From: an uncultured Prevotellaceae bacterium
GTDB lineage: Bacteria > Bacteroidota > Bacteroidia > Bacteroidales > Bacteroidaceae
Direction: 5' to 3'
NCBI GenBank assembly: GCA_947167515.1
Contig: CAMVIM010000006.1
Span: 62,001-126,000, forward strand
Length of the DNA: 64,000 nt
Shown: positions 1 through 64,000 of the stretch, one piece after another
Position numbering within the stretch: the stretch's first letter is position 1
Layout: each line of letters opens with the position of its first letter
Position numbers and translations under genes: made by a program
Notes under the pieces: generated by a model
What the model was told of the DNA's origin: nothing
Database searches by the model: none
Seen by the model: only the letters and a program-made list of their open reading frames with translations

Positions 1-984
1 GTCGAGGGCATGGGAAACGACAACCGACGTATGCAGCAAAAGACCTTCGTTTTCAGATTCGATTCTACATTCTTTTACGGCAATTTCCTGTTCGTTTCCC
101 TCTGCATGGATGCTGAAGGAAAAGGCTCCGGGCAGGTGAGCTAAGGGAGCGTAGAGCGAGGTGAAATCGTTGGGAGTGATGCGTCCATTGACTGGAGAAG
201 CTTGGAAACTGAAGGTTTGGGATTTCTCGTAGTTTCCGTAATGAACGGTCAGTGAGTCTAAAGCGATGTAAGAGTGGGGGAAAGAAAGGCTCACTCCAGA
301 CAACTGGGCATGCTGCTTGTTGCTCACGAGTTTCAGTTGGGTGTCTTGAAGTTGAAGACCTGAATTGAGTTCACTTGTTTGCAGTCGGCGAACGGTCACA
401 TTCAGCGAATCGTCGGTCAGACAGCGCAGCACGACATTCATACCACATTCTTTTAAGTGCAGATGGTTGACATCCACCGTTCCTTGGTAAAGGGGTTCAG
501 ACTTCACGTCGTAGGTGATGTCGGCATGTCGTATGATGAGAGAACCTATGTGAAGATTGACCTTGGCAGGTTCCTCCTTTTCTTCGCTGGAAAAGGCGTC
601 GATGATGAATTGGTAGTTGGGCTTGCTGTCGGGCGTCTCTTTGTAGAGCGCAGCTTTTGCACCAAACAATTGGGCGGTGCCAATATCCACTTGTCCTGAC
701 AGCAGGGAAAAAAGATTGATGCTTGCCGACACACGGGCAATGTTTGCCATCTTTTTGCCAGATGGCTCATACACAACGACATCGTTGATGATGACGCGGT
801 TGAAGAAGCCGAGATTGACACTTCCAATTTCAACCTTTGATTTCAGTTGTTCCGAAAGAATACCAGCCGTCCATATTGCCAGCCTTTCCTGCATGAAGGA
901 CAGGCTGAAAAGCAGGACTATCGTGGCATAGAGAGCTACGATAGTGCCTACCAGTCTGACTAATATTTTTTCAAGACGCTTCAA
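1..984 (-). CDS. TamB-like (DUF490) inner-membrane protein, N-terminal part
   Basis: The reading frame is open from a TTG at 984 to the window edge, so the C-terminus is missing. A TAG lies three codons before that TTG, so no earlier start is possible, and the TTG overlaps the ribH stop. The protein begins [13 protein letters not shown] and has one membrane segment at about residues 11-30. It continues into a soluble beta-rich region with phrases such as [14 protein letters not shown] and [13 protein letters not shown]. This is the N-terminal layout of AsmA/TamB proteins, which bridge inner and outer membranes and help move lipids or outer-membrane proteins. The family call rests on pattern, not on a full-length match; another AsmA-like protein is possible. 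Confidence 0.65.
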
Positions 985-1475
985 ATGTTTCTAACCCTTT
1001 TCTTGAAATCGACCATCTTGATGGCGGTGATGGCACATTCGTCACCCTTATTGCCCATCTTGCCTCCAGCACGGTCAATTGCCTGTTGCATGTCGAGTGT
1101 GGTGATGAGTCCGTAGATGACAGGAATGTCCTGCATGGCATTCAGACGGGAAAGTCCATAAGTGACGCCTTGACAGATGTAGCGGTCGTGGGGGGTGTCG
1201 CCACGAATGACGCATCCGATGGCAATCACGGCATCCACCTTGGTCTTCACCATTTGCGATGCACCATACACCAGTTCGAAGCTGCCAGGCACCGTCATCA
1301 CGGTGATGTCTTCAGGAAAGACGCCGTTCTTCATCAGGGTCTGTTTAGCACCTTCCAGCAGGGCTGCTGTGATGTTCTCGTTCCATTCAGCCACCACGAT
1401 GCCGATTTTCATGCCAGTAGCATCGGGGACAGAGTTGATGTCGTAGTCGGAGAGGTTGTGATTTTTTGTTGCCAT
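981..1475 (-). CDS. ribH: 6,7-dimethyl-8-ribityllumazine synthase
   Basis: This enzyme condenses 5-amino-6-ribitylaminouracil with 3,4-dihydroxy-2-butanone 4-phosphate in the next-to-last step of riboflavin synthesis. The 164-residue length is normal. Visible family motifs are the substrate-binding W-N-E near residue 31, VPGSFELV near 62, [15 protein letters not shown] near 84-98 with the catalytic histidine, and the C-terminal GNKGDECA. No other riboflavin gene lies in the window. The stop overlaps the TTG start of the TamB-like gene. No FMN riboswitch is visible upstream; a 27-bp inverted repeat lies there instead. Confidence 0.96.
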
Positions 1476-1489
1476 AATGTAAATATGTT

Positions 1490-1581
1490 AAAAGTGAAAA
1501 ACTAAAAACTAAAAGTGAAGATTACTTGGCTTACAGAAGGCTTTGGTAACTTTGACTTTTAGTTTTTAGTTTTTCACTTTT
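1490..1581. repeat. 27-bp perfect inverted repeat built from 7-nt units
   Basis: The arms at 1490-1516 and 1555-1581 are exact reverse complements around a 38-nt loop, between ribH and the upstream TPR gene. Each arm reads as successive 7-mers of the type AAAGTGA, AAAACTA, AAAACTA, AAAGTGA. It could act as a weak transcript-stabilising or terminating hairpin, but there is no U-tract. Confidence 0.8.
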
Positions 1582-1598
1582 CGTTTTCTTATATCTCT

Positions 1599-2279
1599 TT
1601 ATTTAGTTGCTCTTTCGATGTAGATGTCAATTTCTTGTGATATTGGGCTGCGGAAATACTGCTTCTTGATTTTGTTGTAAAGTTCGACAGCCTTATCGTT
1701 CTGGCCGAGAGACTCATAGACTTCGCCAGCTTGAAGCAGGAATACGGCACTTACGGCATCGTTGTCTGCCTCAGTGGCTGCCTTGATGAGGGTCTGTACA
1801 CCTTTTTCCTTGTCGCCTTTCTTCACATACAGGTTGCCCAGAGCTGCAATAGCGGCAGGGGAAACCATGTCATCATCTTGAGCTGAGAAGTCTTCCAGCA
1901 TCTTGATGGCATCATCGGTCTTGTCTGTTTTGGCATAAGCCAGACCTGCATAGAGCTTGGCGAGGTTCGCTGTCTTCGTACCGCTGTATTCATCAATGAT
2001 TTTCAGCAGGCCTTTCGTGTTCCCTTCGCCCTTCAGAGCCTGCTCATACTGCTGCTGAGCAAAAGCGGTCTGAGCACCAGCAATAGCCTTCTGTGCCTCC
2101 AGTTCCTTACCATTCATGTAGTGTCTGTAGATGTAAACACCAGCCACAATCACGATGACTGCACCGATGACGGCTGCAATCTTCTTCCAGTTTTTCTCGA
2201 TGAAAGCCTCGCCCCTGCTCAACTGCACGTCGAGAGCGATGGGCTCATCTGTCACTTGTTGTTTTTTGTTCTTTGCCAT
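1599..2279 (-). CDS. Membrane-anchored tetratricopeptide-repeat protein (YfgM-like)
   Basis: This 226-residue protein has a charged cytoplasmic N-terminus, one membrane helix at about residues 36-52 (IAAVIGAVIVIVAGVYIY) and a periplasmic TPR domain. The helical repeats include LAKLYAGLAYAKTDKTDDAI, AALGNLYVKKGDKEKGV and LQAGEVYESLGQNDKAVELY. The layout resembles YfgM, an ancillary subunit of the Sec translocon with chaperone links, though sequence alone does not prove that role. A promoter-like TACTTTTG (2314-2321) lies about 35 nt upstream of the ATG. ribH follows about 120 nt downstream, across the inverted repeat at 1490-1581. Confidence 0.75.
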   Translation of the reverse strand: MAKNKKQQVTDEPIALDVQLSRGEAFIEKNWKKIAAVIGAVIVIVAGVYIYRHYMNGKELEAQKAIAGAQTAFAQQQYEQALKGEGNTKGLLKIIDEYSGTKTANLAKLYAGLAYAKTDKTDDAIKMLEDFSAQDDDMVSPAAIAALGNLYVKKGDKEKGVQTLIKAATEADNDAVSAVFLLQAGEVYESLGQNDKAVELYNKIKKQYFRSPISQEIDIYIERATK

Positions 2280-2313
2280 GATATGTTTTAGTTGTTATTT
2301 TGCAAAAATCATG

Positions 2314-2321
2314 CAAAAGTA
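2314..2321 (-). promoter_or_regulatory. Bacteroidetes -7 box (TACTTTTG) for the TPR gene
   Basis: This matches TAnnTTTG on the minus strand, 35 nt before the ATG at 2279. No clear TTTG lies at the expected -33 distance. Confidence 0.45.
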
Positions 2322-2386
2322 CAACATTTTCCTTGAACAATAAAGACTTTCGCAAAAAAAATGCAGGTTCCTCCCGAATAACCCTC

Positions 2387-2593
2387 ATTTGTGGGCGCAT
2401 CACCACCTAAATTGTGTTTACGCCGCAACCCCAATTACGTTTACGTCACAACCCAAATTACGTTAACGCCGTAACCGTAGTTACGCCTACGTCGTTGCCA
2501 CTTTGAGCCTTACGTCGCCAAGCTCACGGGCCTAACGACGTTACCCTCGTGAGCTTCACGACGGTCGACATAAAGTACCTTCGACATATCTTT
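2387..2593. repeat. Array of about nine degenerate 23-bp units
   Basis: The units start at 2387, 2410, 2433, 2456, 2479, 2502, 2525, 2548 and 2571. Units 2-9 share TACG, AACG, CACG or TTCG at positions 10-13, and the best-kept ones begin AATTACGT or AGTTACGC. The units at 2410, 2433, 2456 and 2479 are clearly related; the outer ones are more decayed. The array lies just after the GH127 terminator and before the TPR promoter. Stop codons make it non-coding. Confidence 0.75.
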
Positions 2594-2601
2594 CCGATGA
2601 C

Positions 2602-2633
2602 AACAAAAACGCCCGACAACGAGTGCCGGGCGT
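2602..2633 (-). terminator. Intrinsic terminator of the GH127 gene
   Basis: The stem ACGCCCG (2609-2615) pairs with CGGGCGT (2627-2633). On the minus strand it is followed by a T-run (2604-2608). It lies 22 nt after the GH127 stop. Confidence 0.75.
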
Positions 2634-2654
2634 CATTCTTGGGAGTCATTGTTG

Positions 2655-5627
2655 TTATGGCTGTGTCAGCGTTTTCCGTGCTTCGGTCAGTCGTTGTAGG
2701 GCTTTCTGGATGAGGTCGTGTGTGCCAGAGCCATCGTTCACGTACTGCACCACCATATCTGCATAGTTGATGGCTTCGCGGAGTTCGGTGGTCTTGTTGC
2801 GGATGTTTTTCGTCTCGGTGAGCAGAGGTAATAGTTCGTTGAGGTCTTCAGGCTCTGCGAGATTGCCGGGACGCATAGTGTTAATGGCCATGTTGAGGGC
2901 AGATGCGGCGGTGTTGATGTCCTCCTGGGTGAGTTCCTTGACGGGTTTGGCCGCCACTTTCTCGGCTGCCTCCATCTGGGTGAGCAGGCGGGCATAGCCG
3001 TTGGGAGCCCATGGCGAGAAGGCTGGCACTTTCACAGTGAGAGCGTTCCATGCATTTTGGTTCTGCACACGCTCTTTAGCCACTTGTAAAGCCTGTTCAA
3101 GAGCGGTCTTGTCGATGCCTTTTTTAGCTTTCTGCTTGGTTCCCTGCACGTTTAGGCGCAAGTAATGCGTGGAGTGCCCCGTCTGGTAATAATCGGGCTG
3201 GAACTGCTTGCCGTCAAGGGTTAGCGTGAAGAGGTTGTCGCCATATCGAGTGTCAATAGTGGCTTCTTGGGGCTGTATCTCACGAAGGTTTGACGAAAGG
3301 GTAAAGTCCGCTTCCTTCCATTCCTTCACATCGGGCGTAGCCATGACAAGCGGGCCATACATCAGTGCACCAACCCACTGCGGAGCGAAGGGGGTGCGTG
3401 TCTCGTTCTTGCCTGTAGCGGCGAGGTCCATCTTGTCGGGTCCCCAGTTGATATGGGTGGTGAAGGGCATCGTCACTTCTATCTTGTCTTCGTTTTTCCA
3501 TTCGCGAGCAGGAATCTCCACATAGGAAGAGGGCTGGTAGGTCTTTGCTACAGATTTCCCGTTCAGTTTCACGTCGAAACCCTCGGTGGCCCAATAAGGG
3601 ACACGAAGTTTGAGCGAGAAAGTGGCATCCTTGCTGTCATCGGTTCTGGTCACCGTCAGTGTGCTGCTTTCGGCTGGCCATTGACACGTCTGTTCAATAG
3701 ACACTCCCTTCTCAGTCCACCTGGCCACCGTGGGCAGATAGAGTGCCACCCACATGGTCCGGTCGTTCACAAAGTAGGCTGCCTCTTGATATTTCACATG
3801 GTTCTCCACGCCTGTGCCGCCACAACAAGTGGCTTGTGGAGTCTCGTTGCCATAAGGTTTGATGGCGTTCATACCTACAGCATACTGATAAGTCACCCCC
3901 CAGTGGTCAGGATGGAGGGAGCCGACAATCTGGTTGTAGAGGAGCCTCTCATAGTAGTCCATGTAGGCGGCGTTGTCGGGGTCGAAGCTATTGAGGTCTT
4001 TGGTGAGTTTGGCCAGATTATAGGCACAGCAGGTCTCGTTGATGTCGGGGTTGGGATACATGTTGCGCTGGTGGTCGCTCATCACGCTGGTGTTCATCGA
4101 GAGTATCTGAGAGTAAGGCTGACGGAACATCTCTCCATTGCCCACACCGCCCATGGCATAGGTATAGCGACCCTGCACCAGGTTCCAGAAGTTATAGGCC
4201 AGATGGTAGTAATAAGGATTGCCATTGGTGATATAGGAACGCAAGGCTCCGACAATCATGGGAATGTGCTGGTTGGCATGGCGTGTACGGATGTCATCCA
4301 CATTCTTGGCCACAGGGTCGAAGAAGGCTGGCGAGTCGAAGCAGTTGGCGGCCTCTATGAGATGCGCCTTCTCTGTCGGGTCGCTGACCATCTCTGCCAG
4401 TCTTGCCAGCGATTCGGCCATACCGCCCACTTCGCCTGCAATGTACATGTTCCACATCTCATAGCGGTTGCCGGGCTTGGCCTGCCGTGCAGCCTTGTCG
4501 CCTTCGGTCTTCACGTAGGTGCGGTAGTGCATGCGGTTCCACACCCACAGACCCATGTCTTTGGCAATGAGCAGCGCTTTGGCAGCAATGTCCTTGTCGT
4601 CAATGTTGTTGGCAATGTCGATGAGGCCAGCCAACTGCTTGTGGATGGTGTAGTAGGGTGCCCACACCCAATCTTCATTATTGTACGCACGATAGCATTC
4701 TATGAGAGCCGGATGGGCGGCTGGAATGGCGTTCAGGTAGCCGTAGCCATAGTGGCGGTAGTCTTTCTTGTATTCGTCGAAGGCGGCCCAGCTGCCTTTC
4801 ATCAGCTTCAGCTCCTCCTCGGGAGCATAGTCGCGAGCCTCCCAATAGCGGTTCAGGGTGCTGTCCCACACAAAGGTGCGTTCTTGGCACTCGCGCAGTT
4901 CACTCACCATGCGGGCAATGCGCTTTCTCAGTTCGTTCTTCGTGTTCTCATCGCTGACAGAAGCAAATGCAAAAGCGAGCGCGCTCATGTAGTGACCGCT
5001 GCCATGCCCCTTCAGCTTTGTGGTGGGGGAGTCCCAGCCATCAGAAGTGGTGTAGCCTTCGGTGGGCAATCCGTAAGTGTCGCGATAGTTGTAGAGTTGT
5101 TGGGTGATATCAAGCGAAAGAAGGTGCTTGATATCCATTTCCTGATTATGATATAACCTATTGTCTTTCTGTATATAAACATTTCTAAGTGAAAGTGGTT
5201 GTGCAAGAGGCTTTTGGGAGGGTGCATCCCATGGTTGGGCGGTCACGGTGACGCTGGCGGTGATAGGGTAGCCGTTGTCGGTAGTGTTGTCGCCGATGAT
5301 GAATCCCGCCACCGTATAGGTCTTGCCGGCGGGGTTGAGTTCGGGGTTAGCCTCCTGTTGTTCGGTGGTCAGGAGCGCATTTGTCCACTTCGTCTGTCGC
5401 CATTCGTGAGTGCCATCACTGTAAGTGACCCACACCTGCCAAGGGAGGCGGGGTGCTGTGCCTACTGGTGTTTGTACAGTAACGGGCTCTACTTTAACAA
5501 TGGTGCGTGGCTTAGCCTTTGCCATGGAAAGAGGTGCGTGTCCGTTTGCCGCTGGCATGGCTGATGTCGGCATTGCGAGACATAAGCAGAAAGCCCCACA
5601 AATCACGAGATTTAAGTTTTTCTTCAT
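2655..5627 (-). CDS. Secreted GH127-type beta-L-arabinofuranosidase (DUF1680)
   Basis: The 990-residue protein starts with a signal peptide (MKKNLNLVICGAFCLCLAMP). A bacterial Ig-like segment follows at about residues 45-135 (VTYSDGTHEWRQTKW). The catalytic alpha/alpha barrel spans about 150-620, a beta-sandwich about 620-800, and a helical C-terminus follows. Family knowledge: GH127 enzymes such as HypBA1 use a cysteine nucleophile on a Zn site made of one Glu and three Cys. Here E531-T-C533-C534 and C601-C602-G-G-T-G fit that E-x-C plus C-C set, so the enzyme looks active. It would remove beta-L-arabinofuranose from plant glycans in the periplasm. It stands alone, without SusC/D or a hybrid sensor nearby, so its exact substrate cannot be inferred. 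Confidence 0.88.
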   Translation of the reverse strand: MKKNLNLVICGAFCLCLAMPTSAMPAANGHAPLSMAKAKPRTIVKVEPVTVQTPVGTAPRLPWQVWVTYSDGTHEWRQTKWTNALLTTEQQEANPELNPAGKTYTVAGFIIGDNTTDNGYPITASVTVTAQPWDAPSQKPLAQPLSLRNVYIQKDNRLYHNQEMDIKHLLSLDITQQLYNYRDTYGLPTEGYTTSDGWDSPTTKLKGHGSGHYMSALAFAFASVSDENTKNELRKRIARMVSELRECQERTFVWDSTLNRYWEARDYAPEEELKLMKGSWAAFDEYKKDYRHYGYGYLNAIPAAHPALIECYRAYNNEDWVWAPYYTIHKQLAGLIDIANNIDDKDIAAKALLIAKDMGLWVWNRMHYRTYVKTEGDKAARQAKPGNRYEMWNMYIAGEVGGMAESLARLAEMVSDPTEKAHLIEAANCFDSPAFFDPVAKNVDDIRTRHANQHIPMIVGALRSYITNGNPYYYHLAYNFWNLVQGRYTYAMGGVGNGEMFRQPYSQILSMNTSVMSDHQRNMYPNPDINETCCAYNLAKLTKDLNSFDPDNAAYMDYYERLLYNQIVGSLHPDHWGVTYQYAVGMNAIKPYGNETPQATCCGGTGVENHVKYQEAAYFVNDRTMWVALYLPTVARWTEKGVSIEQTCQWPAESSTLTVTRTDDSKDATFSLKLRVPYWATEGFDVKLNGKSVAKTYQPSSYVEIPAREWKNEDKIEVTMPFTTHINWGPDKMDLAATGKNETRTPFAPQWVGALMYGPLVMATPDVKEWKEADFTLSSNLREIQPQEATIDTRYGDNLFTLTLDGKQFQPDYYQTGHSTHYLRLNVQGTKQKAKKGIDKTALEQALQVAKERVQNQNAWNALTVKVPAFSPWAPNGYARLLTQMEAAEKVAAKPVKELTQEDINTAASALNMAINTMRPGNLAEPEDLNELLPLLTETKNIRNKTTELREAINYADMVVQYVNDGSGTHDLIQKALQRLTEARKTLTQP

Positions 5628-5886
5628 AATCTAACAATCTTGAAATTTTCTTCAAAATTAGTGAATTACTTTCATATAATGGATGGCTATGTGCTGAAAA
5701 AATACGAATTTGGTCTTTTCTTATATTTTTTTGGATGATTTTGTTTAAATTTGTTCCTGCTAAAAGAGGCTTTTAGGGAAATTCCTCTCTTTCGTAGGGA
5801 TTTGTCCGCAAATGATATACAGAATAATTCTTACTTTTGCAACGTAAAAAACTATCGTTATTGTTCGAACAAAAACACTAAAGAAT
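5628..5886. promoter_or_regulatory. Divergent intergenic promoter region
   Basis: This AT-rich gap separates the divergent GH127 and 5887 genes. The plus strand has TACTTTTG at 5832-5839, 48 nt before the ATG at 5887. The minus strand has TAATTTTG at 5653-5660, 26 nt before the GH127 ATG. Neither has a clear TTTG at the -33 distance. No binding repeat was seen. Confidence 0.5.
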
Positions 5887-7080
5887 ATGAAAAATTTGTT
5901 GATTCTTGCTTTCACACTTGTGCCACTGATGGGAATGGCACAGGATGACCTCTACTTCACTTCTTCTAAAAAAGCAAAAGAGGAAGCTTTGAAGAAGCAA
6001 AGGTCCACTCAGTTGAGTGCGCGCACCTATACTGTTGTTCCTCCATCGACTGTTGACTATCATAGTAACCGCCGCAGCGAGGACGAGTACAATCGCCGTT
6101 ATGTGTATGGTGGAGAGTTTCAGAATGCAGGGGGTGCTTATGCTAACGATTCACTGGCTGCCTCCATTGATACCGTGAGCGGCAACTATGCTGCTCCGAA
6201 GTATGACATGGACGACCCAGAACTGGATTATCGTTATTCGCGCCGTCTCATCCGTTTCCACAACCCACGTTTCTATGCGCTTGCAAGCCCTTACTATTGG
6301 GATCTTTACTATGGTTATGGTGCATGGGATTATCTTTATGATTATTACGATCCTTGGTATTGGCACTACGGCTGGAGTTACGGCTGGAGTTGGGGACCTT
6401 GGGATTGTTGGTATGGCGGCATCTGGGGATGGCATCATCCCTATGCGTGGTCTTACTGGGGATGGGGACCTGGTTGGAGTCGCCCCGTACATTATGGTGT
6501 AGCCTATCATCGCAATGTCACTCCTCGTCAGTATAACTCATCGCGGGGACACATGGCATCCAACAACCGCATCCGCACCAATGCTTTAGGACGTACCATG
6601 AACAACACCCGTACCAGTGCAATGGCACGTTCTGGCATGATATCTGGGCGAACTTCAACTCTTGGCACACGCACCAGTGCACAAGGATACCGCACTTCTG
6701 TGCAGGATGTGCGCACCAACTCTCGCGGTAGTTCTTACACGGACTACACGAATGCTCGGACAGGACGTTCTGCTGTATCTGCCAACGAAGGTGTTCGTAC
6801 ACAGGTCAATGGCCGTACCCGCACCAGTACCATGCAGCGTTCCAACACGTCTCGCACCAATGTGAATACGTTTCAGCCACAGCGTTCCTACAGCAATCAA
6901 AATAGCAGTAGCCGCACTTCGACCTATCAGTCGCAGTCACGCACATCTACTTATACTCCTTCTACCCGTTCTTCGGGCAGCTTCGGAGGAGGCGGTAGTT
7001 TTGGTGGCGGCGGTGGTAGCCGTGGTAGTTTTGGCGGTGGCGGAGGCAGCACTCGTGGTGGAGGCGGTGGTCGCCGTTAA
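5887..7080 (+). CDS. Secreted aromatic- and Arg/Thr/Ser/Gly-rich protein of unknown function
   Basis: I do not recognise a family. The 397 residues begin with a signal peptide (MKNLLILAFTLVPLMGMAQ). A charged stretch follows, then a Trp/Tyr-dense region at about 115-205 (YYWDLYYGYGAWDYLYDYYD and WGPWDCWYGGIWGW). Next is a long low-complexity R-T-S region (TSAQGYRTSVQDVRTN) and a glycine tail of GGGGS-like repeats ending GGGRR. The composition suggests a surface or envelope protein rather than an enzyme. The OmpP1/FadL-like gene starts 51 nt downstream on the same strand with no terminator between, so the two are probably co-transcribed. Confidence 0.7.
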   Translation: MKNLLILAFTLVPLMGMAQDDLYFTSSKKAKEEALKKQRSTQLSARTYTVVPPSTVDYHSNRRSEDEYNRRYVYGGEFQNAGGAYANDSLAASIDTVSGNYAAPKYDMDDPELDYRYSRRLIRFHNPRFYALASPYYWDLYYGYGAWDYLYDYYDPWYWHYGWSYGWSWGPWDCWYGGIWGWHHPYAWSYWGWGPGWSRPVHYGVAYHRNVTPRQYNSSRGHMASNNRIRTNALGRTMNNTRTSAMARSGMISGRTSTLGTRTSAQGYRTSVQDVRTNSRGSSYTDYTNARTGRSAVSANEGVRTQVNGRTRTSTMQRSNTSRTNVNTFQPQRSYSNQNSSSRTSTYQSQSRTSTYTPSTRSSGSFGGGGSFGGGGGSRGSFGGGGGSTRGGGGGRR

Positions 7081-7131
7081 CACTTATGTTTCATTAAACA
7101 CTTTACACATTATATATAATAATATAGCAAC

Positions 7132-8718
7132 ATGAAAACAATCTATCAATATCTTTTCCTGGGTGCATTTCTTGGCATGGCTGGCACGGCAATGGCACAA
7201 GACAGCTATGATGCACAAACATTCGTCAACAGCGACCTCAACGGAACCTCACGTTTTGTGTCAATGGGTGGCGCACTTGGTGCCCTTGGTGGCGACATCA
7301 GTGTGATGAGCACCAATCCCGCTGGTACGGCCATGTATCGTAAGAGCGATGCTGCCATTACACTCAGCGGAGTTTTTACCAACGATAACGCCATGGGACA
7401 TGACAAGGCGCGTATGTCATTTGACCAAGGTGGTGCTCTCATTGCTTTCGACATGGATAATCCAAGTGGTGAAGGTTTGCAGTTTGTCAACTTCGGTGTC
7501 AACTATCAGAAGAAACGTAATTTCTTTGGCAATCATAACATTGGAGTCCAACATATGACTATTCCTGCAACAAACGGCGACTATTACCTTCTTAGCCAAT
7601 CATTTCAGATAGCAGATATGGGCAATTGGGCGATGGAGGATGCGAAGGCGGCAAGTCTTTCCAATGATTATGACCTTTATTTTGGTTCTTTGTTATACTT
7701 GGCTACCGCAAAAGATGGGACTATATTAGTGGACATGCTTGATGATGATGGGAATCAGGTGGTAGACCAATATGGCAACGTGAAATATGCCGGTGTCGGC
7801 GCGGAAAAGGCTTACATGGAAAAAGCGACTTATGGCGCTAACATTCAGGCTGATTTGAATCTGTCATTTAATGTTAGCGATCAGTTCTTCTTCGGTGCAT
7901 CTTTAGGTGTTTACGATATTAATTACGATAGAGAGTCTTCTTATCAGGAATTTTGGCAACAAGATGATGGAAATGGAAACCTCAAAACCTATTCTTACGA
8001 ATTCAACAATTGGTATAAGACTACGGGTGATGGCTTTGATGTAAAATTGGGCTTTATTTGCCGTCCAATAGAAGATAGCCCCTTCCGATTCGGCGTGTCT
8101 GTTCATACACCCATATGGTATCGTATGACCGATAGTAACGGAGGTGCGGTTTATTATAAAAATGAGAGGCTTGCCTATGTGGATAATCGTGAGTATGATT
8201 ACCACTTCCGTACTCCTTGGAAGTTTGGCTTTAGCCTTGGCCATACTATTGGCACAAACTTTGCGATTGGAGCCGAGTATGAGTTTCAGGATCTGAGTAC
8301 AGCTAAATATAGCGATGTGGATCACTATGAAGCAGAGTATTTCCGCAATGTCAACAGAATCACGAAGCAGACATTGCGTGGTCAACACACGTTGAAAGTG
8401 GGTGTGGAGTACAAACCTATTGAGGAGTTCTCTATCCGTGCTGGATATAACTTCCTGTCTTCACCCTTCAAGCAGGATGCTTTCCGTACGATTGGCTATG
8501 ATAGTCCCTACACCGAAACGGACTACACTAACTGGGGTCCCATCAACCGCTTCACGGTTGGTCTTGGCTATCGCTACAAAGGTGGATATTTCGATATCGC
8601 TTGGCAGTATCAGGCACAGAAAGGTGACTTCTATGCTTTTGACAACAGTTATTTGAAGCCGACTAAAATCAATAACAACCGCTCACAGCTGATGGCCACG
8701 CTCGGCTTCCGCTTCTGA
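7132..8718 (+). CDS. OmpP1/FadL/TodX-family outer-membrane protein
   Basis: The 528-residue precursor has a signal peptide (MKTIYQYLFLGAFLGMAGTAMAQ). It then shows the family's N-terminal pattern: SRFVSMGGALGALGGDISVMSTNPAGTA. The rest alternates in the manner of a beta-barrel and ends in aromatic residues (LMATLGFRF), the outer-membrane insertion signal. FadL-like porins carry hydrophobic compounds across the outer membrane; Bacteroidales members are often loosely labelled hemin receptors. The cargo cannot be read from the sequence. The gene follows the 5887 gene and ends at a strong bidirectional terminator. Confidence 0.85.
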   Translation: MKTIYQYLFLGAFLGMAGTAMAQDSYDAQTFVNSDLNGTSRFVSMGGALGALGGDISVMSTNPAGTAMYRKSDAAITLSGVFTNDNAMGHDKARMSFDQGGALIAFDMDNPSGEGLQFVNFGVNYQKKRNFFGNHNIGVQHMTIPATNGDYYLLSQSFQIADMGNWAMEDAKAASLSNDYDLYFGSLLYLATAKDGTILVDMLDDDGNQVVDQYGNVKYAGVGAEKAYMEKATYGANIQADLNLSFNVSDQFFFGASLGVYDINYDRESSYQEFWQQDDGNGNLKTYSYEFNNWYKTTGDGFDVKLGFICRPIEDSPFRFGVSVHTPIWYRMTDSNGGAVYYKNERLAYVDNREYDYHFRTPWKFGFSLGHTIGTNFAIGAEYEFQDLSTAKYSDVDHYEAEYFRNVNRITKQTLRGQHTLKVGVEYKPIEEFSIRAGYNFLSSPFKQDAFRTIGYDSPYTETDYTNWGPINRFTVGLGYRYKGGYFDIAWQYQAQKGDFYAFDNSYLKPTKINNNRSQLMATLGFRF

Positions 8719-8731
8719 AGTGGTGAATAAG

Positions 8732-8781
8732 ACAAAGAAAGGGGGGATGCAACATGGGTGTCGCATCCCCCCTTTCTTTGT
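8732..8781. terminator. Bidirectional intrinsic terminator
   Basis: A perfect 19-bp stem (8732-8750 with 8763-8781) containing a G6/C6 run has a 12-nt loop. It sits between convergent genes, the porin (+) and nhaA (-), with A/T runs on both sides of the GC core. Confidence 0.9.
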
Positions 8782-8789
8782 GTCTATTC

Positions 8790-10208
8790 TTACTTCTTTC
8801 TGTTCTCTATTCGATGGAATAATGAAATGAGCACAGAACCGAGGATTCCTGCACTGAGCGAAGCGAGCAGGACAGCAATCTTGCCTGAGGAACGTAGCAT
8901 TTCTGTCGTTTCAGGGGGAAGTTCGCCAAAGGAGAGTGTATCGACGAAGATGGCCATGGTGAAGCCGATACCTCCGAGGCAGGCTACGGCAAAAAGCATC
9001 TTCCAGGAAGCTCCCTCTGGCATGGCTCCGACTTTACTCTTGATGGCAATAAAGGAGGCAAGGGTAATGCCGATGGGCTTGCCGAGCAAAAGACCGAAGA
9101 AGATGCCCATGCCAACAAAACCGACTCCTTCGAGAGGAAGTGCCTGGAATATGTTGAAGAAACTGACATCGGGGATGACAACGCCGGCGTTGGCCAATGC
9201 AAAGATGGGCATGATGAGAAAGTTGACCCAAGGATTGAGAGCATGCTCCAAACGGTAGGACATGCCGATGGAGTTGTTGTTGATGTAGCTCATGCGGCGC
9301 AGACAGTGACGCTGAGGCCCGTTGGGGAAGGGGACACCCTGCTCAAACTCGTCATCATCATAAAGGGATAGGCGTGTCAGGTATTTTCGGTTGCTACGGT
9401 CGAGGTAAGAACGGCTGAAACGCGCATCCATAGGAATCATGAAGGCCATAACCACACCTGACATGGTGGAGTGAATGCCTGAATAGTAGAAGAGGAACCA
9501 CACGACGATGGCTGGGATGAGGTAGAACATCATGCGCTTCTCGCCCAGCTTGTTCATGATGAAGATGGCTGTCAAAAGAATGAGGGCGATGAAGAGCAGA
9601 GGCATGTTGATGTCACCGCCATAGAAGAATGCCACAACGAGGATGGCTCCGAGGTCGTCGGCAATGGCAAGGGCCGTGAGGAACACCTTGAGCGAGATGG
9701 GCACTTTGTTGCCCAAAATAGACATGATGCCTACAGCAAAGGCGATGTCGGTGGCAGTGGGGATTCCCCAGCCTCCAACAGTGGTGGTGCCAACATTAAA
9801 TAAGGTGTAGAAGAGGGCTGGAACAGCCATTCCACCAGCTGCAGCAATGACTGGGAGGAGTGCTTTCTTCACGCTGGAAAGCTCGCCACAGACTACTTCT
9901 CGCTTGATTTCGAGTCCGATGGTGAAGAAGAAGACGACCATGAGAATGTCGTTGATGAACTTCTCCACAGTCATTTCTTGTGGGAAACTGACGGTGAAAG
10001 TTTCGTTGCTGATGGTCATGGAGAGGCTTGTCTCCAAAATTTCATGATAGAAGTGTGAGGTGAAAGGGAGGTTGGCAAGAAGCATGGCTACAATGACGCA
10101 TGCCAGCAAGGTGACACCTCCAGCCCAGGGCTGATTCATGAAGTGTGTTTGCGAGAGCTTCATGTTGTGCAGTCCCTTGTTCCATTTGTAGAGTGGAATG
10201 ATTCTCAT
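8790..10208 (-). CDS. nhaA: Na+/H+ antiporter NhaA
   Basis: This 472-residue inner-membrane protein has about a dozen hydrophobic helices. It exports Na+ in exchange for protons and supports pH and sodium balance. Family landmarks include FTIGLEIKREVVCGELS, VPALFYTLFNVG, GWGIPTATDIAFAVGI and LTALAIADDLGAILVVAFFY, which holds the paired transport aspartates. A charged insert near residues 270-300 contains an acidic run (LYDDDEFEQG). An alternative start is the ATG at 10163 (MKLSQTHF); the upstream one is kept here. The gene converges on the porin gene at the terminator 8732-8781. Confidence 0.95.
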   Translation of the reverse strand: MRIIPLYKWNKGLHNMKLSQTHFMNQPWAGGVTLLACVIVAMLLANLPFTSHFYHEILETSLSMTISNETFTVSFPQEMTVEKFINDILMVVFFFTIGLEIKREVVCGELSSVKKALLPVIAAAGGMAVPALFYTLFNVGTTTVGGWGIPTATDIAFAVGIMSILGNKVPISLKVFLTALAIADDLGAILVVAFFYGGDINMPLLFIALILLTAIFIMNKLGEKRMMFYLIPAIVVWFLFYYSGIHSTMSGVVMAFMIPMDARFSRSYLDRSNRKYLTRLSLYDDDEFEQGVPFPNGPQRHCLRRMSYINNNSIGMSYRLEHALNPWVNFLIMPIFALANAGVVIPDVSFFNIFQALPLEGVGFVGMGIFFGLLLGKPIGITLASFIAIKSKVGAMPEGASWKMLFAVACLGGIGFTMAIFVDTLSFGELPPETTEMLRSSGKIAVLLASLSAGILGSVLISLFHRIENRKK

Positions 10209-10254
10209 AAAACAATCTTTTTAGTCTTTTATTGGGTTCTTATTTGTTTGATTG

Positions 10255-11196
10255 TCAGGTTGTCTGAGCCTTTACGAACTCCTTCGGCGTAACGCCTGTA
10301 GCACGTTTGAAGAAACGGCTGAAGCTGCTCATGGAAGGAAAGTGGAGCATCTCGCTCGTTTCGCTGAACGAGTAGTGGTGAACAATCATGTATGCCTTTG
10401 CTTTCTGTATGACCGACTCGTCAATCCAAGTGGAAGCATTTTTTTTGCTGTAGCTGATGCAGACAAAAGAAAGGTATTTGCTTGAAATGCCCAACTGGTC
10501 GGCATAGTATTGCACGGAACGATGCTCGATGGAATGTTTGTTGAGTAGCGCAAGGAAACGGCAATAAATGTCATACTGACGTGAATTACTATTGCCCTGC
10601 AGGGGCATAGGATTGTAATTATGGATGTTGATGTTTTCGATGGTGATGACGTTGAGCAAGTTTTCGATGAACTTTTCCTTGAACTCATAGTCTTCACCGA
10701 GAATGTCGCTTTTGATTTCGGAGTAGATGGTCTGTGTGCGGCGCATTTGTTCCTCGGTGAGGGTCGAGACGAAATGGCGCAAGGACATTCTGGCGTTGCT
10801 GTAGGTGAGGCCGATGTCGGTGTATATCTGGTTGGCAAGTTTCGGGTATAATACCAGCATAAAGTAGTTGCAGTCGGTGGAGATGAATAGGGTTCTTGTG
10901 ACGTTTTCAGGCATGATGGTGATGAGCATTCCTGCCGTCAGCGTCTCTTCTGTGCCATTGATTTCAATCACATATTTTCCTTTAGTTACGTAGATGTACA
11001 GTTTCTGATACATCTTGTTAGCACTTTCTTGGTATAGGCTTTCCAACGGATTGATGCCGTCAAATGTGTCGAACAGCAATAGTTGGTTCGGAATGGCAGC
11101 CGAAGGGATAATATCTTTTTGAGAGAAAACATCAATGTATTCCACAAAGCGATTGCCGTGGCTGCTTTCTGATGTAGAAGGTGTTGAATATGGCAT
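10255..11196 (-). CDS. AraC-family transcriptional regulator (downstream copy)
   Basis: In this 313-residue protein, residues 1-200 form a cupin-like sensing domain (KYVIEINGTEETLTAGMLIT). Two helix-turn-helix motifs fill the last 100 residues: VQYYADQLGISSKYLSFVC, then MLHFPSMSSFSRFFKRATGV with the usual TPKEF end. It probably binds DNA in response to a small effector, which is unknown. It lies 18 nt after a second AraC-type gene with the same architecture, so the pair looks like an old tandem duplication in one transcript. No target operon is adjacent. Confidence 0.88.
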   Translation of the reverse strand: MPYSTPSTSESSHGNRFVEYIDVFSQKDIIPSAAIPNQLLLFDTFDGINPLESLYQESANKMYQKLYIYVTKGKYVIEINGTEETLTAGMLITIMPENVTRTLFISTDCNYFMLVLYPKLANQIYTDIGLTYSNARMSLRHFVSTLTEEQMRRTQTIYSEIKSDILGEDYEFKEKFIENLLNVITIENINIHNYNPMPLQGNSNSRQYDIYCRFLALLNKHSIEHRSVQYYADQLGISSKYLSFVCISYSKKNASTWIDESVIQKAKAYMIVHHYSFSETSEMLHFPSMSSFSRFFKRATGVTPKEFVKAQTT

Positions 11197-11214
11197 AGTT
11201 ATTAAGTCTTAGTT

Positions 11215-12129
11215 TTAGTTTTTGGAGAAGTTAATCGCTTTGATATTATTCTGCTTGATGTATTCATTCGGTGATACACCTGTGACGCGCTTGAAGTAGC
11301 GTCCGAAGAAACTTTGACTCGGAAAGTTGAACTCCTTACTGATGGTCTTGATGTTGGTCTTGTTGGTGTAGAGCGTCTGTTTAACAGCATAAATCACGTA
11401 TTGGTCGATGACCTGCGAGGCTGTCAGTCCCGTGAAACTCTGCACAATGGAAGACAAGTATTTGGGTGTGATGCTGAGTTCATTAGCATAGAACTGCACT
11501 GAACGTTCTTGACGGTGCTTCTCGTTGAGTTTATTGATGAAATCATTGAAGAACTGATACTGTCTGGTGTTCTTCACATAATGGATAATGTCGCTTTCAG
11601 TCACAAACGAGAAAAGCTTGGCGATGTAGCATCCTTGGTATGCGCGTAAGACGATTTCTTTCATGGGATATTCTGGGCGCATGTGCTCGGCTTTTATTCG
11701 TTTGTAGCAGTCGTATAAGATACCTGTATTTTCTGGTGTAAGGTTGGCGTGACGGAACTTAAATGCATGAAAATGCAAATGTTTCTGTACACCGACACGC
11801 TCATAAATTTCAGACATGATGTGGCTGCGTGTCAGAAAGGAGAAAAAGAGACATCTTGAATTTTCCACCTTTACACTCATGCAAGGTGTAACTGCCAGAT
11901 ATTCATTTGCTTTCACTTCTAACTCTGTTCCCCCAATGATGATGTGCAAAGTGCCTCTGAGCACGATAGTTACAAAAACATATTCCGAGTTGTACACTTC
12001 ATCGCGCGCTAAGATGAGTGGATTCGACTTTTCATCAAGGTTGTCCATGATATTGTACTTTCCCTCGTAGGAGGAGAAGTACATATTGGGGGCTTGTTCT
12101 TTAGTAATGAGATCACCTTTTAGTAGCAT
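11215..12129 (-). CDS. AraC-family transcriptional regulator (upstream copy)
   Basis: The 304 residues comprise an N-terminal cupin-like region (LRGTLHIIIGGTELEVKANE) and a C-terminal double helix-turn-helix. Readable HTH parts are VQFYANELSITPKYLSSIV and FNFPSQSFFGRYFKRVTGVS followed by PNEYI. It is the first gene of a two-gene AraC-AraC unit. The paralogs share domain order and length but have diverged strongly in the sensing half, so they may read different signals or form heterodimers (inference). The FHA gene ends 84 nt upstream. Confidence 0.88.
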   Translation of the reverse strand: MLLKGDLITKEQAPNMYFSSYEGKYNIMDNLDEKSNPLILARDEVYNSEYVFVTIVLRGTLHIIIGGTELEVKANEYLAVTPCMSVKVENSRCLFFSFLTRSHIMSEIYERVGVQKHLHFHAFKFRHANLTPENTGILYDCYKRIKAEHMRPEYPMKEIVLRAYQGCYIAKLFSFVTESDIIHYVKNTRQYQFFNDFINKLNEKHRQERSVQFYANELSITPKYLSSIVQSFTGLTASQVIDQYVIYAVKQTLYTNKTNIKTISKEFNFPSQSFFGRYFKRVTGVSPNEYIKQNNIKAINFSKN

Positions 12130-12213
12130 TTTCCAATCCTTTTTTAATCTCTAAGTAAAATAACAAGGTAGTCGATTATTCTTCTGTTTTTGGAGATTTT
12201 TCTCTCTGTTTTT

Positions 12214-12753
12214 TTATTGATTAGGAGGAGATGCCTCGGCTGTTCTGAGGATGAGGGTGGTGGCACCAATCGTGATGATAGAGCCATCTTCCAAGTTGAT
12301 GCGATCCGCATCGCGCAGAATCTCATTCATATAGAATGTGCCAGTGTCGCTGGGTGCATCGCGTAGGATATATTGAAGTTTTCCTTGTTTGCTTTTTTTT
12401 ACAGTAATGACACAATGGAATGTGTCGATGCTGGGGTCACGTGTTTCGATGGGCTTGTTGATACGGGTGCCCTGAATGTATCGTCCAAACTCATTCTCCC
12501 CAAAATCTAAGGGGATGACCTGCTTGTAGGCAAACCTGTTTTCTACCACGACGATACTGCCATAGTCTTGTTTGTAGGCTTGCTCGTCGAGTGTTCTTTC
12601 TTCGTGACGGTTTGAAAGTTTCGATTTACCAATGCGGATGCCAAATTCCTTTTTGCAATGTTCGCATACGAACACTAACGACTGGCCTGTGGCGTATTGG
12701 GTTTCGTCAAAAACCGTGTAATTGTCGCATTTGGGGCATCGAACTCTTTTCAT
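12214..12753 (-). CDS. Zinc-ribbon plus FHA-domain protein
   Basis: The 179-residue protein opens with a CxxC...CxxC zinc ribbon (RCPKCDNYTVFDE, then CEHCKKEFG). An FHA fold follows at about 75-170, with the expected GR near FGRYIQGT, the S/D-x-x-H step (DPSIDTFHCVI) and D-x-x-S/N-x-N-x-hydrophobic positions (DAPSDTGTFYMN). FHA domains bind phosphothreonine peptides, so this is probably a scaffold for Ser/Thr-kinase signalling, though no kinase is visible here. It starts 18 nt after the SPOR-domain gene and is likely its operon partner. Confidence 0.82.
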   Translation of the reverse strand: MKRVRCPKCDNYTVFDETQYATGQSLVFVCEHCKKEFGIRIGKSKLSNRHEERTLDEQAYKQDYGSIVVVENRFAYKQVIPLDFGENEFGRYIQGTRINKPIETRDPSIDTFHCVITVKKSKQGKLQYILRDAPSDTGTFYMNEILRDADRINLEDGSIITIGATTLILRTAEASPPNQ

Positions 12754-12771
12754 CTTTCTAACTCTTTTTCT

Positions 12772-13884
12772 TTACAGCGCAAGAATCCATGCCTCTGCAA
12801 ATTCGGAACTTTGCTTCCGAAGTGACATGAGTGCGCTTTGTGCTTCAGCTTGGTTTTTATAAGTAGAATAGATTATTCGGCTCATGTTCCCGTTCTTGAC
12901 AAAACGTCCTTCCTTAAATCCGGCTTTTGCCATTCCCTCAATGTAGCGATTGGCATTTTCCTGATTGACGTGACTGGCAAGAACTATCGTGTATTGAGAA
13001 GACTCTGTTTCCTCGGAGCCCTTTGTTTTCTCAGGTGCTGTTGCCTTTTCGGGAACCATTGCTTTCTCAGAAACCTTTGCTTTTTCAGCAACTTCCGTTT
13101 GTTCCTTTGCGGGAACGTCAACATTGGTGCTCGTTTCCGTCAATTTCACTTCTTTCGCCAAAACTGGATTGCTGGGTTGTGAATGGGTCGGAAGAGCTTT
13201 TTCAACCATCGGTGTGAACGTGGCGACAACGGTGTCTGTTTCATTAGGTGTATGCTTCAAGGCAGGATAGGAGAAGCAGAAGAACAGCAGAACAGCAGCA
13301 GCTGCTGAGATGCCGAAGTCCAACCAATGACGGTTCAGACGAATCACCACATCCTTTCGTTTGTGAACAGTCTGCTTGCTCTGTGCAGGACTGTTCGTCA
13401 CGTGCATGGATAATGCCGTAACTTGCAGTTGCTTGTTGATTTCACGTTCTTTAAGGAGGCTCTTCACCGACTTCATCTCATAGGAATAAAGACCGTAGAG
13501 GGTGGGGGTGAGCACACCAGCCTGCTGGGGAGTGAAAGTGATGTTTTGGTTTAAGGTCTTCTTCAGAACACCAATTCCTTCAAGCACATACTCCCCCTTC
13601 ATGTCCAGTTCGAGTAGCATGCGTTCCAGGTCTTTCTCCATCTGGAGGTTGGCCAAAGGATAAGATGTGGTGTATGCCATCATGTAGGACTGCACCAACA
13701 AACCATCATTCATCTGGAGTTGCGGATTGAACCCAATCGTGCGATAAGGAGGGAGAAAAAGGTGCTCTCCGTCGCTCGTGTATTGCGCGTCAGCATGATT
13801 GGCGATAAATCCTCCCAAACCAGGAACGATGACGCAATCATGCTCTATCAGCAATAATTCTATATGTCGTGCTAAAGATATCAT
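12772..13884 (-). CDS. HU-CCDC81 and SPOR domain-containing protein
   Basis: The 370-residue protein has an N-terminal HU/CCDC81-like domain (MISLARHIELLL, IVPGLGGFIAN). One membrane helix lies near the middle (FGISAAAAVLLFFCFSYPAL). A Pro/Glu/Lys linker follows with tandem EKA-type repeats (VSEKAMVPEKATAPEKT), then a C-terminal SPOR domain (YTIVLASHVNQENANRYIE, RIIYSTYKNQAEAQSAL). SPOR domains bind denuded septal peptidoglycan, so a cell-division role is likely. The start at 13884 is preferred because a -7 box (13889-13896) lies just upstream of it, making the earlier in-frame ATG at 13911 unlikely. Confidence 0.87.
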   Translation of the reverse strand: MISLARHIELLLIEHDCVIVPGLGGFIANHADAQYTSDGEHLFLPPYRTIGFNPQLQMNDGLLVQSYMMAYTTSYPLANLQMEKDLERMLLELDMKGEYVLEGIGVLKKTLNQNITFTPQQAGVLTPTLYGLYSYEMKSVKSLLKEREINKQLQVTALSMHVTNSPAQSKQTVHKRKDVVIRLNRHWLDFGISAAAAVLLFFCFSYPALKHTPNETDTVVATFTPMVEKALPTHSQPSNPVLAKEVKLTETSTNVDVPAKEQTEVAEKAKVSEKAMVPEKATAPEKTKGSEETESSQYTIVLASHVNQENANRYIEGMAKAGFKEGRFVKNGNMSRIIYSTYKNQAEAQSALMSLRKQSSEFAEAWILAL

Positions 13885-13888
13885 GCCA

Positions 13889-13896
13889 CAAAGATA
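13889..13896 (-). promoter_or_regulatory. -7 box (TATCTTTG) for the SPOR gene
   Basis: The TAnnTTTG match ends 5 nt before the ATG at 13884. The transcript would be nearly leaderless, which supports that start choice. Confidence 0.5.
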
Positions 13897-14023
13897 GGTT
13901 TTTTTTTTCAATTATATGTAAATCGGATAAGTTTTTTTATACTTTTGTCCGATTTTTCCTCAAAAAGACCTTTTTCTTTGTAATTTCAATAATGGATTAA
14001 ATGTATATAGGTGTATTTAAAAC

Positions 14024-14058
14024 AAAAAAGAGGATTACCTGTTTCCAAGCAATCCTCT
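14024..14058 (-). terminator. Intrinsic terminator after secG
   Basis: The stem AGAGGATT (14029-14036) pairs with AATCCTCT (14051-14058). On the minus strand a T-run follows (14024-14029). It ends the sigma-54/lptE/TPR/secG run, 20 nt past the secG stop. Confidence 0.8.
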
Positions 14059-14078
14059 CATTCTATTTTCTCGTTTTT

Positions 14079-14408
14079 TTATTTTGCAGGAGTCTGTGTG
14101 CCTGCAGCTGGGAATGTGGGTACATTTTCAGCATCAGTAGGCTGAGCGGGAGCGGTAATGTTGATTGGTGCTTCCTCCACCGTGGATTTTGTTACGAATG
14201 CGGCAGAAACAATGCTGAGCACAACCATTGCGACAGCCAGTCCCCAAGTAGCCTTTTCGAGGAAGTCGGTTGTCTTGCGCACACCCATAATCTGGTTTGA
14301 AGAGGCGAAGCTGGATGCAAGACCACCGCCTTTTGATTCCTGAATAAGAACAATTCCACACATCAATACGGATGCGAGAAGAGCGAGTACAATAATTAGT
14401 GAGTACAT
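14079..14408 (-). CDS. secG: Preprotein translocase subunit SecG
   Basis: The 109-residue inner-membrane protein has two hydrophobic helices: an N-terminal one (LIIVLALLASVLMCGIVLIQ) and one at about 55-75 (WGLAVAMVVLSIVSAAFV). Between them is the conserved SecG loop ESKGGGLASSFASSNQ. A Pro/Thr-rich tail ends AGTQTPAK. SecG assists SecYE in protein export. It is the last gene of a four-gene minus run, but a well-spaced promoter (14504-14535) inside the preceding gene could give it separate expression. Confidence 0.95.
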   Translation of the reverse strand: MYSLIIVLALLASVLMCGIVLIQESKGGGLASSFASSNQIMGVRKTTDFLEKATWGLAVAMVVLSIVSAAFVTKSTVEEAPINITAPAQPTDAENVPTFPAAGTQTPAK

Positions 14409-14453
14409 TTTTATTGAGTTTTTTGGATTATCACATCTTTCAATCGTGAGGTT

Positions 14454-15206
14454 TTACTTGGCGTTTTGTTCCAAAATCACCTCGAGCAGACTGATTTGCG
14501 CTGCAAAGTTAGAACTTTTTTTCGGATTATTCAAAGAAATCTTGCGTAATATTTCCAAAGCTTGCTGAAATCTGTGCTGTTTGATGTAGATATTCACCAT
14601 ACTTTCCGTGTAAACTTCCTCATCTTCGTCCGAAAACTGAGGTGATACAAACTCTTCTTCATCCATTTCTGGCATTTCGAAGCGTTGCTTGCCTTTGGTC
14701 TCTTCAATGAAGGTGTCGATGAGGTCGGCGCCCTTCAGTTTAGGAGCATCGGAAGAGGTTGATTCCATCTCTGTCTCCGTCTGCTCCTCTTGCTGTTCAA
14801 GGAAGGACGCGTAATCGTTGGTCAGGTCGAACACCGATGGTACCAAGCGTTCCGTTGTGTCTCCTTCCGCTTTCTCGCTGCGGTCTTCGGTCAAGAAGCG
14901 ATTGATGAGCGACAAGGTTCTGTTTTCGTCACTTTCAGTCTCAATGGTGGCAGTGTTTTCCTGCGTGGGCAGTTCGTAGTTCACACCTTCGGTCAGCGCA
15001 AACAAGGCTGAGCGGTCAGGTACGAACACGCTGGCTTTTCTCAGTTCTGCACCAAATTCTTTTGAGTGCTGTTTATATAGATTGGACAAATAGAGCAGAC
15101 GAGCCACTTGAAAGAAAGGGTATTTCTCCACAAGTGCCTTCAATTCGGGAAGGGTGTCCTCCCCAAGTTTCGAAGGGTTGTCAATCAGTTCTTCTATGTT
15201 CACCAT
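14454..15206 (-). CDS. Acidic tetratricopeptide-type protein, Bacteroidales-specific
   Basis: This 250-residue protein is counted from ATG 15206 (MVNIEELIDNPSKL). An N-terminal helical segment (LKALVEKYPFFQVARLLYL) is followed by a long acidic, low-complexity middle. A C-terminal TPR-like unit reads VNIYIKQHRFQQALEILRKI. Proteins of this layout commonly sit between lptE and secG in Bacteroidales; the function is unknown. It begins 25 nt after the lptE stop, supporting co-transcription. The ORF could be extended upstream, but that would run back into lptE. Confidence 0.72.
   Translation of the reverse strand: MVNIEELIDNPSKLGEDTLPELKALVEKYPFFQVARLLYLSNLYKQHSKEFGAELRKASVFVPDRSALFALTEGVNYELPTQENTATIETESDENRTLSLINRFLTEDRSEKAEGDTTERLVPSVFDLTNDYASFLEQQEEQTETEMESTSSDAPKLKGADLIDTFIEETKGKQRFEMPEMDEEEFVSPQFSDEDEEVYTESMVNIYIKQHRFQQALEILRKISLNNPKKSSNFAAQISLLEVILEQNAK
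14504..14535 (-). promoter_or_regulatory. Promoter for secG inside the TPR gene
   Basis: TTTG (14532-14535), a 20-nt spacer and TAACTTTG (14504-14511) lie on the minus strand, within the 3' end of the preceding coding sequence and about 95 nt before secG. Confidence 0.5.
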
Positions 15207-15231
15207 TGTTCTAAATGTTTTTTGCCAGTTT

Positions 15232-15762
15232 TCACCAGTTGGCCACTGTCGCGTTAAAAATCTGATCCACAATGTCATCAATCATTTCCTGCACCAACTG
15301 GTCTTGAACAGCCGCTAATTGTTGGGTCGATTCATACTCTGCTGTGGCGCTGAATCGTTTCTCGAAATCCTCGTCATGTTTAACGGTGTTGACAAACCGC
15401 ACGTTGACGGTCATTTTCAACTGCACCTGTGCAGAGTAACCATCTGCGCCAATGCTCTTGTTCGTCTGGCTGTATTCGACAATCTCGCCTGCCAGTTGCA
15501 AGTCACCGTTTCTTTTCAGCACTTTCAGTTTCGTTTTCTGGGCAAACTCGTCACTCAACGAATTGTAGAACATCGCTTCCATCGGACTCCACACATAGTT
15601 GGCGCGGATGGGGAACTTGTCCAGACTAATCGTTTTCGTCTTTGTGTAGTCGATGCTTGTGCCTGTAAACTTGTAACTGATGGTGCATGCTGCCAGTACA
15701 AGGGTGCACAACACCGTCAAGCCTAATATGGTGAGGTTTCTTTTCATTTTCTTAGTTTTCAA
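15232..15762 (-). CDS. lptE: LptE-family lipopolysaccharide-assembly lipoprotein
   Basis: The 176-residue lipoprotein precursor has a hydrophobic signal and lipobox LVLAAC, with the acylated Cys near residue 26. The mature part begins TISYKFTGTSIDY, the usual Bacteroidetes LptE opening. LptE plugs the LptD barrel in the outer membrane and helps deliver LPS to the surface; LptD is not in this window. A second possible start is the ATG at 15747 (MKRNLTILG). It is preceded by the sigma-54 activator gene (53-nt gap) and followed by the TPR gene. Confidence 0.85.
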   Translation of the reverse strand: MKTKKMKRNLTILGLTVLCTLVLAACTISYKFTGTSIDYTKTKTISLDKFPIRANYVWSPMEAMFYNSLSDEFAQKTKLKVLKRNGDLQLAGEIVEYSQTNKSIGADGYSAQVQLKMTVNVRFVNTVKHDEDFEKRFSATAEYESTQQLAAVQDQLVQEMIDDIVDQIFNATVANW

Positions 15763-15815
15763 TCCTTCGAATCGTACATCCTTCAGTTCTTCAACTCTTT
15801 TTCTCTTTCAACTTC

Positions 15816-17120
15816 TCAAATCTCCAGCCCGTATTCCTTTATTTTCCTGTACAAAGTGCGTTCCGAAATGTCCAGCTCCGTTGCTGTTTTTTTGCGGTTT
15901 CCGTTGTTGCGTCTCAACGACTCAATAATGTTCTTTCGCATCAGTTCTCGGTTCGACATCGGCGCATCTTCTATCGGCTCGATATCCACCTCCTGAATGT
16001 TATGGCTGGAATAAGGCTCGTTTTGCGAGGGGTATCTTTGTTCGTTCACGATGTAGGGTTGTGGCTGTCGAATGACCGTCTGATGACCATACTGCATGGG
16101 CGCATTCATCTCTGTCATGTCTTCATCCAGAATGCGGTAATTCTCCTGCGACGGACTTTGTCGATGCTCCATGTTGTTGTGTACCAATTCTTTCAGATCC
16201 TTTACTTCCTTGCCGATGCTCGAAAGCAGCTGGAAAAGCATGTCGCGCTCCTTCTCGTAGCTGTGTACGTTTTGTCCATGCACTTCGCGGTTCTGTCCGT
16301 GCAACACAAGCCCTGTCTCGCCGAGTGAATCATCTGTCACACCGTAACTCATCAGAATTTCTGGCGTGATTTCCCGTTCTTTGCTGATGATGCTGATTTG
16401 TTCCACAAGATTGCGCAGTTGGCGGATGTTACCTGGCCATTTATATTGTAATAATAGTACGCGCGCGTCCTCTGTCAGCCGCACAGGTTCTATGCGGTAT
16501 TTCTCAGAAATGTCGTAGGCGAATTTGCGGAACAGCAATTCGATGTCCCGTCCTCGCTCGCGCAACGGAGGCATGTTGATGGGAATGGTGTTCAGGCGGT
16601 AATACAAATCTTCGCGGAACTTGCCTTCACGGATAGCCTTCTGCATGTTCACGTTCGTGGCCGCCACAATTCTCACGTTTGTCTTCCTCACCTCGCTTTC
16701 ACCCACACGGATGTATTCGCCCGTCTCCAGCACACGCAGCAGTCGCGCTTGAGTGGCCAAAGGCAGTTCGCCGACTTCATCCAGGAACAGGGTGCCGTTG
16801 TTCGCCACGCTGAAATAGCCCTCACGGTCGTCCAAAGCCCCCGTGAAAGAACCTTTCTTGTGACCAAACAGTTCAGAGTCAATCGTCCCTTCGGGCAGTG
16901 ATCCGCAGTTGATGGCGAAATACTTATTGTGTTTACGAGCCGAATTGTCGTGAATCACTCTTGGCAACACTTCCTTACCCACACCGCTCTCACCATAAAT
17001 CAGCACCGACAGTTCCGTCGGTGCCACCTGAATGGCGATGTCGATGCTGCGGTTCAGCCCCTCGTAGTTGCCCACGATGCCATATCTCTGTTTTACTTGC
17101 TGTATTACTTTCTCGTTCAT
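15816..17120 (-). CDS. Sigma-54-dependent AAA+ transcriptional activator
   Basis: The 434-residue protein has an AAA+ core directly at the N-terminus, with no receiver or sensor domain. Walker A is GESGVGKE. The sigma-54 contact loop is GSFTGA, in GHKKGSFTGALDDREG. Walker B is GTLFLDEVGELP, and the sensor and arginine-finger regions are typical (ATNVNMQKAIREGKFREDLY). A variable linker leads to a C-terminal Fis-type helix-turn-helix (RRNNGNRKKTATELDISERT). It should activate sigma-54 promoters. Lacking a sensing domain, it is likely controlled by its level or by a partner. It heads the run with lptE, TPR and secG. Confidence 0.92.
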   Translation of the reverse strand: MNEKVIQQVKQRYGIVGNYEGLNRSIDIAIQVAPTELSVLIYGESGVGKEVLPRVIHDNSARKHNKYFAINCGSLPEGTIDSELFGHKKGSFTGALDDREGYFSVANNGTLFLDEVGELPLATQARLLRVLETGEYIRVGESEVRKTNVRIVAATNVNMQKAIREGKFREDLYYRLNTIPINMPPLRERGRDIELLFRKFAYDISEKYRIEPVRLTEDARVLLLQYKWPGNIRQLRNLVEQISIISKEREITPEILMSYGVTDDSLGETGLVLHGQNREVHGQNVHSYEKERDMLFQLLSSIGKEVKDLKELVHNNMEHRQSPSQENYRILDEDMTEMNAPMQYGHQTVIRQPQPYIVNEQRYPSQNEPYSSHNIQEVDIEPIEDAPMSNRELMRKNIIESLRRNNGNRKKTATELDISERTLYRKIKEYGLEI

Positions 17121-17139
17121 GTCATATCAAAAATCGTGA

Positions 17140-17147
17140 CAAAATTA
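17140..17147 (-). promoter_or_regulatory. -7 box (TAATTTTG) for the sigma-54 activator run
   Basis: The match to TAnnTTTG lies 20 nt before the ATG at 17120. ATTG, close to TTTG, lies at the expected 19-nt spacing (17167-17170). Confidence 0.5.
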
Positions 17148-17297
17148 GCGATTGTTTTTCACATCACAATGACTTTTTGTCAGTTTTTAACAATTGCCCA
17201 CACAAAAAGTGCGAGCGGTTTGCAGATTCTCAATGAAAATCCTTACATTTGCCACATCTTTTCAATCCAACCTCTAACCATTAAAAACTCCATGACA

Positions 17298-18062
17298 ATG
17301 AAAAAAACGTTTATCTGCCTATTGGCGCTGCTTGTGTGCTCCTTCGTTGAGGCACAGAGATTGGTTCCATTCAAGGGATATGGAACCAGTTGGGACAAGT
17401 CAATGGTTTCTTCCAAGAACAAACCCAACGGTTACATCTACCGCCTGCGTGAGGATGTGCAATGCACGGATTTGCCCAAGGTGTCAGCAGCGGAAGATCA
17501 TGAACTCTTCATCGCTGAACCTATCGACATGGGATGGCTCGCCTTCTACCGGCTCCCCACGAGTGCTGACGACTACGACTTCATCGTGGTGCTCTACAAT
17601 CATGAGAAGCAACCCGTCGAAACCGTGAATCTTGGCTATGTGACAGACAACCACTACTGCGAGGTGCAGGATGTGCGTTGGGACAGCGACAACCAGTGCA
17701 TCCTCTTCAACATGGCATGTCCCAGTTATGCCGACCAAATTGATGGAAAGGGTAGCAAGCTCTACAGCTACAGCATCAAGGACAAGCGTATCGTATGGGA
17801 AACAGACTATCTCGTCAGTAATGACATCTTCATCCTTAACGACAAGTACGTCTTCTGCTCCTACGGTTTCACCAGCGAGAAGAAGTTCCTCTTCATGCTC
17901 GACAAGAAGACCGGCAAGCAGTACAGCAAGATTCCGATGGTGTACAAAGTGGAGTACATGGAACTCCAGAAGAAAGGCAACGTGGAGAAACTCTTCGTAG
18001 TGGATTATAACGAAAGCCTCTATGAATACAACGTCGTCAACACACCTGCAAGAAGGAAGTAA
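17298..18062 (+). CDS. Secreted protein of unknown function
   Basis: I do not recognise a family. From ATG 17298 the protein has 254 residues and a signal peptide (MKKTFICLLALLVCSFVEAQ). The ATG at 17292 would add two residues. The open frame extends much further upstream, but that part lies antisense to the sigma-54 gene and lacks coding character. The mature part is beta-rich with repeated aromatic turns (YNHEKQPVETVNLGYVTDN, VFCSYGFTSEKKFLFMLDKK), suggesting a propeller-like or WD-type fold. It is divergent from the sigma-54 activator and ends just before the DUF3791 promoter. Confidence 0.72.
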   Translation: MKKTFICLLALLVCSFVEAQRLVPFKGYGTSWDKSMVSSKNKPNGYIYRLREDVQCTDLPKVSAAEDHELFIAEPIDMGWLAFYRLPTSADDYDFIVVLYNHEKQPVETVNLGYVTDNHYCEVQDVRWDSDNQCILFNMACPSYADQIDGKGSKLYSYSIKDKRIVWETDYLVSNDIFILNDKYVFCSYGFTSEKKFLFMLDKKTGKQYSKIPMVYKVEYMELQKKGNVEKLFVVDYNESLYEYNVVNTPARRK

Positions 18063-18082
18063 ATGAAAAATTGTGTATTTCT

Positions 18083-18112
18083 TTTGTGGGTGAAAAATAA
18101 TACGTACCTTTG
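18083..18112 (+). promoter_or_regulatory. Promoter for the DUF3791 module
   Basis: TTTG (18083-18086), an 18-nt spacer and TACCTTTG (18105-18112) lie 28 nt before the ATG at 18140. Confidence 0.65.
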
Positions 18113-18139
18113 TGGTCAAGTTATCATTATAAATAAGAT

Positions 18140-18355
18140 ATGAGCAAGTACGAGATTCCATTCTTCATTGCATGCATCAAAGCTTTCGGACAACGCTTCT
18201 CTATGACACGACAAGCAGCGTTCCGCTATCTGCATGAGCATAAGGGCTTGGCATTCTTGATAGAATTCTTTGATGTGGAGCATCTGCAATCAATGGATGA
18301 GACGATAGATGACCTGCTCATTATCTGCCAAAAGAATGGAGGGACACTGGCATGA
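18140..18355 (+). CDS. DUF3791 domain-containing protein
   Basis: This 71-residue protein shows the DUF3791 pattern: an N-terminal helix (IPFFIACIKAFGQRFSMTRQ), AAFRYLHEHKGLAFLIEFFD, and a C-terminal DDLLIICQKNG. In many gut bacteria DUF3791 genes accompany a DUF3990 gene (ADP-ribosyltransferase-like fold), and the set behaves like a toxin-antitoxin or effector module by context. Here the stop codon sits in an ATGA overlap with a short remnant of the DUF3990-type gene, so the partner seems to have been lost. Confidence 0.75.
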   Translation: MSKYEIPFFIACIKAFGQRFSMTRQAAFRYLHEHKGLAFLIEFFDVEHLQSMDETIDDLLIICQKNGGTLA

Positions 18356-18426
18356 CACTCTATCACGAGATTCCCCAAGCGTATGAACGAGCCCACACAT
18401 CATCAAATAGCGAACTATCTGATTGA
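18352..18426 (+). pseudogene. Truncated DUF3990-type gene (N-terminal remnant)
   Basis: An ATG in ATGA overlap with the DUF3791 stop opens a 24-codon frame beginning MTLYHEIPQAYERA. Family knowledge: DUF3990 proteins start with a similar M-x-L-Y-H-G motif and are translationally coupled to DUF3791. The frame closes at a TGA and overlaps the next gene, so the catalytic body is absent. The remnant is short, and the match rests on the MTLYH start plus gene order. Confidence 0.4.
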
Positions 18427-18616
18427 CCATGCGCTGAGTGAACTGGTCAAATACGTGATAGAGGATACGGGCTGTACTGTCGAGCAGGCAATGGAACGTG
18501 TCTATAATTCACCATTGATGCCGCTCTTACAAGATGAGGAAGGGGAACTCTACGTACAAAGCCCAGCGTATTTGTATGAATTGATGAATAATTTGTCAAC
18601 ATACAAGTTCCTGTGA
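18383..18616 (+). CDS. Small helical protein of the DUF3791/DUF3990 module
   Basis: The 77-residue protein begins MNEPTHHQIANYLIDHALSE, with further helices (LVKYVIEDTGCTVEQAMERV) and an aromatic C-terminal part (LYVQSPAYLYELMNNL). Its size and position match the third gene often found after DUF3990. It remains intact although the middle gene is gone. It ends shortly before a hairpin terminator. The function is unknown; an antitoxin or immunity role is an inference from the module. Confidence 0.6.
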   Translation: MNEPTHHQIANYLIDHALSELVKYVIEDTGCTVEQAMERVYNSPLMPLLQDEEGELYVQSPAYLYELMNNLSTYKFL

Positions 18617-18650
18617 GAAGAAATTAAACAACAAGGTAGGAGTTATAAAC

Positions 18651-18686
18651 AGACACCCGTAAAGCTTGTGAGCCTTACGGGTGTCT
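18651..18686 (+). terminator. Stem-loop after the DUF3791 module
   Basis: The 12-bp perfect arms AGACACCCGTAA (18651-18662) and TTACGGGTGTCT (18675-18686) enclose a 12-nt loop. The T-run is poor, so termination is likely but not certain. Confidence 0.65.
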
Positions 18687-18778
18687 GTATGAAGTTGGTT
18701 TATTTGATAATGATTGTATGAATTGCGGATGAATGTAGAGGAGATGGTATGTTTGGCTACTTTTTGAGGAAAAACAAT

Positions 18779-18813
18779 GAGGGTGTGTCAAAATAGGCAC
18801 ATCCTCTTTTTTT
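18779..18813 (+). terminator. Intrinsic terminator hairpin
   Basis: GAGGGTGTG pairs with CACATCCTC (one G-U pair), followed directly by seven or more T. The sequence also resembles the terminal repeat of some insertion sequences, so an IS-end remnant is an alternative reading. Confidence 0.6.
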
Positions 18814-18844
18814 GCGCAAAGCCCCGACTTTCTCAAGCCAGGGC

Positions 18845-18875
18845 TTTGTTATGTCGTAAAGTTTTTGTACCTTTA
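18845..18875 (+). promoter_or_regulatory. Consensus-spaced promoter in a gene-poor gap
   Basis: TTTG (18845-18848), exactly 19 nt, then TACCTTTA (18868-18875). The TTTG is part of a small inverted repeat (AAAGCCC with GGGCTTT, 818-824 and 841-847 within the 18-kb block). The first ATG follows 6 nt later. Confidence 0.55.
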
Positions 18876-18881
18876 CAAAAC

Positions 18882-19013
18882 ATGGAAAAAGTTGAAAAAG
18901 TTTCAATGCTGTGTGTGAAGCGAATCAAAAAAAGAAAAGGGGCAAAACACCGCACTAACAAAGGTAATTACGATACACGGTGCAGGATAATTTGCCCACA
19001 GGATGAAAGGTAA
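18882..19013 (+). CDS. Small basic ORF, possible short protein or RNA
   Basis: The 43-codon frame starts MEKVEKVSMLC and is rich in Lys/Arg (CVKRIKKRKGAKHR). It lies immediately downstream of a well-spaced promoter and ends 29 nt before the symmetrical 23-bp array. There is no recognised family. The transcript itself, running into a large hairpin array, may matter more than the peptide. Confidence 0.3.
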   Translation: MEKVEKVSMLCVKRIKKRKGAKHRTNKGNYDTRCRIICPQDER

Positions 19014-19041
19014 TGTGGCATTACTAATATTCTCCAAAGAA

Positions 19042-19215
19042 TTTAGCTTTGGAACTAAAATCATTTTAGCCTTTGGACATGATTCAATTTGGCATTGGAA
19101 TAAATAGTGATTTAGCGTTGGGACACAAACGTATTCCAACGCTAAATTGAATCGTGTCCCAACGCTAAATGAAAATTCATAATAACGCTAAATCATTTCT
19201 TATTCCAAGGCTAAA
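19042..19215. repeat. Symmetrical array: four 23-bp units facing four inverted units
   Basis: TTTAGC (or TTTGGC) begins at 19042, 19065, 19088 and 19111. The reverse motif GCTAAA begins at 19141, 19164, 19187 and 19210. Both series have an exact 23-nt step. Every forward copy mirrors a reverse copy about the point 19128.5. The extended core is TTTAGCGTTGGGACAC and its complement. The RNA of either strand could fold into an imperfect hairpin of about 87 nt per arm. It lies in the gap 3' of the MBL gene. Confidence 0.85.
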
Positions 19216-19360
19216 TGGATTAATGATTGTGAAATACACATCATGAGGACGCACCAAAACACTACGTAAGGACAGTGAAAGAGTGGGATAATACACAAAA
19301 GAAGCACATCCATATGGACGTGCCTCTTGATTCCAAACTCCTCATTTCTCGTTAAACTTA

Positions 19361-20014
19361 CTATGTAGTTCTCATGTAGGGATTGTAGAGCTTTTCCCTC
19401 CCGATGGTGGTGGAGGGGCCATGTCCGCAGAAGACTTGGATGTGGTCGGGCAGGGTGGAGAGGCTGTGCATGCTGGTGATTATGTCGCTGTAGTTGCCTC
19501 CCTCCAAGTCTGTGCGTCCGCAACTGCCGCAGAAGAGTGTGTCGCCCGAAAAGAGAACCCCATCGGCCTCAGAATAGAAGCAGATGCTGCCACGAGAATG
19601 CCCTGGGGTGGCGAGCACTTTCAGCGTAGTGTGGCCAAAAGTGACTTCGCTGCCATCGAGCAGGGAGGTGCCGAGTGGCGGCATGGGTGGGTGGGGAATG
19701 CACACTCCCACCACCGAGCGAATCTGCTCATCCATGTTTTCGTAAAGCTGCAGGTCTTCGTAGTTCGCTTCGGGGCGTAATCCCAAGTCGCGATAGACGA
19801 GAGCGGTGCCCCACACATGGTCGAAGTGTAGGTGAGTGTTGAGCAGATGCTTCACTTGCAGGTCGTTGCTCGCTATATATTTCTTGATGTCAGCCCATTC
19901 GCTTTCAGACGAGCAACCGCAGTCGATGATGACCGCTTCTTTTGTGTCGTCGCTCACCACATAGCAGTTTTCTGCCAATGGGTTCACCTCAAAAGTCTTG
20001 ATTGTCATGCTCAT
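19361..20014 (-). CDS. MBL-fold metallo-hydrolase (glyoxalase II-like)
   Basis: The 217-residue enzyme has the metal-binding THLHFDH motif near residue 61, then a GHSRGS histidine, the bridging aspartate in FSGDTLF and a C-terminal GHG. These are the usual dinuclear Zn ligands of the superfamily. Such cytoplasmic proteins hydrolyse thioesters such as S-lactoylglutathione analogues, but the substrate is not readable here. A second start is the ATG at 20008. Its start overlaps the rsmG stop by 4 nt (ATGA), so the two are translationally coupled. Confidence 0.88.
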   Translation of the reverse strand: MSMTIKTFEVNPLAENCYVVSDDTKEAVIIDCGCSSESEWADIKKYIASNDLQVKHLLNTHLHFDHVWGTALVYRDLGLRPEANYEDLQLYENMDEQIRSVVGVCIPHPPMPPLGTSLLDGSEVTFGHTTLKVLATPGHSRGSICFYSEADGVLFSGDTLFCGSCGRTDLEGGNYSDIITSMHSLSTLPDHIQVFCGHGPSTTIGREKLYNPYMRTT

Positions 20015-20643
20015 TTCTTATTTACGATGGTCACGTGTACCACTTTCTTCGTCTTAAAGTACTCTTCCTTGAAAAAGTCGCTCAGTTCCCACACTGTTGC
20101 GATGTTCTTCATCGAGGCAATCTCGCCATTCAGCTCACCGCCTTTCAGGGCGATGATGCCATTCGGCAACGCATTGTGCTGCTCCTTCCTGATGTTCTTC
20201 CGCGCCACCTTCATCAAATCCACCATAGGCATCACGGCGCGAGTCACCACAAAGTCATACCGCTCCTTTATCTCCTCTGCTCTTGCATGGCTGAACTTCA
20301 CGTTTTTCAGTCCGATAGCCGTTGCCACCTCTTGTGCCACTCTAACTTTTTTCCCGATGCTGTCAACCAAATGGAACTGCACTTCAGGAAATAGAATCGC
20401 CAGCGGAATGCCAGGAAAACCACCTCCCGTTCCGAGATCCATCACCGTTGTCCCTTCCTTGAATTTCACCACTTTGGCGATGCCCAGCGAGTGCAGCACA
20501 TGATGCTCGTAGAGGTTCTGAATGTCCTTTCTGGAAATCACGTTGATTTTAGCGTTCCAGTCATTATAAAGAGCCTCAAGCTGAGCAAACTGCTCAACTT
20601 GAGTCTCCGTTAGATTTTTGAAATACTTCTGAATGATTTCCAT
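20011..20643 (-). CDS. rsmG: 16S rRNA (guanine(527)-N7)-methyltransferase
   Basis: RsmG methylates G527 of 16S rRNA using S-adenosylmethionine. The 210-residue length is standard. The SAM-binding motif is VMDLGTGGGFPGIPLA near residue 67. Upstream, the family sequence NDWNAKINVISRKDIQNLYEHHVLHSL is present as shorter blocks, followed by LVDSIGKKV and a DFVVTRAV strand. It precedes the MBL hydrolase with a 4-nt overlap and follows the DUF4301 gene by 40 nt, all on the minus strand. Confidence 0.95.
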   Translation of the reverse strand: MEIIQKYFKNLTETQVEQFAQLEALYNDWNAKINVISRKDIQNLYEHHVLHSLGIAKVVKFKEGTTVMDLGTGGGFPGIPLAILFPEVQFHLVDSIGKKVRVAQEVATAIGLKNVKFSHARAEEIKERYDFVVTRAVMPMVDLMKVARKNIRKEQHNALPNGIIALKGGELNGEIASMKNIATVWELSDFFKEEYFKTKKVVHVTIVNKK

Positions 20644-20683
20644 TCAAATTCGTTTTATTCGATAAATTCGTAGTTGAAAAAAA

Positions 20684-22171
20684 TTATTGGTGCTGTGGAC
20701 GCAGCAAGTCATTCACCGTCTTCACAGGATTGAACGTACCCAGCGACACCTCCACAAAGATGGTGTTCCAGTCGCTCATGGCGCCGTTCCACAGTCCTGG
20801 CAATTCGAGTGCCTTCAATTCCTTGCCGTCCTTGCTCTTGCTGGAAATGAAGCCTGTCTGGTGATCCACATATTTGGTCAGGTCAAACTTGTTGCCCTGA
20901 TAGTCCTTCACTGCACAAACCAAGTCAACGGGGTTGAAGTGTGTGCCGTTCTGGAACATTTGCAGATATTCGGCGTTCTCCTTGTCTATCTGGCTGCTCT
21001 CCAGAATCTGCAAGCTGATGGTGCCGTCCTGATTGTAGGCCAAGAAGGGACCGCCGCCTGGTTCGCCCACATTCTTTACCATACCGCACACGCGCATGGG
21101 TCGGTTCAGCTTCTTCTTCAGGTAGATGGCGAGTTCGGCATCCTCCAAGTCCTTCAGTTCGGGGTTGCGGCAGCAGAGCTCGTCGCGCAGGAAGCGGATG
21201 ATTTCCTCCAGTTGAGCGTGAGTGTATTTTCCGCTGTCCAGCAGTTCGAGATATTGGAAAGCCTTCTTCTGCTTGCTCACCAGCACACCGGCAATCAGTT
21301 TCTTGTATTCCACGGTCTCAGCCTTCAGACGGTCGGGCACCACATTGTCGATGTTCTTGATGAAGATGACATCGGCATCCAGGTCGTTCAGGTTTTCAAT
21401 CAGCGCGCCGTGACCGCCTGGGCGGAACAGAATCTTTCCATCCTTTCCGCGGAAAGGTGTGTTGTCGGGATTGGCTGCCACCGTATCAGTGCTGGCTTTC
21501 TGCTCTGAGAAACTCACGGAATACTTTACGCCGAATTTCTTTTCATACTTAGGAACTACCTTGGCCACCAAGGCCTCAAAAAGCGGGCGATGCTCTGGGC
21601 TTACTGTGAAGTGTACCGTCACCTGACCGTTCTTGCCGCCAGCATAGAGTGCGCCTTCCACCAGATGCTCCTCCACGGGAGTGCGGGCACCATCCTCATA
21701 CTTGTGGAACTTCAGCAGACCCTTTGGCAGTTTGCCGTATGAAAGGCCTTCCTCGCCCAGCAGGGTGGCAATGGCGGTCTTCACGCTTCCGTCGCCTCCG
21801 TTCTTGGCGATGGCTGCCTTCAAGTCATCGATGAAAGCGAACTTCTCCAGATTCGTCTCAAACTTTTCAATGAAGTCAGTCTTCTCCTCCGTGTCGAGAA
21901 ACTCAAACAGGTTCTTGAACATGCGGCTGGCTGCTCCCGAAGCAGGCACAAACTTCAGCACCTTGCCCGTCCCGTCCAGATAGGCATCCCAAGCGGCAAG
22001 ATAGTCCTTCTTCTCTGCTTCAGTTGGGATGGTGATGCCATTGCCCGGCGATGCAGCCCCGGCCAGTTTCAGCCAAGGGAACCCTGTCTTGAAACAATTC
22101 AACTGCGCATTCAGTTTCTCTTCCGTGATGCCTTTCTTTGCCAGAAAGTCTTTGTCTCCTTGTGTAAGCAT
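20684..22171 (-). CDS. DUF4301 family protein
   Basis: Counted from ATG 22171 (MLTQGDKDFLAKKGITEE) the protein has 495 residues. It carries DUF4301 features: LKLAGAASPGNGI, FVPASGAASRMFKNL, FRPGGHGALIENLND and VGEPGGGPFLAYN. The GxGAASRMF-type loop recalls nucleotide-sugar pyrophosphorylases, so a nucleotidyltransferase-like fold is plausible. No activity is established that I know of. The ORF reads open 50 codons further upstream, but that part lies across the promoter at 22223-22253 and is rejected. Confidence 0.85.
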   Translation of the reverse strand: MLTQGDKDFLAKKGITEEKLNAQLNCFKTGFPWLKLAGAASPGNGITIPTEAEKKDYLAAWDAYLDGTGKVLKFVPASGAASRMFKNLFEFLDTEEKTDFIEKFETNLEKFAFIDDLKAAIAKNGGDGSVKTAIATLLGEEGLSYGKLPKGLLKFHKYEDGARTPVEEHLVEGALYAGGKNGQVTVHFTVSPEHRPLFEALVAKVVPKYEKKFGVKYSVSFSEQKASTDTVAANPDNTPFRGKDGKILFRPGGHGALIENLNDLDADVIFIKNIDNVVPDRLKAETVEYKKLIAGVLVSKQKKAFQYLELLDSGKYTHAQLEEIIRFLRDELCCRNPELKDLEDAELAIYLKKKLNRPMRVCGMVKNVGEPGGGPFLAYNQDGTISLQILESSQIDKENAEYLQMFQNGTHFNPVDLVCAVKDYQGNKFDLTKYVDHQTGFISSKSKDGKELKALELPGLWNGAMSDWNTIFVEVSLGTFNPVKTVNDLLRPQHQ

Positions 22172-22222
22172 GATAAAATATGGTTTTATGGTTATGATTC
22201 TATAATTACTGTATTTTCTATG

Positions 22223-22253
22223 CAAAGATACCACTTTTCTTTCACAACACAAA
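22223..22253 (-). promoter_or_regulatory. Consensus promoter of the DUF4301 gene
   Basis: TTTG (22250-22253), exactly 19 nt, then TATCTTTG (22223-22230) on the minus strand, 52 nt before the ATG at 22171. Confidence 0.75.
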
Positions 22254-22419
22254 TTATTGCAAATTATTTTTGGCAAATTTCTTGTATTCACGTTCTGAAA
22301 GAGTGGCACTGTAGATGCCATCCAAAAGGGAACTCGCTTTTCGTGTCAGCTGCTGTTCCCTCACCTCCATCAATCGTCCCATATCGTACAAATTGACCAA
22401 TAGAAAATGCTCCAAAATC

Positions 22420-22482
22420 GGTGTGAGTCACACCTACCTCATCGGTGTGAGTCACACCCCCTGTTGTGGTGTGAGTCACACC
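22420..22482. repeat. Three 15-nt palindromes at 24-nt spacing
   Basis: GGTGTGAGTCACACC occurs exactly at 22420, 22444 and 22468, separated by different 9-nt spacers. Flanks extend the symmetry: AAAATC before the first copy mirrors GATTTT after the last. It lies 61 nt after the trmD stop and before the DUF4301 promoter. It is too short and palindromic for a CRISPR array. Confidence 0.85.
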
Positions 22483-22543
22483 GATTTTGAGGTAATGGGC
22501 GTGTACAAAATGACCAAAAGGAGTAGGGGAGGATTGTTGACGC

Positions 22544-23245
22544 TCATTCCTCTTTCAGCAGGTCTGGACGTAAGGCTTTTGTGCGAGCAAGAGCCTGCTC
22601 ATATTCCCATTCCTTAATCTTCGCTTCATGGCCCGACAGCAGAATCTCTGGCACTGTCCAGGTTTCATCAGGACTGCTGACGGGATGATACTCTGCCGGT
22701 CGTGTATAGACGGGTGGTTCCAAGAGGTTGTCCTGAAACGAGTCGCTGAGCGCACTCTCCACATCACCTATCACGCCTGGAATGACCCTCACAATGGCAT
22801 CAGCCATCACTGCCGCCGCCAGTTCGCCACCCGTCAGCACGTAGTCGCCGATGCTAACTTCCTTCGTGATGAGGTGCTCCCTGATGCGGTAGTCGATGCC
22901 CTTGTAGTGTCCGCAGATGATGATGATATTCTCCTTCAGGCTCAATTCGTTAGCCATTGGCTGGTCGAACTTCTCGCCGTCTGGAGCCGTGAAGATGATT
23001 TCGTCATAGTCGCGCTCCGCCTTCAGCGCAGCGATGCAAGCATCCAGCGGTTGGCACTGAATCAGCATGCCAGCCGCACCGCCAAACGGGTAGTCATCCA
23101 CCCGCCGATGCTTGTCGGTGGTGTAGTCCCTCAGGTTATGTACATGTATTTCTGCCAGTCCTTTCTTCTGAGCACGTCCGAGAATGCTCTCTTGTGTAAA
23201 CGGTTCTATCAGTTCAGGAAGAACCGTGATGATGTCAATGCGCAT
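22544..23245 (-). CDS. trmD: tRNA (guanosine(37)-N1)-methyltransferase
   Basis: TrmD methylates G37 of tRNAs that have G at position 36, protecting the reading frame. The 233-residue protein begins [16 protein letters not shown]. It shows the SPOUT knot sequences [30 protein letters not shown] and [14 protein letters not shown], plus the C-terminal [10 protein letters not shown]. The frame is open well upstream of ATG 23245, but that stretch covers the promoter and a dispersed-type repeat, so 23245 is the start. It marks the left edge of the accessory island. Confidence 0.96.
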
Positions 23246-23271
23246 AAATGACCTTTTTCTATTTTCTGTGG

Positions 23272-23302
23272 CAAAGTTAGTGCAAATCGAGCGAAATACA
23301 AA
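23272..23302 (-). promoter_or_regulatory. Consensus promoter of trmD
   Basis: TTTG (23299-23302), exactly 19 nt, then TAACTTTG (23272-23279) on the minus strand, 27 nt before the trmD ATG. It is the best match to the Bacteroidetes consensus in the window and sits at the edge of a repeat-like intergenic element. Confidence 0.8.
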
Positions 23303-23437
23303 ATGAAAAAACATTTTTTCATTTTTATTTCCGAGATGCAGCCTAAGTTCGACGTAGCCAACGTACGAATAAGCGAGGATAACACAACTGTCCTCCGACT
23401 TTTTTCTTCCATTAGACTCTTGAGTGTGCTTCAATAG
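23280..23437. repeat. Likely dispersed intergenic element upstream of trmD
   Basis: The stretch from the trmD promoter outward contains blocks such as GCAAATCGAGCGAAATAC and AACGTACGAATAAGCGAGG. I recall similar sequence upstream of many Bacteroidales genes, but only one copy is in this window, so its repetitive nature rests on memory and is not shown here. Confidence 0.35.
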
Positions 23438-23508
23438 AGTCTCTTCCGTAACCTCTAAACCGACCTCGACGACATCTAGCGCTCCTTGGGTTCGTAGTAG
23501 TAAGGTTG
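23438..23508. repeat. Left flank repeat of the DinJ/PIN module (23-bp units)
   Basis: Consecutive 23-nt units start at 23438 (AGTCTCTTCCGTAACCTC...) and 23461 (CGACCTCGACGACATC...), then CGTAGTAGTAAGGTTG at 23493-23508. The same blocks recur in the same order at 24386-24536 after the PIN gene, so they flank the module as direct repeats. Confidence 0.7.
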
Positions 23509-23569
23509 AAGTTGATGGCAAAATAATAAAAAATTAAGTCAAGATGATGGCAGATTGGGATAAAATACT

Positions 23570-23577
23570 TAACTTTG
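23570..23577 (+). promoter_or_regulatory. -7 box (TAACTTTG) for the DinJ/PIN pair
   Basis: TAnnTTTG match 23 nt before the ATG at 23600. No TTTG at the -33 position. Confidence 0.45.
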
Positions 23578-23599
23578 TGGCATCAAAAAGAATAAGATT

Positions 23600-23908
23600 A
23601 TGGCACAAGTATCTATGACAGTCCGTATGGACTCAGGCATTAAGGCAGCTTTTGACAAACTCTGTGCTCAGTTTGGTATGAGTGCAAATGCCGCAATGAA
23701 CATCTTTGCGAATGCAGTGGTCATGCAACGCAGAATTCCTTTTGAGATCAAGGCCGCTCCTGAGCAGAAATCTATGAGTGCGTTGGAGGCATTCCATGCC
23801 CTTAGGACAGAGGCGCAAGAGAATGGATTGCAAGAGATGACACTAGATGAGATTAATGAAGAAATCCGTCTTGCCCGTGAAGAAAGACGCTCAAAAATAC
23901 AGAAGTGA
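23600..23908 (+). CDS. RelB/DinJ-family antitoxin
   Basis: The 102-residue protein has an N-terminal ribbon-helix-helix DNA-binding part typical of DinJ: VSMTVRMDSGIKAAFDKLC, FGMSANAAMNIFANAVV, then RRIPFEI. The C-terminal half is charged and helical (MTLDEINEEIRLAREERR), as expected for the toxin-wrapping segment. It likely represses its own promoter and neutralises the toxin encoded next. Its stop overlaps the PIN gene start by 4 nt. The usual DinJ partner is a YafQ-type ribonuclease, so pairing with a PIN toxin is notable. Confidence 0.85.
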   Translation: MAQVSMTVRMDSGIKAAFDKLCAQFGMSANAAMNIFANAVVMQRRIPFEIKAAPEQKSMSALEAFHALRTEAQENGLQEMTLDEINEEIRLAREERRSKIQK

Positions 23909-24318
23909 TGATTTACGCTGTCATTGACACGAACGTTTTTGTCTCTGCTTTGTTCTCCAAAAACATCAACGCTGCCACTGTAAAAGTGTTGGACGCGATA
24001 TTTCAAGGGGATATTGTACCTTTGTTCAACGACGAGATTATCGCAGAATATGAAGATGTCCTTCGACGTTCGAAATTTCATTTCACACCCTCTTTGGTCA
24101 ATAAGTATTTGAAAAGTATCTGCAAATTGGGAATTTCTTCAGAACGTGTTAAGAGTGATGAAGTTTTTCCAGATAAAGATGATGTGGTGTTTTATGGGGT
24201 TGCCCTTTCTAAAGAGGATGCTTACCTTATAACTGGCAATATAAAACACTTCCCTAAGACTCCAATTGTTGTCACGCCTGCTGAGATGATTGAGATTCTG
24301 CTGAGGGATAAACGATAA
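23905..24318 (+). CDS. PIN-domain toxin
   Basis: The 137-residue ribonuclease-like protein matches the PIN family labelled as putative toxin-antitoxin components. Acidic metal ligands are visible: D8 in YAVIDTNVFVSALF, E45/E49 in LFNDEIIAEYEDVL, D90-D92 in FPDKDDVVFYGVAL, and an aspartate region ending in AYLITGNIKHFPK. PIN toxins cut tRNA, rRNA or mRNA. It is translationally coupled to the DinJ-like antitoxin and ends before a clear terminator. The key acidic residues look intact, so it is probably active. Confidence 0.85.
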   Translation: MMIYAVIDTNVFVSALFSKNINAATVKVLDAIFQGDIVPLFNDEIIAEYEDVLRRSKFHFTPSLVNKYLKSICKLGISSERVKSDEVFPDKDDVVFYGVALSKEDAYLITGNIKHFPKTPIVVTPAEMIEILLRDKR

Positions 24319-24334
24319 CCTTTATTTAACCCAT

Positions 24335-24366
24335 GAAGCCTGTCCATTTGGATGGGCTTCTTTGTT
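24335..24366 (+). terminator. Intrinsic terminator of the DinJ/PIN module
   Basis: GAAGCC (24335-24340) pairs with GGCTTC (24355-24360), with an inner TCCA/TGGA pairing. It is followed by TTTGTTT. Confidence 0.8.
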
Positions 24367-24385
24367 TGTGGATTCTTCATTTGAA

Positions 24386-24565
24386 AGTCTCTTCCGTAAC
24401 CTCTAAATCGACGTCGTCAACATCGACCAACCGACCTCGACGACATCGATTTGGTGGAGATTGTTTTCTCCCCCCTTGACCTTTGGTGTTCCTTTCCTCT
24501 TCCTTACTTGCTCCTGGACTCGTAGTAGTAAGGTTGTAGGTTCGTAGTGGTAAGGTGGTAGGTTG
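24386..24565. repeat. Right flank repeat of the DinJ/PIN module (23-bp units plus one)
   Basis: Units start at 24386 (AGTCTCTTCCGTAACCTC...), 24409 (CGACGTCGTCAACATCGA...) and 24432 (CGACCTCGACGACATCGA...), all 23 nt apart. Relative to the left flank, the middle unit is an exact one-unit gain. Further on, CGTAGTAGTAAGGTTG (24521-24536) is followed by a related copy starting at 24543. Confidence 0.7.
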
Positions 24566-24890
24566 TTTGTAGTTGTTAACTGTCAACTCAAATAGTTCTT
24601 CCATTTTTTTATCTCGCGATTCTTGCATCCCGCATGGCAACTCCTAATTCCTAATTGGCTTCGCCGAAGATGCTCACGCTCGGCATAGTTCAAACAAGTT
24701 TGACCTCTGCACTCGCTCAACCGCATCTTTCCTAACTCCTGAGAACTAAACTGTCAATTGTCAACTGTCAATTAGCTAACTCCTAACTGCAAAGGTTAAA
24801 GTTAATAGGTTAATTGGTTAATTTCATTTGCTTCCCTTCGCTTTTTTTCATTTTTTCCTTCTCTCTTTCTTTCATTTAAAAATTATTGTG
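24566..24890. repeat. Gene-free stretch with foldback and short tandem motifs
   Basis: No gene is visible. A foldback at about 24664-24735 has AAGATGC near one end and GCATCTT near the other, with CAAACAAGTTTG in its centre. At about 24755-24800 there are heptamer-like repeats of the AACTGTC/AATTGTC type. A pyrimidine-rich tract precedes the promoter box at 24891. Confidence 0.45.
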
Positions 24891-24898
24891 TACCTTTG
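24891..24898 (+). promoter_or_regulatory. -7 box (TACCTTTG) of the structured RNA / restriction operon
   Basis: A strong TAnnTTTG match. Transcription would start near 24905, giving a leader of about 290 nt before the first ATG at 25197. No exact TTTG lies at -33. Confidence 0.55.
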
Positions 24899-24904
24899 CG
24901 ATTG

Positions 24905-25199
24905 AGTTGCCTGCCTCTTGGCGAAGAGCGGCAGCCCCTTATTGGAAATAATAACAGCATTAGCTGATTATTCGGTACATCTTGAAACGTAGGAAATTTC
25001 AAAGATAATTCATACCTTGATAGTCACTAATGTCTGCACCGTTAGGTGTGGACATGACTTATCTTGTATGAATGGGCAATTCCTACGGCCTCAAGATGTG
25101 GATAAGACGGTTCACGCCTTTTTCTATGTCTTGAAGCCATGCGGTTTTGCCTGTTAATGCACCTGATAGGTCAGCAATGCCCAAAACCTATCGTGCATG
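24905..25199 (+). ncRNA. Highly structured leader or non-coding RNA of unknown family
   Basis: A 5' hairpin (24911-24934) has a CTGCC/GGCAG stem. A nested central hairpin spans 24977-25099, with helices 24977-24985:25091-25099, 24989-24995:25080-25086, 25008-25015:25066-25073, 25020-25026:25055-25062 and 25030-25040:25045-25055 (GUUA loop). At the 3' end, a 13-bp stem (25157-25171 with 25186-25198) includes the first two bases of the ATG at 25197. It competes with GGTTTTG:CAAAACC (25143-25149:25182-25188). It does not show the signature sequences of tmRNA, RNase P RNA or SRP RNA. It could be a cis-acting switch or a functional RNA of the defence operon. Confidence 0.6.
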
Positions 25200-28100
25200 A
25201 ATAATACACCAATCTCTTCCCATTTCTTCACTAACCGAGAAGGGAACACTTTAATGAGTGAATTTGAGGGCATTCTATCCAATAACCCCCAAGTGAAAAA
25301 TCTTGATGCCGTCGTGGGCTTCCTACGTGCATCAGGCTATTTTACCTTGCGTCCTTTTCTTGACGGCATCAACAAGGTGCGTGTGCTCATTGGCATCGAT
25401 GTCGATAAGTACATTGCACGTGCTGCCCAACGTGGTGTGCTCTTTATGGGTGAAGAAGAGAAGGTGAAAGAGGACTGCATGCGCCAATTTCGGGAAGACA
25501 TAGAGAGTTCAGATTACACCAAACAGGTGGAAGATGGCATGTTGCAGATGTTTCAGGATTTGTTGGATGGCAAACTGGAACTTCGTGCCCATCCTTCCAA
25601 GAAGATACATGCCAAGTTCTACATTCTTTATCCAGACAATTTCAACCAGCATTCGTTTGGTGCAGCCATAACCGGTAGCAGCAACCTGAGCGGCAATGGA
25701 TTGGGCATCACGAAAGAAAAGCAGTACGAGTTCAACGTGAAGCTCACTCGCTACGATGATGTGCAGTTTGCCAAAGAAGAGTTTGAACTGCTTTGGGAAG
25801 AAGCTAAGGATGTACCCATCACGGCAGTTGATTTCAAACAGGCAATGGATGACACCTACCTGAAAGGTGATGTGACTCCTTATGAACTATACATGAAGAT
25901 GCTGATGGAGTTTTTCAGTGACCGAGTGCTGGCTATTGATATGGATGACCCCTTCGACATGCCAGAGGGTTATGACAAATATGAGTATCAGATGGATGCT
26001 GTGATAGAGGGCTATCAGAAACTGCTTCGCTATGATGGCTTCTTCTTGGCAGATGTGGTGGGTCTTGGAAAAACAGTGATTGCCACCATGATAGCCAAAA
26101 AGTTTCTGATAGAGAATGGACGTGACAACACAAAGATTCTGGTGGTATATCCTCCTGCTGTCGAACAGAACTGGAAAGCCACGTTTAGGGATTTCGGCAT
26201 TGATAAATACACGCAGTTTGTTTCCAATGGCAGTTTGAGCAAGATTCTCGACACCAACAACTATGACTACTGGAATGCAGATGATTTCGACCTTATACTG
26301 GTGGATGAAGCACACAAATTCCGCAACCACACCACTGGTGCTTTCAAAGACCTTCAGGAAATATGCAAGATGCCCCGTGTGGAAACTGGTTACATTCCTG
26401 GCTACAAGAAGAAGGTGATGCTGATTTCTGCCACACCTATGAACAACTCGCTGTCTGACATCTACTATCAGATTACAATGTTCCAAGACCCCCGTCAATG
26501 CACCATCGATGGCGTACCCAATCTGACCAGCTTTTTTGCGCCTCTCGAAGTGATGTTCAAGAAACTGCGGAAGGACAAGGAGTTCGATGTGGCAAAATTC
26601 AAGAAACTGTCAGAGAAGGTGCGTGAAACCATCATCAAGCCCATCACGGTTCGCCGTACACATTCCGACATTGAAAGTGTGGAACGATACAGCAAAGATG
26701 TCAAGAGATTTCCCAAAGTGGCAGAACCTATCAAGAAGGAATATGAACTGAATGACCACATGGCGAGCCTTTTTGATGAAGCCATGCAAACGCTTGACAA
26801 AAAACTGACTTATGCCCGCTATCAAGCCATTGCTTATCTGAAAGACGATGCTGCACCCGGTCTTTACGACAATGCCGAAACCATCAGCCGCAGTTTGGCT
26901 GGTATCCGAAAGAATGGCTTGGTGAAGCGGTTGGAGAGCAGTTTTCATGCCTTCAAGATTTCTGTGGATAATTTCCGCCAAGCCAACCAGAACATGCTTA
27001 CGATGTGGGAGAATGACCGCATCTTCATTGCACCGGACATGGACATCAATCAATTGTATGCCCAAGGTTACACGGATGATGAAATAGAGGAAAAACTGAA
27101 CGAGAAAGCGGAAGTCAACCCCAAGAATGCAGTCTTTTCTCGCAAGGATTTCAAACCTGAATACATCGACCTGCTCCGTCAAGACCAGCAACTGCTCGAT
27201 GAGATGTGGTTGGAATGGGAATATATTGATGATAAGGATGACTCAAAGTTTGCCAAGTTTGAAGACTTGCTGAAACACGAACTCTTCAAAAAAGAACAGA
27301 ATCCCGAGGGAAAACTGGTCATCTTCTCTGAATCTGTGGACACGATAGAATATCTGGCGCGACGCATCAATCGCCCTGATGTGATGGTCATTTCTGCCCG
27401 CAATCGCAATCAGGAATTCAAGACCATCCGTGAGAACTTCGATGCCAACTGGAAAACGAAGAAGGATGAATACAACATCATCCTGACTTCCGATGTGTTG
27501 GCTGAAGGCGTCAACTTGCACCGCTCCAACATCATCATCAATTATGACACCCCTTGGAACGCCACAAGGCTTATGCAGCGCATCGGTCGTGTGAACCGTA
27601 TTGGTTCCAAATCAGACACCATCTATAATTACGTGTTCTATCCTTCCTCCAAAGGAAATGAGCAAATCAACCTGAAACAAATATCGCTCAGTAAGATTCA
27701 GACCTTCCACACCACATTCGGCGAGGACAATCAGATTTACTCCACAGAAGAAATCATTGACCGCGACCTCGACAAACTCTTCAAGCAGGGAATGAAGGAA
27801 GAAGAGGAAGACCGTAACTTGGAACTTCCTTTCTATGAGGAACTACGTGCCCTCTACCAGCAAAACCGCAAGGAGTACAAACGCATAGAGAAAATATCTC
27901 TGCGCAGTCGCACCGGCAGAGAGAAACGTGATGTGGAAGGTGTCACCCTTTCTGGCGATACGATGGTGTTCCTCAAAACCAACTTCCGCAAAATCTTCTA
28001 TCTCGTGTCATACGAACAAGTGCGCGACCTTTCTGTGCTCGATGCCCTCAACTATTTCAAGGCATCACCTGAAGAAAAGGCTGTGCCTCGCATCGAACAA

Positions 28101-28514
28101 CATCATGACCATGTGGAACGTGCCGTCAAGGAATTCCAGCAGAGCAAGGTGCGTGAGATTCAGGAGGAGGAAGCCTCACAACGGCAAAGGAATAATTTCG
28201 GAGCCCAAGTGACGACGGCTGTCAGCTTGCTCAATAAAATCATGCCATTCTTTGCAGAAGACCCTGACACGCAAGTGAAAGTAAACCAACTGAAATCATT
28301 GGTGGAACGAGGCACTATCACAGACATCGCCAAACGCTTGCAACGAATTCAGAAAGACCTCCAGCGTCAAGGTGGCAAGGTGAAAATTACCTTCGAAGAA
28401 GCGAAAGCGGAAATCCAAGCGATGGCGAACAAATACAACGCCTACTACCGAGACACTCAGCATGCAGAGGAAGAGTCGGATGCAAACATCATCCTTTCAG
28501 AAAGTTTTCAATAA
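25197..28514 (+). CDS. PLD-nuclease / SNF2-type helicase subunit of a restriction-like system
   Basis: The 1105-residue protein fuses two modules. Residues 1-210 form a phospholipase-D-type nuclease with the HAK of an HxK motif at 138-140 and N163 in GSSNLS. One HxK set per chain implies a dimeric active site, as in BfiI. Residues about 260-830 are a superfamily 2 motor: Walker A VVGLGKT (287-293), DEAH (370-373), SATP (411-414), then SDVLAEGVNL and QRIGRVNR (794-801). The last 270 residues are helical. It likely moves along and cuts unmodified DNA. An alternative start is the ATG at 25254. It is followed after 22 nt by the methyltransferase gene. The arrangement resembles a type ISP enzyme split in two. 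Confidence 0.85.
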   Translation: MNNTPISSHFFTNREGNTLMSEFEGILSNNPQVKNLDAVVGFLRASGYFTLRPFLDGINKVRVLIGIDVDKYIARAAQRGVLFMGEEEKVKEDCMRQFREDIESSDYTKQVEDGMLQMFQDLLDGKLELRAHPSKKIHAKFYILYPDNFNQHSFGAAITGSSNLSGNGLGITKEKQYEFNVKLTRYDDVQFAKEEFELLWEEAKDVPITAVDFKQAMDDTYLKGDVTPYELYMKMLMEFFSDRVLAIDMDDPFDMPEGYDKYEYQMDAVIEGYQKLLRYDGFFLADVVGLGKTVIATMIAKKFLIENGRDNTKILVVYPPAVEQNWKATFRDFGIDKYTQFVSNGSLSKILDTNNYDYWNADDFDLILVDEAHKFRNHTTGAFKDLQEICKMPRVETGYIPGYKKKVMLISATPMNNSLSDIYYQITMFQDPRQCTIDGVPNLTSFFAPLEVMFKKLRKDKEFDVAKFKKLSEKVRETIIKPITVRRTHSDIESVERYSKDVKRFPKVAEPIKKEYELNDHMASLFDEAMQTLDKKLTYARYQAIAYLKDDAAPGLYDNAETISRSLAGIRKNGLVKRLESSFHAFKISVDNFRQANQNMLTMWENDRIFIAPDMDINQLYAQGYTDDEIEEKLNEKAEVNPKNAVFSRKDFKPEYIDLLRQDQQLLDEMWLEWEYIDDKDDSKFAKFEDLLKHELFKKEQNPEGKLVIFSESVDTIEYLARRINRPDVMVISARNRNQEFKTIRENFDANWKTKKDEYNIILTSDVLAEGVNLHRSNIIINYDTPWNATRLMQRIGRVNRIGSKSDTIYNYVFYPSSKGNEQINLKQISLSKIQTFHTTFGEDNQIYSTEEIIDRDLDKLFKQGMKEEEEDRNLELPFYEELRALYQQNRKEYKRIEKISLRSRTGREKRDVEGVTLSGDTMVFLKTNFRKIFYLVSYEQVRDLSVLDALNYFKASPEEKAVPRIEQHHDHVERAVKEFQQSKVREIQEEEASQRQRNNFGAQVTTAVSLLNKIMPFFAEDPDTQVKVNQLKSLVERGTITDIAKRLQRIQKDLQRQGGKVKITFEEAKAEIQAMANKYNAYYRDTQHAEEESDANIILSESFQ

Positions 28515-28536
28515 CTAACATCAATCATCATCCATC

Positions 28537-31500
28537 ATGAACTACAAGGAAATCATCGAATCACGCTATAACCGCCAGAACTGGCAGACACTCCTTCACG
28601 ATATATTTGGAGGCAAGGTGAAGTTTTGGAGCGCTCCCTACGAAATCGACACCAACAGCAACCTATCAAAGCAAACCCTATGGTTGGGCACTATTACATT
28701 GACAGATGGTGAAACCATTTCAATCTATGAAGTGGAATTGGCCGAAAGCGTTGACATAGAGCGCAATCGTCGAGGCATTCGCGACATGCTGCTGACCGAT
28801 TGGAGAACCAGCGGCAGTGCAGGAGCTTTCATGTTCTGTTACCGCAAGAATGAGAGTGTGCTTCGTTTCTCGTATGTCAGCGAATCTTGGAACTTTGCAG
28901 AGGATGGTACATACAAGAAAGAATCAACCGACACCAAGCGTTTCACTTACCTCTTAGGTGAAGGGCATCGAAGTCGCACAGCCATTCAGCAATTCGAGAA
29001 ACTGCGTGACAGCAGCCAGACATTGAAAGACCTCACAAAAGCCTTCTCGGTTGATGCTGTCAGCGATATGTTCTTCAAAGGCTACAAGCAGCAGTATGAG
29101 GACATTATCTTCTATGTGACTGGCAAACGGATGGTGAAGGTGGCAAACAAGTGGGAAGAACGACAAGAGGGCAAGCCTTGTGGTTCAATCTTGCAACAAT
29201 TCTCCCATTTTGCTAACCCTGAAAAGGCTGTTCGTGATTACGTGAAGAAGTTGATGGGAAGACTGGTGTTCCTTCAGTTCTTGCAAAAGAAAGGTTGGTT
29301 GGGCGTACCAGCCAATGCTGCATGGGGCGATGGCGATACAGAATTCATTCAGAATCTGTTTGCACAATGCCAAGACAAAGACCACTTCGTAGATAACGTC
29401 CTCGAACCGCTCTTCTATGACCTGAACACCGAACGTGAAGGTGACTTCTCTAAACTCTTAACTCTCAAGTCCCAACAAATAAAGGTACCCTACTTGAACG
29501 GTGGACTTTTCGAGCGTGAGGCAACAGACGAGGCAAACTTCCCCTTGCCTGCTAAGTATATGAAGAGTCTGCTCGACTTCTTCACCTCCTACAACTTCAC
29601 CATCGACGAGAACGACCCTGACGATGCCGAAGTGGGCGTTGACCCAGAAATGTTGGGACGCATCTTCGAGAACCTGCTGGAAGACAACAAGGACAAAGGA
29701 GCATTCTATACACCCAAGGAAATTGTCAGTTACATGTGTCGTGAAAGCCTCATCGCCTATTTGCAGACAGGCATTGAGGACGAAGCCACCAAAGAAGCCA
29801 TTCGTCAGTTTGTCACCACACACGACGTTGAGACTCTTGGCACGAATGACAAATTCCGCCAACAGGTGGACGAGGCACTGAAAAATGTCAAGATTTGTGA
29901 CCCCGCCATTGGCTCTGGTGCCTTCCCTATGGGCTTGCTCAAAGAACTTTTCCTCTGCCGCACCGCCCTCGAAGGCATCAGTCAACACCAAGCCGCAGCC
30001 ATCAAGAAGCACATCATCCAGCAGAACATCTATGGTGTTGACATTGAGCGTGGTGCTGTTGACATCGCCCGTCTTCGTTTCTGGCTTTCCCTGATTGTGG
30101 ATGAAGAAACGCCACAAGCATTGCCCAACCTCGACTTCAAAATCATGCAGGGAAATTCGTTGTTGGAGCAATACAAAGGTGTTGACTTTTCAAAAATTAC
30201 GGAGTTGAAATCAGAGAAGGAAGAAGGCGTACAACTCTCCTGGTTTGAAGAGGCGTTGGATGTTCTTCGCCTTGACTTACGCAAGAAGTTGGACGAATAC
30301 TACAACTGCACCGACCATCACGAAAAACAAGCACTTCGCAAAGACATCATAAATAATGTGAAGCAGCAACTCCGCGAACAAAGCATCAACATCAACTTTG
30401 GTGACCTCGACCTCTCAGGTAACAACCAGTTCTTCCTCTGGCACACTTGGTTCTATGATGTGTTCTCACAAGGTGGTTTTGATATAGTGATTGGGAATCC
30501 ACCGTATGTTCGTAGAACATCATTGCCTGATGAAGACAAACATCGCTATGAGAAGATATATACAAGTGCAACAAAACAATATGACTTGTATCTACTTTTT
30601 ATTGAAAAGGGGCTTAAAACACTTGCCATTAATGGAAGTTTATGCTATATAAATCCCATTCGTTTCTTTAATTCCGATTATGGGCAAGGTTGTCGAAAAT
30701 ACATAGTTAAAAATCATAAACTTAAAGCAATTTTAGACGTATCGCAAATTCCGGTATTTCGGAATGCGATGACATATCCCTGTGTACTCATGTTACAAGA
30801 AGGAAAAGATACAAACAACAATAATGACATATTGTATCGAAGACTTTTTGATTTAAAGAATCTACAAGTAATTGATAAGGTTACACCAATTTTCACTAAG
30901 CAGAAAGAAATTGAAACAGATAGAGAGTTCAGGTTTATCGTTGATGTTAAACCAGAACTACGCTTATTAATAGAGAAGATTGATTCCAAAGGACACCCCA
31001 TATCGTCCTTATTTGACATCGCGCGTGGCCTTGCAAATAGCAAGGTCGATTTTGAAGGGAGAATGTACCAAGCACTAAAATCGACAAATGTGAGAAGGTA
31101 CTTCATTGAAGGTGAACCTAAAAGAATAAATACTGATTATGCTTATATTTTCAAATACCCAATGATAATCCTTCCACGGACAGTCGAATATCTCCAAGCC
31201 ATGATAAAGGAAGAGAACATTATCTGTCTTGATAGAATATACTATCTAACTCCTAAGGTTAAGATGAATTTACTATATGCTTTAGGTATCATTAACTCAT
31301 CTTTGACCAATTTTTGGTTTGAGTATTACTATAAAACGACAAAAGTATCAGGAAATTTTTTTGATTTGAATGGCAACCAAATTGGTTCGATTCCAATACC
31401 TTTTGCTTCATCTTCTCAACAACAACCAATCATTAATTGGGTCAACCAGATTCTTTCTGCCAAGAAAGAAAATCCTTCAGCCGACACCTCCTCACTCGAA

Positions 31501-31578
31501 TCCGAAATCGACTGTCTTGTCTATCAACTCTACGGCTTGACAGAAGAAGAAATCAAAATAGTAGATGGGGAATATTAA
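28537..31578 (+). CDS. Eco57I-like adenine-specific DNA methyltransferase with specificity domain
   Basis: In this 1013-residue protein, residues 1-370 are helical and possibly contact the motor subunit. The catalytic part carries KGAFYTPKEIV (387-397), the SAM-binding DPAIGSGAF (455-463) and catalytic NPPY (654-657), the N6-adenine type. Residues about 660-950 should be the target-recognition domain, followed by a conserved C-terminal helix (SLESEIDCLVYQLYGLTEEE). Methylation would mark host DNA against the PLD/helicase subunit encoded just upstream. From about 30480 to 31430 the DNA is clearly more AT-rich than before or after, which suggests that the specificity segment was exchanged. Confidence 0.9.
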   Translation: MNYKEIIESRYNRQNWQTLLHDIFGGKVKFWSAPYEIDTNSNLSKQTLWLGTITLTDGETISIYEVELAESVDIERNRRGIRDMLLTDWRTSGSAGAFMFCYRKNESVLRFSYVSESWNFAEDGTYKKESTDTKRFTYLLGEGHRSRTAIQQFEKLRDSSQTLKDLTKAFSVDAVSDMFFKGYKQQYEDIIFYVTGKRMVKVANKWEERQEGKPCGSILQQFSHFANPEKAVRDYVKKLMGRLVFLQFLQKKGWLGVPANAAWGDGDTEFIQNLFAQCQDKDHFVDNVLEPLFYDLNTEREGDFSKLLTLKSQQIKVPYLNGGLFEREATDEANFPLPAKYMKSLLDFFTSYNFTIDENDPDDAEVGVDPEMLGRIFENLLEDNKDKGAFYTPKEIVSYMCRESLIAYLQTGIEDEATKEAIRQFVTTHDVETLGTNDKFRQQVDEALKNVKICDPAIGSGAFPMGLLKELFLCRTALEGISQHQAAAIKKHIIQQNIYGVDIERGAVDIARLRFWLSLIVDEETPQALPNLDFKIMQGNSLLEQYKGVDFSKITELKSEKEEGVQLSWFEEALDVLRLDLRKKLDEYYNCTDHHEKQALRKDIINNVKQQLREQSININFGDLDLSGNNQFFLWHTWFYDVFSQGGFDIVIGNPPYVRRTSLPDEDKHRYEKIYTSATKQYDLYLLFIEKGLKTLAINGSLCYINPIRFFNSDYGQGCRKYIVKNHKLKAILDVSQIPVFRNAMTYPCVLMLQEGKDTNNNNDILYRRLFDLKNLQVIDKVTPIFTKQKEIETDREFRFIVDVKPELRLLIEKIDSKGHPISSLFDIARGLANSKVDFEGRMYQALKSTNVRRYFIEGEPKRINTDYAYIFKYPMIILPRTVEYLQAMIKEENIICLDRIYYLTPKVKMNLLYALGIINSSLTNFWFEYYYKTTKVSGNFFDLNGNQIGSIPIPFASSSQQQPIINWVNQILSAKKENPSADTSSLESEIDCLVYQLYGLTEEEIKIVDGEY

Positions 31579-31637
31579 CACAAAAGAGGATGTTGTCTAT
31601 TTTGAAGTTCTCCCAAAGACACATCCCGATAACGTCA

Positions 31638-32504
31638 TTAAAAATCAAGGCTCAGTTGCTGCGAAGTACCCTTTGGTGGATAAAATACTCCAATTATTAC
31701 AAAGGGATTCGTGCCATTCATCTTTTGCCATTTATATACTGTCCCTAAAAACAAGAAAATATCACATTCTTCAGCTATCTTCATGTATTTATCACGAACT
31801 TTTTGACAAGCGACTTGTTCTGAATCACCTCCATTGATGCAATTACGATACAATTCTACAATCTCCCAATCTTCAATCATTAATGTACGCCATTTACCAT
31901 CATCAGTTCGGAATTTGTAACTAAACTTATAAGGAATCTTTTCTGCGAATTTAAAATGCTCACTCAAATGATTTACATCATCCCACAAAGAAAGTTGAGT
32001 TTGTTCTGCATTATATTTTGCCTGAAGTTCTGAAAGTTTCTTTTGGTGCTTGGTCAAATCCTCTTCTGAATATTTTTCGCAAACAACGCTTTCTATTTGA
32101 TTAGGCTTTAAAACAGCGAGTGATAACTTATTGTCTTTAGCCAATTGTATAAGATCAGACATATTAGTATAGATGGTCTTATTTTTCTTAACATAATGCC
32201 ATCTGTTATTCCAGCCATTTGCTTTCGTTCCAATTTTTGTTCCCAATTTCAGCGTATCTATATTTTTTATTCGAAAACTTTCAGGGCGGTCATCCCTCTC
32301 TGGACGATGTACTAAATCGACCTCTATCCATTGCCATTTACTATAAGCATAAGACTTTTCCTCTTGCAGCCGCATCAAACGATGTGGGACAGGAAAAATT
32401 CGAACCCAACTACCGTCTTCACGAAATCCTGCAGTACAAACAGTTTCATAATAACTTTCAGATAGTGTGGGATACGTCATGACACTTATTAGAATCTTTT
32501 CCAT
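31638..32504 (-). CDS. Conserved hypothetical protein paired with DUF488
   Basis: I do not recognise a named domain. The 288 residues start MEKILISVMTYPTLSESYYE, with a further block FREDGSWVRIFPVPHRL and a central basic, Trp-containing region. The C-terminus includes IFLFLGTVYKW and ends QLSLDF. The gene starts 4 nt after the DUF488 stop, so the two are co-translated. I recall this pair as common in bacterial accessory regions near mobile or defence genes; its activity is unknown. It converges on the methyltransferase gene, with only 59 nt between the stops. Confidence 0.7.
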   Translation of the reverse strand: MEKILISVMTYPTLSESYYETVCTAGFREDGSWVRIFPVPHRLMRLQEEKSYAYSKWQWIEVDLVHRPERDDRPESFRIKNIDTLKLGTKIGTKANGWNNRWHYVKKNKTIYTNMSDLIQLAKDNKLSLAVLKPNQIESVVCEKYSEEDLTKHQKKLSELQAKYNAEQTQLSLWDDVNHLSEHFKFAEKIPYKFSYKFRTDDGKWRTLMIEDWEIVELYRNCINGGDSEQVACQKVRDKYMKIAEECDIFLFLGTVYKWQKMNGTNPFVIIGVFYPPKGTSQQLSLDF

Positions 32505-32507
32505 AGG

Positions 32508-33422
32508 TTAGAGATGTGTAAGTTTGTATTGAACATCGGGCATTATCATTAATCGCTTTGCAATTCTGCTACGATGGCATTGTCTAAAGTCCTTCTCAAA
32601 ACAGGTTAGTGCCACGCGTACACCTTCGTCAACCACTTGTTTTAAAACAGTAAGTTGTTCTTTACTTTTTTCCAATGTCGTATGCTCATATTGAAGGAAT
32701 AGTTTGTCGTAGTCATCTTGCGTTTTAAGTTTCTTTCGGAATTCGCTTTCTATACCAAGTTCTGGCATGTGTATATATGTGATACAAACATTTTCACATG
32801 CTTTTGAGAGAATGCTTTTCGAGAAACCATACTTCATGCTATACGCATTTTTTCGTACATCGACAAGGACATGAACATCTTCTTTGATAAGCCGCATAAT
32901 ATACTGTTCCAAAGATATACCTTCATAACCTATGGTAAAAAGCATTGGTTCTGTCTTCTTGAACTTCTCTGCAAAATTCTGTACCTTATTGTACTCATCA
33001 TCTGTCAGGATATCCTTTGCCATCTTACTTCTTATGGCAAAAAAAGGGTAGTTTACATATACATAGCGAACGAGGTCGTTTTGAGAACGTGTACCAAATT
33101 TTCTTTTTAATCGCGACAAATACTCCCGTTCAAAAATATCTAATGTATCTATATACCCACAGCCCTGAAGCTTGTATAGTCTTCCGTTTTCTATCTCTGA
33201 AACATATCCTTGCTTTTCAAGAACACGCATGTCTCGGTTTGCCTTAAACGAGAAACACCCATAACGATAAGGAGCAAATTCATACAAACCACTTTCAAAA
33301 GAACACTCCTGCATATAGAGGAACAAGTATTTTTGAAAGCTAATCGGTGACAACTCTCCATTAAAAAGTTCGAGCAATGCCAGCAATATGTTTTGTCGAT
33401 GTAATATCATATAACATGCCAT
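32508..33422 (-). CDS. DUF488 family protein with N-terminal winged-helix-like region
   Basis: Counted from ATG 33422 the protein has 304 residues. An N-terminal region of about 140 residues (LLALLELFNGELSPISFQKY) resembles a SocA/Panacea-like or winged-helix fold. The C-terminal DUF488 domain carries FTIGYEGISLEQYI, VLVDVRKNAYSMKYGFSKS and the Cys/His block TCFEKDFRQCHRSRIAK. DUF488 proteins have been linked by context to nucleotide or base modification, without a proven reaction. The ATG at 33410 is an alternative start. A -7 box at 33429-33436 overlaps any earlier TTG start and excludes it. Confidence 0.8.
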   Translation of the reverse strand: MACYMILHRQNILLALLELFNGELSPISFQKYLFLYMQECSFESGLYEFAPYRYGCFSFKANRDMRVLEKQGYVSEIENGRLYKLQGCGYIDTLDIFEREYLSRLKRKFGTRSQNDLVRYVYVNYPFFAIRSKMAKDILTDDEYNKVQNFAEKFKKTEPMLFTIGYEGISLEQYIMRLIKEDVHVLVDVRKNAYSMKYGFSKSILSKACENVCITYIHMPELGIESEFRKKLKTQDDYDKLFLQYEHTTLEKSKEQLTVLKQVVDEGVRVALTCFEKDFRQCHRSRIAKRLMIMPDVQYKLTHL

Positions 33423-33428
33423 TTTGTG

Positions 33429-33436
33429 CAAAGATA
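33429..33436 (-). promoter_or_regulatory. -7 box (TATCTTTG) for the DUF488 pair
   Basis: The TAnnTTTG match is 6 nt before ATG 33422, implying a nearly leaderless transcript or use of ATG 33410. Confidence 0.5.
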
Positions 33437-33626
33437 CAACATTTTTTTCAATTTACGCTAATTATACGATAAAAGTTGAAAGAAAAAAGTGTGAAAGTCT
33501 AAACTATTTCGTTATAGATTAAGTAGGTTTAATCCACCTTAATTTGTATTTTGTTTTTAATTATATGAATATCAATATTATTTAACAAGTCTCTGTTACA
33601 TTACTCACTGCGCAACTTCAAATTAT
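33437..33626. other. Gene-free AT-rich gap
   Basis: No ORF, hairpin or repeat of note is visible. It separates the DUF488 promoter from the end of the next minus-strand unit. Confidence 0.5.
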
Positions 33627-33779
33627 TCACATTATTTCTGTACCTGTAACTAATGTTGTATTGGCTTTGTCCATACTTATGTTGCTATTTAGAAAATCTT
33701 CGTGCTCCTTAATGTCCTTGTGAGCCAGATCTGCCAATGTCTTTATTTCTTTAAGTCCTCCTATACCCGCTTTGAACAT
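33627..33779 (-). CDS. Small ORF in frame after the 182-residue hypothetical
   Basis: The 50-residue frame begins MFKAGIGGLKEIKTLADLAH and ends VTGTEIM. It lies in the same frame as the upstream hypothetical gene, separated by its TAA and 15 sense codons without another stop. The sequence is protein-like (Lys/Glu-rich helix). It may be a separate small gene, or the C-terminus of a longer protein cut by a nonsense mutation. Confidence 0.35.
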   Translation of the reverse strand: MFKAGIGGLKEIKTLADLAHKDIKEHEDFLNSNISMDKANTTLVTGTEIM

Positions 33780-33827
33780 GGCGATATGGCAATAGCCAAG
33801 TTCTGCCTTAAACTTACTTATGAGAAA

Positions 33828-34376
33828 TTATTCCATAGAACTTACATCTCCGTTTTTCTCCACTAATTCCTTTTCTAATTCGTCGAGGTTCTGTTTGTAG
33901 AAGTTTCTTACATCCATTATGTTTATTGCATCACAGACCGTTTTTCCAAGAAGGATTATACAAGTGGCAGCTTTGACAATGCCATTCTTTGTCAAATCAT
34001 TAGCGCGTGAAACAATGTCTTCTGGAGACAATTTTGTCAGGTCCTTACATGAGGGTAAATCTTTGAATGCTATGGATTTGACAGTTATTCCTCTTAAATT
34101 GAGAAGCATATCATAGATTATCCAAAAGGCCGCATCTATGTTTGTGTCGTCTGATTTATAAAAGTCAGAGACTATAGAAATACAGCGCTTGGCTCCCAAT
34201 AGGCTAGTTTCAAAACAATCGTTCAACAAAGATATAACATCATGGCAATAATTCCTAAGGATGGCTCTTTGCTGCTTATCTGATCCTGCTTTCTTCTGAC
34301 TATACTTTTCACATAAGTTGTCTATTTGGGCAACGACTGTATCTTTATCTTTAACGATAACAAATATTCCATTCAT
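33828..34376 (-). CDS. Hypothetical protein
   Basis: I do not recognise it. The 182 residues begin MNGIFVIVKDKDTVVAQIDN and are mostly helical, with cysteine-bearing segments (LRNYCHDVISLLNDCFETSL, KAATCIILLGKTVCDAINIM). There is no signal peptide or clear membrane helix. It follows the MqsR-like/Panacea pair by 49 nt on the same strand and could be a third component, but nothing in the sequence proves that. The frame continues past its TAA into a further 66 sense codons, which raises the possibility of truncation. Confidence 0.55.
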   Translation of the reverse strand: MNGIFVIVKDKDTVVAQIDNLCEKYSQKKAGSDKQQRAILRNYCHDVISLLNDCFETSLLGAKRCISIVSDFYKSDDTNIDAAFWIIYDMLLNLRGITVKSIAFKDLPSCKDLTKLSPEDIVSRANDLTKNGIVKAATCIILLGKTVCDAINIMDVRNFYKQNLDELEKELVEKNGDVSSME

Positions 34377-34425
34377 ATTATTACTCTTTTCAAAATCAAT
34401 ATTTCTTCACCTTTTTTCCTTGCTA

Positions 34426-35409
34426 TTATATTGCCTTTAGCGTATATGCCATATCAAAGTTAATCATCTGTCCGCTATCCACGTACTTCTGCCATGCGTC
34501 TTCATTGTGGCTGATATCAGAAATCTTGGTGGAATTGTCTGACTTGAAACGCTGAAAGACGGATTCAAGAATACCGAGTTCTTCTTCCGTAAATTCAGCA
34601 AGATCAGGAGAGAGAGTAGAAACGAGTTTGGTTCCCTCGGCACCTGAATCAAAATGTACGATTTCCTGCTGGATGTCGTCATAGAAACTGTAAATTCTGT
34701 CCCAACGGACGGGTACAGGTCCACGTTGAATGGCTTTATAGGCAAGTCCGCTCATGCCCTTGCTCGTCATCTTGTAACTATAAAAATCGGTATAGAACAG
34801 CAGTTTGTTCATCATGGTGAAGAACACGCCGTTGTATCTTTCGATATAGAACAGGATGATGTTCTTGAGTTTGCTAATGGACTGAGTAGCATAGCCATTG
34901 AAAATGTCTCTGCGACAGCCATTGAATACATACTTCTTGGCGAACACTTCATCAGTGTCCATCTTTACAGCCTTCACCTTGTTCAGTATTTTTACGAAAT
35001 CTTCTTCGTCAAACTGGTTTCTGGCATTGATGACAAAACTCTCAAAGATGTGAGGATTCTGGATGGACATTAGGATTTTTCCGTTGGCCTCGCTGGGCAT
35101 ATCCCCGTTTTCATATAGCCTATATTGGTTGTCACCAAATCCAAGAATCTGCGACATCTTGGATGCAGACAGTCCATAACGCTGACGAATTCGCTTGATT
35201 TCGTCAGGGAAGGGAATGCCATACTTGGCCCGGTACTGGTTATATACTTGACCAACATTTACTTCGTCAAGTGCCGTTGTGGTGAAACGTTCCTTTGTTT
35301 CATCACATTCATAAAACTGATGCACGTATTGGAACTTTTCCTTACGGAAGGTCAGTTCGGCTAACTCGTTGCGGAGGGTTGCATGCCCTCCCGTGAATGG
35401 GCTTTGCAT
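34426..35409 (-). CDS. MqsA-type HTH plus Panacea (DUF4065/SocA) antitoxin
   Basis: In this 327-residue protein, residues 1-60 resemble the YgiT/MqsA zinc region but without clear CxxC pairs (MQSPFTGGHATLRNELAELT). An HTH follows at about 72-105 (IKRIRQRYGLSASKMSQIL, DNQYRLYENGDMPSE), as in MqsA. The C-terminal Panacea domain covers about 185-320 (KLLFYTDFYSYKMTSKGMSG, AIQRGPVPVRWDRI). Panacea-domain proteins neutralise many unrelated toxins. The upstream toxin-like gene ends 9 nt before this start, giving the toxin-first order of mqsRA. Confidence 0.8.
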   Translation of the reverse strand: MQSPFTGGHATLRNELAELTFRKEKFQYVHQFYECDETKERFTTTALDEVNVGQVYNQYRAKYGIPFPDEIKRIRQRYGLSASKMSQILGFGDNQYRLYENGDMPSEANGKILMSIQNPHIFESFVINARNQFDEEDFVKILNKVKAVKMDTDEVFAKKYVFNGCRRDIFNGYATQSISKLKNIILFYIERYNGVFFTMMNKLLFYTDFYSYKMTSKGMSGLAYKAIQRGPVPVRWDRIYSFYDDIQQEIVHFDSGAEGTKLVSTLSPDLAEFTEEELGILESVFQRFKSDNSTKISDISHNEDAWQKYVDSGQMINFDMAYTLKAI

Positions 35410-35418
35410 AATCGTTCT

Positions 35419-35763
35419 TTATTTAAATGGATAATTCATTGGGTGTTCTGCAATATGGAAGGAAATACATAACGCACTCGTTCCCCTACCTAATGTGATT
35501 TTAATATAAACTTCCTGTTCTTTCACGTCTTTTCCAAAAATCCACATTTCACCGCATTGGTTGAGTGTGTCAATGACGGGACCTTCAGAGTAGTCTTCGA
35601 CTTCAAGATTAATGATGACGGTGTCACGGTACTTAGGAGTGATTTCCAAATCGACCAGTGTTTGGGCATTCTTCCCTCTGTCATCTCTATAGATGATTCC
35701 GAAGACTTTGATCTTTTCCATCATTTGATTAAGGAACCTTTGCACTTCTTCTTTTGTCGCCAT
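35419..35763 (-). CDS. MqsR-like putative toxin
   Basis: The 114-residue protein starts MATKEEVQRFLNQMMEKIKV. It has a compact alpha/beta pattern ending in EVYIKITLGRGTSALCISFH and AEHPMNYPFK. The YIKI...C-I-S-F-H strands recall the MqsR/RelE fold of mRNA interferases (VYLKITV...VSFK in MqsR). Its size, its place directly before an MqsA/Panacea-type antitoxin, and a consensus promoter at 35791-35821 support a toxin role. Catalytic residues cannot be assigned with confidence, so other toxin classes remain possible. Confidence 0.65.
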   Translation of the reverse strand: MATKEEVQRFLNQMMEKIKVFGIIYRDDRGKNAQTLVDLEITPKYRDTVIINLEVEDYSEGPVIDTLNQCGEMWIFGKDVKEQEVYIKITLGRGTSALCISFHIAEHPMNYPFK

Positions 35764-35790
35764 TTTAATGTAATACGTCTATTTCTGCTG

Positions 35791-35821
35791 CAAAATTAAA
35801 TTTTATAGTTGGAATTTCAAA
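35791..35821 (-). promoter_or_regulatory. Consensus promoter of the MqsR-like/Panacea pair
   Basis: TTTG (35818-35821), exactly 19 nt, then TAATTTTG (35791-35798) on the minus strand, 27 nt before the ATG at 35763. Confidence 0.75.
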
Positions 35822-35833
35822 GAAAAGCAACAA

Positions 35834-36037
35834 TTATTTTGCGATAAAGTTGAAAAAGCGTCTGATTCTATCACTTGGGATTCCCAAACAGATAGCCTCA
35901 TTTATCAACTCTATATCCCTGCGAGATTGGAGTTTTGCGTTTACATCTACGCCTTCACCATTGAAGACCATGTAGCAAGCATGTATCATGCCTTGCAAAA
36001 ATCTTACTTCTTCATTAAGGAAAAGAATAGATGACAC
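35834..36037 (-). CDS. Small hypothetical protein
   Basis: The 67-residue protein begins MSSILFLNEEVRFLQGMIHA and ends IRRFFNFIAK, with no recognised domain. A -7 box TATCTTTG (36060-36067) lies 22 nt before its ATG, with GTTG near the -33 position, which supports real expression. It sits between the YoeB pair and the MqsR-like pair in the toxin-rich part of the island and could be an orphan antitoxin or regulator (inference). Confidence 0.45.
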   Translation of the reverse strand: MSSILFLNEEVRFLQGMIHACYMVFNGEGVDVNAKLQSRRDIELINEAICLGIPSDRIRRFFNFIAK

Positions 36038-36059
36038 GTTAGGGGTGTATATGACTATG

Positions 36060-36067
36060 CAAAGATA
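36060..36067 (-). promoter_or_regulatory. -7 box (TATCTTTG) for the small hypothetical gene
   Basis: TAnnTTTG match; GTTG at 36087-36090 is near the right -33 distance. Confidence 0.5.
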
Positions 36068-36161
36068 CTAATTTGAAAGCAAATCACAACAACAGATTTT
36101 GTCGAACATCGTTGTTATGTGGTGGAATAGAAGAAATTAAGGTGCCTTTATCATCAAACAT

Positions 36162-36253
36162 GGGCACTCAGCGCAAAATAACACGCGCTGTAAGAACGAA
36201 ATATTATGCGCTGAGTGTGTGAAATGTGATGCGCACGGTGCGCACGTAGGGGA
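36162..36253. repeat. Four degenerate 23-bp units after yoeB
   Basis: Units start at 36162 (GGGC), 36185 (GCGC), 36208 (GCGC) and 36231 (GCGC). The second and third share GCGCTG at the start and GAAAT at positions 14-18. An 11-bp inverted pair, CACTCAGCGCA with TGCGCTGAGTG, links units 1 and 3. The array lies directly after the 3' end of yoeB. Confidence 0.65.
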
Positions 36254-36282
36254 ATAATCTCAATTCTGTGAGCTGATGGCAA

Positions 36283-36549
36283 TTATTCGTAATGAGACTT
36301 CAAAGAATACAGATAAATGTAAATTCGACCACTACTGATAGAGTAAATCATACGATGTTCGTCAGTAATGCGGCGAGACCATTTACCCTGATGGTTCCCT
36401 TTCAAGGGCTCTGGCTTTCCAATGCCTGTAAAAGGATGCTTTTGAATATCATTAAGCAGAGCTGTAATGCGCTTCATGATTCGCACATTGCCTGTCTTCT
36501 TCCAATATTCGTGGTCTTCCCGTGCCTTTTTCAACAGAATTACTTCCAT
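36283..36549 (-). CDS. yoeB: YoeB-family ribosome-dependent mRNA interferase toxin
   Basis: The 88-residue toxin has the YoeB pattern: an N-terminal LLKKAREDHEYWKKTGN, then HPFTGIGKPEPLKGNHQG, KWSRRITDEHRMIY and a C-terminal YSLKSHYE. The conserved Glu of GKPEPL, the Arg of WSRRI and the His-Tyr near the C-terminus correspond to catalytic residues of YoeB, which cuts mRNA in the ribosomal A site. The start overlaps the end of the antitoxin gene by 10 nt, so antitoxin is made first. Confidence 0.92.
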   Translation of the reverse strand: MEVILLKKAREDHEYWKKTGNVRIMKRITALLNDIQKHPFTGIGKPEPLKGNHQGKWSRRITDEHRMIYSISSGRIYIYLYSLKSHYE

Positions 36550-36785
36550 AAGTCTTCAATGGCGATGGGTTTAAGGTTTCCCTTGGCGATTTCCTCATCA
36601 CCCTCTCGAAGAATTCTGTCAAGTTCTGCTGATGACATGAGGTTCTTTTCTGCGTCTTTAGCGATTTTCAATGTCGCAAGGCGTTTTAGGGATTTTACAG
36701 CCTTCTTCATCAAACCCTCGTCTCCAGAGATTACTTGGAGAGCACCAAAAAGGTCAGAATTTAATTGTAATTGCATTGCTGTCAT
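36540..36785 (-). CDS. Antitoxin of the YoeB pair
   Basis: The 81-residue protein begins MTAMQLQLNSDLFGALQVIS. It continues with a basic helix (GLMKKAVKSLKRLATLKIAK) and an acidic C-terminal toxin-binding part (MSSAELDRILREGDEEIAKG). It is not a classical Phd/YefM sequence. Similar short antitoxins accompany YoeB/Txe toxins in Bacteroidetes. It overlaps yoeB by 10 nt and has a -7 box 22 nt upstream. Confidence 0.8.
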   Translation of the reverse strand: MTAMQLQLNSDLFGALQVISGDEGLMKKAVKSLKRLATLKIAKDAEKNLMSSAELDRILREGDEEIAKGNLKPIAIEDLWK

Positions 36786-36807
36786 GTTCGTCTCATTTTT
36801 GTCGCTG

Positions 36808-36815
36808 CAAAATTA
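36808..36815 (-). promoter_or_regulatory. -7 box (TAATTTTG) for the yoeB pair
   Basis: TAnnTTTG match 22 nt before the antitoxin ATG at 36785; weak at -33. Confidence 0.5.
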
Positions 36816-36863
36816 CACTTTTTTCTTTTATTAGAACTCATTTTTACCATTAATTACACAAAG

Positions 36864-37188
36864 ATGTGTGAAAGAGTCCTTATTTTAGCACTTTTAGCAA
36901 GCCCGTTTATTTATTTGCATGCACAAGTGACGTTCCAAGAAGCCAATGAACAATTCGAGAATTTGGTACACGCGTGTGCCAAATCTTGGTTGGTCACACT
37001 ACCGTACATTGCTCTCCGTTGCGAACGAGGATACACGCTGCTGGTATATTCAAGAGGCTGCTGATAGCGCGTGGAGCACCAGACAGATGGATCGTCAGAC
37101 TTCCACACTCTACTATGAATGTATTCTTGCCAGCAGAGATAAGGAGACTGTTCTGACCCAGCGGAAGAATCAGGGGACGGTTCTTTGA
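36864..37188 (+). pseudogene. Secreted-protein start joined to a YhcG (DUF1016) nuclease remnant
   Basis: From 36864 a signal-peptide-like start (MCERVLILALLASPFIYLHA) reads 66 codons to a stop. From about 36966, in another frame, comes clear YhcG/DUF1016 sequence: PNLGWSHYRTLLSVANEDTR, WSTRQMDRQTSTLYYECILA and SRDKETV. The family's normal text is PNLSWSHYRxLL...WSxRxLERQIxxLYYExLLxSxDKE. The rest of the PD-(D/E)XK nuclease is missing. Two unrelated fragments therefore seem joined with a frameshift. Downstream frames (to about 37295) remain protein-like in places but are unassigned. Confidence 0.65.
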
Positions 37189-37190
37189 TC
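37174..37190 (+). repeat. 17-nt motif, copy 1 (GGGACGGTTCTTTGATC)
   Basis: An exact second copy lies at 37894-37910 in the same orientation. I recall GGGACGGTTCTTT as a recurrent dispersed sequence in several bacterial genomes, sometimes near REP-associated elements; this was not checked. Confidence 0.6.
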
Positions 37191-37299
37191 CGACAGTTTC
37201 TACAGCAACACATAGGGTTGAAGATAGAAGATTTATCATTCTTGGACTTGCACAATTTGGAATGTTTAATCCTTTAAGTAGCCTATGGGGATGACATAT

Positions 37300-37577
37300 A
37301 CTCCTTCTTGTCCGAGGGACGGGTGGGGAGCGCTCGGGGTGTTCAGGGGGTGAAAAGGGGGTGTTTTTTAGGTATGACACCCCACCTTTTTTCTTCTGAT
37401 TGACAGCCATTTATCTTATCAGAGGGGGTGAAGGGGGTGTTTTTCTTCAAAAACTATCTGATTTTTTATTTCTCAAAAACTTATTTTTTTACACCACTTT
37501 CACCCCCTTCACCACCTGATTGCTTCGTTATGCTATGTATATCAGTGCCTTACACCCTATTTTAAGAGGCTCAAAAA
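37300..37577. repeat. Low-complexity G/C-tract region
   Basis: GGGGTG blocks at 37336, 37347 and 37358 (11-nt step), again near 37425 and 37434, then complementary CACCCCCTT-type blocks near 37500. Opposite orientations could pair into a long hairpin. There is no gene. Confidence 0.5.
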
Positions 37578-37642
37578 CACCCCCTTTTCACCACCTCGTC
37601 CCCCCTTTTCACCACCTCGTCACCCCCTTTTCACCCCCTCGT
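37578..37642. repeat. Tandem 21-22-bp repeat, three copies
   Basis: The unit CACCCCCTTTTCACCACCTC plus GT occurs at 37578, 37600 and 37621, with small changes. It lies in the gene-free gap between the YhcG remnant and the zeta-like lipoprotein gene. Confidence 0.8.
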
Positions 37643-37807
37643 CAAGACTTCAAGTCGGGTCGGGAAACCACCTGATGGTGCTTCATGCAGCCCATATCAC
37701 CCCAAGTTCTTCCGCCGCCCCTCAAACCGCAGGGGAGGCAGCGTGAGGCTTCTCCCTTCTTTCATCTTCCCTTTGCGGGGGAAAGGCGGTGCCTCGTGTT
37801 GTGGAGC

Positions 37808-37899
37808 GTCGCTGGGTGTATGAGCTTTATGTCGTAAGGCTCGTGAGGGTAGCGTCGTAAAGCTCACGAGGGTAGCGACGAACGGATTGAATTGGGACG
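37808..37899. repeat. 23-bp-period array upstream of the zeta-like gene
   Basis: The units at 37831 and 37854 are nearly identical (GTCGTAAGGCTCGTGAGGGT and GTCGTAAAGCTCACGAGGGT, each plus AGC). Weaker units start at 37808 (GTCG) and 37877 (GACG). The core GCTCACGAGGGT also occurs, reversed, near 2537-2554. Confidence 0.75.
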
Positions 37900-37910
37900 G
37901 TTCTTTGATC
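37894..37910 (+). repeat. 17-nt motif, copy 2
   Basis: Exact copy of 37174-37190. The pair brackets the repeat-filled gap of about 700 bp. Confidence 0.6.
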
Positions 37911-38124
37911 TGTTCCCCAAAGATGAGAATAGAGAAACGGTAATAGAAAAACCGCCAATTAAGAAGTCATGTTATTGGCAGACGAACTTTGTGACAAAAA
38001 GTCCCGAGACATACGGGGATGATCTGTTCTCCCGTCTGAGTCCACAGTTTTCGAGCAAAAGTTTTGAAGGTTGTGTGAAAATAACTATCTATGCCCCAGA
38101 TTATTTAGGTTTGAGATTCACGTT

Positions 38125-38991
38125 ATGAAGAATATGGTGAAACGGAGTTTATGGATATTGGCTGCCATCCTGACAATAGGCAGCTCGACAATCTTGACGT
38201 CGTGTAGCAAGGATGACCTTGAAATTCCACAGCCAAAACCACAGCCAGTCATTCTTAAAGGCGAAGCTGCCGTGGCGTGGACAAAGGAACATCTTGACTC
38301 GCTGGTGAACGTATATATGGCCGAATGTGGGAATCTACTGGATCCCGATATGACAAGAGACCTGCTGAAGTGCATCGGCTACACACGCCTGAATGTGCTC
38401 GATTATAGGGAGGCTGGCTGGATGATAGACAGTGTTGTATTCATCCGGCTGATGGACCGTGCCGCTGAGGCTAACAACAAGACTATTCTCTTCACGATGG
38501 GTATGTACGGATGCGGCAAGACGACAAGCATTAACAACAATCCGGAACTGAAGAAGTTAGCCGATGAGGCAGGTGTAATCTCCGAAGGTGCTTACAACAA
38601 TGTGAAATACTTTGACGAGATGGTGGTCAAAAGCGGCAAGAGGGGATTTGAGCCCCAACTCCTTTATGTATATAACGATGCTGAGACTGGCTATACCAAC
38701 TGCATGGAGCGACTGATTCATTCGAACCGTGCCGTGACTTGTGAGGCATATATCTCGGTCTTCCCACAGTTCGATGGCAGGGTGGAGTACATCGAAGAAC
38801 ATTATCCCGATATGAAGTTCTACTGTGTTGACAACAGCCACAACAATGGTGGCAAACTCGTGACTAATGAAGAAGCTAAGTTGTGGGATTACTCGATGAC
38901 CGAAGACTTACAGCAGAAACTCTATGCCATCAAACAGTCTTATATTGACGCTGGCAAACTGACCACCGAGCAGATTATAGCTTTACAGTGA
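38125..38991 (+). CDS. Lipoprotein with zeta-toxin-like P-loop kinase domain
   Basis: Counted from ATG 38125 the protein has 288 residues. A hydrophobic signal ends in the lipobox LTSC (C27), followed by a Pro/Gln linker (EIPQPKPQP). The body contains Walker A GMYGCGKT (126-133), then INNNPELKKLADEAG and a YNNVKYFDEMVVKSGKRGFE stretch, in the style of zeta toxin / UDP-N-acetylglucosamine kinase folds. Export is odd for an ATP-using kinase because the periplasm has no ATP. It may use another donor, act in a neighbour cell, or have lost activity. It stands alone, convergent with carB. Confidence 0.7.
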   Translation: MKNMVKRSLWILAAILTIGSSTILTSCSKDDLEIPQPKPQPVILKGEAAVAWTKEHLDSLVNVYMAECGNLLDPDMTRDLLKCIGYTRLNVLDYREAGWMIDSVVFIRLMDRAAEANNKTILFTMGMYGCGKTTSINNNPELKKLADEAGVISEGAYNNVKYFDEMVVKSGKRGFEPQLLYVYNDAETGYTNCMERLIHSNRAVTCEAYISVFPQFDGRVEYIEEHYPDMKFYCVDNSHNNGGKLVTNEEAKLWDYSMTEDLQQKLYAIKQSYIDAGKLTTEQIIALQ

Positions 38992-39065
38992 ATTTGTGCC
39001 ATTTTCTGTATTTGGGCGCTTTCCACTAACCTAAGATGCTCTATGCATGATGGTAAAAACAAAGC

Positions 39066-39095
39066 AAGCGGCACACCATAATGGGTATGCCGCTT
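39066..39095. terminator. Terminator between the zeta-like gene and carB
   Basis: AAGCGGCA (39066-39073) pairs with TGCCGCTT (39088-39095), with an inner CC/GG. It sits between convergent genes, with an A/T-rich flank on each side. Confidence 0.7.
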
Positions 39096-39142
39096 ACTTT
39101 ATATAGGAGAATGTTCTTTATTTGCGAGAGTGCTCTTTCTCA

Positions 39143-42100
39143 TCAGAACTCGCTCCATGCCTTGATTTCGATGTCGTCGAGGCTCTTCGTGCAGAAGGCG
39201 TTGATGAAGGCGGAGGCAAGGCGGGAGTTGGTGATGAGAGGAATGTTGAGGTCGATGGCAGCACGGCGAATCTTGTAGCCGTTGGTGAGTTCGCCCACCG
39301 AGAGATTCTTGGGCACGTTGACCACCATGTCGATGTCGTGGCTGTGGAGCAGGTCGAGCGCCTGTGGCTGCTGTCCTTCCTCACTGGGCCAGTGGACGAG
39401 GGTGTTCGTGATGCCGTTCTCTGCCAGATAGCGGGATGTGCCGCCTGTGGCATAGAGTTGATAGCCGTGTTCGATGAGTTGTTGTGCCGCACGGAGCATG
39501 TCAGCCTTTTGTTTGCCAGGGCCAGTGGAGAGCAGCACACCTTTCTTTGGAATGCGATGGCCCACAGAGAGCATGGCGCAGAGCAGGGCTGAAGCGGTGT
39601 CGTCGCCGATGCACCCCACTTCGCCTGTTGAGGCCATATCGACACCCAGGACGGGGTCGGCCTTCTGCAAACGGTTGAAGGAGAACTGGCTGGCCTTGAT
39701 GCCCACGTAGTCGAGGTCGAAGAGGTTCTTTTCGGGTCGTTCGAAGGGAAGGCCCAGCATAATCTTGGTGGCCAACTCGATGAGGTTGAGTTTGAGCACT
39801 TTGCTGACGAAGGGGAATGAGCGTGAGGCTCGGAGGTTGCACTCGATGACACGCAGATGGTTCTGCTCGGCCAGGAACTGGATGTTGAACGGGCCAGAGA
39901 TGTTCAGTTCTTTCGCTATTTTCTTCGACACCTTCTTGATTTGCCGAACCGTCTCGATGTAAATCTTCTGTGGCGGGAACTGGATGGTGGCATCGCCAGA
40001 GTGAACACCGGCAAACTCGATGTGCTCGCTGATGGCATAGGCTATGATTTCACCGTCTTTTGCCACGGCGTCCATCTCTATCTCCTTGTTGTGTTCGTGG
40101 AACTTGCTGACTACCACGGGGTGCTTCTTGCTGATGTTGGCCGCCAGTTGGAGGAATCGTTCCAGTTCCTCTTGGTTGGAGCATACGTTCATGGCTGCAC
40201 CTGAGAGTACATAACTGGGACGCACGAGCACAGGGAACCCTACCTTCTCGATGAACTGGTTGATGTCGTCCATCGAGGTGAGGGCTGCCCATGCTGGCTG
40301 ATCCACTCCGATGCGGTCGCACATGGCGGAAAACTTGTCGCGGTCTTCCGCATTGTCGATGCTCTTGGCTGAAGTGCCGAGGATTGGGACACGCTCGCTG
40401 TCGAGACGCATGGCAAGGTTGTTGGGGATTTGTCCTCCCGTCGAAACAATCACGCCATGTGGGTTCTCCAGTTCGATGATGTCCATCACACGTTCGAAGG
40501 TGAGTTCGTCGAAGTAGAGGCGGTCGCACATGTCGTAGTCGGTGGAGACAGTCTCAGGATTGTAGTTAATCATCACCGAACGGTAGCCATTCTTCCTGAT
40601 GGTGTTAAGTGCCTGAACACCACACCAGTCGAACTCTACACTTGAACCAATGCGATAGGCACCTGAACCGAGGACGATGATGGAGCGGCGGTCGTTCTCG
40701 TAGGTGATGTCGTGGCTGGTTTGCTTTGTAGTGATGGCATCGCTGCATACGGAACCGCAGCCTTGGTAGGTGAGGTAGAGGTAGTTCGTTTGTGCGGGAT
40801 ATTCGGCAGCGAGGGTGTCGATTTGTTTGACCGAGGGGAGAATGCCCATCTGCTTGCGCAGTTCACGCACCAGTTTGGTGGCAATTTCTGGGTCGATGAG
40901 GGCTTCGAGACCTACGGCACGGGAGATTTGGAAATCAGTGAAACCCTGCACCTTGGCACGCAGCATGAGGTCTTTGCTTACGTGTTGGATGGCTCCTGCC
41001 TGCTGCAACTCTACATAGGTGTTGAGGATGTTCTGCAACTTGTAGAGGAACCACTTATCTATCTTGGTGAGGGCGTGAATCTGCTCGACCGTGTAGCCCA
41101 TGTGGAGAGCCTTTTCCACCACCAACACTCGCTTGTCGGTGGGGGCTTTGAGGGCGGCATCCACATCATCAATCTCCAGTTCGTGATTGCCGACAAAGCC
41201 GTGCAGACCTTGTCCAATCATGCGGAGACCTTTCTGGATGGCCTCTTCGAAAGTGCGTCCAATTGCCATCACTTCGCCCACCGACTTCATGGAAGAACCC
41301 AATTCACGGTCAACACCACGGAACTTGCCGAGGTCCCAACGGGGTATCTTGCACACCACATAGTCGAGGGCTGGCTCGAAGAAGGCAGAGGTGGTCTTGG
41401 TGACAGAGTTCTTCAGGTCGAAGAGTCCGTAGCCGAGACCGAGTTTGGCTGCAACAAAGGCGAGCGGATAGCCCGTGGCTTTCGATGCCAAAGCGGAGGA
41501 ACGCGAAAGACGGGCATTCACCTCAATGACACGGTAATCCTCGCTTTCGGGGTCGAAAGCATACTGCACATTGCACTCGCCGACGATGCCGATGTGGCGA
41601 ATGATCTTGATAGCGAGGGCACGGAGTTTATGGTATTCGCTGTTGGTGAGTGTCTGCGATGGAGCGATGACGATGCTCTCACCCGTATGGATGCCGAGGG
41701 GGTCGAAATTCTCCATGTTGCAGACGGTGATGCAGTTGTCAAAGCGGTCGCGTACCACCTCGTACTCAATCTCTTTCCAGCCTTTCAGCGACTTTTCGAC
41801 GAGCACTTGGGGAGAGAACGAGAAGGCTTTCTCTGCCAACTTGTTCAGTTCCTCTTCATTGTCGCAGAAGCCGGAGCCGAGGCCACCCAATGCGTAGGCA
41901 GCACGGATGATGACGGGATAGCCAAGGTCAGAAGCGGCTTGGCGAGCCTCTTCGATGGTTTCGCAAGCGTGGCTCTTGATGGTTTTCACGTCTATCTCGT
42001 CCAGTTTCTTCACGAAAAGTTCGCGGTCTTCGGTGTCGATAATCGCCTGAACGGGAGTGCCGAGCACCTTGACATTGTATTTCTCCAGTATGTGCTGTTG

Positions 42101-42406
42101 GTAAAGTTCCACACCGCAGTTGAGAGCGGTTTGTCCGCCGAACGCCAAGAGGATGCCTTGTGGTCGTTCCTTCTGAATCACTTTCTCTACGAAGAAGGGG
42201 GTGACGGGCAGAAAGTAAATCTTGTCGGCCACGCCTTCGGAGGTCTGCACTGTGGCAATATTGGGGTTGATGAGCACGGTCTCGATGCCCTCTTCCTTCA
42301 GGGCTTTCAGGGCTTGGCTGCCAGAGTAGTCGAACTCGCCTGCCTCACCAATCTTTAAGGCTCCAGAGCCTAAGAGAAGAACTTTTTGAATGCTTTTATC
42401 TATCAT
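39143..42406 (-). CDS. carB: Carbamoyl-phosphate synthase large subunit
   Basis: The 1087-residue protein begins MIDKSIQKVLLLGSGALKIG. It contains two homologous ATP-grasp halves, one making carboxyphosphate and the other phosphorylating carbamate. Each half starts with a GSGAxxIG motif (second copy VLGSGAYRIGSSVEFDWCGV). ATP-grasp text includes VEKSLKGWKEIEYEVVRD and VVSKFHEHNKEIEMDAVAKD. The C-terminal MGS-like allosteric domain follows (KQKADMLRAAQQLIEHGYQL). It supplies carbamoyl phosphate for arginine and pyrimidine synthesis. It begins 12 nt after carA, in the order glmS-carA-carB. Confidence 0.97.
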   Translation of the reverse strand: MIDKSIQKVLLLGSGALKIGEAGEFDYSGSQALKALKEEGIETVLINPNIATVQTSEGVADKIYFLPVTPFFVEKVIQKERPQGILLAFGGQTALNCGVELYQQHILEKYNVKVLGTPVQAIIDTEDRELFVKKLDEIDVKTIKSHACETIEEARQAASDLGYPVIIRAAYALGGLGSGFCDNEEELNKLAEKAFSFSPQVLVEKSLKGWKEIEYEVVRDRFDNCITVCNMENFDPLGIHTGESIVIAPSQTLTNSEYHKLRALAIKIIRHIGIVGECNVQYAFDPESEDYRVIEVNARLSRSSALASKATGYPLAFVAAKLGLGYGLFDLKNSVTKTTSAFFEPALDYVVCKIPRWDLGKFRGVDRELGSSMKSVGEVMAIGRTFEEAIQKGLRMIGQGLHGFVGNHELEIDDVDAALKAPTDKRVLVVEKALHMGYTVEQIHALTKIDKWFLYKLQNILNTYVELQQAGAIQHVSKDLMLRAKVQGFTDFQISRAVGLEALIDPEIATKLVRELRKQMGILPSVKQIDTLAAEYPAQTNYLYLTYQGCGSVCSDAITTKQTSHDITYENDRRSIIVLGSGAYRIGSSVEFDWCGVQALNTIRKNGYRSVMINYNPETVSTDYDMCDRLYFDELTFERVMDIIELENPHGVIVSTGGQIPNNLAMRLDSERVPILGTSAKSIDNAEDRDKFSAMCDRIGVDQPAWAALTSMDDINQFIEKVGFPVLVRPSYVLSGAAMNVCSNQEELERFLQLAANISKKHPVVVSKFHEHNKEIEMDAVAKDGEIIAYAISEHIEFAGVHSGDATIQFPPQKIYIETVRQIKKVSKKIAKELNISGPFNIQFLAEQNHLRVIECNLRASRSFPFVSKVLKLNLIELATKIMLGLPFERPEKNLFDLDYVGIKASQFSFNRLQKADPVLGVDMASTGEVGCIGDDTASALLCAMLSVGHRIPKKGVLLSTGPGKQKADMLRAAQQLIEHGYQLYATGGTSRYLAENGITNTLVHWPSEEGQQPQALDLLHSHDIDMVVNVPKNLSVGELTNGYKIRRAAIDLNIPLITNSRLASAFINAFCTKSLDDIEIKAWSEF

Positions 42407-42418
42407 CGTCTTGAAGTC

Positions 42419-43519
42419 TTAAAGGAGTTTGACAAAATCATCGAACAGGAATTCCGTATCGACAGGACCGCTGGCGGCTTCGGGGTGAAACTGTGCTGAG
42501 AACCACGGGAAGTGCTTGTGGCGGATGCCTTCATTAGAGCCGTCGTTCATGTTGATGAAGAGGGGTTCCCAATCCGATGGTAGGGTAGTGCTGTCAACGG
42601 CATAACCATGATTCTGCGAAGTAATGAAGCAGCGGTTGGTGCCCACTTGCTGCACAGGTTGGTTGTGCGAACGATGCCCGTATTTCAGTTTGTAGATGGT
42701 GGCACCTGCTGCCTTGGAGAGAAGTTGGTTGCCCATGCAAATGCCCATGCATGGACGCGCCTTGCCACCCTTGTCTGCTTTGGCTTTTTCGGTAGCCAAG
42801 AACTTCTTGATGTGGGTGACTGTATCGACTGCGGTATCAGGATCGCCAGGGCCGTTGGCGAGAAAGAGGCCGTCGAAGTCAAGCGTGTTGAAGTCATAGT
42901 TCCATGGAACTCTAATGACTTCAACGCCACGCTTGAGGAGGCATCTGATGATGTTGTTTTTTACGCCACAATCGACGAGAACAACTTTTTTGTCCTTTCC
43001 TTCACCATAGCGAATCACTTCCTTGCAGGAGACTTGGGCGATGTAGTTCACTCCCTCGTATTGTGCAGAAGGGATATTGTCGGGTTGGTCGTCGAAGAGA
43101 ATCTTTCCCATCATGACACCATGCTCGCGCAGAATCTTGGTGAGTTGGCGAGTGTCGATGCCTGTGATGCCTGGCACTTGTTCACGTTTCAGCCAATTGG
43201 CAAGGCTCTCTTTGGCGTTCCAGTGGGAGAACTCGGTGCTGTAGTCGCTCACGATGATGGCACCGGCATGAATCTTCTCACTCTCCATGAAGGTGGCAAT
43301 GCCATTCGCTTCGATGCTGAAAGGAGGCACGCCATAATTGCCGACAAGAGGGTAGGTGAGTGCCATGAGTTGACCTGCATAGGAAGGGTCTGTCAGGCTC
43401 TCAGGATAACCCATCATGGCAGTATTGAAGACGACTTCTCCCGCTACAGGTTTCTCATATCCAAATGATTGTCCACGGAACGCGGTGCCGTCTTCCAAAA
43501 GAAGTGTTACGTCTTTCAT
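42419..43519 (-). CDS. carA: Carbamoyl-phosphate synthase small (glutaminase) subunit
   Basis: The 366-residue protein begins MKDVTLLLEDGTAFRGQSFG, typical of CarA. Its class-I glutamine amidotransferase domain has the nucleophile elbow GICMGNQLL and the C-terminal FHPEAASGP carrying the His-Glu pair. It hydrolyses glutamine and passes ammonia to CarB. The GxDTRxLTKxLRExG block (GIDTRQLTKILREHG) is intact. It lies 17 nt after glmS and 12 nt before carB, so one transcript is likely. Confidence 0.97.
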   Translation of the reverse strand: MKDVTLLLEDGTAFRGQSFGYEKPVAGEVVFNTAMMGYPESLTDPSYAGQLMALTYPLVGNYGVPPFSIEANGIATFMESEKIHAGAIIVSDYSTEFSHWNAKESLANWLKREQVPGITGIDTRQLTKILREHGVMMGKILFDDQPDNIPSAQYEGVNYIAQVSCKEVIRYGEGKDKKVVLVDCGVKNNIIRCLLKRGVEVIRVPWNYDFNTLDFDGLFLANGPGDPDTAVDTVTHIKKFLATEKAKADKGGKARPCMGICMGNQLLSKAAGATIYKLKYGHRSHNQPVQQVGTNRCFITSQNHGYAVDSTTLPSDWEPLFINMNDGSNEGIRHKHFPWFSAQFHPEAASGPVDTEFLFDDFVKLL

Positions 43520-43536
43520 TTATCTGTGTTTGTTTT

Positions 43537-45381
43537 TTATTCGACTGTGACCGATTTAGCCAAGTTGCGCGGTTGGTCCACATCCTTTCCTTTTGCTACA
43601 GCAATGTAGTAGGCCAGCATCTGCAAGGGGATGGATGCCAGGAGCGGTTCGAGGCATTCTTCGGTGTGGGGCAGTTCGATGACGCTGTCTGCCATCTTGC
43701 GGATGGTTTCGTCGCCTTCGCTTACGATGGCAATGACACGTGCCTTTCTGGCCTTGATTTCCTGAATGTTGCTGACCACTTTCTCGTAGAGCACGTTTCG
43801 GGTGGCCACCACCACTACGGGCATCTCGTCGTCAATCAGAGCGATGGGGCCGTGTTTCATCTCGGCAGCAGGATAACCTTCGGCATGGATGTAGGAGATT
43901 TCTTTCAGTTTCAGTGCACCCTCCAGAGCCACGGGGTAGTTGTAGCCACGACCCAGATAGAGGAAGTTGTGGGCGTAGGTGAAGATGCGGCTGATGTCCT
44001 TGATGGCATCTCCCTGTTTGAGCAGTTCTTCCATCTTTTCGGGGATGGCATTCAGTTCTGTCAACACTTTGGAATAGCGCACATTGTCGATGGTGCCGCG
44101 TTCCTTGCCCAAAGCCAGCGCCAGCATGGTGAGCACGGTCACTTGACCCGTGAAGGCCTTTGTGGATGCTACGCCAATTTCTGGCCCCACGTGGATGTAG
44201 GAACCCGTGTTGGTGGCACGAGGAATGGAGGAACCAATGGCGTTGCAGATTCCATAGATGAAGGCACCTTTTGATTTGGCCAGTTCGATGGCTGCCAAGG
44301 TGTCGGCTGTTTCGCCCGACTGGCTGATGGCAATCACCACGTCTTGTTCGTTGATGACGGGTTTGCTATATCGGAACTCTGAAGCATACTCCACTTCGAC
44401 AGGAATCTGGCAGAAGTCCTCAATCAGTTGCTTGCCAATCAGCCCGGCATGCCATGAGGTTCCGCATGCTACGATGATGATGCGGCGAGGATTGATGAGG
44501 TGCTTCCGATAGTCGATGATGGCAGAAAGTGTGACATTGTTGGCTTCGACATTCACGCGTCCCCTCATGCAGTCTTTCAGACAATCGGGCTGCTCAAAGA
44601 TTTCCTTCAGCATGAAGTGAGGGAAACCGCCTTTCTCAATCTGAGCCAAATTGAGGTCAACCTTCGTCACCTCATGCTCCATCTTCTCGTTGTTGAAATC
44701 GACCACTTCCACATCTTTCCCACGGCGAATCACGGCGATGTCCTTGTCGTCCAGATAAATGACCTTATCGGTGTATTCGATGATGGGGCTTGCGTCAGAA
44801 CCAAGAAAGAACTCTTCCTCGCCGATGCCCACCACCAGCGGACTACTCTTTCTGGCGGCTATAATCTGGTCGGGGTCGTTCTTGTCGAGAATGGCGATGG
44901 CGTAAGCACCAATGACGGAGCGCAGGGCGATACGCACGGCTGTGAGCAAATCCACGTTTTTCTTCGTGCGTACATATTCTATCAGTTGCACCAGCACTTC
45001 GGTGTCGGTGTTGCTCTTAAATTCGATGCCTTTCTCCTGCAACTGCTTCTTCAGCACAGCATAGTTTTCAATGATGCCGTTGTGGATGATGGCCAGATTT
45101 CCCGTGAAAGAAATGTGTGGGTGCGCATTGGTGGAGTTTGGCTCTCCGTGCGTGGCCCATCGTGTGTGGGCAATGCCGACCGTTCCAGTCGTGTCTTTGT
45201 CAGATGAAAAGTTCTCCAGGTCGGCCACCTTGCCCTTGGTCTTATACACTCTCAAATCACCATCTTTTGTCAGCAGGGCAACTCCGGCACTGTCATAGCC
45301 TCTATATTCCAATCTCTTGAGTCCCTTAATCAGAACGGGGTAAGCATTACGCTTGCCTAAATAACCAACGATTCCACACAT
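43537..45381 (-). CDS. glmS: Glutamine--fructose-6-phosphate transaminase (isomerizing)
   Basis: GlmS makes glucosamine-6-phosphate for peptidoglycan and LPS. The 614-residue protein starts MCGIVGYLGKRNAYPVLIKG, with Cys2 as nucleophile after Met removal. It has glutaminase motifs RWATHGEP and HNGIIENY. Two SIS sugar-isomerase domains follow (CGTSWHAGLIGKQ, SQSGETADTLAA, YAHNFLYLGRGYNYPVA) and the C-terminus is DVDQPRNLAKSVTVE. No glmS ribozyme is visible upstream, as expected outside Firmicutes. It heads the glmS-carA-carB cluster, linking amino-sugar and carbamoyl-phosphate synthesis through shared glutamine use. Confidence 0.97.
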   Translation of the reverse strand: MCGIVGYLGKRNAYPVLIKGLKRLEYRGYDSAGVALLTKDGDLRVYKTKGKVADLENFSSDKDTTGTVGIAHTRWATHGEPNSTNAHPHISFTGNLAIIHNGIIENYAVLKKQLQEKGIEFKSNTDTEVLVQLIEYVRTKKNVDLLTAVRIALRSVIGAYAIAILDKNDPDQIIAARKSSPLVVGIGEEEFFLGSDASPIIEYTDKVIYLDDKDIAVIRRGKDVEVVDFNNEKMEHEVTKVDLNLAQIEKGGFPHFMLKEIFEQPDCLKDCMRGRVNVEANNVTLSAIIDYRKHLINPRRIIIVACGTSWHAGLIGKQLIEDFCQIPVEVEYASEFRYSKPVINEQDVVIAISQSGETADTLAAIELAKSKGAFIYGICNAIGSSIPRATNTGSYIHVGPEIGVASTKAFTGQVTVLTMLALALGKERGTIDNVRYSKVLTELNAIPEKMEELLKQGDAIKDISRIFTYAHNFLYLGRGYNYPVALEGALKLKEISYIHAEGYPAAEMKHGPIALIDDEMPVVVVATRNVLYEKVVSNIQEIKARKARVIAIVSEGDETIRKMADSVIELPHTEECLEPLLASIPLQMLAYYIAVAKGKDVDQPRNLAKSVTVE

Positions 45382-45407
45382 AATTGTAGTCTTTTATTTT
45401 GTTGGTG

Positions 45408-45415
45408 CAAAGGTA
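45408..45415 (-). promoter_or_regulatory. -7 box (TACCTTTG) of the glmS-carA-carB cluster
   Basis: TAnnTTTG match 26 nt before the glmS ATG; ATTG lies near the -33 distance. Confidence 0.55.
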
Positions 45416-45470
45416 CGGATTTATTCTCTTTTTATTACAATAAAGCAAAGTTTTTTCAATATTTGAAAGT

Positions 45471-45508
45471 AAAAAAGCGGTTTCGATGACGAAATGTCAC
45501 GAAACCGC
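45471..45508 (-). terminator. Intrinsic terminator of htpG
   Basis: GCGGTTTCG (45477-45485) pairs with CGAAACCGC (45500-45508), with an inner TGAC/GTCA. On the minus strand it is followed by six T. Confidence 0.9.
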
Positions 45509-45551
45509 TCGTTTTTATTTTATCTTTTTTATTTAACAAGTTCGATGTTTC

Positions 45552-47408
45552 TTAGATAAGCTCGATGCTACGCTTTACGAACTTGTTGAGTGCCTCGCCA
45601 CGGAGCAGACCGTTCTGCAGGAGTGCCAGGTCTATGAGCTGGCTGACCACTTCTGCCTTAGCATCTTTGATATTGGCCTTGATGAGCGGGTGGTCGGTGT
45701 TGAGCACGAGGTTAAGCATCGTGGGCATTTCGCCATAGAAGGCCATGCCGGGTTGCAGACGTGACATGTCTTTCATGCGGCGCATGTATTCGCTTTGGGT
45801 CATGATGACAGGGGCTGCGGTTTCACCGAGGGCTTGTGGCTCCACGTTGAACTCGATTTTGTCAATCTTCGGCAGAGCGTTCTTGAAGGTTTCGGTGAGT
45901 GACTTCTTGTCATCCTCTGGCAGTTCTTCCTTCTTTTCATCACTCTTCACGATGAGTTTATCGACCACATCGGAATCGACGCGGGTGAATCTGCTCTTCT
46001 CAAACTTCTCCTCATAGAGGTTGCACATGGCAGGGTCGAGTTGACCGTCCATCAGCAGCACATTGTAGCCCTTCGCATTGGCTGCATCGATGTAGCTGTA
46101 CTGGTCGTCCTTGTTGTTGGCGTAGAGGTAGATGAGGTTGCCGTCCTTGTCGGTCTGCTCACCCTTGATGAGGGTCTGATATTCCTCGAAAGTGTAGAAC
46201 TTACCTTCGGTGTCCTTCAGCAGGGCGAAGGCTTTGGCCTTGTCGTAAAAGTCGCTCTCGCTGAGCATGCCGTAGTTGATGAAGATCTTGATGTCATCCC
46301 ACTTTTCCTCAAACTGCTTGCGGTCGTTCTTGAAGATGGAAGCGAGGCGGTCGCTCACCTTCTTGGAGATGTAGGTGGAAATCTTCTTCACGTTCGAGTC
46401 GCTCTGCAAGTAACTGCGGCTCACGTTCAGTGGAATGTCTGGCGAGTCTATCACACCGTGCAGGAGGGTCATGAAGTCGGGCACGATGCCTTCCACATTG
46501 TCGGTCACGAACACTTGGTTGCAGTAGAGGTTAATCTTGTTCTTCTGAATGTCGAGGTTCGACTTCACCTTGGGGAAGTAGAGAATACCCGTGAGGTTGA
46601 AGGGATAATCCACGTTGAGGTGAATCCAGAACAGTGGCTCATCGCTCATTGGGTAGAGTTTCTTGTAGAACTCCTTGTAGTCCTCGTCTTTCAGTTCGCT
46701 GGGCTTGCGTGTCCAGAGTGGGGTGGTGTCGTTGATGACATCGTCCTCGTCGGTCTCCACGCTCTTTTTCTCCTTGTCGTCCCACTTAGTCTTCTTGCCG
46801 AATGCGACGGGCACGGGAAGGAATCGGCAGTATTTGTTGAGCAACTCGCTCACTTTGTACTTCTCGAGAAAGTCCTTGCAGTCATCGTCGATGTACATCA
46901 CGATGTCTGTACCACGGTCGGTCTTCTCTGCATCTTCGATGGTGAAAGATGGGCTGCCGTCACAACTCCACTTGACGGCCTTGGAGCCTTCCTGCCAACT
47001 CTTTGTGATGATTTCCACCTTCTTGCTCACCATGAAGGCTGAGTAGAAGCCTAAGCCGAAGTGGCCGATGATGGCGTTGGCATCCTCCTTATACTTGTCG
47101 AGAAAGTCGTTGGCTCCCGAGAAGGCTATCTGATTGATGTATTTGTCAATCTCTTCTTCAGTCATGCCGATACCACGGTCGCTCACGGTCAGGGTGCCCT
47201 TGTCCTTGTCGATGCTGACGTGTACGGTCAAGTCGCCAGCCTCTTCCTTCAACTCGCCCTTGCTGGCAAGAGTCTTCAACTTCTGCGTGGCATCAACGGC
47301 GTTACTTACGATTTCACGGATGAAGATGTCATGGTCACTATAGAGAAACTTTTTGATGACGGGGAAGATGTTCTCGGTCGTAACCCCGATGTTGCCTTGT
47401 TGAGCCAT
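45552..47408 (-). CDS. htpG: Molecular chaperone HtpG (Hsp90)
   Basis: Counted from ATG 47408 (MAQQGNIGVTTENIFPVIKK) the protein has 618 residues. The N-terminal GHKL ATPase shows DIFIREIVSNAVDATQKL, DRGIGMTEEEI and a glycine-rich lid (IGHFGLGFYSAFMV). The middle domain has GVIDSPDIPLNVSRSYLQSD, followed by a C-terminal dimerisation part. The frame is open 46 codons further upstream, but that part runs through the clpC terminator region, so it is rejected. HtpG helps refold client proteins under stress and sits next to clpC. Confidence 0.95.
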   Translation of the reverse strand: MAQQGNIGVTTENIFPVIKKFLYSDHDIFIREIVSNAVDATQKLKTLASKGELKEEAGDLTVHVSIDKDKGTLTVSDRGIGMTEEEIDKYINQIAFSGANDFLDKYKEDANAIIGHFGLGFYSAFMVSKKVEIITKSWQEGSKAVKWSCDGSPSFTIEDAEKTDRGTDIVMYIDDDCKDFLEKYKVSELLNKYCRFLPVPVAFGKKTKWDDKEKKSVETDEDDVINDTTPLWTRKPSELKDEDYKEFYKKLYPMSDEPLFWIHLNVDYPFNLTGILYFPKVKSNLDIQKNKINLYCNQVFVTDNVEGIVPDFMTLLHGVIDSPDIPLNVSRSYLQSDSNVKKISTYISKKVSDRLASIFKNDRKQFEEKWDDIKIFINYGMLSESDFYDKAKAFALLKDTEGKFYTFEEYQTLIKGEQTDKDGNLIYLYANNKDDQYSYIDAANAKGYNVLLMDGQLDPAMCNLYEEKFEKSRFTRVDSDVVDKLIVKSDEKKEELPEDDKKSLTETFKNALPKIDKIEFNVEPQALGETAAPVIMTQSEYMRRMKDMSRLQPGMAFYGEMPTMLNLVLNTDHPLIKANIKDAKAEVVSQLIDLALLQNGLLRGEALNKFVKRSIELI

Positions 47409-47463
47409 ATCTTTGTTGTTTAGTTTGTTTTTTGAAAGTTGTTTCCGAGTTTTGTATGTGGGC

Positions 47464-47496
47464 AAAAAAAATGCCAGCCACTTTCGTGACTGACAT
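47464..47496 (-). terminator. Intrinsic terminator of clpC
   Basis: The stem formed by 47471-47481 and 47486-47496 has a GAAA loop on the minus strand and is followed by eight T. It lies 21 nt after the clpC stop. Confidence 0.85.
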
Positions 47497-47517
47497 TTTG
47501 TCGGTGTTGTGGGGCAC

Positions 47518-50058
47518 TTATTTCTTCTCAATGACAATCTTGTCACCTTTCAGTGCTGCCAAGATGGTGTCGCCCTCGTGTACTTGCTCTTCCACGATGA
47601 GTTCGCTGATGCCGTCTTCCAGATGCTGCTGGATGGCACGGCGCAGTGGGCGGGCGCCAAACTGCTTGTCGTAACCTTTTTCGGCAATGAACCGCTGGGC
47701 TTCGTCGGTGATTTCAAGGGTCATGCCAAGGTCTTCGATGCGCTTATACAGGCCTCGGAGCTCGATGCCGATGATTTGCAGGATGGCGTCGAGTTCCAGC
47801 TGGTCGAAGGTGATGATTTCGTCGATGCGGTTCAGGAACTCTGGCGAGAACTGCTTGTTGAGGGCTTTCTGGATGACGGAACGGCTCACTTCCTTGTCAT
47901 CCATTCCGACCATTGCGGAGAAACCGACGCCACGGCCAAACTCTTTCAGCTGGCGTGTGCCCACATTGCTGGTCATGATGATGACAGTGTTGCGGAAATC
48001 TATTGTTCTGCCCTGCGTATCGGTCAGACGGCCGTCATCCATCACCTGCAGCAGCAGGTTGAACACGTCAGAGTGCGCCTTCTCGATTTCGTCGAGAAGA
48101 ACGATGGAGTAGGGCTTGCGGCGCACTTTCTCGGTCAGCATACCCCCTTCTTCGTAGCCTACATATCCTGGAGGCGCACCGACCAGTCGGCTGACGGTGA
48201 ACTTCTCCATGTATTCGCTCATGTCGATGCGGATAAGGGCATCGGTGGAGCCAAACATGTGTTCGGCCAGTTTTTTTGCGAGGTAGGTTTTGCCTACACC
48301 TGTAGGTCCCAAGAACATGAAGGTACCAATGGGGCGGCTGGGGTCTTTCAGCCCAACACGGCTGCGCTGGATGGCATTGACCAGTTTGTCAACGGCTGTA
48401 TCCTGAGCAATGACATTGCTTTTCAGTTCTTGGCGCATGCCCTTCATGCGGATGCCTTCAGCATTAGCCATCTTGTTCACAGGTATGCCTGTCATCATTG
48501 AAACCGTCTGTGCCACAGCTTCTTCTGTCACTTTCTGCCGCTTATCCACAAGTGTGGCCTCCCATTGCTTCTTCATCCGTTCCAGTTCGTCACTTGCAGT
48601 CTTTGCGCGGTCGCGATAGGTGCCAGCCAATGCGTAGTTCTCGTCTTTGACGGCATTTTCTTTCTGTTTGTTCAGATTGACCACTTCTAGCTCCTTGTCC
48701 TCAATCTCTTTCGGCACACTGATGTTCTTGATGCGGACACGGCTGCCCACCTCGTCCAGCACGTCGATGGCCTTGTCGGGGAAGCTGCGGTCGGTCACGT
48801 ATCGTTCTGTCAGTTTAACACAGGCCTTCAAGGCTTCGTCGGTGTAGCAGACGTTGTGATGCTCTTCGTAGCGGTCTTTGATATTGTTCAAGATGGTCAG
48901 CGTTTCCTCGGGAGTGGTCTGTTCCACTATCACCTTCTGGAAACGGCGTTCGAGTGCGCCATCCTTTTCAATGCTCTTTCGGTATTCATCGAGTGTGGTG
49001 GCACCGATGCACTGCAACTCGCCTCGTGCCAAAGCTGGCTTCATCATGTTGGCAGCATCCATCTGACCTGCCTGATTGCCTGCACCGACGAGGGTGTGTA
49101 TTTCATCAATGAAAACGATGATGTCGGGGTTGGAGCGCAGTTCGTTGATGATGCTGCGCATACGTTCCTCAAACTGGCCGCGATATTTCGTCCCAGCTAC
49201 CACACTTGACATGTCGAGGCTGACAATGCGCTTGCCAAACAGCACCCGTGCCACCTTGCGCTCGTTGATGCGCATGGCCAAACCCTCCACGATTGCACTC
49301 TTGCCCACGCCTGGCTCACCAATCAGCACGGGGTTGTTCTTCTTTCGGCGTGAAAGAATCTGTGCCAATCGTTCTATCTCCGTCTCACGACCCACCACGG
49401 GGTCGAGCTTGCCCTCACTGGCTGCACGGGTCAGGTCGAAGCCAAACTTGTCGATGGCAGGCGTGTCGGTATTGCCTTTTTTCGTTGTCTTTGAAGTGGT
49501 GGCATTGCTGGCATTGGCAGATGCACTGCCGCCCAAGGAGTTGCTGCCCGATGATGGAGGCGGCGTGTTCTCTTCGTCCTCGTCCTCCTCGTCGAAATCC
49601 ACGCTGTTCTCTATCTGAGTGGCAGCTGGTTGTGTAGTTAACGAGTCGTAGAGGTCCTTGTAAGTGACATCGCAGTCGTTCAGGATTCTTGCCACCAAGT
49701 TGTCGTGTTGTTTCAGCATGGCCAGCAGCATGTGCTCGGCATCGCTCTCCTCGCTCTTGAGCAGACGAGCCTCCAGCACCGTCAGGCGCATGATGGTGGT
49801 TGATTTCTGATTCAGCGTGATGTCGGTCGATAGCAGTCTTACGCCTTCGTCCCTCACCGAACGCTCCAGCACTTCTTTCACGGATGACAAGTTGACATAG
49901 AACTTCCGTTTCAGCAAATCGACTGCACGGCTCTCTCCATCACGGATTATCCCCAACATCAAGTGTTCTGGACCGATGTAGTCATTGTTGAGCCTCAACG
50001 CCTCTTCTTTGCTGTAACCAAGAATTCTTGTTACTCTTTCGGAATATTTATAGTTCAT
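47518..50058 (-). CDS. clpC: ATP-dependent Clp protease ATP-binding subunit ClpC
   Basis: Counted from ATG 50058 ([20 protein letters not shown]) the protein has 846 residues. It has two N-terminal Clp repeats ([30 protein letters not shown]). Two AAA+ modules follow, with Walker A GEPGVGKS and GPTGVGKT and Walker [15 protein letters not shown] middle coiled coil lies between them, and the C-terminal D2-small domain includes [13 protein letters not shown]. It unfolds substrates for ClpP. A Ser/Asn/acidic low-complexity linker at about 155-200 is unusually long. The frame could start 12 codons earlier, but the MNYK start fits the family. Confidence 0.95.
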
Positions 50059-50148
50059 TTTTACGGAAAAATCGTTTAACTTGTGGGGTGACATAGCAAG
50101 ATGATGTCATGCCCCTTTATCATCATGACAAACAAGATGCCGAAAAAC

Positions 50149-51447
50149 TCATTTCAGCCACTTTGTCAGTCTGTTGATGATGTCCTTCCTCATATCGTCG
50201 GGCATGGTGTTGATGCGTGTCGTGTGGCTGCCCCGTGGCTGCACATACACACGCATATTCTCCTTCTTCTTGCAGTTGAGCCATGTACACACACCGCTGG
50301 AACTCCACGGGTCAATCTCTCCATATATAAATATATGTGTAGGGTCTTCCTCCTTGAGGAACTTCACGGTGCGCTTGTAGAGGGTGGGGTCGAAGTCGTA
50401 GTGGCGCAGGCTGTCGGGCAGCATGATTTGTTTCAGATAGCCCTTGGTGCTCTTCAGCGATGTCCACTTCTTGATGGGCTTGAGCGAATAGCCGTAGTAG
50501 CCCAACTCCTTGATGGCCTGCACGTCGAAAGGCGCATATTGGTTCGGATAACTGAAATAGTCGGGACTTGCCACCTCCGTCAAGTTGCTGAACCACGTCG
50601 CGTTATCGGCATCGATTGATGGAATGGTGTTCACAGGAGTGCCCCATTGCCACAGGGCGAAGGGATATTCCAGCACACAATAGTCGTAGATGTCTTCTTC
50701 GGGCAAGTAAAACTGATAGTTGTGCTTGACGCAAAAATCATGGAAGAGGGGCATCAGTTCAGACTTGCGCTTCATCAGTTCCTGCATGGCTTTCTCTATC
50801 GTCTTACGTTCCTCTTTTGTGCCCACTTGCTTGGCAAGGAACTTCTCGTGGCGACCGTCCTCGATGGCGCGGTTGAGCGGTGCCACATAGCTGACACTGA
50901 CATCGACATCGTCGGGGTAGGTGGCTCGGTAGAACATCGTGGTTTGACCGCCCTTGCTGATGCCTGTGCTAATCCATTTGCCCGTGAAGAGATGTCCAAA
51001 CACCTGACGCACATGGTGATAGTCTGCCAGCGAATTATCTACGGTCATGTAGTCCCAGTTGGTGGGCACAGGAACGCTCTCCGCAAAATAGCGGTATTCG
51101 CACAAGATGACGTTGGCATCGAAGAGTCGGCTCAGTTCCTCCTCATAGTCTGGACGCAATCCATAGTAGGCAAAATAGCCTTCAGTCACGATGACCGTCG
51201 GCTTGTCCAAACCCTTCAAGCCCACGATGATGCGCTCACCGAAGGTGCCTTTTGAACAGGTCTTCCAATCGACCTGCTGCTCCAGTTTCATCACATACTT
51301 TTCCTGAAACCTTGTGCTTTCCAAAGGTTCCACCTTGCTCACACCCTCCAGTGCGCAGAGTTGGCGCATGAAAAGTGTCGAGTCGTTTTGTGCCGACAGG
51401 CAGAGGGCTACAAGCCCCATGATGAAGAAAAGTGTCGCTCTTTTCAT
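50149..51447 (-). CDS. Secreted serine peptidase, S28/S37 (PS-10) type
   Basis: Counted from ATG 51447 the protein has 432 residues with a signal peptide (MKRATLFFIMGLVALCLSAQ). It is an alpha/beta-hydrolase-like peptidase. The nucleophile elbow is GISKGGQTTMFYRATYPDDV, the acid is likely in YGEIDPWSSSGV, and the histidine in PRGSHTTRIN. It also has the family blocks VTEGYFAYYG and LCEYRYFAES. Such enzymes release tripeptides or cut after proline, so it probably helps this proteolytic gut or oral bacterium use peptides. It lies between proS and clpC as a separate unit. Confidence 0.85.
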   Translation of the reverse strand: MKRATLFFIMGLVALCLSAQNDSTLFMRQLCALEGVSKVEPLESTRFQEKYVMKLEQQVDWKTCSKGTFGERIIVGLKGLDKPTVIVTEGYFAYYGLRPDYEEELSRLFDANVILCEYRYFAESVPVPTNWDYMTVDNSLADYHHVRQVFGHLFTGKWISTGISKGGQTTMFYRATYPDDVDVSVSYVAPLNRAIEDGRHEKFLAKQVGTKEERKTIEKAMQELMKRKSELMPLFHDFCVKHNYQFYLPEEDIYDYCVLEYPFALWQWGTPVNTIPSIDADNATWFSNLTEVASPDYFSYPNQYAPFDVQAIKELGYYGYSLKPIKKWTSLKSTKGYLKQIMLPDSLRHYDFDPTLYKRTVKFLKEEDPTHIFIYGEIDPWSSSGVCTWLNCKKKENMRVYVQPRGSHTTRINTMPDDMRKDIINRLTKWLK

Positions 51448-51494
51448 TGTGCTTTTGCCCCTTGCGGGGATATGAAATGTTCGCATGAAGTGAA

Positions 51495-51586
51495 ACGTCG
51501 TGCAGATTATAAATGTAACGCCGTTCAATTCACATATTGTACGCCGTACAAATTAAATATGCAACGGCGTTGCGTATAGTGTCGGA
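51495..51586. repeat. Four 23-bp-period units after proS
   Basis: Units start at 51495 (ACGTCGTGCAGATTATAAAT), 51518 (ACGCCGTTCAATTCACATAT), 51541 (ACGCCGTACAAATTAAATAT) and 51564 (ACGGCGTTGCG), an exact 23-nt step. AACGCCGTT (51517-51525) and AACGGCGTT (51563-51571) form an inverted pair around the near-palindrome GTACGCCGTAC. Confidence 0.8.
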
Positions 51587-51610
51587 GTGGCGCATTGCTT
51601 TCTCCGACAC
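51579..51610 (-). terminator. Stem-loop after proS
   Basis: GTGTCGGAG (51579-51587) pairs perfectly with CTCCGACAC (51602-51610), 14 nt after the proS stop. There is no T-run, so it may end transcription weakly or protect the 3' end. Confidence 0.6.
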
Positions 51611-51623
51611 TTCCGCTTTGTCA

Positions 51624-53102
51624 TTAGTAGGCTCTGGCAATCAAGACACGCGCCTTGGCTGGCTTGCCGCTCACCATGTCGGTGCCTTCGGTCTGCTCGA
51701 ACATGAACGGTACGCAGCGGATGGTTGCTTGGGTGTCTTCCTTAATCTTAGCTTCGGTCTCTTCGGTACCATCCCAGTGGCAGAGGAAGAAACCGCCGTC
51801 TTTGATGCGCTCCTTGAACTCATCGTAGTTGTCGCATTCGTAAATATGCGCATCGCGGAACTTGATGGCTTTTTGGTAAATGTTTTGCTGGATCTCATCG
51901 AGCAGCTGCTTGATGTAAGCCTCGATTCCATCGATGGAAACGTTCTCTTTCTCCAAGGTGTCGCGGCGCATCACCTCCACAAGTCCCTTCTCCAAGTCGC
52001 GCGCACCCAACACGAGGCGTACAGGCACACCCTTCAGCTCGTAGTCGGCAAACTTGAAGCCCGGACGCTTGTTGTCGGCATTGTCGTACTTCACGCTGAT
52101 GCCCATAGCCTTGAGGTTCTTCACGATGGAATCGGCCTTCTCGTCGAGCATCGCCATCTGGTCGGCCTTGCCGATGGGGATGATGACCACCTGCAGCGGA
52201 GCCAACCGTGGAGGCAGCACCAGACCATTGTCGTCGGAGTGCGTCATGATGAGGGCACCCATCAGACGGGTCGAAACGCCCCATGAAGTCGCCCATGCGT
52301 ATTCAGGCTTGTTGTCCTTGTTGAGGAACTGCACATCGAATGCCTTGCCAAAGTTCTGACCGAGAAAGTGGCTCGTACCGCTCTGAAGAGCCTTACCGTC
52401 CTGCATCATGGCTTCAATCGTGTAGGTGTCGAGGGCACCGGCGAAACGCTCCGTTTCACTCTTCACGCCCTGAATCACAGGCACAGCCATGTATTCTTCA
52501 GCAAATTTGGCATAGACTTTCAGCATCTGCTTGGCACGTTCTTCGGCCTCTTCGCGAGTGGCGTGAGCGGTGTGGCCTTCCTGCCATAGGAACTCTGAAG
52601 TGCGGAGGAACAGGCGAGTGCGCATCTCCCAGCGCATCACGTTGCACCACTGGTTGCACAGAATAGGCAGGTCGCGATAGGATTTAATCCAACCCTTATA
52701 AGTGTTCCAGATAATCGTTTCAGAAGTAGGACGGATGATGAGTTCTTCCTCCAGTTTTGCAGCAGGGTCAACCACAACGCCGTCGTGGGTGTCGTTGGTC
52801 TTCAGACGGTAGTGGGTCACCACCGCACATTCCTTGGCAAAACCTTCCACGTGTTCTGCCTCGCGGCTCAAGAAACTCTTCGGAATGAGCAGTGGGAAAT
52901 AGGCGTTCTGAACCCCTGTTTCCTTAAACATGTCATCAAGCACACGCTGCATCTTTTCCCAGATGGCATAGCCATAAGGACGAATGACCATACATCCTCT
53001 CACATCGGCTTGTTCAGCCAGCTCTGCTTTCACCACCAGCTCGTTATACCATTTGGAGTAGTCCTCTGACCGTTTGGTCAGGTCTTTCAATTCTGTTGCC
53101 AT
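51624..53102 (-). CDS. proS: Proline--tRNA ligase (archaeal/eukaryotic-type)
   Basis: This 492-residue class II synthetase of the short ProRS type lacks the bacterial editing insert. It starts [20 protein letters not shown]. Class II motifs are visible: [12 protein letters not shown] (motif 1), [20 protein letters not shown] (motif 2, with the downstream GHTAHA typical of this type) and a motif 3 near [20 protein letters not shown]. The anticodon-binding domain follows ([12 protein letters not shown]). It charges tRNA-Pro. A -7 box TAATTTTG lies 41 nt upstream; the gene diverges from the OmpA-like lipoprotein gene. Confidence 0.96.
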
Positions 53103-53143
53103 ATTTAGTCTTTTGTTTCTTTTGTTTTTTAGTTACAAGAGTG

Positions 53144-53151
53144 CAAAATTA
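53144..53151 (-). promoter_or_regulatory. -7 box (TAATTTTG) for proS
   Basis: TAnnTTTG match on the minus strand, 41 nt before the proS ATG. Confidence 0.5.
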
Positions 53152-53236
53152 CGCAAAAATCCCGAAACGGTGGAGAAAAAAGCCTGTTTTTTTCATTTTC
53201 TTGTATGGAAGTGTGGCATATATCAAGTGATTTTAC

Positions 53237-53244
53237 TACTTTTG
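53237..53244 (+). promoter_or_regulatory. -7 box (TACTTTTG) for the OmpA lipoprotein / mtgA pair
   Basis: TAnnTTTG match, giving a leader of about 60 nt before ATG 53313. Confidence 0.5.
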
Positions 53245-53312
53245 CACATGACTTCATGACAAGTGAACATGTCAAGAACCTATTTTATTCACGTTAAAAA
53301 AATAAGCAGATT

Positions 53313-54032
53313 ATGAAGAAAATGAAATTTGGAGCTGTTGTTATGGCAGCGCTCATTATCCTTTCGGGTTGTGGTATGAGCAACACAGCAAAGGGCGGCC
53401 TCATCGGCGGTGGTGCTGGTGCAGGTATTGGTGCTTTGGTTGGTAACCTGATTGGCAGAAATGCTGGTGGAACATTGGCAGGTGCCGCTATCGGTGCCGC
53501 AGTGGGTACTGGTGCAGGTTTGCTGATTGGCAAGAAGATGGACAAGATGAAGAAGGCTGCCGAGCAGGTGCAGAATGCTCAGGTGGAGACCGTGAAAGAC
53601 GCCAATGGTCTCGATGCTGTCAAAATGACATTCGATTCAGGCATTCTTTTCAACTCGGGCAAAGCCACTCTTAGCGGCACAGCTATGAACAGCTTGAAGG
53701 ATTTTGCAACCAATGTGCTGATTCCTAATCCCGACTGCGACGTTTCCATTCAAGGTTATACCGACAACACGGGTTTCAAGGGTTCTACTGTCGAAGAGAG
53801 TATTCAGAAGAACATCACGCTCAGCCAGCAACGCGCTGACGCTGTGAAGTCCTACATTTTGGCTCAGGGAGCTGCTCCTTCTCAAATCAAGAGCAGTGTG
53901 GGCTTTGGAGAGAACAATCCTGTGGCCAGCAACGAAACAGCCGAGGGACGTCAGCAGAACCGCCGTGTGGAGGTTTACCTCTATGCTTCAGAATCTATGA
54001 TTCAGGCAGCTGAGGCTGGAACACTTCAATAA
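53313..54032 (+). CDS. OmpA-family lipoprotein (YiaD-like)
   Basis: The 239-residue precursor has a signal and lipobox LSGC (Cys near residue 20). A glycine-zipper segment follows (GGLIGGGAGAGIGALVGNLI and GAAIGAAVGTGAGLLIGKKM). The C-terminal OmpA domain binds peptidoglycan, with FDSGILFNSGKATLS, QGYTDNTG, LSQQRADAVKSYIL and NRRVEVYL. It likely anchors the outer membrane to the cell wall. Its stop shares one base with the mtgA start, so wall anchoring and wall synthesis are coupled here. Confidence 0.92.
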   Translation: MKKMKFGAVVMAALIILSGCGMSNTAKGGLIGGGAGAGIGALVGNLIGRNAGGTLAGAAIGAAVGTGAGLLIGKKMDKMKKAAEQVQNAQVETVKDANGLDAVKMTFDSGILFNSGKATLSGTAMNSLKDFATNVLIPNPDCDVSIQGYTDNTGFKGSTVEESIQKNITLSQQRADAVKSYILAQGAAPSQIKSSVGFGENNPVASNETAEGRQQNRRVEVYLYASESMIQAAEAGTLQ

Positions 54033-54781
54033 TGGGAAAATTCTTTTCTAAATTAGGAAACTTTATCAAGTGGGTGCTCATCGTCGTTGTGGCGGGGAGC
54101 ATCCTGCTTGTTTTATGGTTCCGTTTCTTTCCTGTCTATACCTCGCCGCTCATGTTCATCCGTGCATACGAACAGGTGAGCCGTGGCGAGAAAATCCGTT
54201 GGCACCATCAGTGGATGCCGCTTGACAGCATCTCTCCCGAATTGCCGTTGGCTGTCATGTCTTGTGAAGATCAAAACTTCCTTATCCACAATGGATTTGA
54301 CTGGGAGGCCATCCAGAAGGTGATTGAAGAAAGAACAGAGGGAGAACGTTTCCGTGGAGGCTCCACCATCAGTCAGCAGACAGCTAAGAACGTCTTTCTT
54401 TTCCCCACCACCTCGTCGGGTAAATTGGCATGGTTCCGCAAAGGTGTGGAGGCGTATTTCACGGTGCTGATGGAATTCATGTGGGACAAGCATCGCATCA
54501 TGGAGGTCTATCTCAACACGATTGAAATGGGAGATGGTATCTATGGTGCCGAAGCGGTTGCACAGGAACATTTTGGCTGTACGGCCAAGTATCTCACACG
54601 CAATCAATGTGCCATGATTGCCATCACGCTGCCTAACCCCATCAAGATGAACTCCGCTTCACCCACCAACTACATGTATAAAAGACAGTCGTGGTGCCTG
54701 CGGCAGATGAAATGGATTGGACATTTCCCCACACGAGAAGAAATGAAGGAAAAAAACGAGGGGAAAGAAGAGGGTAAATGA
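54032..54781 (+). CDS. mtgA: Monofunctional peptidoglycan glycosyltransferase
   Basis: This 249-residue GT51 enzyme has one N-terminal membrane helix (WVLIVVVAGSILLVLWFRFF). Family motifs are SCEDQNFLIHNGFDW (with the catalytic Glu), RGGSTISQQTAKNVFL, EVYLNTIEMGDGIYGAEAVA and TLPNPIKMN. It polymerises lipid II into glycan strands at the inner membrane and lacks a transpeptidase domain. It is translationally linked to the OmpA-like lipoprotein gene and ends before a terminator. Confidence 0.95.
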   Translation: MGKFFSKLGNFIKWVLIVVVAGSILLVLWFRFFPVYTSPLMFIRAYEQVSRGEKIRWHHQWMPLDSISPELPLAVMSCEDQNFLIHNGFDWEAIQKVIEERTEGERFRGGSTISQQTAKNVFLFPTTSSGKLAWFRKGVEAYFTVLMEFMWDKHRIMEVYLNTIEMGDGIYGAEAVAQEHFGCTAKYLTRNQCAMIAITLPNPIKMNSASPTNYMYKRQSWCLRQMKWIGHFPTREEMKEKNEGKEEGK

Positions 54782-54852
54782 GAAGGAAATACCAGAAAGA
54801 GGGAATGGACAAGAGGGGACAAGGAAGAAAACATCTGAAGGTAAGAATGCAT

Positions 54853-54884
54853 GAAGGCGCTTCATTTCACAATGAAACGCCTTC
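54853..54884 (+). terminator. Hairpin terminator after mtgA
   Basis: GAAGGCG-TTCATT pairs with AATGAA-CGCCTTC (54853-54884), followed by a modest T-rich stretch. The rest of 54885-55062 is AT-rich with no gene visible. Confidence 0.7.
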
Positions 54885-55039
54885 GTCCTTTGTTAGTAAG
54901 GTACTAGTTTTTTAAGGTAAAAAGATTGTTTTCAGGATAACTGTGGCAAAGTTAGGGGATATTTTTGAAATAACTTCTTTGAAGAAATGTGTTTTTTAAC
55001 ATAAATTGCCGTTTTTCTTCATTTTTATGTACTAACATA

Positions 55040-55070
55040 TTTCAAACAAGGAAAAATCTTCGTAATTTTG
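55040..55070 (+). promoter_or_regulatory. Promoter of glnS
   Basis: TTTC (55040-55043, three of four bases of TTTG), a 19-nt spacer and TAATTTTG (55063-55070) give a leader of about 90 nt. Confidence 0.6.
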
Positions 55071-55081
55071 CACCCAATATT

Positions 55082-55110
55082 CCGCTTGTGGAGACTTCTC
55101 TACACAGCGG
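55082..55110 (+). promoter_or_regulatory. Leader hairpin of glnS
   Basis: CCGC pairs with GCGG, and TGTGGAGA with TCTCTACA (one G-U pair), within the untranslated leader. It could be a stability or regulatory element. It lacks T-box features. Confidence 0.5.
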
Positions 55111-55165
55111 TTAAACCACGAATAGAAACGATTCAATCACATATTTATAAATATAAAAGAAAAAC

Positions 55166-56947
55166 ATGAGCGTAGAAATGACGGAAGAGATAAAGGGAGA
55201 AGAAGGCAAGAAAGAATCTCTCAACTTTATCGAAGAACAGCTGGTGAAAGATTTGGCTGAAGGTAAGAACGGTCGAAGAATGCAGACGCGTTTTCCACCT
55301 GAACCCAACGGCTATCTGCATATAGGACACGCAAAGGCCATCGCCCTCGATTTTGGTATGGCTCAGAAATATGGTGGCGTGTGCAATCTGCGCATGGATG
55401 ACACCAACCCGCAGAAGGAGGATACGGAATATGTGGAAGCCATCAAGCGCGACATTGAGTGGCTGGGCTTCAAGTGGGGCAACATTTACTATGCCAGCGA
55501 CTACTTTCAGCAGTTGTGGGACTTTGCGGTGGCACTCATCAAGCAAGGGAGAGCCTATATTGACGAACAGACAGCCGAGCAGATTGCCGAGCAGAAGGGT
55601 ACGCCTACACAGTCAGGTACCAACTCGCCTTATCGCGACCGCCCTGTTGAGGAGAGTCTCAAACTTTTTGAAGAGATGAATTCTGGCAAGATGGAGCCCG
55701 GCAAGATGGTGCTCCGTGCCAAGATTGACATGGCAAGCCCCAACATGCACTTCCGTGACCCCATCATGTACCGTGTGCTCAATATGCCACACTGGCGCAC
55801 AGGCAACAAGTGGAATGCTTACCCGATGTATGACTTCACGCATGGTCAGTGTGACTACTGGGAAGGTGTCACCCACTCATGGTGTACTTTGGAGTTTGTC
55901 AGCCACCGTCCTCTCTACGACCTCTTTGTCGATTGGGCCAAAGAGACTGATGGAACGGATCATCCCATTGATGACAATCGTCCGCGTCAGACAGAGTTCA
56001 ACAAACTCAACCTCACGCATATTCTCCTGTCGAAGCGTAACCTGCTCATCCTTGTGCAGGAGAAAGTGGTGAACGGGTGGGATGACCCTCGTATGCCGAC
56101 CATCTGTGGTTTCCGCCGTCGCGGCTATAGCCCAGAAGGAATCCTATCGTTCATCAACAAGATTGGTTATACCAAGTTCGATGCACTCAATCAGATGTCG
56201 CTCTTCGAGGCAGCTGTACGCGACGACCTGAACAAGCGAGCACAGCGTGTCAGTGCGGTCATCAATCCTGTCAAGCTGGTCATCACCAACTTCCCTGAAG
56301 GAGAAACTGAAATCTATACCGCTATCAACAATCCCGAAAATGAGGCAGATGGTACGCATGAGATTGAGTTCAGCCGTGAGCTTTGGATTGAGCGTGATGA
56401 CTTCATGGAGGATGCTCCCAAGAAGTTCTTCCGTCTGGGTCCTGGCAAGCAGGTGCGCCTGAAGAACTCCTACATCATCCAGTGTCCTGAAAATATAGAA
56501 GATTGTGTGGTGAAGGATGCCGAAGGTAACATCGTGGAGATTCATGCAGAACTGATACCTGAAACGAAGACAGGACAAGCTCATAGTGACATGAAAATCA
56601 AGGGAAAGACCATCCACTGGGTGAGCTGCAACCATTGTCTTGAAGCCGAGGTGCGTAACTACGACCGCCTCTGGATGGTGGAGAATCCTCGTGACGAAGT
56701 GGCCAACTACTCGAAAGAGCATGGCGATGTACGCGGCATTGATGCCATGCGCCCATTCCTCAATCCCAACAGTCTTGAGATTAAGAAGGCTTACGTGGAA
56801 AAATGGCTTGCCACACGCAAGCCGATGGATTACTTGCAGTTCCAGCGTATCGGCTACTACAATGTCGATCCCGACTCCACACCTGAGCACTTGGTGTTCA
56901 ACCGCACAGTGGGCTTGACTGATGTTTGGAAAAAGATGAACAAATAA
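55166..56947 (+). CDS. glnS: Glutamine--tRNA ligase
   Basis: This 593-residue class I synthetase has a short extra N-terminus of about 30 residues, then RFPPEPNGYLHIGHAKAIAL with the HIGH signature. The later LLSKRNLLILV corresponds to KMSKS. GWDDPRMPTICGFRRRGYSP and the beta-barrel anticodon domain (FFRLGPGKQVRLKNSY) support GlnRS over GluRS. It charges tRNA-Gln directly, which fits the Bacteroidales use of glnS. The TPR gene follows after 50 nt on the same strand. Confidence 0.96.
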   Translation: MSVEMTEEIKGEEGKKESLNFIEEQLVKDLAEGKNGRRMQTRFPPEPNGYLHIGHAKAIALDFGMAQKYGGVCNLRMDDTNPQKEDTEYVEAIKRDIEWLGFKWGNIYYASDYFQQLWDFAVALIKQGRAYIDEQTAEQIAEQKGTPTQSGTNSPYRDRPVEESLKLFEEMNSGKMEPGKMVLRAKIDMASPNMHFRDPIMYRVLNMPHWRTGNKWNAYPMYDFTHGQCDYWEGVTHSWCTLEFVSHRPLYDLFVDWAKETDGTDHPIDDNRPRQTEFNKLNLTHILLSKRNLLILVQEKVVNGWDDPRMPTICGFRRRGYSPEGILSFINKIGYTKFDALNQMSLFEAAVRDDLNKRAQRVSAVINPVKLVITNFPEGETEIYTAINNPENEADGTHEIEFSRELWIERDDFMEDAPKKFFRLGPGKQVRLKNSYIIQCPENIEDCVVKDAEGNIVEIHAELIPETKTGQAHSDMKIKGKTIHWVSCNHCLEAEVRNYDRLWMVENPRDEVANYSKEHGDVRGIDAMRPFLNPNSLEIKKAYVEKWLATRKPMDYLQFQRIGYYNVDPDSTPEHLVFNRTVGLTDVWKKMNK

Positions 56948-56997
56948 ACGTCCATTTTGTGCTCTTCTTTTCTTAAAGTTTAAGCCTCTTTTCGCTC

Positions 56998-58578
56998 ATG
57001 TCAAAAGACTATTTCCAGTCACAGGAATTTCTCGAACTGCTGCAATCCTATGAGGAACAGCGGCGGAAGGGAGAAAGCGTCTATTTGGATGCCGACGACT
57101 TTGCCGATATTGCAGATTACTATCTCAACATCGACCGCCCCCGTTTGGCGATGAAGGCGATAGAAGAGGGGCTTTCCCTGCATCCCGACGACGAAGTGCT
57201 GCTCATAGTGGAGGGCGCGGCTTATATTTATCAGCGGAAGTTCGTCGAAGCCGAACAGGTGCTGAAGACCTTGGATGACCAAAATTCAGACGTGCAATAC
57301 CAGCTTGCCCAAATCCAATATGCCAAATATCATAACACGGAAAAGGCGGAGAGGATATGGCGTGAGTGGATGAAACTTGAGAGCGGAAACAATCCGTCGG
57401 AAGAACAGCAACGTGAGTGTTACATTCACATCCTTTCCTCGATGACGGATCTGCTACCAGAGCAGCAATGCGACATGGATGCTGTTCGCAGGTGGATTAG
57501 GGAATACATTGACAGATTCCAGCCGCTTGGTCGATATGATGAGGACGTGCAACTGGCAGACATCTGTCGTGATAACGAACAGGCCGACCTGATGTGTGAG
57601 GTGCTGGCGCAAGTGCTGGAAGAACAGCCTTATCTGCCTAAAGGATGGTCAAATCTTGCCTTAGCACAATATATGCAGCAGCACTATGATCAGGCATTGG
57701 AATCATGTGATTTTGCCTTAGCTGTCAATCCTCAAGACCTCGATGCTTTGTTGACCAAGGCACATTCGCTGTATTCGATGGGGGAGAAACGTGCGTGTAA
57801 ACCCTGCTTCAAGGAGTATCTGGACAAGGGTGGGGATGCTGTGCAGATTATTCCCTATGCCGAATCCCTTTTTTTTGACGGAGAAAAGGAGGAAGCCCAA
57901 AAACAACTGGAAAAGCTTTATTCGCATTACGAAAAGAAGCGGATGGACATGATGGCTGGAGTTGCCGATGGGAAGACCACGTCTTTGTCGGATAAAAAGG
58001 CACGGAGGAAAAAGAAAGAACGTGACGAGTTTCTCAGCCTTTATGGAAAGGTTCTGACAGACATCAGTGATCTCTATCACCAAAATGAGCTTTTTGAAAT
58101 GAGCATCCTCATCAATGAACAGTTGACAAAGGTGTTCAAACACAATGCAGAGGCTTATTTCATGTTGGGAGTCAATCATTTGGCACTTTCTCAGTATGAA
58201 GATGCCTCGCGAAACTTTGCCAATGCGCTTCAGTATGCTGATGACCAAGTGATGATGGGGCTTGACATCGCCCTCACTTTTGTGCTCAATGGTTTCGACA
58301 AGTTTGCGCTCGAAGTGCTGAATGCCGTATGCCAGATAGCCGACTCCAGCGACAGCCCTTTTGTCAAGAACATCCCTGCTGCTAAATCGCTGGCGTATCT
58401 GAAGTTGGGTTATACTGACCAATTCCTGAAGAACTTCAAGATTGCCTGTCAGGAAACCCCTCAACTCGTGGAATCTGTCTATGAAGGATATTTTCCTGCA
58501 AACCTCCCCGTAACCCAGTGGAGTGACTATGCAGAGAAAGAAGTGGACACGTTGATGGCAAAATTTTCCACTAAATGA
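56998..58578 (+). CDS. Large tetratricopeptide-repeat protein
   Basis: The 526-residue soluble protein is made almost wholly of TPR-like helical pairs. Examples are RPRLAMKAIEEGLSLHPDDE, LALAQYMQQHYDQALESCDF and LGVNHLALSQYEDASRNFAN. There is no signal peptide or membrane segment. A basic stretch near 335-345 (KKARRKKKERDEF) could bind nucleic acid or be a linker. It follows glnS closely and may share its transcript. TPR proteins are scaffolds; no partner is visible. Confidence 0.75.
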   Translation: MSKDYFQSQEFLELLQSYEEQRRKGESVYLDADDFADIADYYLNIDRPRLAMKAIEEGLSLHPDDEVLLIVEGAAYIYQRKFVEAEQVLKTLDDQNSDVQYQLAQIQYAKYHNTEKAERIWREWMKLESGNNPSEEQQRECYIHILSSMTDLLPEQQCDMDAVRRWIREYIDRFQPLGRYDEDVQLADICRDNEQADLMCEVLAQVLEEQPYLPKGWSNLALAQYMQQHYDQALESCDFALAVNPQDLDALLTKAHSLYSMGEKRACKPCFKEYLDKGGDAVQIIPYAESLFFDGEKEEAQKQLEKLYSHYEKKRMDMMAGVADGKTTSLSDKKARRKKKERDEFLSLYGKVLTDISDLYHQNELFEMSILINEQLTKVFKHNAEAYFMLGVNHLALSQYEDASRNFANALQYADDQVMMGLDIALTFVLNGFDKFALEVLNAVCQIADSSDSPFVKNIPAAKSLAYLKLGYTDQFLKNFKIACQETPQLVESVYEGYFPANLPVTQWSDYAEKEVDTLMAKFSTK

Positions 58579-58600
58579 GTTACCTTTCACATAATTTTAT

Positions 58601-58608
58601 TACCTTTG
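58601..58608 (+). promoter_or_regulatory. -7 box (TACCTTTG) for dapA
   Basis: TAnnTTTG match 39 nt before ATG 58648; it excludes the earlier in-frame ATG at 58606. No TTTG at -33. Confidence 0.55.
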
Positions 58609-58647
58609 CACTCGAAAAGGAACAATAGAACACGTTTTCATCATTAT

Positions 58648-59550
58648 ATGGTACACAACAAATTCAAAGGATTGGGCATCGCGCTCATCACTCCCTTCAA
58701 CAAGGATGGGCAAGTAGATTTCACCGCACTTCGCCGTTTGCTCGATTACCAACTCTCCAACGGAGTGGACTTCATCTGTCTGCTCGGAACCACCGCCGAA
58801 ACGCCCACACTCTCAGCTGAAGAGCGTCAGCAAGTGAAAGACCTTGTGGTTGAGAAGGTGAACGGTCAAGTGCCCATTCTCATGGGATGTGGAGGCAACA
58901 ACACCGCTGCCGTGGTGGAGCAGATTCAGAAGGGCGATTTCAAGGGCATCGAAGGCATCCTTAGCGTTTGCCCTTACTATAACAAACCTTCACAAGAGGG
59001 TCTTTATCATCACTTTAAGGCCATAGCAGCCGCAGCTGCCACCCGCAACCTTTCAGTAGTGCTTTACAATGTGCCTGGTCGTGTAGGCGTCAACATGACC
59101 GCCGAAACCACCCTCCGTTTGGCCAATGAATGCGAGAACATCGTAGCCATCAAGGAGGCTTCTGGCAACTTCACCCAGATAGATGACATCATCAAGAACA
59201 AGCCTGCTAACTTCGACGTGATTTCAGGTGATGATGGCATCACCTTCCCACTCATCACATTAGGTGCCGTGGGTGTCATTTCCGTGATAGGCAATGCTTT
59301 GCCCAAAGAGTTTAGCCGCATGGTGCGTCTGGCCCTTAACGGCGACTATCAGAATGCGTTGACCATCCACCACAAGTTCACCGAACTGTTCAAACTTCTC
59401 TTTGTCGATGGCAACCCTGCTGGCGTGAAGGCCATGCTGAACTCTATGGGACTTATTGAGAACGAACTCCGTCTTCCACTGGTTCCATCACGCATCTCCA
59501 CGTTTGAAAAAATTTCCGGCATCATCAAGGAACTTAATATCAAGTGCTGA
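58648..59550 (+). CDS. dapA: 4-hydroxy-tetrahydrodipicolinate synthase
   Basis: DapA condenses pyruvate with aspartate semialdehyde in the lysine and diaminopimelate pathway. From ATG 58648 the protein has 300 residues and starts MVHNKFKGLGIALITPFNKD. Key motifs: LLGTTAETPTLS at the substrate site, CPYYNKPSQEGLYHHF with the conserved Tyr, YNVPGRVGVNM, and VAIKEASG with the Schiff-base lysine. The usual CGTTGE is TTAE here, a common variant. No lysine riboswitch is visible upstream. It ends at a clear terminator. Confidence 0.96.
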   Translation: MVHNKFKGLGIALITPFNKDGQVDFTALRRLLDYQLSNGVDFICLLGTTAETPTLSAEERQQVKDLVVEKVNGQVPILMGCGGNNTAAVVEQIQKGDFKGIEGILSVCPYYNKPSQEGLYHHFKAIAAAAATRNLSVVLYNVPGRVGVNMTAETTLRLANECENIVAIKEASGNFTQIDDIIKNKPANFDVISGDDGITFPLITLGAVGVISVIGNALPKEFSRMVRLALNGDYQNALTIHHKFTELFKLLFVDGNPAGVKAMLNSMGLIENELRLPLVPSRISTFEKISGIIKELNIKC

Positions 59551-59573
59551 AAAACTGTTTCAAAAGTATATTA

Positions 59574-59609
59574 AAGGAAAGGCAAATGAATGTTTGCTTT
59601 TCCTTTTTT
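59574..59609 (+). terminator. Intrinsic terminator of dapA
   Basis: AAGGAAAGGCAAA pairs with TTTGCTTTTCCTT around a 6-nt loop, followed by TTTT. Confidence 0.85.
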
Positions 59610-59626
59610 CTTTTTTTAAGAAAAAT

Positions 59627-59657
59627 TTTGAATTGTTCATTTTTTTGTTTACCTTTA
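59627..59657 (+). promoter_or_regulatory. Promoter of the DUF4421 gene
   Basis: TTTG (59627-59630), exactly 19 nt, then TACCTTTA (59650-59657). It lies 43 nt before ATG 59701 and suggests the broken gene is still transcribed. Confidence 0.7.
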
Positions 59658-59700
59658 CAAACAGAAACCTTTAGTAATCATTAAAACTAAACTTTATTAT

Positions 59701-60903
59701 ATGATAACAAAATCTATGAGCAAAAATCTTGTTGCCAGCCTTTGCCTTTTGTTGGTATCTACCACAGGTGTGGCACAAACTGAAAAAGGATAGGGAAATC
59801 TCTTTAAGAAAATCGAATCTATTGCCTCCAGAAATATGGTGCACGGAGTGGACACTAACTATGTCAAGACGCCATCTCGTCCTTGGCAAGTCAGCATCAG
59901 AACTCGTGTGGCACAGACGGATTTGGATATGCACTCGCGCATTGATGGCGAGAGGGTGTTCGATGGAACGTTCCTCAATCCTCTAGTCAAGGGTACTGGC
60001 GTTTTGGAAACAGATCCCCGTTTCATTACCCAAGTGTCCACATCGTTGGGCTTGAAGGTGGGTTACAGGGGACTTAGTGCCAGTTACTCGTTCCACATCG
60101 GAGGTCAGAAGGGACAGAGCATCGCATTGAAGAGTGCAGGCAGTTGGTACAGCTTGAACATGCGTTGGCATAGATTTAAAATGAACACACCCACCATCCG
60201 TTTTGCGGGTCAAATGTTAGTGAGAGATGATGAGCAGTCTCCTTGGTCAGAAGTGCCGGAATCTTATGAATTTAAGGATAAGATGCCCTTGGAAAGCCCA
60301 ATCAAAATCAGCACGTTGATGTTCGATGGCTTCTACATCTTCAACCGCAAGAAATTCTCCTACGCAGCTGCATACACTCAAAAGACCTTCCAAGTGCGTT
60401 CGGCAGGTTCCTTCCTTGCGGGCCTCACAGCTTACTATGCCGACTTCGACTATAGCAATAAACGGAATGCGGATTTCTTTGCAGCAATGGACGACATTGG
60501 CCGCCTCCGTCAGTATCAGGTGAGTGTTGGAGCAGGTTACGCTTATAACTTCGTTCCAGCTAAAGGCTGGATACTCAGTGCCATGTTCATGCCGACGATG
60601 ACAGTGCTGAATCGTACCAAAGTCAATAGCTACCAAACTAATTATAAAGAAGTTGATGAAAGACATGAATTGGATTACGAAGTGGATTATGCTGATGAGT
60701 ATGAGGTGATTAGCAAAGAGTCTCATTCGCACAACAACAGGATTGCTCTGAACTTCAATGCGCGCGTCTCCATCACCTACAATTGGGATCGCTACTTCAT
60801 CAATGCCAACGGACAGTTCGACAATAATAACTTTAGACATTCTGGTTTGCGTGGTCATTTGAATGATTGGTATATCAACGCTTCGGTGGGCGTGAGACTC
60901 TAA
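59701..60903 (+). pseudogene. DUF4421-type outer-membrane protein gene interrupted by one TAG
   Basis: From ATG 59701 there is a full signal peptide (MITKSMSKNLVASLCLLLVS, then TTGVAQ) and four more codons, then TAG at 59791-59793. The same frame continues at once with GNLFKKIESIASRNMVHG and runs 369 codons to TAA. The body is beta-barrel-like: WQVSIRTRVAQTDLD, LSASYSFHIGGQKG, VSVGAGYAYNF, ending INASVGVRL. There is no frameshift and no decay, so the stop looks recent. An internal ATG at 59836 could start a protein without an export signal. Sequencing error, amber readthrough or a true nonsense mutation are all possible. Confidence 0.75.
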
Positions 60904-60912
60904 CACCGACCT

Positions 60913-61004
60913 CCCCTTTTAAGCACCTCCACTGGCGTAATTACGATAACAACACTACCGTAATTACGCCAGTGGAGGTGCCGTAATTATGGTAGTGACG
61001 GTAT
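60913..61004. repeat. 23-bp-period array with a 23-bp perfect inverted repeat
   Basis: CGTAATTA begins at 60936, 60959 and 60982, an exact 23-nt step. Arms 60923-60945 and 60959-60981 are perfect reverse complements around a 13-nt loop. The element lies between convergent genes (DUF4421 and fur), so it may also end transcription. Short CGTAATTACG palindromes are embedded in it. Confidence 0.88.
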
Positions 61005-61087
61005 GGTTGGGGTGATATAGCAATAGAGAAAGTGAAAGTAGGGGCGGAATGGCTTTTCCTCTCTTGCCGTAGAGATTCTATGATATT

Positions 61088-61495
61088 CTACTGGCTGCAT
61101 TTGGGACAGATTCCCTTCACGATGTATTCGACTTCGTGGGTCTTGAATCCGTCTGGTAGAGTGACGAGAGGAATGGTGTGGTCTTCAAGGCAGTATGTTT
61201 TGCCGCATTGGGAGCATGCGAAATGGAGGTGGTTTAGATGCTGGCTTCCTTCACATCGGCAAACACAATATTTCTCCACACCTGAGCCATCGTCTATCTC
61301 GTGCAGGATTTGGTGCTGCGCAAAGAGGCGAAGTGTACGGAAGATGCTGGAACGATCCATCTCGGGCAACCAATCTTCCACATCGGCCAGCGAAAATGCT
61401 TCCGAACGGTGGTCGATGGCTCGAAAGACGAGAATGCGTACAGCCGTGGGGCGGATGCCGTGATGTTGAAGCGTTTGCTCAAATTCTTTCTCCAT
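61088..61495 (-). CDS. Fur-family metal-responsive repressor
   Basis: The 135-residue protein has an N-terminal winged helix (GIRPTAVRILVFRAIDHRSE, DRSSIFRTLRLF). The dimerisation part has the metal ligands H-x-H in NHLHFACSQCGKTYCLED and a terminal C-x-x-C (GICPKCSQ). The two CxxC pairs form the structural zinc site. It could be a Fur, Zur or PerR type; the sequence alone does not decide. Its ATG overlaps the stop of the M15 peptidase gene by one base, an uncommon pairing. Confidence 0.9.
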   Translation of the reverse strand: MEKEFEQTLQHHGIRPTAVRILVFRAIDHRSEAFSLADVEDWLPEMDRSSIFRTLRLFAQHQILHEIDDGSGVEKYCVCRCEGSQHLNHLHFACSQCGKTYCLEDHTIPLVTLPDGFKTHEVEYIVKGICPKCSQ

Positions 61496-62208
61496 TATTT
61501 CTCAAAATGCTGATAGTCTTTTACCGTGCGCCATGCGCCTCCCCATCGGAATCCATGCTGAATGAAGAGACGGTAGCAAAGGTCGTGCGCGTCAATGATG
61601 GGCACTTTGACGTTGCGCAGGTTGGCTCGATTGTATGCATAGGGTTTCCCTGTGGCGGGTTCCACTTTGCCGTTGTTCAGATGGATGTAGGGGTTGTAGA
61701 GGGGATTGATGTCGATGGCGAGTCCTTGGGAGTGCTTGGAGAGTTTCGTGGTGCCAGACACGACTCTGAAGTTGAAGCAGGAGGTGTTGTTGGCGCGCAT
61801 GGAGGTTTCATCATCGGCGTTGTAGTTGTCGATGAGGATGATGCGCTCTATCTTGTAATTGGCTTCGTAGAGTTTGCGGAAGATGTCAAGCAGGTCGGCT
61901 GCGATGGATTGATTGCAGACGATTTCTCCCAGTTGGGTTTTGCCCTCCACGTTGCGATGCAGCACACGTAGATAGCGCAAAGAGGAACGAGGCATGGTGC
62001 AGTTCTTCTTGAATGACTTCCCATCCATTCTGGCAAAGATGGCGTCGTTGATGGGGTAGGCTTTGAAGCAGGAGTCTATGCCGTATGCCATGATGGATTC
62101 GTCGCTCACGACTGCGGCTGGTGTCCATTCGCTGAGAGCCTTTTGCTCGTCGAGGGTGGTGAGTGTGCTGACGAGTGTGAGAAGAAACGAGAGTAATAAA
62201 GTGTTCAT
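61495..62208 (-). CDS. M15-family (VanY-like) peptidase, exported
   Basis: From ATG 62208 the protein has 237 residues with a signal peptide (MNTLLLSFLLTLVSTLTTL). The zinc-peptidase motifs SKHSQGLAIDINP (His and Asp ligands) and DYQHFE (terminal His with a preceding acidic position) fit the M15 D-Ala-D-Ala carboxypeptidase or L-Ala-D-Glu peptidase group. It likely trims peptidoglycan stem peptides in the periplasm. It is followed by the fur-type gene with a one-base overlap. The ten extra codons upstream of the chosen ATG precede the signal and are unlikely. Confidence 0.88.
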   Translation of the reverse strand: MNTLLLSFLLTLVSTLTTLDEQKALSEWTPAAVVSDESIMAYGIDSCFKAYPINDAIFARMDGKSFKKNCTMPRSSLRYLRVLHRNVEGKTQLGEIVCNQSIAADLLDIFRKLYEANYKIERIILIDNYNADDETSMRANNTSCFNFRVVSGTTKLSKHSQGLAIDINPLYNPYIHLNNGKVEPATGKPYAYNRANLRNVKVPIIDAHDLCYRLFIQHGFRWGGAWRTVKDYQHFEK

Positions 62209-62235
62209 TTTGACTCTTTTTATGTTTTCGATGTG

Positions 62236-62243
62236 CAAATTTA
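62236..62243 (-). promoter_or_regulatory. -7 box (TAAATTTG) for the M15/fur pair
   Basis: TAnnTTTG match 27 nt before ATG 62208 on the minus strand. Confidence 0.5.
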
Positions 62244-62297
62244 CGAAAAAAGACTGATTTTGTGCAAGGGGTGTGGTTGTATGTGCTTTTTTTTTCT

Positions 62298-62305
62298 TAA
62301 TTTTG
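62298..62305 (+). promoter_or_regulatory. -7 box (TAATTTTG) of the V-ATPase operon
   Basis: TAnnTTTG match 31 nt before the first gene; GTTG at 62276-62279 is near the -33 distance. Confidence 0.55.
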
Positions 62306-62336
62306 TACCCAAATATGTATAAACATTCTTTATAAT

Positions 62337-62927
62337 ATGGAAAATAAAATTCAAGAACTGACCGAGAAACTCCTGAAAGAGGGAGTGGAGAAAGGCAATG
62401 CTGAAGCGGAGAAAATCATCGCTGCTGCGAATGAGAAAGCCGCTCAGATTGTTGCTGACGCTAAGGCACAGGCCGAAGAGATTGAGGCTGCGGCCCAAAA
62501 GAACACGAAAGGGATGGAGGCGAACATGAAGAGCGAGGTGAAGATGTATGCTGCACAGGCTCTGAATGCCCTGAAGAGTGAAATCGCCAATGTGGTGGGA
62601 GACAAGGTGGTGAAGGAAGCAACGGCAGACATCGTCGGCGACAAGGACTTCATGAATGAGTTTGTGCTGAAATTGGCTGAGAAATGGGGTGCAGGCGAGG
62701 ATATCGTCATTTCCACCTCTGACGCCAAGAGCTTGAAGGCACTTTTTGCAAAGAAGGCAAAAGCATTGCTCGACAAGGGCGTGACGATAGAGGAGGTGAA
62801 CGGACAGAAAGCGCTGTTCACAATTCAACCCGCAGACGGTTCATACAAGGTGAATTTTGGCGAGGCAGAGTTTGAGGAATATTTCAAGAGTTTCTTGCGT
62901 CCACAGCTGGTGGAAATGATTTTCTAA
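62337..62927 (+). CDS. atpE: V-type ATP synthase subunit E
   Basis: This 196-residue peripheral-stalk subunit has an N-terminal half that is a long Ala/Glu/Lys helix suited to the E/G stalk coiled coil (KIQELTEKLLKEGVEKGNAE, AQAEEIEAAAQKNTKGMEAN). The C-terminal globular part ends EEYFKSFLRPQLVEMIF. It links the V1 head to the membrane part of the proton- or sodium-driven ATPase. It is the first gene of the operon, followed after 3 nt by the DUF2764 gene. Confidence 0.85.
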   Translation: MENKIQELTEKLLKEGVEKGNAEAEKIIAAANEKAAQIVADAKAQAEEIEAAAQKNTKGMEANMKSEVKMYAAQALNALKSEIANVVGDKVVKEATADIVGDKDFMNEFVLKLAEKWGAGEDIVISTSDAKSLKALFAKKAKALLDKGVTIEEVNGQKALFTIQPADGSYKVNFGEAEFEEYFKSFLRPQLVEMIF

Positions 62928-62930
62928 ACT

Positions 62931-63803
62931 ATGGGAAATTATTATTGTTTAATGGCAGGTCTGCCTGACATCACGTTGGAAAACACAAAGCATGGTGTCA
63001 ATATTCCTGACTTGCGCGAGGAACTGGATGCTATCTTGTCGGATAGTGACAAGAAGGTCATCTATTACTTCTTCTTGAAGAATGACTGCATGAATCTTGT
63101 CAAACTCCTGAAGAATCCGAACGCAGAGATTGACGACCACGGGAACCTGTCCATGGAACAGTATGTCGATTTGATGACTTCGGCGCATGAGATGAACTTC
63201 AACGTGCACCGTTATCCTGCCTTTATGAGTATGTTTGCGCGCGAGTACGCATATAATAAGGACAAGGAAGGCTACTTCCCCGAGGATGACATGCTCTACA
63301 AGTTCTATCAGTATGCCATCGAGACGTGCCCGAACAAGATGGTGCGCCAATGGTATAAGCTGAATCTCGACATCACGAACATCCTGACGGCGTTTCTGGC
63401 CAGGAAGAACGGCTGGAATGTGGCTGACTACATCCAGGGTGAGGATGAGGTGACGGAGATGATTTTGACGAACAACACGAAGGACTTCAACTTGACGGCT
63501 GAATATGACTATGTGGCTGACCTGATGAAGATTGTGGAGTGTGAGGACCCGGTGGAGAAGGAGAAGAAGATGGATGCGTTCAAGTGGCTGTGGCTGGAGG
63601 AGAAGACTTTCTTCAACATCTTCTCGATGGAGGCGGTGTTCGCTTATCTCTGCAAACTGGACATGCTGGCACGTTGGGACAAGCTTGACGTGGAAACGGG
63701 CAAGGAGACTTTCCGACAGATCATCGAGAATCTGAGAGGAGAGGCACGGGTGCCCGAGGAGTTCGTGGCGAAGGCTGCGCATGTGAGGAATTTGATGGGA
63801 TGA
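62931..63803 (+). CDS. DUF2764 family protein, V-ATPase operon-associated
   Basis: The 290-residue soluble protein begins MGNYYCLMAGLPDITLENTK. DUF2764 members sit between subunits E and A in V-ATPase operons of Bacteroidetes and related groups. The length and helical character, and phrases such as CPNKMVRQWYKLNLDITNIL and AFLARKNGWNVADYIQGEDE, recall subunit C (d-type), which couples head and rotor. It may fill that role; this is inference from position and fold-like pattern. Confidence 0.85.
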   Translation: MGNYYCLMAGLPDITLENTKHGVNIPDLREELDAILSDSDKKVIYYFFLKNDCMNLVKLLKNPNAEIDDHGNLSMEQYVDLMTSAHEMNFNVHRYPAFMSMFAREYAYNKDKEGYFPEDDMLYKFYQYAIETCPNKMVRQWYKLNLDITNILTAFLARKNGWNVADYIQGEDEVTEMILTNNTKDFNLTAEYDYVADLMKIVECEDPVEKEKKMDAFKWLWLEEKTFFNIFSMEAVFAYLCKLDMLARWDKLDVETGKETFRQIIENLRGEARVPEEFVAKAAHVRNLMG

Positions 63804-63835
63804 AGAAGAAATGAATATAAAATAAAATAGATAAA

Positions 63836-64000
63836 ATGACAAAAGGAACTGTTAGTGGCGTGATTGCCAACATGGTGACGCTGGCTGTCGATGGACCTGT
63901 GCAGCAGGGTGAAATCTGCTACATCGAGACGGGTGGCGACAAGCTGATGAGTGAGGTCATCAAGGTGTTGGGCAGTGACGTGTATGTTCAGGTGTTCGAA
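63836..64000 (+). CDS. atpA: V-type ATP synthase subunit A, N-terminal part
   Basis: The first 55 codons before the window edge read MTKGTVSGVIANMVTLAVDG, then QGEICYIETGGDKLMSEVIK. This is the beta-barrel start of the catalytic A subunit (G-x-V-x-x-V-x-G-x-V-type pattern and a GE-V-I-x-I region). The P-loop lies beyond the window. It follows DUF2764 by 32 nt in the same operon. Confidence 0.9.
   Translation, partial: MTKGTVSGVIANMVTLAVDGPVQQGEICYIETGGDKLMSEVIKVLGSDVYVQVFE

Follow-up and report, generated by a model that had tools for sequence, protein, structure and literature searches.

A Bacteroidota-wide family of structured leader RNAs, probably transcription attenuators, upstream of restriction-modification and surface genes

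Why does an operon encoding a PLD-helicase and a methyltransferase begin with a long structured leader, and does that leader belong to the operon that it precedes? The question arises from a 64,000-nucleotide stretch of DNA from an uncultured Prevotellaceae bacterium (the window; all features described are on its plus strand). The first gene of the operon encodes a PLD-like/SNF2 helicase protein of 1105 aa (25197..28514) and the second an Eco57I/type IIG-like N6 methyltransferase of 1013 aa (28537..31578). The homologous PLD-helicases of loci L016, L019, L230 and L252 start at or near the residue equivalent to 25197. Against the DISARM (DrmD) model of NCBIfam, NF038317, the first gene scored 143 bits, below the cut-off of 610.

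A Bacteroidota-type promoter box, TANNTTTG (TACCTTTG), was found at 24891..24898, from which transcription would begin at about 24,903. With this putative start as its 5' end, the leader spans about 24,903-25,196 (~290 nt). The fold predicted for 24900-25260 had an energy of -124.3 kcal/mol compared with a mean of -86.1 kcal/mol for 100 dinucleotide shuffles, none of which was as low (0/100; z -7.8). These results bear out an earlier note on this DNA, which had described a promoter box followed by a large structured RNA directly before the PLD-helicase/methyltransferase operon. The best boundaries for the conserved core of the leader were 24,953-25,152, and covariance model R2 matched 24953..25128 with 151.5 bits. 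A hairpin predicted in the 5' leader (24908..24935) was variable, its sequence differing in other copies.

In order to resolve the conserved fold, homologous loci were aligned. A first alignment joined the window with 22 of 25 blast loci, excluding the truncated L033 and L039 as well as L030, a near-copy of L029. Closing of the RNA by pairing of strands B and C, as in model R1, was dropped; covariation placed A:B as the main helix, and model R2 was therefore built to replace R1. Percentages of paired cells refer to a 117-row alignment of the window and 116 of 142 listed non-redundant members, from which 26 members, mostly close relatives, were removed by hand, as was L190, which has a large insertion. 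Strand A (24977..24983) pairs with 25093-25099 to form P1a (A5:B3), with 81.5% of cells paired and a segment-permutation z of 44. The loop (24988-24995) of hairpin S1 (GAAA:UUUC, 24984..25000) is the 5' strand of a pseudoknot helix, P1b; strand B (25080..25099) holds the 3' parts of both P1b (25080-25087) and P1a. Cells were paired in 96.2% of cases for S1 and 96.4% for P1b, with double changes in 8/8 P1b pairs and a segment-permutation z of 24 for loop:B. P1b and P1a were also the top mutual-information pairs in a sequence-only alignment of 155 non-redundant members (of 169 sequences, after removal of copies at 95% identity or more). The nested hairpin of the earlier note corresponds to P2 (25008..25073), a long hairpin with an apical helix of F (25033-25040) and D (25045-25052). 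This apical helix was 98.7% paired (F:D segment-permutation z 10.3) and contains adjacent wobbles, U.G in 80/117 and G.U in 78/117 sequences. The outer helix of P2 is variable, with 61.2% of cells paired, yet its segment-permutation z was 45. A second pseudoknot, PK2, joins CATTAG in the loop of a 5' hairpin (24958..24963) to 25027-25032 (90.4% of cells paired, double changes in 6/6 pairs, permutation z 11.9).

Strand B also complements strand C (25124..25152), which may pair with it after transcription. Segment permutation across the family gave z of 12.6 and 12.7 for B:C, and the pairing was clear in Prevotella-type members (z 15.1 compared with 7.5 in the middle tier and 1.0 in the distant tier). 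Six non-partner segment pairs used as a control gave z of -1.3 to 0.6. For the main fold, 86.5% of cells were paired compared with 73.5% after shuffling and 33-47% after sliding, and double changes occurred in 42/49 pairs compared with 32.3 after shuffling, the shuffles retaining the relatedness among family sequences. By the measure of covariation, with compensatory changes beyond those of shuffled and slid controls, the leader is a structured functional RNA.

Within this RNA, one strand has two conserved partners. Strand D (25045..25063), comprising GGTGTGGA at 25045-25052 and CTTATC at 25058-25063, can pair either within P2 or with the downstream strand E (25101..25118), comprising GATAAG at 25101-25106 and TTCACGCC at 25111-25118. 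A U-run (25119..25123) immediately follows E. In the alternative helix, 94.0% of E cells and 81.9% of GATAAG cells were paired, and segment permutation gave z of 12.4 for D:E and 6.6 for CTTATC:GATAAG. The D:E pairing was retained in 88.8% of cells compared with 84.7% after shuffling and 34-58% after sliding, with double changes in 11/14 pairs compared with 6.8 after shuffling; these shuffles likewise keep family relatedness. Furthermore, the P2 wobble positions become Watson-Crick pairs in D:E (U-A in 96/117 and G-C in 100/117 sequences). Mean duplex energies, with loops and context ignored, were -16.1 kcal/mol for F:D and -16.0 kcal/mol for D:E. At least four consecutive T were present in a weighted 86% of members and at least five T in seven positions in 94%. 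The arrangement is that of an expression platform, with mutually exclusive pairings of which one is followed by a U-run, and the conserved pairings point to an RNA that switches between two alternative folds. Against a terminator, the D-E gap in the window is 58 nt (37 nt inside CTTATC:GATAAG), which is long for a terminator loop. D:E was not flagged in a simple terminator scan, and the U-run is interrupted in some family members. For some members a local partner of E was seen as well (E5:E z 11.3), weaker than D:E in a weighted 96%. Inspection by eye for a leader peptide found that an AUG in P2 is missing in some members and that loop lengths vary.

Within the genus, 42 of 45 genomes had covariance model matches, this genome alone having 19 and genome G233 having 8 with R2; in a wider sample of 296 Bacteroidota genomes, 31 had matches. 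Matches below about 65 bits were initially treated as false, which was wrong, as those inspected have the common motif order and pairings. Two of 80 pattern loci (L131 and L155) had no R1 match at E 0.001. Searching Rfam 15 with cmscan yielded no match in the window and none at the locus up to E 5; among 18 related loci it yielded nine matches up to E 3, all under the gathering score. Judged against Rfam 15, the family is apparently new to description. A phage or plasmid element was rejected, as no copy was found by DNA-pattern search of IMG/VR or by blastn against phage and plasmid collections, both of which are less sensitive than covariance models.

The promoter motif TANNTTTG lay 61-150 nt before the start of the R1 model in 129 of 150 strong members, compared with 10.3 of 150 expected from mononucleotide shuffles. 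A same-strand ORF of at least 100 aa was close by in 123/140 strong matches (17/140 had none), and an outward ORF on the other side was found in 19/143; among 175 model matches, 14 were followed by less than 400 nt of sequence and 21 by no close ORF. The distance from element to start codon had a median of about 40 nt (40.5; IQR 35-44). A promoter motif of its own and a same-strand gene at a fixed distance mark the element as a cis-regulatory leader.

The genes that follow are diverse. With restriction-modification (RM) labels assigned by protein cluster, from Pfam/PADLOC matches of some members rather than of each, 74 of 92 non-redundant close downstream genes in the strong tier were in RM clusters of many unrelated types and 18/92 were outside them. 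The leader precedes EcoRI-type, MmeI-type, HsdM, D12, N6_N4 and C5 methyltransferases, and PLD-helicases account for 10 of the 74; an RNA specific to PLD-helicases was rejected, since many gene types follow the same RNA. Outside RM clusters lay 15/17 downstream genes of the weak tier, and in a scan of weaker copies (18 of 20 loci, L336 and L344 repeating L335 and L342) 16/18 preceded non-RM genes, often surface genes. The genes after the non-RM copies encode glycosyltransferases, acyltransferases, an MBOAT protein and BspA-type proteins. Two sets of downstream proteins held 107 of 108 non-redundant proteins (L213 was left out of them but is counted in the RM tally), and Pfam tallies cover the 25 commonest families; one set of 17 proteins had no RM family listed and is different from the separate 17-gene weak-tier set, which had two RM genes. 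Association with RM genes is not exclusive, as non-RM genes occur in both tiers. The mixed downstream genes point to no ligand.

The earlier note had asked whether homologs stay linked to PLD-helicase/Eco57I-like pairs: the RM link stands in the strong tier, but extends to many other gene types. The note had named two findings that would count against it, and each was partly seen. Homologous RNAs lying mostly away from such genes are the rule among the weaker copies. Homologous operons that lack the leader are represented by 53 of 65 strong N6_Mtase loci counted in the genus (listed matches with E no higher than about 5e-33, one gene that matched in two pieces being counted once), with the leader at 12/65 or more, a lower bound from the best 55 R2 matches.

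Comparison of close relatives suggests how leaders come to stand before different genes. Between the window and L025, identity is 96.8% but is confined to 24947-25194. With L215, from another genome, the window has flank and leader in common up to 25207, beyond which the genes have diverged; the L215 gene encodes a PLD-helicase of the same class with 35% identity to that of the window. Between these two leaders, three P1b base pairs are replaced on both strands, and the one other difference is at 25161. Judged from such alignments, leaders recombine apart from their genes. Some of 29 close pairs are the same locus twice or one event against several relatives, and those with at least two double changes in P1b trace to about three events. 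Avoidance of common P1b codes within a genome was considered and rejected: codes, read by alignment to R2 since a regex search was too noisy, were shared in 17/359 pairs within genomes and 211/4394 between genomes (permuted mean within genomes 17.3, P 0.55), which gives no sign of orthogonality.

Taken together, we consider the leader to belong to a family of cis-regulatory RNAs that extends across Bacteroidota, most likely transcription attenuators (probability about 0.6). The competing pairings are supported; around them we infer a transcription start, termination, a direction of switching and a signal as follows. Polymerase would start at TANNTTTG, and a compact domain of P1a, the S1/P1b pseudoknot, P2 and the loop-to-P2 pseudoknot would fold. 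Pairing of D with newly emerged E, at the expense of the 5' strand of P2, would give a helix with a U-run directly after it that serves as an intrinsic terminator (OFF). P2 would instead persist where some ligand, protein or elongation factor stabilises the upstream domain, leaving E free and the operon transcribed (ON). A bolder version, which we hold tentatively and at less than even odds, is that these RNAs form a new class of orphan riboswitches or factor-read attenuators across Bacteroidota, in which one signal would govern many RM types and cell-surface genes (glycosyltransferases, acyltransferases, BspA) and P1b would be a rapidly swapped, compensated 'code'.

The earlier note had pictured, among other possibilities, a translational switch in which the start codon is hidden and the nuclease so delayed until methylation is established. 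A window-specific 13-bp 3' stem (25158..25197), whose pairs include the A of the ATG (25197), is indeed present in the minimum-energy fold, and upstream pairing of the start codon has a predicted probability of 0.61. Pairing of the start codon with -60..-11 at P>0.5 was, however, predicted in 9/92 leaders, and the stem strands covary little in the family (z 2.0); a conserved start-codon stem was therefore rejected. Mutually exclusive pairings, as the note proposed, do occur, but the conserved ones are upstream, in P2 versus the E strand with its U-run, and the other 3' stem of the note falls within the coding sequence of a gene that begins at 25197. Delay of a nuclease also misfits the many copies in which a methyltransferase is the first gene, as well as those before glycosyltransferase, acyltransferase and BspA-type genes, which makes this switch very improbable. 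More doubtful still is an RNA that, bound to the PLD-helicase, is a working part of a new defence system: strong-tier linkage to RM-type genes favors it, but the same RNA precedes non-homologous proteins, surface genes included, and therefore no single protein partner is encoded beside it.

Movement of leaders apart from their flanks (window/L025 and window/L215) and 19 matches in one genome could also reflect an element that acts as DNA, such as a repeat, a recombination site or a small mobile element. What argues for RNA is the adjacent G-U pairs, the two pseudoknots, the same-strand promoter motif and the fixed start-codon spacing, and the phage, plasmid and IMG/VR searches, for all their lower sensitivity, found no copy; such an element is thus improbable, marginally less so than the translational switch. 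A separate sRNA of ~220 nt that acts in trans and ends at the U-run, with the gene expressed by read-through or separately, is unlikely but deserves more weight, as the promoter motif and U-run would delimit it and the core is conserved well beyond any single gene family. The tight start-codon spacing and the B:C pairing past the U-run in the Prevotella-type group nevertheless favor a leader. The strongest competitor, although still on the unlikely side, is a target for a NusG-like antitermination factor or a processive antiterminator RNA in itself, with the folded domain recruiting the elongation complex or being read by it and the family marking a surface/defence regulon. The non-RM copies before glycosyltransferases, acyltransferases, the MBOAT protein and BspA-type genes fit this, and PMC7819879 provides a precedent in UpxY at capsule-operon leaders of Bacteroides fragilis. 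The competing D:E helix and U-run, however, would already be enough for a switch in cis.

A conserved leader before unrelated RM systems implies a shared layer of control for DNA restriction, and the surface-gene copies suggest joint control of two phage-facing traits; if there is one common signal, defence and coat would be switched together. As the family is compact, covaries strongly and occurs in many copies, both the signal and the effect on termination are directly testable. To our knowledge, the regulation of RM systems in gut and rumen Bacteroidota has been little studied.

Among known systems, the D12-methyl RNA motif was reportedly described by Weinberg et al. in 2017 as a structured RNA that precedes genes for D12 class DNA methyltransferases. 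The leaders of L036, L038 and L042 likewise precede D12-type genes, a likeness by description only; scans of the D12 loci L012, L014 and L018 yielded no Rfam match, a result that bears on this motif only if Rfam includes it. EAR and put are structured processive antiterminator RNAs that alter termination; by description, the present element differs from these in containing the competing D:E pairing within itself. According to PMC3695507, a C-protein regulates RM expression, which is protein control within one RM system, whereas a single RNA family stands before many unrelated systems in the present case. UpxY proteins are reported in PMC7819879 to prevent premature termination within the 5' leaders of B. 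fragilis capsule operons; by description, these leaders share with ours the phylum, the 5' position and surface genes among the targets. A further resemblance in form is to orphan riboswitch and attenuator leaders, which similarly have a pseudoknotted 5'-leader domain, competing pairing with a U-run, many copies and diverse genes, and from which the present family differs in matching no Rfam family and in the position of its strong tier before RM genes.

A Bacteroidota promoter box (24891-24898, forward strand) directly precedes the structured stretch that heads the PLD-helicase/Eco57I-type methyltransferase operon (25197..28514 and 28537..31578, forward strand). This leader is predicted to fold far more stably than shuffled sequences (z -7.8), and Rfam returned no match for the stretch even up to E 5. 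Since PLD-helicase homologues at four other loci (L016, L019, L230, and L252) start at or close to the residue equivalent to the ATG at 25197, the leader is placed at approximately 24,903-25,196 and the gene begins with that ATG. In the interval delineated by an earlier note made from sequence alone, the final ~60 bases are therefore coding.

When 301 genomes of the window's taxonomic family were searched at the DNA level, 37 had leader matches, and in nearly all of 25 such loci whose neighborhoods were inspected (two of them, L033 and L039, truncated) the RNA lay directly before unrelated same-strand genes. At L039:8838-8889, beside an unrelated ORF, the match was limited to the segment nearest the promoter, which carries the variable 5' hairpin (query 10-61), and the core of the leader had no match. 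A covariance model built from 23 sequences (R1) matched 36 of 45 genomes at genus level, 73 of 295 at order level, and 13 of 296 at phylum level; an improved model from 117 sequences (R2) matched 42 of 45 and 31 of 296 genomes of the genus and phylum, respectively. At E 0.001, R2 gave 19 matches in the window's genome and 8 in another carrier (G233), the weakest scoring 35-38 bits. Scanning GTDB genomes with a DNA pattern recovered 90 stretches; all 80 among the titles listed were from Bacteroidota, including Prevotella, Bacteroides, Parabacteroides distasonis, and Xylanibacter ruminicola, and 78 of these 80 loci had an R1 match. No leader copy was found in IMG/VR (DNA pattern) or in phage and plasmid collections (blastn), both methods being less sensitive than the covariance models.

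In a sequence-only alignment, the highest mutual information fell on long-range pairing of strand A (P1a 5' strand 24977-24983) with strand B (25080-25099), in helices P1a and P1b. The short hairpin S1 adjoins these helices and its loop (24988-24995) provides the 5' strand of P1b, resulting in a pseudoknot; in a second pseudoknot (PK2) the loop of the 5' hairpin pairs with the internal loop of P2 (25008..25073), as CATTAG:CTAATG in the window. Segment permutation gave z values of 44 (P1a), 24 (P1b), 45 (P2 outer), 10 (P2 apical), and 12 (PK2), and of -1.3 to 0.6 for six non-partner segment pairs under the same permutations. Across 117 sequences, 86.5% of main-fold cells were paired (73.5 shuffled), double changes occurred in 42 of 49 pairs (32.3 shuffled), and the covariation score was 0.399 (0.194 shuffled, at most 0.109 slid). 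The weak spot of this alignment was the variable outer P2 helix, with 61.2% of cells paired. Four members (L190:7481-7724, L314, L316, and L324) are ~60 nt longer than the others, the L190 insertion lying within P2.

The strong R1 tier (at least 62 bits) comprised 152 hits, 140 of which had at least 400 nt downstream. A same-strand ORF of at least 100 aa starting -30 to +130 nt from the model end was present at 123 of these 140, versus 19 of 143 when looking outward on the 5' side. The start codon lay a median of 40.5 nt past the model end (IQR 35-44; 92 non-redundant cases), and TANNTTTG was found upstream of 129 of 150 strong hits compared with 10.3 expected. Restriction-modification (RM)-type clusters, labelled from those members that were scanned, accounted for 74 of the 92 non-redundant downstream genes of this tier: EcoRI-type methylase (18), type II methyltransferase PDLC03390 (13), MmeI type (12), PLD-helicase (10), HsdM (5+2), N6/MmeI (4), D12 (3+1), N6_N4 (3+1), and C5 (2). 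The remaining 18 included acyltransferases, MBOAT, a DprA-like protein, and BspA-type proteins. Among 117 upstream-neighbour control proteins, no RM methyltransferase family was found in the 25 commonest Pfam families; seven were YhcG/DUF1016-type nucleases. In the weak tier (<62 bits), RM genes made up 2 of 17 downstream genes. For 20 intermediate genus loci (R2 75-84 bits), 18 distinct proteins were scanned, revealing three glycosyltransferases, two BspA-type repeat proteins, one MmeI_Mtase, and one ResIII match (L332), with the rest secreted, lipoprotein-like, or without assignment. Within the genus, a leader lay no more than 1.5 kb upstream of at least 12 of 65 strong N6_Mtase loci. Based on these counts, the window's subfamily is strongly linked to RM genes and the family overall weakly; the leader is not particular to the PLD-helicase/methyltransferase pair named in the earlier note (PLD-helicases are 10 of the 92 genes).

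Leaders before genes of cell-surface type were observed at L032, L234, and L240 (acyltransferase), L237 (MBOAT), L329, L338, and L340 (glycosyltransferase), and L033, L265, and L341 (BspA-type repeats). Another copy on the window's contig, ~49 kb downstream of the window copy and beyond the window itself (L213, G000:C6:136281-136458), heads an MmeI-like RM gene. The window's genome also carries a copy at L023:5036-5641, before an MmeI-like gene that ends early after ~100 codons and is followed by an acyltransferase-like ORF similar to that of L234. L267 carries two near-identical leaders 1.1 kb apart (1274-1444 and 2399-2563), each followed by a similar secreted-protein gene.

Window positions 23145-25207 matched a locus in another genome of the genus (L215) at 95%, and 24937-25207 was identical except for position 25161 and helix P1b. 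In P1b (24988-24995 with 25080-25087; L215:6007-6184), three base pairs are swapped on both strands, CGTAGG:CCTACG in the window versus CCTGAG:CTCAGG, a fully compensated difference. From 25208 the two DNAs cease to align, and the L215 gene encodes a PLD-helicase 35% identical to that of the window over an 813-column alignment. L025 is 96.8% identical to 24947-25194 but matches the window on neither side of it, and numerous other locus pairs showed 84-94% identity confined to the leader. Leaders 84-97% identical before unrelated or diverged genes, often with unrelated upstream flanks, were observed at L025, L215, L224/L233, L122/L150, L036/L235, and others: leaders recombine separately from the genes they head. 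In 29 close leader pairs, double-changed base pairs numbered 15/226 in P1b (stemming from approximately three independent events), 3/184 in P1a, 5/175 in outer P2, and 0/230 in apical P2. Two-pair P1b swaps were also seen in L170/L186 and L158/L141. Copies within one genome showed no avoidance of shared P1b sequence.

Besides forming the 3' side of P2, strand D (25045-25063) can pair with strand E (25101-25118), with 94.0% and 81.9% of cells paired in two helices. Double changes occurred in 11 of 14 D:E pairs (6.8 shuffled), the covariation score was 0.323 (0.242 shuffled, at most 0.130 slid), and segment permutation gave z values of 12.4 for D:E and 6.6 for CTTATC:GATAAG. Two adjacent P2 pairs are mostly wobble (U.G in 80 and G.U in 78 of 117), and the same D bases are Watson-Crick paired with E (U-A in 96, G-C in 100). 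Mean duplex energies, loops and context ignored, were -16.1 kcal/mol for D with its apical partner F (25033-25040) and -16.0 kcal/mol for D:E. A U-run (25119..25123) lies immediately 3' of E, with at least four consecutive T in a weighted 86%. Near-equal energies of the competing helices and a U-run directly after E form the pattern expected of a two-state attenuator; counting against this reading, a standard terminator scan did not detect the long-loop D:E hairpin, and the U-runs of some members are interrupted. Strand B also pairs with strand C (25124-25152) past the U-run (z 12.6-12.7 overall; 4.0 for a third segment pair), by tier at z 15.1 in Prevotella-type, 7.5 in middle, and 1.0 in distant members. 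Strand E has a local partner as well (z 11.3); in a weighted 96%, D:E is the more stable of the two pairings. The leader would most likely act as a bistable attenuator of transcription ahead of RM and surface genes.

In open PMC full text, no paper was found whose title or start of abstract describes such an RNA; the family may be described in subscription papers or supplements. Three motif-discovery papers were covered through their passages on Bacteroid, Prevotella, restriction, and similar words. The RNA first noticed in the sequence is real and apparently undescribed, and the D12-methyl motif is the foremost candidate for comparison with the leader family. Among protein-based systems, UpxY proteins are reported to counter early termination inside the 5' leaders of Bacteroides fragilis capsule operons (PMC7819879), and C proteins to regulate RM expression (PMC3695507).
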